This document shows positions 1-39,636 of a DNA stretch of 39,636 nt, in pieces. Origin of the DNA: Deltaproteobacteria bacterium (GTDB taxonomy: Bacteria; DRYD01); assembly GCA_028276365.1 (NCBI GenBank), contig JAPYWL010000009.1, positions 1 to 39,636 on the forward strand, in the 5' to 3' direction. Below the pieces are notes generated by a model. That model searched no databases and had not been told where the DNA came from. It saw only the letters and a list, made by a program, of their open reading frames with translations. How positions within the stretch are numbered: the first letter of the stretch is position 1; each line of letters begins with the position of its first letter. The position numbers and the translations under genes are program-made.

Positions 1-244
1 TTTGATCTTCTTTTAATTTTTTTGAATAATCTTCAAAATTTAAAAAATCTTTAGGATAAATATCTTTATATAATTCAACAAAATCATCAAATGTGATTTT
101 TATTCTATAATAAGCATTTATATTAAAGTGGTAATTACATTTAGGACAAACATATAGATTTTCTTCTAAATCTTGCTTAAATATAATATTTTTACATTTT
201 TCACATTTTATCCAGTTATTTGATTTTTCAGATTTAAAAAACAT
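1..244 (-). CDS. accD: Acetyl-CoA carboxylase carboxyltransferase subunit beta, N-terminal part (runs off window start)
   Basis: Manual reverse-strand translation MFFKSEKSNNWIKCEKCKNIIFKQDLEENLYVCPKCNYHFNINAYYRIK...: the AccD four-Cys zinc finger (WIKCxxC...VCPKCxYHF). Not in the ORF track because it is truncated. Confidence 0.85.
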   Translation of the reverse strand, partial: MFFKSEKSNNWIKCEKCKNIIFKQDLEENLYVCPKCNYHFNINAYYRIKITFDDFVELYKDIYPKDFLNFEDYSKKLKEDQ

Positions 245-327
245 ATTTATTTTATTTTTTTATTTTATTTTGTTTTATTTTATATTTTTATTTTTATGTA
301 ATTGAATTTTTAATGATTTATAAATAC

Positions 328-2064
328 TTAAGTATTACCCATATAAACGACTCTAAGTGCTTCTTCAACGGTAATTATCCCTGCTATGACTTTTCTTATA
401 GCATCATCTTGTAAAGTTTTAAAACCATCTTCTAAAGCTGCTCTCTTTATTTCATTTGAACTACCTCTTCTTAATATAACTTCCCTTACTTTATCTGTTA
501 CAATTAGTAATTCATGGATTCCTGTTCTTCCTTTATACCCAGTACCTTTACATACATCACAGCCTCTACCTTTATAAAATACTATTTCTTCTTCAGTATA
601 AGCTAATCCAATATCTTTAAGTGCTTCTTTTGGTGGAACATAAGGTTCTTTACAATTAGAACAAATAGTTCTTGCTAATCTTTGGGCTAATACTCCTATA
701 ACAGCAGAGGCAACTAAGAATGGCTCTATTCCCATTTCTATTAATCGGGTGGCAGCTGATGGTGCATCATTTGTGTGTAAAGTAGATAATACAAAGTGTC
801 CAGTTAATGCTGCTTCTACAGCTATTTGTGCAGTTTCATGGTCCCGGATTTCCCCAACCATTATTATATCAGGGTCTTGTCGCAAAAATGCCCTTAAAGC
901 ACTTGCAAATGTTACTCCTGCTTTAGGATTAACTTGTACCTGGTTTATCCCCTGGATTTGATATTCTACAGGATCCTCTACTGTACTTATATTTACTGAT
1001 CCATTATTTAGTTTATTTAAACAAGCATACAAAGTAGTAGATTTTCCTGAACCTGTTGGTCCTGTTACTAATAACATCCCATAGGGTTTAGATATTAACC
1101 ATTCTAATTTTTCTTTTATATCTGGCATAAATCCAAGTCTATCTAATCCTAATTGAACGGAGCTTTTATCTAGTATCCGCATTACTACTTTTTCGCCATT
1201 AACAGTTGGGATAGTGGATACCCGTAAGTCAAAGTCTCTTCCTTCGTATTTAAGGTGGATTTTTCCGTCTTGAGGTTTTCTTCTTTCGGCTATATCTAAA
1301 GCAGACATTATTTTTATTCTTGATACCATAGGTGCTAATAAGTGTTTAGGTACTCTCATTATTTCATGTAATATTCCATCCATCCTATATCTAACTACTA
1401 CTTCTTTAGGCCAGGGTTCTATATGGATATCTGAAGCTCTATCAGAGATAGCGTGGAATATTATTTGATTAACTAACTTAACTATTGGAGCTTCATCTAC
1501 CATTTCTCTTAATTTATCTACTGAAATATCTTCTTCCTCTAAATCCCCTAATTCTAAATTAGCAAAATCTTCAACATTTATTTCTTTTATAGCACTCTCT
1601 ATTTCATCAGCTTCTGCTATTTCTGTTGAACCGTACAGTTTGTTTATATATTTTTTGATATCACTTTCGGTAGCCATCATAGTTTCTACTTGTAATCCTG
1701 TCATTAATAGTATATCATCTACTGTATTAACATCTAAGGGATCTACCATCGCTATATATAATTTATCACCTTCTATTTTGACAGGTACTACATTATATCT
1801 CCTTGCTAAATTATCTGGTAAAAATTTAGTTAATTCATGATTAATTTCTAAAGTTGATAAATCTACAAATTCAAACCCTAATTCTTCTGCTAATAATTGG
1901 AATATTTCTTTTTCTGTTAGGTATCCTAATTCTACTAATACTTTATCTAATTCTTTTCCATCTTCTTCGGCTTTTTGTAAAGCTCTTTCTAATTGTCTTT
2001 TAGTTAAGTATTCTTTTTTTATTAATAATTCTGGTAAATCTTTTTTTATTTTTTGATCTAACAT
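328..2064 (-). CDS. pilB: Type IV pilus assembly / type II secretion ATPase (PilB/GspE family)
   Basis: MshEN-like N-terminus, Walker A GPTGSGKSTT, Asp box, GEIRDHETAQIA, TLHTNDA, and zinc tetracysteine CSNC...CDVC. Confidence 0.93.
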   Translation of the reverse strand: MLDQKIKKDLPELLIKKEYLTKRQLERALQKAEEDGKELDKVLVELGYLTEKEIFQLLAEELGFEFVDLSTLEINHELTKFLPDNLARRYNVVPVKIEGDKLYIAMVDPLDVNTVDDILLMTGLQVETMMATESDIKKYINKLYGSTEIAEADEIESAIKEINVEDFANLELGDLEEEDISVDKLREMVDEAPIVKLVNQIIFHAISDRASDIHIEPWPKEVVVRYRMDGILHEIMRVPKHLLAPMVSRIKIMSALDIAERRKPQDGKIHLKYEGRDFDLRVSTIPTVNGEKVVMRILDKSSVQLGLDRLGFMPDIKEKLEWLISKPYGMLLVTGPTGSGKSTTLYACLNKLNNGSVNISTVEDPVEYQIQGINQVQVNPKAGVTFASALRAFLRQDPDIIMVGEIRDHETAQIAVEAALTGHFVLSTLHTNDAPSAATRLIEMGIEPFLVASAVIGVLAQRLARTICSNCKEPYVPPKEALKDIGLAYTEEEIVFYKGRGCDVCKGTGYKGRTGIHELLIVTDKVREVILRRGSSNEIKRAALEDGFKTLQDDAIRKVIAGIITVEEALRVVYMGNT

Positions 2065-2259
2065 TTTATCACCTACCTTAAACTACCTAAAAAGATTGTA
2101 AAACTAAATAAAATATTATTAAAATATCTTCCTATTTTTTTTTTAGATATTTTTTTGTAATTTTCCTCTTTTTCATCTAAAAATATTTTAATTTGAAAAT
2201 TTAAATGTAAGTTTAGTTTTAATGAAGGATTTATTTTTTAGATTATAAAAGTATAAAAT

Positions 2260-4458
2260 ATGTATAACTCTTTAAAATTTTCAAAATCATTATATCTTAA
2301 GTCCCATTCTTTGAATCCGATTAATTGGTATGAATGGAAAGAAGATATTTTAAAAAAAGCTATTGATGAAGATAAAATGATTTTCTTATCTATTGGGTAT
2401 TATAGTTGTTATTGGTGTCATGTTATGGAGCAAGAAGTTTTTAATGATAAAAATATAGCTGAATTGTTAAATAAATATTTTATAAGTATAAAAGTAGATA
2501 AGGAAGAGATGCCTGAAATTGATAGCTATTATATTAATTGTATGTATCTTATAAATGGTTATGCGGGGTATCCTGCTAACTTTATCTTAACTCCCTCTTT
2601 AAAACCATTTTTAGCTTTTACTTACCTACCTAAAAATCAATTTGAGAATCTAATTATAAATGCTATTGATTTATTTTATAGCCAAAGGCAAAAGGTTTAT
2701 GATATTGCCGATGAAATAGTTAATAATATATCCTTGTTTTTTAATTCAAAATTTAAAACTACTAATCTAAATAAGCAGGAAATAGAATCTAATTTAGAAA
2801 AAATTGATAAGATCTTTTATTCTAATTTAGATATCTATGGGGGATTTAATGATAAACCTAAATTCCCTCCTCATCAGATCTTAGAATACTTATTAACGAG
2901 ATTTGAGAAAGTTAAATCTAAAAATATTTATACTATGTTTAGTTTAACATTGGATAAAATGATGGTTGGAGGGATTTATGATCATATTGATTTTGGGTTT
3001 TATAGATATTCTGTTGATAATACGTGGACTGTACCTCATTTTGAAAAAATGCTCTATGATAATTCATATTTATTATTTTTATACACTAAAGCTTTCGCTT
3101 TGACTAATAATTGGTATTATTTTAATGTTTTTACTGAGATATGGGAATTCTTAAAACGAGAGTTTTTAATAATAAATAATCCTTATGAATCTGCTTTTAT
3201 TTCTTCTACTAGTGCTATTAGTTACATAGATAAAGATAAGTTTGAAGAAGGGGCTTATTATTTATTTAATTATAATGAAATAAAATCTATCCTTAGTAGT
3301 GATGAAATTTCATTTTTTAAACAATATTATGATATTGAAACCGAAAATTTTTATAACTTTCATACAAAATATAAAGGAACTATTATAACTAAAATTAATT
3401 TTGAAGATAATTATTATACTTACTTAAAATTAAACCAAATAAAAACTAAATTAAGAGAATATAGAAAAAGTAGATATCAATTACTAAAGGATACAAAGAT
3501 AATAACTAGCTGGAATTTAATACTTAGTTTGTATTTAATTAGATCTTATAAAGAATTAAACGATTATTTAATATACTCTGAATTTATTGATAACGAATTA
3601 AATAATAACAATCAATTAAATAATACAATAAAAGAAATAGCTAATAAAATTAAAGAGGAGTTTAAAAATTATTCGCTTAAAATAATAACTTTTATACTGA
3701 ATAATCTTTTTAAGGACAATAAATTATATCATGTTTATTATGATAATGAAGTAAAAGAATCAAATTATATTCTTTTAGAAGATTACGCTCTTTTATTGTT
3801 AAATTTAATTGAAATAAAAAGGATTTTAAAAGACCATGAAGCTCTAAAAAAAATAAAAAATTTGGAAAATTTAGGCAATATAGACTTATTAATAATTAAA
3901 TTTAAAAACGATATTTTAAATTATTTTTATAAAAACAAAACATTATATGATAATTTTTATTTTGATAATTTAAATAGAAATTATAATAATTCAACGAATT
4001 TGGAAGCTTTAAAACTTATAAATTCTTGTACTTTTTTAGACTCTTCTATTTCCTCTAATTTATCATTTTTTTTAAATTCGTTTTATTATCTTGATAAAAA
4101 AATTTTCCTTGAAGTTTTAAGTAATTATATTGAATTAATTAATTTATATCCATTATCCTGTGGTTCTTTGTTATATAATATTTTATTGTTCTTATTTGAT
4201 TACAATATGAATTATAATTACAGGTTAATAAATAATTTGTTATTTGTTGATAATCCAAATTATGAGATTAAAAACATTAAAGTTTTGAAATTTTCTTTAG
4301 ATTATAAAAAATTAAGTAAAAATTGTTATCATATTGACTTTAATAAAGAAAAAATAATTAAAGAATTAAATTTAAAAGATGAAAATAAAATAAGTCTAAA
4401 TTTTGATATTTGTAATGATAGAGAATGCTATTATTCTAAGATTTTGATTTATAGCTAA
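2260..4458 (+). CDS. Thioredoxin-domain protein of the YyaL/DUF255 family
   Basis: N-terminus NPINWYEWKEDILKKAIDEDKMIFLSIGYYSCYWCHVMEQEVF...IKVDKEEMPEID matches the SIGYxxCxWCHVM family signature; the C-terminal half is divergent. Confidence 0.85.
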   Translation: MYNSLKFSKSLYLKSHSLNPINWYEWKEDILKKAIDEDKMIFLSIGYYSCYWCHVMEQEVFNDKNIAELLNKYFISIKVDKEEMPEIDSYYINCMYLINGYAGYPANFILTPSLKPFLAFTYLPKNQFENLIINAIDLFYSQRQKVYDIADEIVNNISLFFNSKFKTTNLNKQEIESNLEKIDKIFYSNLDIYGGFNDKPKFPPHQILEYLLTRFEKVKSKNIYTMFSLTLDKMMVGGIYDHIDFGFYRYSVDNTWTVPHFEKMLYDNSYLLFLYTKAFALTNNWYYFNVFTEIWEFLKREFLIINNPYESAFISSTSAISYIDKDKFEEGAYYLFNYNEIKSILSSDEISFFKQYYDIETENFYNFHTKYKGTIITKINFEDNYYTYLKLNQIKTKLREYRKSRYQLLKDTKIITSWNLILSLYLIRSYKELNDYLIYSEFIDNELNNNNQLNNTIKEIANKIKEEFKNYSLKIITFILNNLFKDNKLYHVYYDNEVKESNYILLEDYALLLLNLIEIKRILKDHEALKKIKNLENLGNIDLLIIKFKNDILNYFYKNKTLYDNFYFDNLNRNYNNSTNLEALKLINSCTFLDSSISSNLSFFLNSFYYLDKKIFLEVLSNYIELINLYPLSCGSLLYNILLFLFDYNMNYNYRLINNLLFVDNPNYEIKNIKVLKFSLDYKKLSKNCYHIDFNKEKIIKELNLKDENKISLNFDICNDRECYYSKILIYS

Positions 4459-4477
4459 AGAAATATATTTATAATTT

Positions 4478-4903
4478 ATGGAGATTTTAGTAACAGTTGG
4501 GTCTTTGATAATAAATAAATCAAAATTGTTAAATAATAAATTTTTGCTAATAAAGACCCATAAATGGAATGGATTATGGGGGATACCTGGGGGTAAAGTT
4601 AAATATAAAGAGAAAATAATAGATGCTTTAAAGCGGGAGATTTTTGAAGAAACTAATCTAAAAATCTATAATATAAAATTCATTACTTTTTTTGAGGCTA
4701 TAGAAGATAAAAATTTTTATAAAAAAAATCATATGATATTATTTAATTATTTAGCTTTTACTAAAAATATAAAATTAAAGCTAAATGATGAAATTCAAGA
4801 TTATATTTGGATATCATATAAAGAATATAAATTCAAAACTATTAATAAGGAGTTAATTGTTAATGATTATACTAAAAAACTAATAGATATCATATTTAAA
4901 TAG
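4478..4903 (+). CDS. NUDIX hydrolase
   Basis: Nudix box GGKVKYKEKIIDALKREIFEETNL (GX5EX7REUXEEXGU-like). Confidence 0.9.
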   Translation: MEILVTVGSLIINKSKLLNNKFLLIKTHKWNGLWGIPGGKVKYKEKIIDALKREIFEETNLKIYNIKFITFFEAIEDKNFYKKNHMILFNYLAFTKNIKLKLNDEIQDYIWISYKEYKFKTINKELIVNDYTKKLIDIIFK

Positions 4904-4910
4904 ATGTTGT

Positions 4911-6278
4911 ATGAAAAAACAGAAAGTAAGTTATATTTGTAGTGAATGTGGATATATTTCTAAGTATTGGTTAGGTAGATGTCCTAATTGTGAGAATTGG
5001 GATACTTTTGTTGAAAATAATAAACAATTTAATAAAGATGAGAAAAATATTAAATCAGAGCTTAATGTTAAGAATATAAGTGATATAGTAGTAGATGATA
5101 AAATTTATTACCCTACAGGTATTTTAGAAGTGGATAGATGTTTAGGAGGGGGGTTTTTCAAAAAGAGTTTAGTATTGTTATCTGGTGAGCCTGGAGTAGG
5201 GAAATCTACTTTAACTTTACAAATAGCTAATAATCTACCTTTAAAAGTTATCTATATATCTTCAGAAGAGGCAGCTATTCATATTAAGTCAAGATTTGAT
5301 AGAATTAGTAAATCAAATATTAATAGAAATTTATTTATTTTTGAGAATTCTAATTTAGGGTATATATTGGATGCTATAAGCGATTTTGATTTTGTTATAA
5401 TAGATTCAATACAATCTATATTTGATCCAGAGCTTGATACTCCAATTGGTTCTACTTCTCAGGTTAAATCTTGTATAGATAAGATAATAAATTATTCAAA
5501 ATTAAATGATAAGATATTTTTGATATTAGCTCATATAACTAAGAGTGGATTAATTGCGGGTCCAAAATTCTTAGAGCATATGGTTGATACTACTTTATTT
5601 TTAGAAAATAAAGATGAATATAGAATATTAAGGGTTAAGAAAAATAGGTATGGTTCTACTCAAGAGATCGGATTATTTACTATGACTCCTTATGGATTAA
5701 TTGAAAGCAATGTTTCTATTGATTTTAAATTAAGTAATCCAGGTTCTGTTTATTTCTTTTTATTAGAAGGTTCAAGATTTATTCCTTTAGAGATTCAATC
5801 GCTTGTTAGTAAAGCATATTTTGAAAAACCTAAGAGAATAGCTTGGGGCTTGGATCCTGTTAAGTTATCTGTTATTATTTCTATTATTCAGAAATTTTTA
5901 AGATTTGATTTATATAAGTATGATGTTATTTCAAGTGTAGTAGGGGCTTTAAAAATATTTGATCCCTTAGCTGATTTCTCTATTGCTGCTTCTATTATAT
6001 CTAGTTACTTAAATATTAATTTTTCGAAATCATTGTTTATTGGGAATTTAAGTCTATATTCTTATATTACTCCAATTAATCCTTCTTTGTTTTTTAGTAT
6101 TGTTTTACAAGCTTTTAGATATAATATTGAAAATATTTACTCTAGTTATGATTTATCTGAGGTTAATGAAATATTGAAAAATAACTTAGGGAATTTAAGT
6201 GAATTACCAAAAATTATGGAAAAAATTAAATTTAATAGGGTAGAGAAATTAAGTGATTTATTGGATTATATAAAGTGA
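4911..6278 (+). CDS. radA: DNA repair protein RadA
   Basis: N-terminal zinc finger CSECGYISKYWLGRCPNCENWDTF, Walker A GEPGVGKST, RadA motif KNRYGST, Lon-like C-terminal region. Confidence 0.95.
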   Translation: MKKQKVSYICSECGYISKYWLGRCPNCENWDTFVENNKQFNKDEKNIKSELNVKNISDIVVDDKIYYPTGILEVDRCLGGGFFKKSLVLLSGEPGVGKSTLTLQIANNLPLKVIYISSEEAAIHIKSRFDRISKSNINRNLFIFENSNLGYILDAISDFDFVIIDSIQSIFDPELDTPIGSTSQVKSCIDKIINYSKLNDKIFLILAHITKSGLIAGPKFLEHMVDTTLFLENKDEYRILRVKKNRYGSTQEIGLFTMTPYGLIESNVSIDFKLSNPGSVYFFLLEGSRFIPLEIQSLVSKAYFEKPKRIAWGLDPVKLSVIISIIQKFLRFDLYKYDVISSVVGALKIFDPLADFSIAASIISSYLNINFSKSLFIGNLSLYSYITPINPSLFFSIVLQAFRYNIENIYSSYDLSEVNEILKNNLGNLSELPKIMEKIKFNRVEKLSDLLDYIK

Positions 6279-6354
6279 TAAAAGAAATGTTTTTTAGTTA
6301 TTTTTTAGGAAGGAAATTTTTAAGAAATGTATAAAAGATAATAGGGAGTGTTAA

Positions 6355-6426
6355 GCGGTAGTAGCTCAGTGGTAGAGCACTACCTTGCCAAGGTAGGGGT
6401 CGCGGGTTCAAGTCCCGTCTACCGCT
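6355..6426 (+). tRNA. tRNA-Gly (anticodon GCC)
   Basis: GCGGTAG...CTACCGC acceptor pairing, D-arm AGCTCAGTGGTAGAGC, anticodon loop CTTGCCAAG, T-arm GGGTTCAAGTCCC; CCA not encoded. Confidence 0.95.
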
Positions 6427-6471
6427 TTTTTCTTTATATCTCTTTTAGATTTTAACTTAACTAAGAATTAG

Positions 6472-6547
6472 CGGGGTGTAGCTCAGCTTGGTTTAGAGCG
6501 CGTGCCTTGGGAGCACGAGGTCCGCGGTTCAAATCCGCGCACCCCGA
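6472..6547 (+). tRNA. tRNA-Pro (anticodon TGG)
   Basis: CGGGGTG...CACCCCG acceptor, anticodon loop CTTGGGAG, T-arm GCGGTTCAAATCCGC; CCA not encoded. Confidence 0.95.
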
Positions 6548-6558
6548 CTTATATTATC

Positions 6559-7215
6559 GTGAACATTAAAATAGAAATAATTTCCTCTGCTTTTGAAAAT
6601 AATGATTATCCTAAAGGAGTAGCCTGCTTTAAAGCTACTTTAAATTATAATAATATAAATATTGAAGTGTTTAATACTTTTGTTGCTAATTCCTTAAATA
6701 TATCTGATTTAGCTCAAGCTGATAATCAATGTCAAAATTTACTTATTAAAAAAGTTATTAGTATACTTGAATTTATAAATTACAAAATAAATAATGAATT
6801 ATTTAATAAAATTACTAATGAAAAAGTTCTTAAGGATTATAATTATACTTTTAATAATGATTATAATAATGATTATAATGAAGTAATAAAAGATAAGAAT
6901 TATAAAAAGAAAACTTTAAATCTTGCTACTGAATTAGGAATTTCTATTGATAAAATATCTAAAATATCCTATAAATTAAATGGGATATCTAATTTAAATG
7001 ACCTTAATAATAATCAATGGAAAGAGATTTATAATTTTATAATACAAAAAATTAATAATTATAAATCTAAAGTATCAAAGAATTATAATTTAATTGATAA
7101 TTATCAAGAATATGAGAAAATAGAAAAAAATAATATTAAAGGTAGTATAAAAAATAATGATGAATTGGAAGATAATGAAGTAATTTTGGAAGATGAATGG
7201 AATGAAATTTTATAG
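6559..7215 (+). CDS. Hypothetical protein; likely GTG start at 6559 rather than the track start inside tRNA-Pro
   Basis: The track ORF begins at 6502, inside the tRNA. GTG at 6559 is in frame and gives (M)NIKIEIISSAFENNDYPKG... Confidence 0.6.
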   Translation: MNIKIEIISSAFENNDYPKGVACFKATLNYNNINIEVFNTFVANSLNISDLAQADNQCQNLLIKKVISILEFINYKINNELFNKITNEKVLKDYNYTFNNDYNNDYNEVIKDKNYKKKTLNLATELGISIDKISKISYKLNGISNLNDLNNNQWKEIYNFIIQKINNYKSKVSKNYNLIDNYQEYEKIEKNNIKGSIKNNDELEDNEVILEDEWNEIL

Positions 7216-7262
7216 TTAAAGGGAAGACTTTGTAGCTAATTAGATTTTTATAATTTAGTTTT

Positions 7263-8099
7263 ATGTTAAAAGTTGTTGATATTTATAAAACTTATAAAAA
7301 GGGAAAGCAAATAATAAATGCTTTACAGGGATTAAGTTTTGAAGTAAATGAAAATGAATCGTTTGCAATAATTGGTCCAAATGGAGCAGGAAAAACTACT
7401 ACTATTAAAATTATTTTAAGTTTAATTTATCCTGATAAGGGAAAAGTTTTTATATTTGATAAGGATACTGTAGATTATACTACCAGAAGATATATAGGAT
7501 TTGCTCCTGAGATTCCTTATTATCCTTTACATATGACTGCTATAGAATTATTAAAAATTTTTTTAAATATATACAATTTAAAGTTAAATAAAGAAAAAAT
7601 AGAGGAATATTTTGAATTAGTTAAGTTAAAAGATTTTATGAATACTCCTTTAAGTAATTATTCAAAAGGTATGCTTCAAAGGTTTAGTATATTACAAGCT
7701 ATTATAATTCAGCCTAAGTTACTTATATTAGATGAGTTAACAAGTGGTTTAGATCCTATAGGACAATTTGAGATCATAGAGATAGTTAAGAAATTAAAAG
7801 GGAAAACTACTATTTTATTTACTTCCCATAATTTATCTGAGGTGGAGCAGATATGTGATAGATTAGTTATTATAAATAGAGGTAGAGCTATATTTTATGG
7901 AAGTATTTTAGAATTAAAACAAAAGTTCTCTTTTAATAAATATATATTAAAATATAAAGAAGGAAATCAAATAAAGGAAATAGAATTGGATAATTTAGAA
8001 AATATTAATATATCCTTTAATGAACTAATTGAATTAAAAAGGAAGGAATTATCAATGTACGAAATATTTTTTGAATTAATTACAAAAGATAGGAATTAG
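7263..8099 (+). CDS. ABC transporter ATP-binding protein
   Basis: Walker A GPNGAGKTTT, signature NYSKGMLQR, Walker B LLILDELTSGLDP. Confidence 0.95.
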   Translation: MLKVVDIYKTYKKGKQIINALQGLSFEVNENESFAIIGPNGAGKTTTIKIILSLIYPDKGKVFIFDKDTVDYTTRRYIGFAPEIPYYPLHMTAIELLKIFLNIYNLKLNKEKIEEYFELVKLKDFMNTPLSNYSKGMLQRFSILQAIIIQPKLLILDELTSGLDPIGQFEIIEIVKKLKGKTTILFTSHNLSEVEQICDRLVIINRGRAIFYGSILELKQKFSFNKYILKYKEGNQIKEIELDNLENINISFNELIELKRKELSMYEIFFELITKDRN

Positions 8100-8138
8100 A
8101 AAAAAAGAGAAAAATAAATAAAAATAAAAAGTTAAACT

Positions 8139-8621
8139 ATGATAGATAAAGAAAAACCTTACTTTGAGTTATCTAAGATCCAAGATTTGACTAAGGATAT
8201 ATTAGATGCTGTTTTTATTAAGAATTTTCAGTTAAAAAGAAATTATAAGGTTGATGTAGATATTTTTAATATTGATAATAAGATAATATTAGTAGTAAAT
8301 TTACCGGGTGTTGATCCTAAGGAAACTGAGTTTTTAGTTGATAAGGATGAGGTGATAGTTAAGGCTCATAGAAATTTGTTTTTACCTCAAGAAATGTTAA
8401 ACTTAAAAGATTATAATGAGTTAATTCAATATGTATCTAATAATGCTATAGCTATTGAAAATTACTATGGAGATATTCAAAGGAAAATAAAGTTACCTTT
8501 TGAAGTAGAGTTAGATAATATAAGGGTAGTATATGTAAGAGGGATGTTTTTTATTTATTTAAATAAAAAATCAAAACAAAAGTTAGAACAAAAAAAAGAT
8601 GATGAAGTAAATGAAAAATAA
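8139..8621 (+). CDS. Hsp20/alpha-crystallin family small heat shock protein
   Basis: YKVDVDIFNIDNKIILVVNLPGVDPKETEFLVDKDEVIVKAHR and GDIQRKIKLPFEVELDNI are ACD-like. Confidence 0.8.
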   Translation: MIDKEKPYFELSKIQDLTKDILDAVFIKNFQLKRNYKVDVDIFNIDNKIILVVNLPGVDPKETEFLVDKDEVIVKAHRNLFLPQEMLNLKDYNELIQYVSNNAIAIENYYGDIQRKIKLPFEVELDNIRVVYVRGMFFIYLNKKSKQKLEQKKDDEVNEK

Positions 8622-8662
8622 TTAAAAAAAATAATTCTAAATTATAATTCTCAATTATTTAT

Positions 8663-8866
8663 ATGTCAAAGATTATAATCAGTTTAATAAATTTTTATAA
8701 AAAATATTTTAAAAGGGGTTATAGAGTTTGTAAGTATTATCCGTCTTGTTCAGATTACGCTATTATTTCTTTAAATAAATATGGTGTTATTAAGGGGAGT
8801 ATTAAATCTATTATAAGAATAATAAAATGTAATCCTTTTTCAAAAGGAGGAATAGATTTACCATAA
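8663..8866 (+). CDS. yidD: Membrane protein insertion efficiency factor YidD
   Basis: 67 aa with [19 protein letters not shown]...[10 protein letters not shown] (YidD family). Confidence 0.93.
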
Positions 8867-8945
8867 AATTATAAAATGAAAAATTATAAAAATCTAAAAT
8901 GAAATATAAAACTGAATAAAAAAGAGTATTGTTGGTGGTGATAAT

Positions 8946-9863
8946 GTGAATATTAAAGTTTGTAATAAATGCAAGACAGAAAATGATGAGAGTTATAATT
9001 ATTGTTTTTCTTGTGGGTATCCTTTAAATGAAGCTATAAAAGAGAAAGAAATAATAAGATTATTGGGGATATCTTTTGGATTAGAAGTTTATAATATGTT
9101 GGATAAACTAATTAATATATATGAGAGTATTTTATATGAGAGGCCGTATTATGCTGATGTTAGGTATAGGTGTGCTTTAGCTTATGAAATAAAAGGGGAT
9201 TATGAAAAAGCTATTTACCATCTAAATGAGGCTTTAAAAATTAATCCTGATTATATTCAGGCTAGATCAAAGTTAGCTGATATTTATGTTATTTTAGGTA
9301 ATTATCAGGAAGCTCTTATTGAGTATAAAAATTTATTAAATACAAAGGTAAGGTATACTTTTGCTGATGTACATAACAATATAGGAGTTATTTATGAGAA
9401 GCAGGGGAATGTAAAGCAGGCTAAAGCTTATTATCAAAAAGCTATATCACTTAATCCTAAGTTTGCTAAACCTTATTATAATTTAGGTAATATATATTAT
9501 GAAAAAGGTGATTATGAGCAGGCTATTGCTCACTATAAAAAAGCTTTATCTTTAAAATTAGAGATCCCAGAAGTTTATAATAATCTTGCTTTAGCTTATT
9601 ATAAATTAAACAATTTACAGGAAACTGAAAATAATTTTTTAAATGCAATAAAACTAGATCCCCTTTTCTTTGATGCTTACTATAACATAGTTTTATTTTA
9701 TATTCAAACTAATAATTTTCAAAATGCTAAAAAATATTTAGATATATTAAAACAAAGATATCCTTCTAATTATGAAATAAATTATTTGGAAAAGAATTTA
9801 GATAAAAAAATGAAGGAAACTATAAAAGATGAAATTATTGAAGAAAAAGGTAAAGGAATGTAA
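8946..9863 (+). CDS. TPR protein with N-terminal zinc ribbon
   Basis: CNKCKTENDESYNYCFSCGYPL zinc ribbon followed by multiple TPR units (YYNLGNIYYEKGDYEQAIAHYKKAL...). GTG start. Confidence 0.85.
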   Translation: MNIKVCNKCKTENDESYNYCFSCGYPLNEAIKEKEIIRLLGISFGLEVYNMLDKLINIYESILYERPYYADVRYRCALAYEIKGDYEKAIYHLNEALKINPDYIQARSKLADIYVILGNYQEALIEYKNLLNTKVRYTFADVHNNIGVIYEKQGNVKQAKAYYQKAISLNPKFAKPYYNLGNIYYEKGDYEQAIAHYKKALSLKLEIPEVYNNLALAYYKLNNLQETENNFLNAIKLDPLFFDAYYNIVLFYIQTNNFQNAKKYLDILKQRYPSNYEINYLEKNLDKKMKETIKDEIIEEKGKGM

Positions 9864-9918
9864 AAGAATATAAAATGATGTAAAATAAAATTATAAAATT
9901 ATAAAATTAATATTTATA

Positions 9919-10551
9919 TTGGGGGAAAATATGAAAAGTGGAAAATATAAACAAAGTTTAAATCAAGCAATAAAGATATTAAGTGATTTAGGTATTTCTA
10001 CGGACCCTTTTATAAATTTTAATATAAAGCCAATTGATTTTTATAATTCTATTAATGATGATAATTATACTAAGGAATTAATTAATTTTGTAGTTAATAA
10101 AACTAATAATAAAAATTATGAAATTTTCTTTAAAACTCATGCTAAAAATTATTTAGATCATCTTTTTAAGTCTTATTCTATAATTGAATTATCAATGGAA
10201 AAAGAAGAGGAAAAAGAAGAAGAAAGAAAAAGAAATAGGTTTAAATCTTCTGATTCTAAATTAGAATTTTCTGGTAATCCATTAGGATATTTAGTAAAAG
10301 AAGGTGAAAATGATCTTCAAAAAGCTATTAAATTAATAGAAGAAGCTAACATTTTATATAAGGAAAAGAAATATATTCAATGTAGAGAGATTCTTTTAAG
10401 AGCTTATAACTATAATGCCTTTAATGTAGATTTGTTGTATAATTTATTTTTAATCAATTATATAATAGGGGATTTTGTATTAGCTAATGATTTTTTAAAT
10501 AAATTATTGCTTATAGAGAATATTAAAGAATTAGAATATTTTAGATTTTAA
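9919..10551 (+). CDS. Hypothetical protein with TPR-like C-terminus
   Basis: Open ORF with upstream GGGGGAAA. C-terminal KLIEEANILYKEKKYIQCREILLRAYNYNAFNVDLLYNLFLINYIIGD is TPR-like. Confidence 0.65.
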   Translation: MGENMKSGKYKQSLNQAIKILSDLGISTDPFINFNIKPIDFYNSINDDNYTKELINFVVNKTNNKNYEIFFKTHAKNYLDHLFKSYSIIELSMEKEEEKEEERKRNRFKSSDSKLEFSGNPLGYLVKEGENDLQKAIKLIEEANILYKEKKYIQCREILLRAYNYNAFNVDLLYNLFLINYIIGDFVLANDFLNKLLLIENIKELEYFRF

Positions 10552-10614
10552 AGATGTTTTTGAATTAAAGATAAAGCAAAGTAAAAATATATAATTGGAA
10601 GGGGTTAGTTTTTT

Positions 10615-11229
10615 ATGAGTAAATTACCGGATAAAGATTATTATAAATTATTAGAGGTTTCTCCTTTAGCTAGTCAAAGTGAGATTCAACAAGCTTTTAG
10701 AAAATTGGCAAGAAAATATCATCCAGATACTACTCAGAATCCTGTTGAGAAAAAGAGATTACAAGAAATTTATCAGAAATTAGTGGATGCACATCAGTTC
10801 CTTAAGGATGAGGAAAAAAGAAAAGAATACGATAATAATGTTATTTTTAGATTTAGGAATTTAACAAAAAGTCAATTAAAATCTAAGGCTGCTAATATTG
10901 AAAAAGAGGAGCCTTGGTGGAAGAAATTGCTTTCAATAGGTAAGAAAGAAAAGAAAGAAGGGGATCCTATTAAAGAAGCTGAACAGTTGTTTTTCTTAGG
11001 GATGTCTATGGTAGGAAAGCCGGATGAGAAAATGATAAGATCTGCTATCCCTTATTTTGAAAAAGCTTATAAACTTAATCCTAATTTATTGGAAGCTTTA
11101 TTTAATACTGCTTTAGGTTATTATAAAGTAGGGGAATTTGAAAAAGCTAAACAACTACTTAAAGAATATTTATCTAAAAGACCTTCAGATCAAGCTGCTG
11201 AAATTTTTTTCAGACTTATTAATTGGTAA
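10615..11229 (+). CDS. J-domain protein with C-terminal TPR
   Basis: DYYKLLEVSPLASQSEIQQAFRKLARKYHPDTT (HPD motif), then TPR-like helices; upstream GGAAGGGG. Confidence 0.9.
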   Translation: MSKLPDKDYYKLLEVSPLASQSEIQQAFRKLARKYHPDTTQNPVEKKRLQEIYQKLVDAHQFLKDEEKRKEYDNNVIFRFRNLTKSQLKSKAANIEKEEPWWKKLLSIGKKEKKEGDPIKEAEQLFFLGMSMVGKPDEKMIRSAIPYFEKAYKLNPNLLEALFNTALGYYKVGEFEKAKQLLKEYLSKRPSDQAAEIFFRLINW

Positions 11230-11259
11230 ATTCTATAAAAAAAGTATGTAATAAATAAT

Positions 11260-12207
11260 GTGATAATAATAATAACGGGACCGACTGCTATCGGCAAAAC
11301 TAACTTATCTTTAGTGTTATTTCAAAAAATATCTAAGAAATTTGGAGATACTTTTATTTTATCAGTTGATAGTAGACAGGTATATAGGTATCTTGATATT
11401 GGTACTGATAAAGTATCAAAAGAGATTAGAAAAACTATACCTCATTATTTTATAGATTCTTTTACTTTAGATTACGAATTCTCTTTATACGATTTCCTTA
11501 ACATTACTAAAAAAATAATTGATTTTATAAAGAAAAATAATTTAAATTTGATAATGGTTGGGGGTACTATTTTATATATTTATTCTCTTGTTAATGATTT
11601 TGATTTACCTCCTACAAACTATAACATAAGAAAAAAATATGAAAACTATGATTTACCTACTTTGAAAGAAATTTTAAATAAGATAGATAAAAATATACTT
11701 TCATTTTATCCTGATTTAGATAAAAGAAGAATAATAAGATATATTGAAATCTTTGAATTAACTAATAAAAGTATATTACAAATAATTAATGAGCAAAAAA
11801 GCAAGAAATTTTCTAATTTTATTGATGCTATTTTTGTACTTAATAATGATAGAAATATAATTTATGAGAATATAAATAATAGAGTAGATAGACAGATAAA
11901 GGATGGTTTAATTGATGAGGTTAAATTTATTTTAAAAAAATATCCTAAAGACAGAAAAGCATTAAAAACTTTTGGATATATGGAAATAATAGAATATTTA
12001 GAAAATAAGGTTTCTTTAGAGCAAGCTATAGATAATATTAAAAAGAACACTCGCCATTTTGCTAAAAGACAATTAACTTTCCTTAAAAAATTAGATTCTA
12101 ATTCTAATCCTTTTAAAATTCATAAACTATATATAAAAAATTTAAATTATGATCAAATATCTGACATTATTATAAAAACAATTAATAACTATAATAACTT
12201 GACATAG
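11260..12207 (+). CDS. miaA: tRNA dimethylallyltransferase
   Basis: GPTAIGKTNLS, SVDSRQVYRYLDIGTDK, NTRHFAKRQLTF. Confidence 0.93.
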   Translation: MIIIITGPTAIGKTNLSLVLFQKISKKFGDTFILSVDSRQVYRYLDIGTDKVSKEIRKTIPHYFIDSFTLDYEFSLYDFLNITKKIIDFIKKNNLNLIMVGGTILYIYSLVNDFDLPPTNYNIRKKYENYDLPTLKEILNKIDKNILSFYPDLDKRRIIRYIEIFELTNKSILQIINEQKSKKFSNFIDAIFVLNNDRNIIYENINNRVDRQIKDGLIDEVKFILKKYPKDRKALKTFGYMEIIEYLENKVSLEQAIDNIKKNTRHFAKRQLTFLKKLDSNSNPFKIHKLYIKNLNYDQISDIIIKTINNYNNLT

Positions 12208-13827
12208 ATGAGTATTTTATTTAAGCAGATTAATTTTTATACTTCATTCCAAGTATTAATTAAAAACAAAGTAGTATTTTATCTTTTGTTTTTTGTTTTA
12301 TATTTTTTGGTTTTTTATTTTGATGAATTAAATATATCTTTTTTAGTATTTATTTTTAATAATTTGTTTTTAATATTTTTTTCTTTTATTTTTTTTTATT
12401 TTTTAATTACTTTTAAGGGGCCTAAAGGGGAAATTTTATATATTTCTTTAGGCTTAGGAGTAATTAATGGATTGTGGATTATTTTTTTATTTAAATATAT
12501 TAATTGGATTTACGCATTTTTAGGCTTTATTTTAGCTGCTTTTATTTTAAGTATCTTTTGGTATTTTAAATTTATATTTTTTTATTTGGTTTTTGCTAAA
12601 TTTAAAGGGAAATTTTTTCCTACCACTTTTACTACTAAATTTATAAATAACTTAGTTATATATTTTTTTTTAAGTATTTTTTTTTCTTTTTATTATGTTT
12701 TTATTGAATTTATTCAATATAATTTAAAGGATTTAGATATGTCATTTTGTATGACATATTTTACCCAAAGTTCAAATTATTTTTTCTTTTGGCTTTTTAA
12801 GATCAATCCTTTCTTAGTTACTTTTATTACCATTTTTATAGTTACTTTTTTAGCTTTTATTTTATATGAATTATTTATTTCTCTTGAAAGTAAAAAAACT
12901 AATTATCAATTGGATATCCAAAAAAATCAAATGAAAGAGATTTCTAAAAATTATTTTTATTTAATTGCTTTCTTGTTTAGTATTTATTTTATTGTTAATT
13001 TCTTTAGTTATATTTATTTTAAAGCTATTTCTAAAAATAAAGCATTACTTTTAGAAAATAAATTGCTAAAAGATAACGTAGAATTTATTTTAATAAGTAC
13101 TAATATTGATTCTTATTTTAATGAATTTAATAAAAGAAATTATGAAGAACTTTTTGATAAATTAAGAAAAATAAATAAGGAAATGTATAATGAAAAAAAT
13201 AAGATTAAAGTGGTTTTGATTCCAGAAGGATCTTTAATTAAAAATTATGACACTTTATTTTATTTAGAAAATTACAAAAAAACTAAATTATTTAACATAT
13301 TTAGTGAATTTGTATTTGAATATCTTGTTTTTAATACTATTGCTGTTGATACGGATTTTAATATATATAATTCCATTGTATTATATAATAAGCAAGAAGG
13401 GAAGTTTAATTTTTATCTAAAGAGATATTTGGTTCCTTTTGGGGAATATTATCCAAATTGGTTTTTAAAAATATTTGGATTTTTAGATATAGATAATTTA
13501 AAGTATAAATCATATTCTTCGGGATTTTATTTTAAAGATAATCGAAATTATTTTAAAATTAAGGATATTAGTTTTAAGGTATTGATTTGTTTTGAAAGTT
13601 TTAAATATGAAATGAAATCTGATATTGATAAAAAAATTGATTTTATATTAGTTTCTTCTAATGATATGTGGTTTAAAAATTTATTTATGGATAGCTTACA
13701 TTTAAAATCCATTAAGATTTTATCAATTTATAGTGATTTAGCTGTTATTTTTAATGCCAATGGGAATAAAAATGTAGTAATTTCTATTTCTAATTTTTCT
13801 TCATTAAGAAATATAAAGATATATTAA
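12208..13827 (+). CDS. lnt: Apolipoprotein N-acyltransferase-like protein
   Basis: Multiple N-terminal TM segments and a nitrilase-type triad region: PEGS, KRYLVPFGEYYP, LICFESF, SNDMWF. Confidence 0.8.
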   Translation: MSILFKQINFYTSFQVLIKNKVVFYLLFFVLYFLVFYFDELNISFLVFIFNNLFLIFFSFIFFYFLITFKGPKGEILYISLGLGVINGLWIIFLFKYINWIYAFLGFILAAFILSIFWYFKFIFFYLVFAKFKGKFFPTTFTTKFINNLVIYFFLSIFFSFYYVFIEFIQYNLKDLDMSFCMTYFTQSSNYFFFWLFKINPFLVTFITIFIVTFLAFILYELFISLESKKTNYQLDIQKNQMKEISKNYFYLIAFLFSIYFIVNFFSYIYFKAISKNKALLLENKLLKDNVEFILISTNIDSYFNEFNKRNYEELFDKLRKINKEMYNEKNKIKVVLIPEGSLIKNYDTLFYLENYKKTKLFNIFSEFVFEYLVFNTIAVDTDFNIYNSIVLYNKQEGKFNFYLKRYLVPFGEYYPNWFLKIFGFLDIDNLKYKSYSSGFYFKDNRNYFKIKDISFKVLICFESFKYEMKSDIDKKIDFILVSSNDMWFKNLFMDSLHLKSIKILSIYSDLAVIFNANGNKNVVISISNFSSLRNIKIY

Positions 13828-13845
13828 TTGTACTTTGTTTAATAT

Positions 13846-15918
<2,073 letters not shown>

Positions 15919-15937
15919 TTATAAAAAAAATACAAGA

Positions 15938-16384
15938 TTAGACTTTATCAGGGATCTTAAAATTAGCAAATTCTAATATATTATAATCTTTAATAAAATT
16001 AAATAAGCTTTCAAAAAATATATAAAAATTATTTGTAAAATGTTGAGTAATAAATATATACCCAATACTTTCCATTTTGAATAATAATTTTAAGTTAATT
16101 AAATTATTTATTTCTAAATTTTCTTCATTTATTATTAATTTAAAGAGGTTTCTTTGTTTGAATTCGTATTCATTTAATTTTTCATAATAAAATAATATTA
16201 ACCAAAAAGTGTTATTATTATCATATATGAAATCTTCTAATTTAAAAAGAACAAAACCTGTATTATTGATATCTTTTTTTATTTCTTTATTTAGTAAATT
16301 ACTTAAATTAGATTTTATTTTATTTAGAATTTCATTTTTAGTTTCTTTTGTAATATTATTAAAATTAATCTTAGAGTTTATCAT
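15938..16384 (-). CDS. Hypothetical protein
   Basis: 148-aa ORF between same-strand genes; no recognised motif. Confidence 0.55.
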   Translation of the reverse strand: MINSKINFNNITKETKNEILNKIKSNLSNLLNKEIKKDINNTGFVLFKLEDFIYDNNNTFWLILFYYEKLNEYEFKQRNLFKLIINEENLEINNLINLKLLFKMESIGYIFITQHFTNNFYIFFESLFNFIKDYNILEFANFKIPDKV

Positions 16385-16418
16385 TTTTTATATATTTTTT
16401 ATTTTTTAAATTTTTATC

Positions 16419-17894
16419 CTAAGTATTTAATTCGGTTTTAATTTTAAATTCATCGGGAAAGTATTTCATAGCGGTAACTAATGGTATAGGAGCGGCTTGT
16501 CCTAAGCCACATAAACTAACTTTCATAATGAACTCATTTATTTCATTTAAGTTTTCGGGTAGAGGTTTGGAATTATTTAGTAAATCACTTAGAATATTAG
16601 TTAATTTAACGGTTCCAACTCTACAAGGGATACATTGACCGCAACTTTCATCAGCAAAGAATTTCATCAAATACATTACTAATTCTACTATATTTTGGTT
16701 AAATGGTATTACATATAAAGCTCCTGAACCTACCATCGCTCCTAATTTATATACTTCATCATAATCATATAAAGTATTTATGTAATCCTTAGCTACAATT
16801 CCTCCTGAAGGACCTCCTATTAGTAAACCTTTGATTTCTCCTTTAGTTCCAAAACCAATTTTTTCTATTATTTCTGATATTTTAACTCCAAAGGGTACTT
16901 CATTAACACACGGGTTATTAATAAAACCTGTTAATGAAATCATTTTTGTACCTTTGGAATTATTTATTCCAATTGATGAATATTCTTTCCCACCATAATA
17001 GACTATATAAGGTAATGTTGCTAGAGTTTCTACATTATTTATTAAAGTAGGTTTTTTAAATAATCCTATATTAACGGGGTATGGAGGTTTATTTCTTGGG
17101 AAGGCTTTTTTACCTTCTATAACTTCTAACATAGCACTTTCTTCACCAGCTATATACGAACTTGGGGATCTCCTTATTTCTATATCAAATTCTTTACTTA
17201 TATAGCTAAAAATGCCTTTATTTCTTATTGAATTTATAGCATTAGTTAATCTTTGAATAGCTAATTTACCTTTATGATTCACAAAAATATAAGCTTTTTT
17301 AGCTTTGATTATATATGAAGCTATTAATATACCTTCTATTATACTAAATGGATTAGATTCTGCTAAAATATGGTTATTATAAGAACCTACTTCTCCTTCT
17401 TCTAAGTTAGCTACTAAGTATTTTGTATCAGATTCTGAACTTTTAACTGCTTGTATTTTTTTATAAGTAGGGAAAGCAGCGCCTCCACGTCCCCTTAATC
17501 CACTAACCTCTATTTCTTTTATTAAATCATCTTCATTAATATTTAATGATTTTTCAAAACCTTTTAAACCACCTACTTTAATATAACTATCTAAATCATC
17601 AGGATCTAATTCATCGTTATTTTTCATTAAAATCTTTCCATTTTTGTTAAAATCTAAACTCTGAATGTTATTAAGTAAATCCGGATTATTATAAATATCT
17701 TTTAAGATTTTTTTGTTAATGGGGATTAATTTGTTATTAACAAAAGCTACAGGTGCAAAACCACAATATCCTAAACATCCACATTTAGTTTCTTCAAATT
17801 CTATACCTTCTTGTTTTAATTCATTTAGAATATTTTTGATTTTATAATAACAATTAGAAGCACTACAATATTTTAGTTTTAGTTTTTTATTCAT
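16419..17894 (-). CDS. NuoF/HydB-like NADH-binding flavoprotein subunit with N-terminal 2Fe-2S thioredoxin-like domain
   Basis: GLRGRGGAAFPTYKK, NLEEGEVGSYNN, SSYIAGEESAMLEVIEGK, NNVETLATLP, ESCGQCIPCRVG...C; N-terminal CSASNC/CGCLGYC. Confidence 0.9.
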   Translation of the reverse strand: MNKKLKLKYCSASNCYYKIKNILNELKQEGIEFEETKCGCLGYCGFAPVAFVNNKLIPINKKILKDIYNNPDLLNNIQSLDFNKNGKILMKNNDELDPDDLDSYIKVGGLKGFEKSLNINEDDLIKEIEVSGLRGRGGAAFPTYKKIQAVKSSESDTKYLVANLEEGEVGSYNNHILAESNPFSIIEGILIASYIIKAKKAYIFVNHKGKLAIQRLTNAINSIRNKGIFSYISKEFDIEIRRSPSSYIAGEESAMLEVIEGKKAFPRNKPPYPVNIGLFKKPTLINNVETLATLPYIVYYGGKEYSSIGINNSKGTKMISLTGFINNPCVNEVPFGVKISEIIEKIGFGTKGEIKGLLIGGPSGGIVAKDYINTLYDYDEVYKLGAMVGSGALYVIPFNQNIVELVMYLMKFFADESCGQCIPCRVGTVKLTNILSDLLNNSKPLPENLNEINEFIMKVSLCGLGQAAPIPLVTAMKYFPDEFKIKTELNT

Positions 17895-18018
17895 TTTTAC
17901 TTTCCTCTCTTTTTGTGATTTTATAGCTTTCCAATTTTTAATAACAGATTATTATTTAAAAAACTAATTTTATTTGTTTATCTTTTTTCTTTTATCTATT
18001 CCCTTTAATCTTATTGTT

Positions 18019-18468
18019 TTATATTTTTATTTTGCTATTTATTTTTTCTATAATTACTTCTTTATTAGCGTTTAAAATTATTTCATCATTAACATAAACT
18101 ACAGGATATTGAGCACAACATTTAAAACAATAACCTGTGCTTACTAAAACATTACTATCTTCTTTATAGTATTCTTTTAATTCATCTATTAGTTCTTTAG
18201 CTCCGTTAAAATAACAACTTATTCCATTACAAATATTTATTTTAATTCCCTTAGGTTTTTCAAATTTAAATTCATTAAAAAAAGATAAATTAGAGAAAGC
18301 TTCTGAGTAAGGAATATTAAGTTTTTTACATAATTCTTGGAGTATATATTTAGGTATATAACCATATTCATTGAGTATATCAAAGCCCATTTCAATTAAA
18401 TAAGTTTTATCGTTATTATATTTTTTTATTAAAGAATCTATAAATTCTAAATCTTTTTCTTCAAGCAT
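18019..18468 (-). CDS. NuoE/HydC-like 2Fe-2S subunit
   Basis: GYIPKYILQELCKKLNIP, ICNGISCYFNGA, TGYCFKCCAQYPVVYVND (four-Cys thioredoxin-like ferredoxin). Confidence 0.9.
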   Translation of the reverse strand: MLEEKDLEFIDSLIKKYNNDKTYLIEMGFDILNEYGYIPKYILQELCKKLNIPYSEAFSNLSFFNEFKFEKPKGIKINICNGISCYFNGAKELIDELKEYYKEDSNVLVSTGYCFKCCAQYPVVYVNDEIILNANKEVIIEKINSKIKI

Positions 18469-18531
18469 TATTACCTCCTTATTTAAAAATAAATATTAAA
18501 TAAATATTTAATGAATTTTATAGAAATTTAA

Positions 18532-19831
<1,300 letters not shown>

Positions 19832-19876
19832 AATTACCTCCTTTATATTTAAATTATGTTTATTATTTTTTAAATT

Positions 19877-22825
19877 TTAAATTTTAATTGAGATATTTTG
19901 GAAATATTTTTTAGCTTCTTCTTTATCTAATTTTCCATTTTTTACTAAATAAGCTAAGCACTCATTATAATTTTGAATTTCCGCTTTAGTTTCGCCTATT
20001 TTATAAATATATTGTAAATATTCATTATAATTATTTTCTAATATTGTTTTTCTTATTTCATTATCAAAGACTACTACCTCTATTAAAGGAACAAAATTAT
20101 TTAGAGTAGAAGAGTAGATTAACTTTTGAGATAAACCTAAATTTAGGGAATTAATCAGTTTATTTTTATATTCTTCTTTATTTTTTAGTATATCTAATAG
20201 ATTTTTACTAGCTTCAAATAAAGATGGGTAATTTAATTCAAGGATAACGGTTTTTCTAATGCTAACTAAGTTTAAAACTATATTTATTAAATCATAATCT
20301 ATTAAATTAGTAGAAAGCCAAATTATATCAAAATCATCATATAAAATATTAAATAATACTTTATTTAGTAAATTTCTATCATTTTGGTATTCAAATTGTA
20401 TTATAATGCTTTCTTTATCTATAAAGTTATATTCTATTTTTTCTGAGATAACAGCTATTTTTTTAACTTGATTACTGTTAATTTGATTAATAGTAGTAGC
20501 TAAAGTATAGGATTTACCACTACCTAAGTCTCCTGTAGATATAACTAAACCTTTTATATTATTTAATAAAATACTGATATCAATAATAGGTAAAAATACT
20601 TCATTTAAAGAAGGAGCATTTAGTATTTTTCTAATGTTTAATATATACCCATCGACTGTTTTATAGGTATATAATTTATATTTTATATTGTCTTTTACAA
20701 AGAATTTTTCAAATATACCATTATTTTTAAGAATTTCTAATTCTTTAGGATTAAGTAATTCTTTAATGAAATTAAATATATCTCCATTTTTTAGTGACAC
20801 TTTTCCTAATGCAGCAAGATTATTCTTTATTTTTAAAAAAGGCCTGTTATTTGGTTTTATGAATAGGATATTAGAATTTAGATCTTCTTTATTCATAAAA
20901 TCTATAAGTTTATAGATATCATAAGGTAAATCTTGGGTAATTTCTAATTCTTCTTCTATATTTTGCTTGATAAATACTTCATTTAATTTTTCTATATTTT
21001 GATTTAAATTATTAACAATAGAGGTTAAATTATTTTGAATTTCCTCTTTTATTTTTATATTCAAGTCCTGTAGTATATTTTGTAGTTTATTTTCTATATT
21101 ACTTTGGATTAAATTTATTTTATTATTTATTTCTTCTATTTTGTTATCTTGAATAAAGTCTATTAGTTTTTGAGTATGATCTTTATGGGATTCTATTATA
21201 TTAATTAATTCTGTCTTTAAATTTAAATAATTTTCATTTAATTTAGAATCCAATTTATTGGATATTTCGAAGTTATAAAATTCTTTTATTTCATTTATTG
21301 ATTTTAATAAATTTTCATTTAAAGAAGATAATAGATTGTTATTTATTTCAATAGTTTTGTTTAGTAAGGTTTCGTTTAATTGATCTTTTAGATTTATAAA
21401 GATTTCATTTTTATTACTATCAAGAATACTATAAACTTGATCTTTAAAGGAGTTCAATGCAGCTTCGAGTTTTTGAATATAACTTGTTTGAGCTGAATCA
21501 ATTTGAGATTGGACATTCGTTACATACTCTATTATTTTGTTTTCTATTAAATGTTGAGTTTCATTTAATATATTATTTACCTCATTTTTTATATTATTTA
21601 TTTTTTCTTCTAATTCAAATATTCTTTGAGATTGAATAGCATCTATTAATGATTGTACATTGATATATTGATTATTTAGATTTTCGATTTTCTTTTCTAC
21701 TTCAATGATTTTTTGTGTTTGAGCAGCATCTATTTCAGCTTGAACATTAGAAACGTATTCTATGATTTTCTCTTCAACTAATTTAGAAAAAGATTCTTTA
21801 GAAGAATTTAGTTCGTTTAAAAGATTTTCAATTTTCTTTTCTACTTGGATTATTTTTTCAGTTTGAGCAGCATCTATTTCAGATTGAACATTAGAAACGT
21901 ATTCTATGATTTTTTCTTCAATTAATTTAGAAAGAGATTCTTTAGAAGAATTTAGTTCATTTGAAAGATTTTCAATTTTATTATTTAAATCATTTACAAT
22001 ATTATATAAGCTATTTAGATTCTCTTCTATTTCTAAAATTTTATCACTTTGAGTAAGATCTACTTTTACTTGATAATTTTGAAAATAATCTATTATCTTA
22101 TTATCTATTTTATTATCTACCAATGAATTTAGTTCATCTAGCTTACTATTTAATTTTTCAATATTATCTTTATAGGTGTTTATTATTTCAATTAAATCAT
22201 TTATTTTAATTTCATAATCATTTGTAAAATTATCTATTTTAAGGAAGATGTTATTAATTTTTGTTTCATAGTTATCTGTTAAGTTTAAGAGTTTTTCTTT
22301 TAGACTTTCTGTTAATGATTGTAAAGAATTAATTGTTTCATGAGTTATTAATTCTTTTTCTTTTAATTCATTTATAATATTAAGATATTCAGGAATTTTT
22401 TCTATATTTTCTTTTAAGCTTACTATTGGTTCAAGATAAGCCTTATAAGAATTTAACTCCTCTTTAAAAGTTTCTACTTTTGTAATTAAATTATCTAATT
22501 CAGATATTTTAGAAAACAGAATACTTAAATCTTTAGAATAATTATCTATTAAATTATAGATTTCATTTTTTTCTTTATTAAAGTTTTCTAATTTATTTTC
22601 AATTTCACTTAATTTTAGATGTAAATTTTCTGGAATATTTAAATTCATTAAGTTCTCTTTTAGGGAATTAAATATATTTTCTATTTCTTTAAGCTTAGAA
22701 TCTAAGTTATTATATTTTTCATTTAAATCATTAATAGAATTATTTATTTCATTTAAGTTTAAATTAACTTCACTACTTTCAGTTAATTGTTCTATTTTTT
22801 GAATTTTTTTCTCTTTTTTACTCAT
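19877..22825 (-). CDS. Long coiled-coil protein with C-terminal PilT-like (degenerate) ATPase domain
   Basis: ~620 aa of heptad-rich sequence, then a PilT-like domain with Walker A STGDLGSGKSYTLATTINQIN and a PilT-like C-terminus (QNYNECLAYLVKNGKLDKEEAKKYFQN). Confidence 0.75.
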   Translation of the reverse strand: MSKKEKKIQKIEQLTESSEVNLNLNEINNSINDLNEKYNNLDSKLKEIENIFNSLKENLMNLNIPENLHLKLSEIENKLENFNKEKNEIYNLIDNYSKDLSILFSKISELDNLITKVETFKEELNSYKAYLEPIVSLKENIEKIPEYLNIINELKEKELITHETINSLQSLTESLKEKLLNLTDNYETKINNIFLKIDNFTNDYEIKINDLIEIINTYKDNIEKLNSKLDELNSLVDNKIDNKIIDYFQNYQVKVDLTQSDKILEIEENLNSLYNIVNDLNNKIENLSNELNSSKESLSKLIEEKIIEYVSNVQSEIDAAQTEKIIQVEKKIENLLNELNSSKESFSKLVEEKIIEYVSNVQAEIDAAQTQKIIEVEKKIENLNNQYINVQSLIDAIQSQRIFELEEKINNIKNEVNNILNETQHLIENKIIEYVTNVQSQIDSAQTSYIQKLEAALNSFKDQVYSILDSNKNEIFINLKDQLNETLLNKTIEINNNLLSSLNENLLKSINEIKEFYNFEISNKLDSKLNENYLNLKTELINIIESHKDHTQKLIDFIQDNKIEEINNKINLIQSNIENKLQNILQDLNIKIKEEIQNNLTSIVNNLNQNIEKLNEVFIKQNIEEELEITQDLPYDIYKLIDFMNKEDLNSNILFIKPNNRPFLKIKNNLAALGKVSLKNGDIFNFIKELLNPKELEILKNNGIFEKFFVKDNIKYKLYTYKTVDGYILNIRKILNAPSLNEVFLPIIDISILLNNIKGLVISTGDLGSGKSYTLATTINQINSNQVKKIAVISEKIEYNFIDKESIIIQFEYQNDRNLLNKVLFNILYDDFDIIWLSTNLIDYDLINIVLNLVSIRKTVILELNYPSLFEASKNLLDILKNKEEYKNKLINSLNLGLSQKLIYSSTLNNFVPLIEVVVFDNEIRKTILENNYNEYLQYIYKIGETKAEIQNYNECLAYLVKNGKLDKEEAKKYFQNISIKI
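21721..22010 (-). repeat. Internal in-frame repeats of about 144 nt (48 aa) in the coiled-coil gene
   Basis: GAGCAGCATCTATTTCAG...TTGAACATTAGAAACGTATTCTATGATTTT at 21721 recurs at 21865 (144 nt apart). Protein units are EEKIIEYVSNVQ(S/A)EIDAAQT(E/Q)KII(Q/E)VEKKIENL. More diverged copies extend either side. Confidence 0.85.
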
Positions 22826-22884
22826 ACAAATTTAACTCCTTTTTTAATATTTTTTTATTATTTTATTTTATAATTTAAATTTAC

Positions 22885-23919
22885 TTAAGAATTTTTTATA
22901 TAATCAATTAAAAATTTAACGTTATCTATTAAAGTATTTGATTTTAATCCATGTCCTACATTAAAGATGTATCTTTTTTTTATATCCCCCTCTCCTTTTA
23001 TCTTTTCAAAAATATTTTTAAAACTCCTTTTCAATATGCTTCTGAAAGTATTTATATTTAAAGTTAATAAGAAAGGATCTAAATTACCTTGAATTGCTTT
23101 ATCTGTTTTATAAAAATAAAATAATAAATTCTCTTTAAAATCTACAGATAAACAATCTATATTTAAATCATCTAAAAAATCGACTATATAAATTGTATCT
23201 AAACAAAAAAATATGATAGGTATTTTACTATTTCTTTTAAATTCATTGAAAATATTTATATAGTAGTCTTTAAAATAGTAATTAAATTCAAATTTAGATA
23301 ATTCAAACAAAAAGGAATCAAATATTTGAATAGCATCAAAACCTAAATTACTTAGAAATTCTATATATTTAAGTATAGCTTTACTAAAGAATGAAATAAT
23401 ATTTTTCCAGTTTTCTGAATATATAAGTTCCTTAACTTTATTTTCTTTATTTTTCTTACTTTTTTCATAGTTTTTGAATAAATAAGAAATAGTAGTATAT
23501 AAACCTGGAGAAAATCCTATTAGTGGCTTTTTTAAATAATTTTTTATTTCAATCACAGGTTTTTTTAAAAATTCTAATTTTTCTGCTGGATTTATTAACC
23601 TAAGATTATTAATATCTTTATTTAACTTAACTATTGGACCGATATTATCTATAACATCATAACTTACCCCCTCTATTATATCATATACTAAAGAAATATC
23701 AGAAAAAATAATAGCTGCATCTAATTCAAAATACTTAAAAGGTAATATTGTTAATTCTATTATTAAATCGGGATTTTTAATTAAATCTATAAATTTATAT
23801 TTTTCCCTTAAAATCCTATATTCTGGTAAATATCTACCACTTTGCCTTAAAAACCAAATAGGAATATTATTTCCATAATTTTGTTTATTCAATGCTTTTA
23901 AAAATATATTATTATTCAT
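22885..23919 (-). CDS. hemE: Uroporphyrinogen decarboxylase
   Basis: IPIWFLRQSGRYLPEYR, AAIIFSDI, GNLDP, FNVGHGL. Confidence 0.92.
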   Translation of the reverse strand: MNNNIFLKALNKQNYGNNIPIWFLRQSGRYLPEYRILREKYKFIDLIKNPDLIIELTILPFKYFELDAAIIFSDISLVYDIIEGVSYDVIDNIGPIVKLNKDINNLRLINPAEKLEFLKKPVIEIKNYLKKPLIGFSPGLYTTISYLFKNYEKSKKNKENKVKELIYSENWKNIISFFSKAILKYIEFLSNLGFDAIQIFDSFLFELSKFEFNYYFKDYYINIFNEFKRNSKIPIIFFCLDTIYIVDFLDDLNIDCLSVDFKENLLFYFYKTDKAIQGNLDPFLLTLNINTFRSILKRSFKNIFEKIKGEGDIKKRYIFNVGHGLKSNTLIDNVKFLIDYIKNS

Positions 23920-24053
23920 AAAATTCTGTTATTCTTTGATATCCAGAAAAACTACTCTATTTCACATTAACAGTTTTTTTTTTATTATGAAGGATTTTTT
24001 ATTTTTTTTACCTAATTATTATATTGGAGTAAATATACATTAAACACTTTAGC

Positions 24054-24968
24054 TTACCCATAGGGGAATTGAAAGAGAGTTTTTTTGAATTTAAAATTAG
24101 ATTTTATTAAGTAATTATTTAAAATGTTTTCAACTGTTTTAGCGGGGATTAATCCCACTATTTCAGTATTTTCTATTTCTAAATTTAATTCCTTTGAATA
24201 TTGCTTTATTGTTTCAAAGATAAAATAAAAATCAGTATTTAAAATATCAAGGATATTTAGAGATAATTGATATAGATTTTGGGATTGTAAGTAAAAAACT
24301 TTAGCTTGGACATTTTTGATCCCATTATTACTTTCTCTTATTTTTTTTGCTAATTCATTTAATTTTTCTTTTATATTTTGATCATTAATTTTGTAATTAA
24401 CATTAAATGCTAATAATGGTTTCCTTACTCCTATAAAACTAACACCTAACCTTTCATGTATTAACTTATCTTTATATATATCAGGATATATATCTAAATT
24501 GTTTTTAGTTAATAACATTTCTTTTAGTTTTTCAAAACCTAAATTTCTTATTTTATTCATTTTATATCTATTTTCTTTACTAGCGTTAAATCCATAAAAA
24601 TATACAGGAATATTAAATTTTTCAAAAAATTTATATCCAAACTCATTAACTAAATTAGTTAATTCTTTGTAGGATATGTTTTTAATAGGGATAAAAGGAA
24701 TAACATCTATAGCTCCACTTCTTGGATGAACCCCAACATGTTTATTTAAATCTATTTTATCATAAATTAATTCTGTAATGTTAAAAATGGTATTAAAAAC
24801 TTTATTAACATTACCTATAAAACTAAATACACTCCTATTATGATCCCAATCGTAATGAACATCTAATAAATTAACTTTACTTGATTTTATGGTCTTAACA
24901 ATTGAATTAATTAAATCTAAATTTCTACCTTCACTTATATTTGGAACACTCTCTATTATTATATCCAT
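24054..24968 (-). CDS. Glutamate formimidoyltransferase (FTCD N-terminal type)
   Basis: ESVPNISEGRNLDLI, DVHYDWDHNRSVFSFIG, HVGVHPRSGAIDVIPFIP. Confidence 0.92.
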   Translation of the reverse strand: MDIIIESVPNISEGRNLDLINSIVKTIKSSKVNLLDVHYDWDHNRSVFSFIGNVNKVFNTIFNITELIYDKIDLNKHVGVHPRSGAIDVIPFIPIKNISYKELTNLVNEFGYKFFEKFNIPVYFYGFNASKENRYKMNKIRNLGFEKLKEMLLTKNNLDIYPDIYKDKLIHERLGVSFIGVRKPLLAFNVNYKINDQNIKEKLNELAKKIRESNNGIKNVQAKVFYLQSQNLYQLSLNILDILNTDFYFIFETIKQYSKELNLEIENTEIVGLIPAKTVENILNNYLIKSNFKFKKTLFQFPYG

Positions 24969-24990
24969 ACTCTTTAATAATTATTTAAAT

Positions 24991-25410
24991 CTATAAATCT
25001 ATTTTTTCGTTGTTTTTTATTTTTGATAAGAGATTAAAAATATTTTCATATAGTTTTTGGTAAATAAAATAGAATTGTTCATAAGAAAATGGATCAATTA
25101 AAGACCAGTGTAAAGTAATTTTTCCTTTAATAGGTGGGCATTCAGTAGCTGCACTATCACATACCGTTATTATTATATCGCATTCATTATATGGTATCTC
25201 ATTTATAGATTTTGAATATAAGTTATTATAATTTATATTATTTTCTTCTAAAATTCTAATTGCTAAAGGATTAACGTATCCTGTGGGTTTAGTACCTGCA
25301 GAATATATTTCAATATCATTTATATCTAATTCTTTAGCGATTTTTTTAGCGATTGCTTCTGCTATTTGACTCCTTGCTGAGTTTCCTGTACATATAAAAG
25401 CTATTTTCAT
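24991..25410 (-). CDS. Low-molecular-weight phosphatase / thioredoxin-type arsenate reductase family
   Basis: IAFICTGNSARSQIAEA P-loop, IYSAGTKPTGYVNPLAI, TVCDSAATECPP. Confidence 0.88.
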   Translation of the reverse strand: MKIAFICTGNSARSQIAEAIAKKIAKELDINDIEIYSAGTKPTGYVNPLAIRILEENNINYNNLYSKSINEIPYNECDIIITVCDSAATECPPIKGKITLHWSLIDPFSYEQFYFIYQKLYENIFNLLSKIKNNEKIDL

Positions 25411-25438
25411 AATACTATCCCCTCTTTTTTATTATTTC

Positions 25439-27262
25439 TTAATTCTTTTTAGAAGTTTCAATTGATTTCAATTCTTTAGGTTCTAATTCTTTTATAAAGT
25501 TCCATAAAATCTTTTCTAATTCTTCTATATTATTTAAATTTAAATTATAATTTTTTATAAAATTGATAAATTCTTGGATTTTAGATAGGTTTTCCTTAAT
25601 TGGTAAATTATGATCAATAATAAAAATAAATTGTTTTTTTTCTCTTATTGATTCATAAGGGTAAATTAATTCTTCATTTAATTTTTCTCCTTTCCTTAAT
25701 CCTATTATCTCAATTGGAATATTTTTGTTATAGTTAAGTAATTCAATAATTTTTTTAGTTAACTCAAAAATATTTATACTTTCCCCCATATCTAAAACTG
25801 ATATATCCGAAGAATTGGTATTTATTAATGAAAAAATAATTAATTTAGCAGCTTCAGTAGGTAGCATAAAATATCTTTTAACATTTATATCTGTTATTTT
25901 TACCTTATTATATAAATTTATTTGTTTAATAATGCTTGGGATTAAACTTCCTGAGCTTCCAAATACATTCCCAAATCGCACTATTATATAACTATTATTA
26001 TTATCTATTACAGAATAATATAAAGTTAATATTTCGCCTATCCTTTTTGTTAATCCCATAAAACTACTTGGATTAACTGCTTTATCTGTAGATATAAAAA
26101 CAAATTTCTTATTACTTTTTAATAAATTAACATTTTCTAATATATTTAAAGTTCCTAGTATATTAGTTTTAAAAGCTAAATATTTATTTTGTTCTACTAA
26201 AGGTAAATGTTTTTTAGCTGCACAGTGAAATATAATATCACTTTCTTTTATATACTCCTTTATATTTTTATCATTTATATCAATTAAAATAAAATCTTTT
26301 TTAGTATCGTTATAATATTCGGTTTCTAAAATTAAATTATGTATTCCTTCTTCAGAAATATCTATACCAATAATCCTTGATACTTTTAATTCTAGTAATT
26401 CTTTAAATATATGTTTTCCTATGCTTCCACCTGCTCCTGTTATTAAATAAGTACTATCTTTATAATTTGAAATATCTATTTCTATATTTCTTTTTTCTCG
26501 TTTTATTAGATCCTCTATTCTTATATTTTGAACAATATAGGTATTTAAGCTTATGTTCTCTATTTTTTTTATAGTTATATCATAAGTTTTAGATTGTATA
26601 ACTTTTTGATAAGTTTCATCATTTACATCTTTATCAATATAAATTTCTTTAATTGGGAGTTTTTTTATTATATTAAGATCATAATAAATAGGGATTCCTT
26701 TTAATGTTTTTCCTCTTATTTTAAAATCATCAAAAATTAATCCAACTATTTCATAATTTAAATTTTGTAGAAAATTTATAAGGTAATCTAGATTTTTTTC
26801 ATTTAGAACTAATAAAATTTTAATTTTATTTGTATTTTCTGCAAATTCTCTTAAGCTTCTTAAAATAACTCTAACTGAGAATAATAAGAATAAAGAAACA
26901 AAAAATGAAATAATTATGATGCTTCTAGGTAATAGTTCTCCTCCTGCTAAAAAGAAAAATAATCCGAAAAATAAATTAACTACAATAAAAACAATTATAA
27001 ACCTAATGAATTCCTTAAATGAAGCATATTGCCATTTTTCTTCATAATCCCCAAATGCTAATAAACTTATTACAATCAATATAGAATATATAGCAAAATA
27101 TGAAAATCTACTAATAAAAAATTCTTTTGGAAATATAAAATCAAATCTTAAGAATGTCGAAAAAAATAATGAAAATAATATTAATAAAAAATCTACTATG
27201 ATTAATCCTATATTATTAAAAAAAGAAAAATCTTTAGTATTAAAATTAATCACTTTAAGCAT
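25439..27262 (-). CDS. Membrane polysaccharide biosynthesis nucleotide-sugar epimerase/dehydratase (CapD/FlaA1-type)
   Basis: N-terminal TM helices, then Rossmann YLITGAGGSIGKHI, FISTDKAVNPSSFMGLTKRIGE, VRFGNVFGSSGSLIP, LRKGEKLNEEL. Confidence 0.92.
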   Translation of the reverse strand: MLKVINFNTKDFSFFNNIGLIIVDFLLILFSLFFSTFLRFDFIFPKEFFISRFSYFAIYSILIVISLLAFGDYEEKWQYASFKEFIRFIIVFIVVNLFFGLFFFLAGGELLPRSIIIISFFVSLFLLFSVRVILRSLREFAENTNKIKILLVLNEKNLDYLINFLQNLNYEIVGLIFDDFKIRGKTLKGIPIYYDLNIIKKLPIKEIYIDKDVNDETYQKVIQSKTYDITIKKIENISLNTYIVQNIRIEDLIKREKRNIEIDISNYKDSTYLITGAGGSIGKHIFKELLELKVSRIIGIDISEEGIHNLILETEYYNDTKKDFILIDINDKNIKEYIKESDIIFHCAAKKHLPLVEQNKYLAFKTNILGTLNILENVNLLKSNKKFVFISTDKAVNPSSFMGLTKRIGEILTLYYSVIDNNNSYIIVRFGNVFGSSGSLIPSIIKQINLYNKVKITDINVKRYFMLPTEAAKLIIFSLINTNSSDISVLDMGESINIFELTKKIIELLNYNKNIPIEIIGLRKGEKLNEELIYPYESIREKKQFIFIIDHNLPIKENLSKIQEFINFIKNYNLNLNNIEELEKILWNFIKELEPKELKSIETSKKN

Positions 27263-27324
27263 TTTGCTATAATATGAAAACTACGTTGATTATTTTTTTC
27301 ATGTATAAGTGTTTAAAAGAAAAA

Positions 27325-28614
27325 TTAGTAATATTTTTTAAAGTATTCTTCTATTATATCAAGTGTTTTAGATACTAAAGACATATTATGTTCAAAAGAT
27401 AGAAAGGCAGCTTCAAATTGTGAAGGTGGTAAATAAATACCATTTTTTATTAAGAACCTAAAGAAATCAGCATATTTACCTGTATCACTTTTTATTACAT
27501 CTTTATAATTTCTTATTTCATTTGAATTATTAAAAAATAAAGTCCACATAGATTTATATCTGTTAAAAAATATATCAACATTATATTTACTTTTTATGGT
27601 TTTAATTCCATTTTCAAGGATTTCTCCTAATTCTTCTAAGTATGAATAATTTTTAGATTTAAGGATATTAAGAGTTAATATACCTGAAAGCATAGTTATG
27701 GGGTTACCTGAGAAGGTGCCTGCTTGAAAAGTTTGCCCTAATGGAGCTAACTCGTCCATTATGTAGGATTTTCCACCATATACTCCAATAGGTAGTCCTC
27801 CTCCTACTATCTTCCCTAAGATAATTATATCAGGATCATACTCATTAGAAAGCCCTCCAAAACAGAATCTAAACCCTGTTATAACTTCATCAAATATTAA
27901 GATTGCTTGATATTTTTTAGTTATTTCTCTTAAGAATTTCAGGAATCCATTAGTGGGTTTAACTACGCCCATATTTCCTGCAACAGGTTCTACAATAACT
28001 GCTGCTATTTCTTCACCGTACTTATTAAAAGCTAATTCTACTTCTTCTTTATTGTTATATTCACAAACAATAGTTTCTTGCTCTTTGATATTTAATTCTT
28101 GGGTTAGTATGGAAGATCCCCCTTTTACTAATAATGAATCAACATGCCCATGGTAATTACCTTCAAATTTTAGAATTTTTTTTCGTTTGGTGTAATTTTT
28201 AGCTAATCTTATTGCGGATAAAACTGCTTCAGTGCCACTATTTACTACTCTTAATTTTTCTATTGATCTAAACCCTTCTTTTATTAATTTAGCAAATTCT
28301 ATTTCATAATAATGACAAGCTCCAAAATGGATACCTTTATTTAGCTGATTCTTTAGTTCATTTACTATGTATTCATTCGAATGTCCTAATATCATTGTCC
28401 CCCAAGCTAATACATAGTCTATATAGCTATTATTATCTTCGTCAATTACAATAGCACCATAACCCTCTTTAAAATAAATTGGATCATAATTAACTTTATT
28501 AAATGATCTAGCAGGGCTATTAACTCCACCTACTAAATGCTTTATTGCTTCTTTATATAATTCTTTAGATTTATTTATTTGATGTTCGTTTTTAATTTGT
28601 TTTGTTTCATTCAT
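27325..28614 (-). CDS. hemL: Glutamate-1-semialdehyde 2,1-aminomutase
   Basis: HLVGGVNSPARSF, FEGNYHGHVDSLLVKGGS, LIFDEVITGFR, KIVGGGLPIGVYGG, FQAGTFSGNP. Confidence 0.95.
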   Translation of the reverse strand: MNETKQIKNEHQINKSKELYKEAIKHLVGGVNSPARSFNKVNYDPIYFKEGYGAIVIDEDNNSYIDYVLAWGTMILGHSNEYIVNELKNQLNKGIHFGACHYYEIEFAKLIKEGFRSIEKLRVVNSGTEAVLSAIRLAKNYTKRKKILKFEGNYHGHVDSLLVKGGSSILTQELNIKEQETIVCEYNNKEEVELAFNKYGEEIAAVIVEPVAGNMGVVKPTNGFLKFLREITKKYQAILIFDEVITGFRFCFGGLSNEYDPDIIILGKIVGGGLPIGVYGGKSYIMDELAPLGQTFQAGTFSGNPITMLSGILTLNILKSKNYSYLEELGEILENGIKTIKSKYNVDIFFNRYKSMWTLFFNNSNEIRNYKDVIKSDTGKYADFFRFLIKNGIYLPPSQFEAAFLSFEHNMSLVSKTLDIIEEYFKKYY

Positions 28615-28991
28615 CTTTTTCTTCCTTTCCTTTTTTGGATTTATAAAAATAATAAAAAATTTATTATGATATTTATTTTACATAAGCTTAGCTTTTTAGA
28701 TATAAAGAGTGATGTCATTTACCAAGCCTTTTTAATAGCTTAATTTGAAAATATCCCAGATCTATAAGTTTGTATTTTTAAAGTTTATATTTTTAAAGTT
28801 TATATTTTCGTCCCTTTTATAAACTCTCTTAAATATGAAATAAATCCGAATTTTACCACTTTATTAAACTAATAATATTTTATATTTATAAACATTTATC
28901 TTTATAAAAATTTCTATAAACCACATTAAAATCCTTTTTCCAGAAAATCAAGATTTCTTGAGGGTTTAGGTTAAATTACTTTTTGATTTTT

Positions 28992-30095
28992 TTATATTAT
29001 TGAGTATCTAATTTCTACAATGTCTTTTATATTTTTAAGGAATATATTGACTATTTCTGGATCAAAGTGTTCTTTAGAATCTTTTTTAATTATATCTATT
29101 GTATCACTTATGGGGTAAGGTTCTTTATAGGGTCTTTTACTTGTTAAAGCATCAAAAACATCGGCTATTGCTACTATTCTTGCAGATAAGGGGATTTCTT
29201 CTCCTTTTAAGTTAAATGGATAACCTTTGCCGTTATATTTTTCATGATGGTATAAAGCTATTTCTTTGGCAAATTGTATTATTTCCTGCTTGGAATTACT
29301 TAGTATTTTAGCACCGATTAATGTATGGGTTTTCATTATTTCAAATTCTTCTGGGGTTAATTTTCCAGGTTTAAGTAATATGTTATCAGGGATTCCTATT
29401 TTTCCTATATCATGTAAAGGTGAAGCTAAGGTTATTTTTTTTATAAAATCTTTATTTAATTTCATCTCTTTAGCTATTAAATTACAATATAATGAAATCC
29501 TCTTAATATGAGTACCTGTATATTCATCTTTATATTCTGCAGCTAAGGATAATCTGTATATTATCTCTTGTAGTAGCTCCTCATTTTCTAACTTTAATTT
29601 TATTATATCTTCTATTAGTTTTTCTATGTATTTTTGGTGATTATTTTTGCCTAAAAGAAAATATAGATTACTAAAAATTGAATAAATTTGATAGTATAAA
29701 CTATTAATATCTTTTTCATCATAACATATTATAAAATCAAGTATATTATTTTTAGTTATTAATTGTTGAAAAAAATCTGTGTTTAGATCATCTTTTTTTA
29801 TTATCCCTATTTCCAGTTTATCTTTGTCTAAGCTAAATATAGAATCTGATAAAATAAATACATTGTTATTTATGATTGTTTTAGGTGATAGCTCTTTAAA
29901 TATAATTGTATTTAAATTGATCTCTTTATTTTCAAGATTATTAAATTTAGTAATTTTATTAAGTTGATTTATTTGAGATATTAGGTATGTTATTTCAGGT
30001 TTTTTTAGTATATTTTCTATATTTTCTAAAATTATAGATGTACTACCTTGAAGTATGATATTAGTATTGTTTAAATTAATTTGTTTGAGAGGCAT
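28992..30095 (-). CDS. HD-GYP domain protein (putative cyclic-di-GMP phosphodiesterase)
   Basis: HIKRISLYC...LHDIGKIGIPD...THTLIGAKIL...HHEKYNGKGYPFNLKGEEIPLSARIVAIADVFDALTSKRPYKE. Start chosen at MPLKQ (30095), preceded by a GGGAGGA-type SD, rather than the track start at 30170. Confidence 0.92.
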   Translation of the reverse strand: MPLKQINLNNTNIILQGSTSIILENIENILKKPEITYLISQINQLNKITKFNNLENKEINLNTIIFKELSPKTIINNNVFILSDSIFSLDKDKLEIGIIKKDDLNTDFFQQLITKNNILDFIICYDEKDINSLYYQIYSIFSNLYFLLGKNNHQKYIEKLIEDIIKLKLENEELLQEIIYRLSLAAEYKDEYTGTHIKRISLYCNLIAKEMKLNKDFIKKITLASPLHDIGKIGIPDNILLKPGKLTPEEFEIMKTHTLIGAKILSNSKQEIIQFAKEIALYHHEKYNGKGYPFNLKGEEIPLSARIVAIADVFDALTSKRPYKEPYPISDTIDIIKKDSKEHFDPEIVNIFLKNIKDIVEIRYSII

Positions 30096-30159
30096 TTTGG
30101 ATTCCTCCCTTCTTTTTGTATTCTTACTCCTCCCTCCCAGTTTGTCAGCATCTATTATA

Positions 30160-30187
30160 ATTATAATCATTTTTTTTATTTTGTCAA
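30160..30187 (-). promoter_or_regulatory. Consensus sigma70-type promoter upstream of the HD-GYP gene
   Basis: On the minus strand TTGACA (30187-30182), 16-nt spacer, TATAAT (30165-30160), immediately followed by a second overlapping TATAAT-like hexamer. Confidence 0.65.
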
Positions 30188-30313
30188 GTATTTTTTTAAA
30201 AAATTAACAATTTTTTTACTAAATAAAAATTAACCAAAAATATAAAAAATTATTTTAAATGATGAGTAATTGATTTTAAAGATTTATAAAAGTGATGGTA
30301 GTTTTTATTATTA

Positions 30314-31483
30314 TTAAAATAAATTGGAATTATTGGGCAAAATATGTTCTAAAACAAAATCTGCTGGACCAAATATGTAGTTTTTTTCATGGAGATGCTT
30401 TAATTCTAAACCTAACTCAATTTTAGATGGATTTAAACCAATTCTTGTAGTACCTTTTGCTTTGCTTTCCAATGCTTTTATAACATTATTAACTATATTT
30501 TTTTCTTTTTCACTATAACCTACTATAACAAAAACGAACAGGCCTTTTTGTAAGTATTGATTATTTTGAAGATAATTCTTAAAATTTTTAAATACTCTTC
30601 CTTCATGATTAGGGAATATCCAATCATAGTTTAGATCTTCAACGTCTCCGTGGAATTTCCATAAATATCCACCTTCGTTTATATCTTTAACTTTAACTTT
30701 TATACCATCTTTATTTATTTTTTCTATTTTTTTATTATGTTCATTAAAATAGGCTTTTTCAATTAGGTTATCCCAATTTAAACATATGATTTCCTTAATG
30801 TATTCTGGAAAATTACGAGCTATTAGTTTATGTGAGATTCCTGGTGATGCTTTATCACATATTTCTTTAAATCTTTTTTTTAATTTTTTAGATTTTTCAT
30901 TATTATTTTGATTATCTTGTAAATCATTATAGTCGTTAGCACCTACTTCTCTCAAGATATCATCTAATTGATTTGTTAAAGGGATTCCACTTTCATAAGA
31001 TAATCCTGCTCCTACTAAAAAAACAGATTTATTACTTTCTATTCTATTTTTAATATCGTTGCCTTTTTCTTTTATGTTTGAAATGGTGGCTTCAATATAT
31101 ATTTGTAGCTCTCCTTTTAGTTTATCGATAAGAAATAAAGCTATATCCTCTTCAAAATTATATTTTTTTGATTTAAACTCAGGAGTTAAATCTGTAATCA
31201 TTTTTGGTATTTTTTCTTTTATTATTTCATCTATGATAATTTGTACACAATATGAAAGACCTTTACTATTTTCTACCCAAGTAGCAGTATTTTTTACCCA
31301 AGTAGTAATATTTTTTACCCAATTAGTAATATTTTTTTCACAGTTAGTAATTGAATCATCTTTGCTAGTTATACCCCCATATTTTGATATAATAAATATT
31401 AATGTATGAAGATGCCCTATTTTTTTTAAATTACATTTTAATTCATTGAAAAATTTTTCTTTATCAAAGATATTTTTGAACAT
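30314..31483 (-). CDS. SIR2-like domain protein (putative NAD-binding, possible defence-type)
   Basis: SNKSVFLVGAGLSYESGIPLTNQL, ICLNWDNLIEKAY, YLWKFHGDVEDL, VIVGYSEKEKNIVN: SIR2-like Rossmann motifs with candidate catalytic His. Confidence 0.75.
   Translation of the reverse strand: MFKNIFDKEKFFNELKCNLKKIGHLHTLIFIISKYGGITSKDDSITNCEKNITNWVKNITTWVKNTATWVENSKGLSYCVQIIIDEIIKEKIPKMITDLTPEFKSKKYNFEEDIALFLIDKLKGELQIYIEATISNIKEKGNDIKNRIESNKSVFLVGAGLSYESGIPLTNQLDDILREVGANDYNDLQDNQNNNEKSKKLKKRFKEICDKASPGISHKLIARNFPEYIKEIICLNWDNLIEKAYFNEHNKKIEKINKDGIKVKVKDINEGGYLWKFHGDVEDLNYDWIFPNHEGRVFKNFKNYLQNNQYLQKGLFVFVIVGYSEKEKNIVNNVIKALESKAKGTTRIGLNPSKIELGLELKHLHEKNYIFGPADFVLEHILPNNSNLF
31271..31354 (-). repeat. 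Four 21-nt in-frame tandem repeats in the SIR2-like gene
   Basis: Units TTCTACCCAAGTAGCAGTATT / TTTTACCCAAGTAGTAATATT / TTTTACCCAATTAGTAATATT / TTTTTCACAGTTAGTAATTGA, encoding ITNCEKN-ITNWVKN-ITTWVKN-TATWVEN. Confidence 0.9.
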
Positions 31484-31535
31484 AAAGGGAAAATAGAATA
31501 GGATTTTTTAACTTTAAAAATGTATTCCTAAGGAT

Positions 31536-32150
31536 TTAGCTTTGGGTTATAACTTTAACTTTTAAGAGAAGAGAAAAAGTTTTTTTATCCAAAATATCTA
31601 TTTTTTCTTTATGTTTTTCGTAATTTAGTTTTTTATCAATAAATTCTTTCCCTATGTAGTTATAATTTTTCCTGTAATTATCCATAATTATTGCTCTCAG
31701 TTTTTCTCTTATTAAAGCTTTTTTATCATCTTGTTTAGGTTTTTTAAGACGGAATTCTTTACTAAGAAGTTCATTGTATTCATATAGTTTTTCTATACAA
31801 TCTATCCCCCTGTTTTTATTCCTTAGTTTTATGTCTTCATCAAGAATAATTAGAATAGAATCTAAAAATTTTTGATTATTAATATGTTCCTTAGTATATT
31901 GTATTATAGATTCAATATCTTCAAAAGTTAAATTTTTTCCTTCTTTTAATTTTGTATCGTATTTTTTTGTAAATTCCTCATCTTCAATGGTTAAAGTTTC
32001 TTTTTTTTCTCCTAATTTTTCATTGATTTCTAATAATTTATCCTCTTGATCAATTTTTGTTGTTTTTTCCTGTGGTATTGTTTTTTCCTGTGATATCGTT
32101 TTTTCCTGTAATATTGTTTTTCCTATTTTTTGAGGTTTTGTTTTAGGCAT
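31536..32150 (-). CDS. Hypothetical protein upstream of and co-directional with the SIR2-like gene
   Basis: 204-aa charged ORF with N-terminal KTILQEKTISQEKTIPQEKT repeats; no family recognised. Confidence 0.65.
   Translation of the reverse strand: MPKTKPQKIGKTILQEKTISQEKTIPQEKTTKIDQEDKLLEINEKLGEKKETLTIEDEEFTKKYDTKLKEGKNLTFEDIESIIQYTKEHINNQKFLDSILIILDEDIKLRNKNRGIDCIEKLYEYNELLSKEFRLKKPKQDDKKALIREKLRAIIMDNYRKNYNYIGKEFIDKKLNYEKHKEKIDILDKKTFSLLLKVKVITQS
32061..32114 (-). repeat. Three 18-nt tandem repeats (plus a degenerate unit) in the 204-aa ORF
   Basis: TGTTTTTTCCTGTGGTAT / TGTTTTTTCCTGTGATAT / CGTTTTTTCCTGTAATAT. Confidence 0.9.
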
Positions 32151-32466
32151 AAAAATACACCTCTTTCTTAAATCGGGAATTTTTAAATTTGAATAATTCC
32201 CCCCCTTTTAATTATTATTATTTAGTTATATTTTTTCCTTCTTTGTTTATTTGAATTTAAAGGTTTTCTTTAAATATTATTATGTTTTTAAAGGAAAATT
32301 ATTACAAAATTGTTTCTAATTTGTTTCATAAAGTTTAATATTTTTGTATTTGTACTAGTTTTAAACAAAATTTTTATAAAAAGCTATTTTTTTAATAAGG
32401 AAAAGCAAGTTATTTAATGAAGAATAAAAAAAAACAGGAAAAATATATAAAAAAATATATAAAATA

Positions 32467-32508
32467 ATGGAATCTATAAGTAAAATAGTAAAACTGGAAG
32501 GGAGTTGA
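32467..32508 (+). CDS. Possible 13-codon upstream ORF (MESISKIVKLEGS) ending directly before truD
   Basis: ATG GAA TCT ATA AGT AAA ATA GTA AAA CTG GAA GGG AGT TGA, in frame with truD; the truD SD-like GGAAGGGAG is inside it. Confidence 0.35.
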   Translation: MESISKIVKLEGS

Positions 32509-33606
32509 ATTTTTATAAAAATTAAATCTTTACCTACTGACTTCATAGTAAAAGAACATATTAATATACCAATTTATAAATCATTAAACGATTTAATAAA
32601 TAAAGATTTAAAAAATCTTTATATAGTTTATAGATTAACAAAAGAAAATATATCTACTTTAAAAATAAGTGAAATATTTTTAAAGAATAATATAAAAGTT
32701 GGTTTTATTGGATTAAAAGATAAGTATTCTTTAGCTTCTCAATATTTTTGTTTTTTTATTCCTAATTTTAGGCAAATTAATAAATTTATTAAAAAAATAG
32801 AAGATATCCTAAAAAGTATTAAATCTGTAAAGCATTTTGAATTTATAGGTTATATTGATAAACCATTAAGAAAACAAGATTTAATATATAATGAATTTAA
32901 GATAATTTTAAGGGATATAGATTCAAAAGAATTAGAAAATTATGTTGAAAAACTAAATCTATTTAAGGATTTTTATTTTTTGAATTTCTATGATGATCAA
33001 CGGTTTCCCATTTATTTAGATTTCTCTATCGATAACTTTATTTCTACTTTAAATAAAATTAAAAATGATTTATTTTCAGAAAATCCTTATTTTAAAAACG
33101 ATTTTTTAAGAGATAACTTAAGTAATGTTATTAGTAATTACTTAAGGGAAATTAAATCTATCTTTAAAATTGATTTTTTAAAAGATAAAGAAAATTTAAC
33201 TAAGATAAAATTGGATAAGAAAGAAATCTTATTTTCATTTGAATTTAATATTTTTTTTAATGTTTTAGTTTTTTTAGCTTTTGATAAAAAGGATTTAAAA
33301 ATATATGTTTCTAAGAATAATCTTATGGTTTTATTTGATTTAACTAATGAAAATAAACAAACTATCCAGGAAATTATTGAGTTAATTTATAAAAATTTTA
33401 ATTCATATAAAAATAGGAAATTATTTATTAAAGTAAATAATTTAGATTTTAATTATTCAAAAGATGAGTTAAGTAGATCTGATAGGTATAAAATAGTATT
33501 AAATTTTAATTTAGAAAGTGGGGGATATGCTACTACTTTTATAAAGCATTTAATTCCTATTAATCCTGTTTCTTCTACTAAGACTAAATTTATTAAAATA
33601 AATTAG
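32509..33606 (+). CDS. truD: tRNA pseudouridine(13) synthase TruD, apparent non-canonical start (ATT 32509 or ATA 32515)
   Basis: Manual translation is open from 32509: IFIKIKSLPTDFIVKEHI...VGFIGLKDKYSLASQYF...FLNFYDDQRF...SGGYATTFIKHLI. The track ORF (32980) starts at an internal Met. Confidence 0.82.
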   Translation: MFIKIKSLPTDFIVKEHINIPIYKSLNDLINKDLKNLYIVYRLTKENISTLKISEIFLKNNIKVGFIGLKDKYSLASQYFCFFIPNFRQINKFIKKIEDILKSIKSVKHFEFIGYIDKPLRKQDLIYNEFKIILRDIDSKELENYVEKLNLFKDFYFLNFYDDQRFPIYLDFSIDNFISTLNKIKNDLFSENPYFKNDFLRDNLSNVISNYLREIKSIFKIDFLKDKENLTKIKLDKKEILFSFEFNIFFNVLVFLAFDKKDLKIYVSKNNLMVLFDLTNENKQTIQEIIELIYKNFNSYKNRKLFIKVNNLDFNYSKDELSRSDRYKIVLNFNLESGGYATTFIKHLIPINPVSSTKTKFIKIN

Positions 33607-33673
33607 GCATATTTTTTTATTTACAAATTAAAAGAGGTATTAGTTTATAAAGGTATAATAGATAATATTAGGT

Positions 33674-33759
33674 GGGGGAGTGGCGGAATTGGCAGACGCG
33701 TTGGACTTAGGATCCAATGGGGATTAAACCCCGTGCGGGTTCAACTCCCGCCTCCCCCA
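33674..33759 (+). tRNA. tRNA-Leu (anticodon TAG)
   Basis: GGGGGAG...CTCCCCC acceptor, TGGCGGAATTGGCAGACGCG D-arm, ACTTAGGA anticodon loop, long variable arm, GCGGGTTCAACTCCCGC T-arm. Confidence 0.95.
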
Positions 33760-33856
33760 TACCTCAATATATCTTACGACTTTTAATTATTATTATTTTT
33801 TTTAAGGGGGGCTTGAGATATAATTTATTAAAACACCAAACAAGGAGGGAGAATAT

Positions 33857-34144
33857 ATGGAAAATGAAAAATTACAAGAACAAATCTCTTTAGAAATATC
33901 TAAGCAAGTAAGTCAAAAAGTATCAGAGTTTGTATCAAAAGTATTAGATAATGTAATGAATAATGAAGAATTTTCAAAAAAAATAGCTTCTATAACTAAT
34001 AAATCACTAGAATTAACAGATAAAGCTGTATCTGAAAAAATGGAACAAGTTTTAAAAATGCAAGCTATAAACGATGATGAGGAATTAGCTGGTCCTTTAT
34101 CTTCTTTATTAAGTGTAACATGTTGTGAGAATCCAGCAGAGTAA
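33857..34144 (+). CDS. Candidate class III lanthipeptide precursor peptide (LanA)
   Basis: 95 aa with strong SD (AAGGAGGGAGAATAT-ATG), Cys-free helical leader and Ser/Thr/Cys-rich C-terminus GPLSSLLSVTCCENPAE containing SxxSxxC(C), immediately upstream of a LanKC-like enzyme. Confidence 0.8.
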   Translation: MENEKLQEQISLEISKQVSQKVSEFVSKVLDNVMNNEEFSKKIASITNKSLELTDKAVSEKMEQVLKMQAINDDEELAGPLSSLLSVTCCENPAE

Positions 34145-34239
34145 TCTTAAATCATAAGTTTTTGTAGGATTTCTTTATATTTTTTAGCCCCCTTGTTTCT
34201 TACTTTAAAATTAAAAATTTTATAAATCTTATTTATAAA

Positions 34240-36999
34240 ATGAAAGATGTTTTAATTTATTATAGAAGAAATTTAGAGGATAATATAATTAAAGGAATTT
34301 TTAAATTTCCAAATAGAGAATTAAATTTATCTAAATGTGATTATTACAGAGCAATAAAAGAAATACTGGATAATGAAGATATTTTAATTTCAGTTGATGA
34401 TACATGGTGTTTTGTTAATTTTAAAGATGTAAATTTACCGATTCAAGGGTGGAAAATACATATTTCTGCTATACCCTCTAATTCTATTGAGATTTTAGAA
34501 AAAACCGCAAAAATTTTAGTAAATAATAAATTACCATTTAAATTTCTAAAAACAATTGATATATTTTTTAAACAAAATTCTAAAAATTCAAATAGAGCAT
34601 CTTCTGGTAAATTTATAACAATTTATCCTCCTAATGAACAAATTTTTAAAGAAATTATAAACAAACTATATTTAGAATTAAAAGATTATGAGGGACCATA
34701 TATATTATCAGATAAAAGATTTAAAGATTGTAAAGTAATTTACTATAGATATGGTGGATTTTTATCTATTACCAAATCTGATTATTTAGGACAAAAAAAA
34801 TATTATATAAAAACTCCAAATAATTCACTATATGAAGATAAAAGAAAACCTTATTATTATTTACCTTATTTTGTTAATGATATCTTTGATAATAAAAGAT
34901 ATGACTTAAAGAAAAATTTAAAACAGGAGAAAAACAATATTATTTTAAATGATAGGTATCTTATAAAGAAAGCATTAAGCTATAAGAACACAGGTGGAAT
35001 TTATTTAGCACAGGATTTAATTTCAAATCAAAAAGTTATAATAAAAGAGGCAAGACCTTATACTAACTATAGAAGTTTTGATTTTGATACTGTTTATAAT
35101 CTATATTATGAATATTCAATTTTACTTAAATTAAATGATATACCCCAGGTTATAAAAGTAAAAGATATTTTTAATGTATGGGAGCACCACTTTTTGGTTT
35201 TGGAATATTTTAAATCTAAGAATTTACATAAAATAATCTCAGAAAACTTACCCTATTACTTTAAAACATTATCAAAATTCAATAATTTAATTTATAATAT
35301 CTTTAGTGATTTACTATGTGGATTAAAGGAGATACATAAAAAGGGAGTAATACATGGGGATTTATCTGTTAATAATATTATAGTTAATAAAAAAGGGGAG
35401 GTTAGAATAATAGATTTTGAAGGTGCTTTTTTAGAGTGGTATTCAAAAAAATTAATTCCTTTTTATACACCAGGCTTTGTTTTTGATATCAATAAAAAAA
35501 CCCGAGATTTTTTTGATGATTTATATTCTTTTTGCGTTACTCTATTTTATTCACTTTATGGACCTATTAATGAAATAGTATATCTTAAACCTAATTATAT
35601 TCATACTTTAATTTATGATTTAGTTAAATATTATAAATATCCACTTAAGGTAGCTGATATTTTTAGTTACGTTATTGACAAATGTACAATTTATCAAAAT
35701 ACTAATAAGCAAATTGATAATAAAATTGTCAATAAAATTGATAATAAAAATATAGATGAGATTTATAATTCAATAGAAGAAATGTTATTATTAATTAAGA
35801 ACAGTGAATTTAAAGAGTATTTGGTTTTTAATAAAGATGAACAGAGAAATATAAAAACTAAGGAATTAAAAGAAATAAAACAAAAATTACTTGAATTTAT
35901 AGAAAAAGTTAAGTTTTTGAATAATGAAATTCCATTTCCTTTAAGTAATTTTGCTTACAAAACTAATCCTTTATCTTTTGGTTATGGAATATCAGGAATT
36001 TTAAAAATATTGAAAATAATTTTAAAAGATGATTTTGAATATATGTATTCAGATGTAGTTGATTATTTTTATAAGAGTATAAAAAAGATAGATATAACAA
36101 ATATTGATGATTATTCACCTAATTTTATGACAGGTTTAGCTGGAGTTGCTTTAACTGCTTATGATTTATCTATTACTGATCAAGCTTTTAGGATATTAAG
36201 TTTAGTTAATAAACACAGATTACTTAAAAATAAAAATTTTTCTTTTTTTTATGGATTGCCCGGTATTGCTTATGTTAATTTATATTTTTATGAAAAAACT
36301 AAAGAAAATAAGTACCTTGATTTTGCTTTAATTTTAATTAATAAGATTCTAAAGAATAAAAAGGAATTGAATGAGAAAATTTATTTTAGTAATTATGTAG
36401 GTTTAGCTAATGGGCAAGCAGGAATAGCTTTATTATTCCTATATTTTTATAAATTAACTAATAATAATTATTTTTTAGAATTGGCTATTAAAACTATTTT
36501 ATTTGATTTGTCTTTTGAAATATCTACAAATAGTGGAAAAAAAGGGTTTCCTTATAGTACTAAAAATAAATTTGTTTCTCCTTATTTAGAATATGGGATT
36601 GCTGGGATTGCTAAGGTACTTTATGAAATTAATAATTACTTACATTTTGATCAAAATTATAAGTTATATTTAAATGATTTTTCTGATAGATTAAAGGAAT
36701 ATGAAAGTTCAGTTTTATTTTTTAATATAAGTTCTCCTACTTACTTTGTGGGCTTAGCTGGAATATTAGATTTTCTTTGTGATATTAAAAGTCATTATTG
36801 TACTTCTATGTTTTCTTTGTTAAATAATTTTATAGTATATACTAAATATGGTTTATCTTTTCCATCTGAAATGCTAAGATATATTAGTTTGGGTTTTGGA
36901 GATGGCATTAGTGGTATTTTGTACGTTATTTATAAATATCTTATTTTTCAAGAATCTGAAAATAATCATTTTAGTGACATTTTTTTGTTTAAAATATAA
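34240..36999 (+). CDS. Class III lanthionine synthetase (LanKC: lyase-kinase-cyclase)
   Basis: Lyase-type region (GWKIHISAIPSN...PFKFLK...SSGKFITIYP...GPYILSDKRF...YYRYGGF), kinase (VIIKEARPYTNY, HGDLSVNNIIVN, RIIDFEGAF) and LanC-like GxxG repeats (FYGLPGIAYV, GLANGQAGIALLF, YGIAGIAKVL, GDGISGILYV) without recognisable Zn ligands. Confidence 0.9.
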   Translation: MKDVLIYYRRNLEDNIIKGIFKFPNRELNLSKCDYYRAIKEILDNEDILISVDDTWCFVNFKDVNLPIQGWKIHISAIPSNSIEILEKTAKILVNNKLPFKFLKTIDIFFKQNSKNSNRASSGKFITIYPPNEQIFKEIINKLYLELKDYEGPYILSDKRFKDCKVIYYRYGGFLSITKSDYLGQKKYYIKTPNNSLYEDKRKPYYYLPYFVNDIFDNKRYDLKKNLKQEKNNIILNDRYLIKKALSYKNTGGIYLAQDLISNQKVIIKEARPYTNYRSFDFDTVYNLYYEYSILLKLNDIPQVIKVKDIFNVWEHHFLVLEYFKSKNLHKIISENLPYYFKTLSKFNNLIYNIFSDLLCGLKEIHKKGVIHGDLSVNNIIVNKKGEVRIIDFEGAFLEWYSKKLIPFYTPGFVFDINKKTRDFFDDLYSFCVTLFYSLYGPINEIVYLKPNYIHTLIYDLVKYYKYPLKVADIFSYVIDKCTIYQNTNKQIDNKIVNKIDNKNIDEIYNSIEEMLLLIKNSEFKEYLVFNKDEQRNIKTKELKEIKQKLLEFIEKVKFLNNEIPFPLSNFAYKTNPLSFGYGISGILKILKIILKDDFEYMYSDVVDYFYKSIKKIDITNIDDYSPNFMTGLAGVALTAYDLSITDQAFRILSLVNKHRLLKNKNFSFFYGLPGIAYVNLYFYEKTKENKYLDFALILINKILKNKKELNEKIYFSNYVGLANGQAGIALLFLYFYKLTNNNYFLELAIKTILFDLSFEISTNSGKKGFPYSTKNKFVSPYLEYGIAGIAKVLYEINNYLHFDQNYKLYLNDFSDRLKEYESSVLFFNISSPTYFVGLAGILDFLCDIKSHYCTSMFSLLNNFIVYTKYGLSFPSEMLRYISLGFGDGISGILYVIYKYLIFQESENNHFSDIFLFKI

Positions 37000-37130
37000 T
37001 TTACAATAAATGATTTATTCCTTATATACTAATATTTAGGATACTTTTTTAAGGGAGGTAAAAAATTAAAAATAAAGAAAAAAATAAAGAAAAGAATTAG
37101 AATATTTTATTTGGAAAGAAAATAAAAAAT

Positions 37131-38426
37131 ATGGTGTATAAAAAAGATTTATCAGATAGTTTAGATTTTTATAAGAATGTAAAATTAAAGGCAAGATATT
37201 TAGATGTAAAGCCTATTAATTTAAATGGCCAAAATCTATTTTTAGTAAGTGATCCCTATAAGATATCAAATGATTTTATTGTTAGTCCTATAGTAGTTTT
37301 AGTTTTATCATTACTAAATGGTAATAATTCTTTAAGTGATATAAAATCTACTATTTTTAGATTAACGGGAATAATTCCTACTGATGATGAACTTTATAAT
37401 TTAATAAAGTTTTTTGAAGATAATTTATTTTTACTAGATGATAAATTTAATAAAGCCTATAAAAATGAAATTGAAAACTTAAGAAAAAAGGGATTTTTAA
37501 GAGGTAGTTTAATGGGGATAAGTTATCCGGAAGACCCTGCTAAAGCTGAAGAATTTTTATTTAATAATAATATTGATAATAATTTAAATAGTAATAATTT
37601 AAATATTGATGAAATTTCAAATCAAATAATAGCTTTAATTATACCTCATATGGATTTAAAGGTAGCAAGGGAAACTTATTTTAGAGCTTATAAATTGTTA
37701 TTAAATAATTTAGTAAAAAATTCAAGAGATATAGAAAATGTTTTTATTTTGGGGGTTAGTCATTATTACCATAAAAACCCTATTTCCGTATTTCCTTTAG
37801 ATTTCGAAACTCCTTTTGGAATATTAAAAACTAATAAAGAATTAATAGAAAAAATAGATGATAACTTAAGAAAAATTCTTGCTAGTCAATATTTTGATTT
37901 ATTTGAGAATATACTAATTTATAAATCTGAACATTCTATAGAAGCTCAAATTCCATATATCAAGTTATTAGAAACTAAATTATATGAAAATAAAGTAAAT
38001 AAAATAAATAAATACCTTAAAGTGATTCCTATGATTATTTCTTATGGTAATATTGAACTATTTGATAAAATTATAGATTCTTTTCTAAGTGAAATTGATA
38101 TTAATAGGACTATTTTTATAAGTAGTATAGATTTAAGTCATGTAGGTAAAAAATTTGGGGATAATAACTTTTTTGATCCTGAAAAATTTGATCAAAAATA
38201 TATTGAATTGCTTTCAAATTTAGATATAAATAATTTATTTTATTTTGATAATATATCAAGGATAGATGGGATTTTTACAAACACTTTCTTAGTTTCTGTT
38301 TTAAAAAAGATATCAAAATTAAATAATTTTGAAATTTCATCAAAATTAATTGATTATAAAAAATATGAGGAAAAATTAACTGATTCTATAGTTTCCTATT
38401 GTTCTATTGTTTATTTTAAAAAATAG
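37131..38426 (+). CDS. MEMO1-family protein (AmmeMemoRadiSam system protein B-like) with extra N-terminal domain
   Basis: IIPHMDLKVARETYFRAYKLL, VFILGVSHYYHKN, SEHSIEAQIPYIKLL, FISSIDLSHVGKKFG. The ~110-aa N-terminus FIVSPIVVLVLSLLNGNNSLSDIKSTIF... is winged-helix-like. Confidence 0.85.
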   Translation: MVYKKDLSDSLDFYKNVKLKARYLDVKPINLNGQNLFLVSDPYKISNDFIVSPIVVLVLSLLNGNNSLSDIKSTIFRLTGIIPTDDELYNLIKFFEDNLFLLDDKFNKAYKNEIENLRKKGFLRGSLMGISYPEDPAKAEEFLFNNNIDNNLNSNNLNIDEISNQIIALIIPHMDLKVARETYFRAYKLLLNNLVKNSRDIENVFILGVSHYYHKNPISVFPLDFETPFGILKTNKELIEKIDDNLRKILASQYFDLFENILIYKSEHSIEAQIPYIKLLETKLYENKVNKINKYLKVIPMIISYGNIELFDKIIDSFLSEIDINRTIFISSIDLSHVGKKFGDNNFFDPEKFDQKYIELLSNLDINNLFYFDNISRIDGIFTNTFLVSVLKKISKLNNFEISSKLIDYKKYEEKLTDSIVSYCSIVYFKK

Positions 38427-38467
38427 ATTTTTAAAAAATAGATTTTGCTTGGGGATATTAAATAAAG

Positions 38468-39636
38468 ATGTTAATAGATATATTAAATAAAAACGATATA
38501 AATATAGTATATTATAAAGCGGGAATTTTAAGAGAAGAAAGATTTGATGATATTACGAAGATAGATATTAATTTATTAAAAAAATTAAAGGAAGTTATTA
38601 TTTTAGTTCCTGATAGTTTTTTAATAACTAAAGTTTTAAATATTCCTGTTGATATAAAATCTTATAAAGCTATTAAATCTAATTTGTATAAGAATTTGCC
38701 TGTTAGTCCTAATTTAACTTATAATAAAGTAAGCATAGTAGGTTCTAAGTTATATTTTACAGGTATAAAAAAAGAAAATATAGATCCTTTTTTACAGTAT
38801 TTTAATAAATTAAAGATAAATAAAAAATGGGTTTTAGCTAATAGTTTAGCAATAAAAGAAGTATATAATTTTGATAAACCTAATTATATTATCCTGAATT
38901 TAACTTCTTATTATTTATCTATCTCTTCTTTTGAAAAATTAGGATATTTCTTTTTTAGTGTTTTACCTTATAATATTGATGGTTTTAAATTAGATCCTAA
39001 TGATCTACAAGCTAATAAAATAGTTAATGAGATATATAGGATTATTTCTTCTTTTCAAACCCAAACTAAATTAAATATAGAAGGTATCTATTTTTTTGCT
39101 AATGCTGAATATAGTGAATTAAAATTATTAGATTTACTTAAAAAAAGTTTAGGCAATTTATCTTTTGTTTTAAGACAAGATAATTATTATCCTTTATATG
39201 AAAAAATATTATCTTACAAAAGCTTTCCTATTAACTTGGATAAAGATGAATTGGAAGAAAAAGTTAATATAGAAGAAAATAAGGAAATATTTAATAAGTT
39301 TTTAGTATCTTATATTATAACTTTTATTTTAATTTTGTTAATTACTTATTTTTTAATGAACAAAAAATATAATAATGAAAGTATTATATTATCTAATTTA
39401 CAAAGTACTTATAATTCCCTAAAATTATCTAGTTTATCTAATAGTTCTCAAGAGGATAAATATCTTGAAAAAGCGATTTTAATTATTTATAAATTAAATC
39501 AAATTGATGAGGAAGTTCTAAAGGAAATATATTTTAATTCTATTTCTTATAATAAGGGAGTTTTTGTATTGAATTTTACTTGTTTTAATTATGATAGTGT
39601 TTTAAAATTTCAAAATGCTTTAAAGGAAAATCTACA
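38468..39636 (+). CDS. PilM/PilN (GspL)-like pilus or secretion assembly protein, C-terminally truncated by the window
   Basis: Manual translation MLIDILNKNDINIVYYKAGILREERF...VPDSFLITKVLNIPVD...NEIYRIISSFQTQTKLNIEGIYFFANAEY..., then TM VSYIITFILILLITYFLM and a PilN-like segment. Open to the end of the window and absent from the track. Confidence 0.5.
   Translation, partial: MLIDILNKNDINIVYYKAGILREERFDDITKIDINLLKKLKEVIILVPDSFLITKVLNIPVDIKSYKAIKSNLYKNLPVSPNLTYNKVSIVGSKLYFTGIKKENIDPFLQYFNKLKINKKWVLANSLAIKEVYNFDKPNYIILNLTSYYLSISSFEKLGYFFFSVLPYNIDGFKLDPNDLQANKIVNEIYRIISSFQTQTKLNIEGIYFFANAEYSELKLLDLLKKSLGNLSFVLRQDNYYPLYEKILSYKSFPINLDKDELEEKVNIEENKEIFNKFLVSYIITFILILLITYFLMNKKYNNESIILSNLQSTYNSLKLSSLSNSSQEDKYLEKAILIIYKLNQIDEEVLKEIYFNSISYNKGVFVLNFTCFNYDSVLKFQNALKENL

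Follow-up and report, generated by a model that had tools for sequence, protein, structure and literature searches.

The solved structures closest in sequence to the synthetase described here are those of ThurKC, from the ThurKC/ThurA system of Bacillus thuringiensis (PDB 8sam/8sao/8sap), and of further class III synthetases (best E 6e-76). In ThurKC, S726-F770-D771 stand in place of the zinc ligands of NisC, and the K108A variant made no dehydrations (PMC10604976). The nearest LanKC sequences belong to two WOR-3 (Caldifarciminota) loci, L030 and L031, which are 37% identical to ours, share a clade with it at support of 100/100 (with a long branch), and have their precursor gene upstream, as here. 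Their precursors (MKKVLRLQ...) have no extension, their cores are unlike the one reported below, and their GC content is 0.52-0.56, against 0.22 here. The statement in the preliminary description of this DNA that class III systems are best known from actinobacteria and some Firmicutes was too narrow, since the LanKC relatives span seven other groups (WOR-3, Bipolaricaulota, Chloroflexota, Pseudomonadota, Bacteroidota, Acidobacteriota, and Deinococcota).

We analysed a window of 39,636 bases, the entire contig C6 of the draft genome of an uncultured bacterium (1.59 Mb, 124 contigs, 87% complete), an assembly that yielded no 16S gene. Positions 33857-36999 very probably form a class III lanthipeptide locus of two genes, lanA and lanKC, and both ORFs lie exactly where they had been placed before (Table 1). 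The precursor stop and lanKC are separated by 95 nt, and an SD of its own is not obvious for lanKC.

Table 1. Features of the lanA-lanKC locus, in window coordinates
Feature	Position	Strand	Basis or detail
Shine-Dalgarno (SD) sequence AAGGAGGG	33842..33849	+	precedes precursor start; direct reading
lanA, 95-aa precursor peptide	33857..34144	+	SD, ORF, lanthi_III_b match
N-terminal extension predicted as a helical hairpin (residues 1-61)	33857..34039	+	AlphaFold; no family found
Leader of class III type; VLKMQ motif at residues 65-69	34040..34093	+	
Predicted core, about residues 80-95, PLSSLLSVTCCENPAE; SLLSVTC = SxxSxxC	34094..34141	+	inference; cleavage site approximate
lanKC, class III lanthionine synthetase, 919 aa	34240..36999	+	lyase ~51-214, kinase ~236-440, cyclase ~570-905

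LanKC is a divergent class III synthetase

The ordered lyase, kinase, and cyclase regions proposed for the 919-aa protein are all matched in Pfam above the curated cut-offs: the RamC_N lyase (PF25816) at residues 51-214 (177 bits, cut-off 27, E 4e-52), the kinase (PF00069) at residues 251-395 (65 bits), and the LANC_like domain (PF05147) at residues 652-900 (73 bits). The full-length class III model of NCBIfam, NF038151, scores 513 bits over residues 47-897 (E 1.4e-153), below a curated cut-off of 575 bits that is a naming threshold and not a defining biochemical feature. An AlphaFold model built from 31 sequences (pLDDT 86, pTM 0.84) has full-length LanKC-type synthetases as its top 18 fold matches, including ThurKC, SalKC, PneKC, and CuvL (E 1e-43 to 2e-20). 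These comparisons cover about 900 columns, with TM-scores of 0.55-0.74 and an rmsd of 6-10, in line with what a difference in domain placement would produce. The HMM, structure, and residue comparisons thus agree on class III, as had been proposed, and the protein is a divergent new member of a known enzyme type.

ThurKC and the present LanKC are 26% identical, and they have in common the domain order, the lyase and kinase residues, the kinase DFE, the leader groove, and the lack of zinc ligands. Specifically, lyase residues K72, H74, K101, R119, K124, and R170 are identical in 42/42 LanKCs and K115 in 41/42, and direct alignment equates K115/K124 with K108/K117 of ThurKC. In the kinase, the catalytic K269, E291, D374, N379, and D392 are all present together with the LanKC-type DFE (E394); E291, D374, N379, D392, and E394 are invariant among the 42 LanKCs, and K269/E291 correspond to the ThurKC pair K257/E279. 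Groove residues Y148, W302, and F306 of ThurKC are represented by Y154, W314, and F318. (An offset of three separates the PDB chain index from the published ThurKC numbering; it fits K108, K117, Y148, K257, E279, W302, F306, and S726.) The two enzymes differ in that D771 of ThurKC, its proposed general base, is V837 here, and its R275 is N287.

The positions of the zinc ligands are occupied by E784, F836, and V837, the counterparts of ThurKC S726-F770-D771, so that the cyclase has none of the ligand residues. E784 was placed by direct alignment with ThurKC; F836-V837 were placed by inference, through the GLFxG column that does not vary across the family alignment. The earlier claim that the cyclase has no zinc ligands therefore stands, while its choice of GDGISG as the equivalent of the CHG motif does not: GDGISG (887-893) is the final LanC repeat, and the CHG equivalent is F836-V837-G838. 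Neither of two outcomes that would have contradicted the earlier description, a lack of any lyase match or the presence of intact zinc ligands, was seen.

The precursor and its N-terminal extension

The gene upstream of lanKC had been described as encoding a peptide with a near-ideal SD and a Ser/Thr/Cys-rich C-terminal core, and we found both, together with a leader motif. The sequence AAGGAGGGAGAATATATG at this ORF is the sole plus-strand GGAGG with a well-spaced ATG in the window besides one at 2968, which sits within a longer gene. The ORF is also the only SD-preceded one in the window with motif and core, and no second copy was found in the genome. By themselves, residues 62-95 (MEQVLKMQ...LSSLLSVTCC) look like an ordinary class III precursor in full, the leader motif (VLKMQ) being of the VLxLQ type and the core (SLLSVTC) of the form SxxSxxC; the preliminary description had overlooked that the peptide is such a precursor behind a 61-residue extension.

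The lanthi_III_b model NF038159 matches residues 63-89 with 20.0 bits (cut-off 30, E 5e-4), a score within the 13-25 bits that precursors at other LanKC genes reach with non-cognate class III models. Since LanKC and precursor both fall below the cut-offs of their models, neither is named automatically. When residues 62-95 are aligned with the L092 precursor, from a MAG labelled Acetofilamentum, the score beats 2000/2000 shuffles, with LSSLLS and VLxxQ in common; the class III cores are very similar (LSSLLSIGCVCVNE in L092 vs LSSLLSVTCCENPAE here), as are the motifs (VLALQ vs VLKMQ). For the precursors of L031, L030, L041, L028, and L036, just 0-5 of 2000 shuffles score as well, and alignments with several other precursors were indistinguishable from shuffles. 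The L092 precursor has 33 aa, and an ABC-exporter-like gene lies downstream; the LanKC there is read as two overlapping frames. In both L092 (5464-8146) and L081 (5776-8568, Caldilineaceae), the lyase-kinase part and the cyclase fall in separate ORFs, which may be real splits or sequencing errors.

The leader segment is preceded by 61 additional coded residues, and the VLKMQ motif by 64. Around 87 LanKC genes, we surveyed the ORFs that have an SD, a leader motif, and a core, and 72 of these genes had candidates (130 in total); with starts chosen by SD strength and a bias to recognisable motifs, the survey is a guide and no census. The motif follows after 2-4 residues in 114/130, after 16 or fewer in all but two, and after 30 at most. 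A motif within the first few residues is thus usual, not strictly defining, and it is not what this precursor has. The leader of ThurA, too, lacks an N-terminal domain. The two longest comparison extensions are those of L054 (23 residues, from a doubtful GTG start) and L081. The latter, the longest other ATG-initiated extension, places 30 residues ahead of VLNMQ; it is half as long as this one, has no evident similarity to it, and has an internal Met just ahead of the motif. Altogether, a 61-residue, predicted helical domain ahead of the leader is the unusual part of this locus, unseen in about 130 related peptides. Gammaproteobacterial class III precursors at L043:4717-5707 and L059:5557-5754, with the motif after 10-16 residues, have leaders that end in SGG/GGR-type sequence and cores with duplicated WST...C repeats.

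A single-sequence AlphaFold model of the precursor predicts helices at residues 2-34 and 37-72, mostly with pLDDT above 90, and a poorly ordered core. A search of the PDB returned no fold match for this model, and no family in Pfam or NCBIfam matched residues 1-61 above cut-off; TAFH, PhaR, and DUF445 matches below the cut-offs were taken as helical composition. Precursor homologues were not found in plasmids, and within the phylum there were weak matches at best (E 0.02 or worse). Since the locus is present in one species only, comparative support for the extension is lacking.

Favoured and alternative readings of the locus and its product

A class IV (LanL) or other zinc-dependent system would share the domain order, and the class IV model of NCBIfam does score 333 bits. 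We consider this reading highly improbable given the residues at the zinc-ligand positions (E, F, and V), a class III score that is 180 bits better, fold matches that are class III, and a precursor with a class III LxLQ-type motif. It is also very unlikely that the extension is an artefact and that translation starts at the internal ATG at 34040 to give an ordinary 34-aa peptide. The 34-aa piece appears complete by itself, and the motif usually sits just behind the start in class III precursors; however, the ATG at 34040 has no SD (ATAAAGCTGTATCTGAAAAA), whereas a strong one lies at 33842. The 61 codons would stay open by chance with a probability of 0.0013 at this composition, the other frames of the stretch are stop-rich, G occupies codon positions 1/2/3 at 31/2/7%, as in coding sequence, and the extension is predicted as a confident helical fold. 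The SD, its lack at the internal ATG, the openness, and the codon-position bias therefore lead us to regard residues 1-61 as coded.

With residues 1-61 coded, the most likely role of the hairpin is that of an added domain for handling, which would be stabilising, self-associating, or surface- or partner-binding, and which would leave with the leader. It would not be required for recognition, since the groove-binding motif is as far from the core as is usual. A bolder and unlikely reading takes the hairpin as a functional domain so far without parallel in class III precursors, such as a carrier or oligomerisation module, which would replace the missing dedicated exporter or anchor the modified peptide to a cell structure; the mature product would then be no free small peptide but a helical protein whose tail is closed by lanthionine. 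About as doubtful is a decaying or silent locus, in which the enzyme is intact, export and leader removal are missing, and the cell releases no product. The locus encodes neither a leader protease nor a dedicated exporter, whereas an ABC exporter adjoins at L030. The sole ABC_membrane gene detected, probably one gene split between two contig ends (C96 and C8) with an identical 123-base overlap, adjoins lptB-like and plsY-like genes and has a counterpart in 7/7 genomes of the phylum. Against decay, the tested catalytic residues are all intact and the 919-codon frame is open; the genome is 87% complete, and a dedicated exporter may lie in the missing 13%. Class III leader proteases can be encoded outside the cluster, as is the M16B pair ThurP3/P4 (PMC10604976), and three M16 peptidase matches in this genome are possible candidates by analogy.

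In the favoured reading as a two-gene class III system, the ribosome would make the 95-aa precursor, and the kinase would phosphorylate Ser82, Ser83, Ser86, and Thr88 of the core. The lyase would then remove phosphate to leave dehydroalanine or dehydrobutyrine, and the zinc-free cyclase would join Cys89 and/or Cys90 to form lanthionine or labionin in SLLSVTC. What is new is an unusual precursor architecture with a known enzyme type, the product chemistry being predicted from sequence. The precursor is a clean example of a leader motif that is internal and not N-terminal. Provided that cells do make the extension, a LanKC can accept a folded domain ahead of the leader helix, a point directly relevant to the fusion of carriers with class III substrates, and genome mining that assumes short precursors misses such genes.

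Neighbouring genes, distribution, and origin

Upstream of the locus lie tRNA-Leu (33673-33760) and, before it, a TruD-like gene that ends at 33606; downstream lies a MEMO gene (37131-38426), so that lanA-lanKC lies directly 5' of a conserved MEMO/PilM-like gene pair. The start of the gene after MEMO resembles that of the ORF in the same place in G001, a genome of the same genus, which has the MEMO and following genes, another upstream neighbour, and no LanKC. RamC_N was found in 0/6 other genomes of the phylum (71-90% complete), an absence that is weak evidence in any single genome and fair evidence in all six. The simplest reading is that the locus was gained by transfer into this species; loss from its relatives is an alternative that the distribution would also allow. 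The GC contents of the window (22.4%), lanKC (21.4%), precursor (26.7%), and measured neighbours (18-21%) give no clear compositional sign of recent foreign origin. The locus brings a barely sampled lineage of about 22% GC into the range of class III lanthipeptide biosynthesis.

A phage origin was rejected, since phages had kinase-domain matches only and no LanKC, as was a plasmid origin, because no plasmid LanKC exceeds about 30% identity across most of the length. A defence-system reading of LanKC was likewise set aside because its PADLOC matches are to the kinase domain. Among the papers searched, we found nothing relevant on long precursors of class III systems or on lanthipeptides from WOR-3.

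The MEMO gene was rejected as a member of the cluster, since G001, G002, G003, and G005 have MEMO with its N-terminal extension and no LanKC, and we found no support for that extension as a peptide recognition element. In this MEMO family (AmmeMemoRadiSam B; the window gene, L114, L115, and L117), the extension has about 125 residues, is conserved family-wide, and has no NCBIfam or PDB match, and the same gene, of 390-425 aa, comes next. Between lanKC and MEMO, an AGGGAGG (37052-37058) has no standard start codon close behind it.

Further observations concern other genes of the window. The TruD-like frame (32509-33606) is open from 32509, with the first ATG, GTG, or TTG not before 32980; homology to L121 places the start near 32509-32520, which suggests an ATT or ATA start. 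A SIR2-like protein with an internal TWVKN-type repeat (30314-31483, minus strand) adjoins a family-less gene (31536-32150, minus strand), and weak PADLOC matches to SIR2/Argonaute-associated systems make the two a possible defence pair. A 982-aa protein (19877-22825, minus strand) fuses about 650 coiled-coil-like residues to a PilT-like ATPase that is divergent and scores below cut-off (112 bits).
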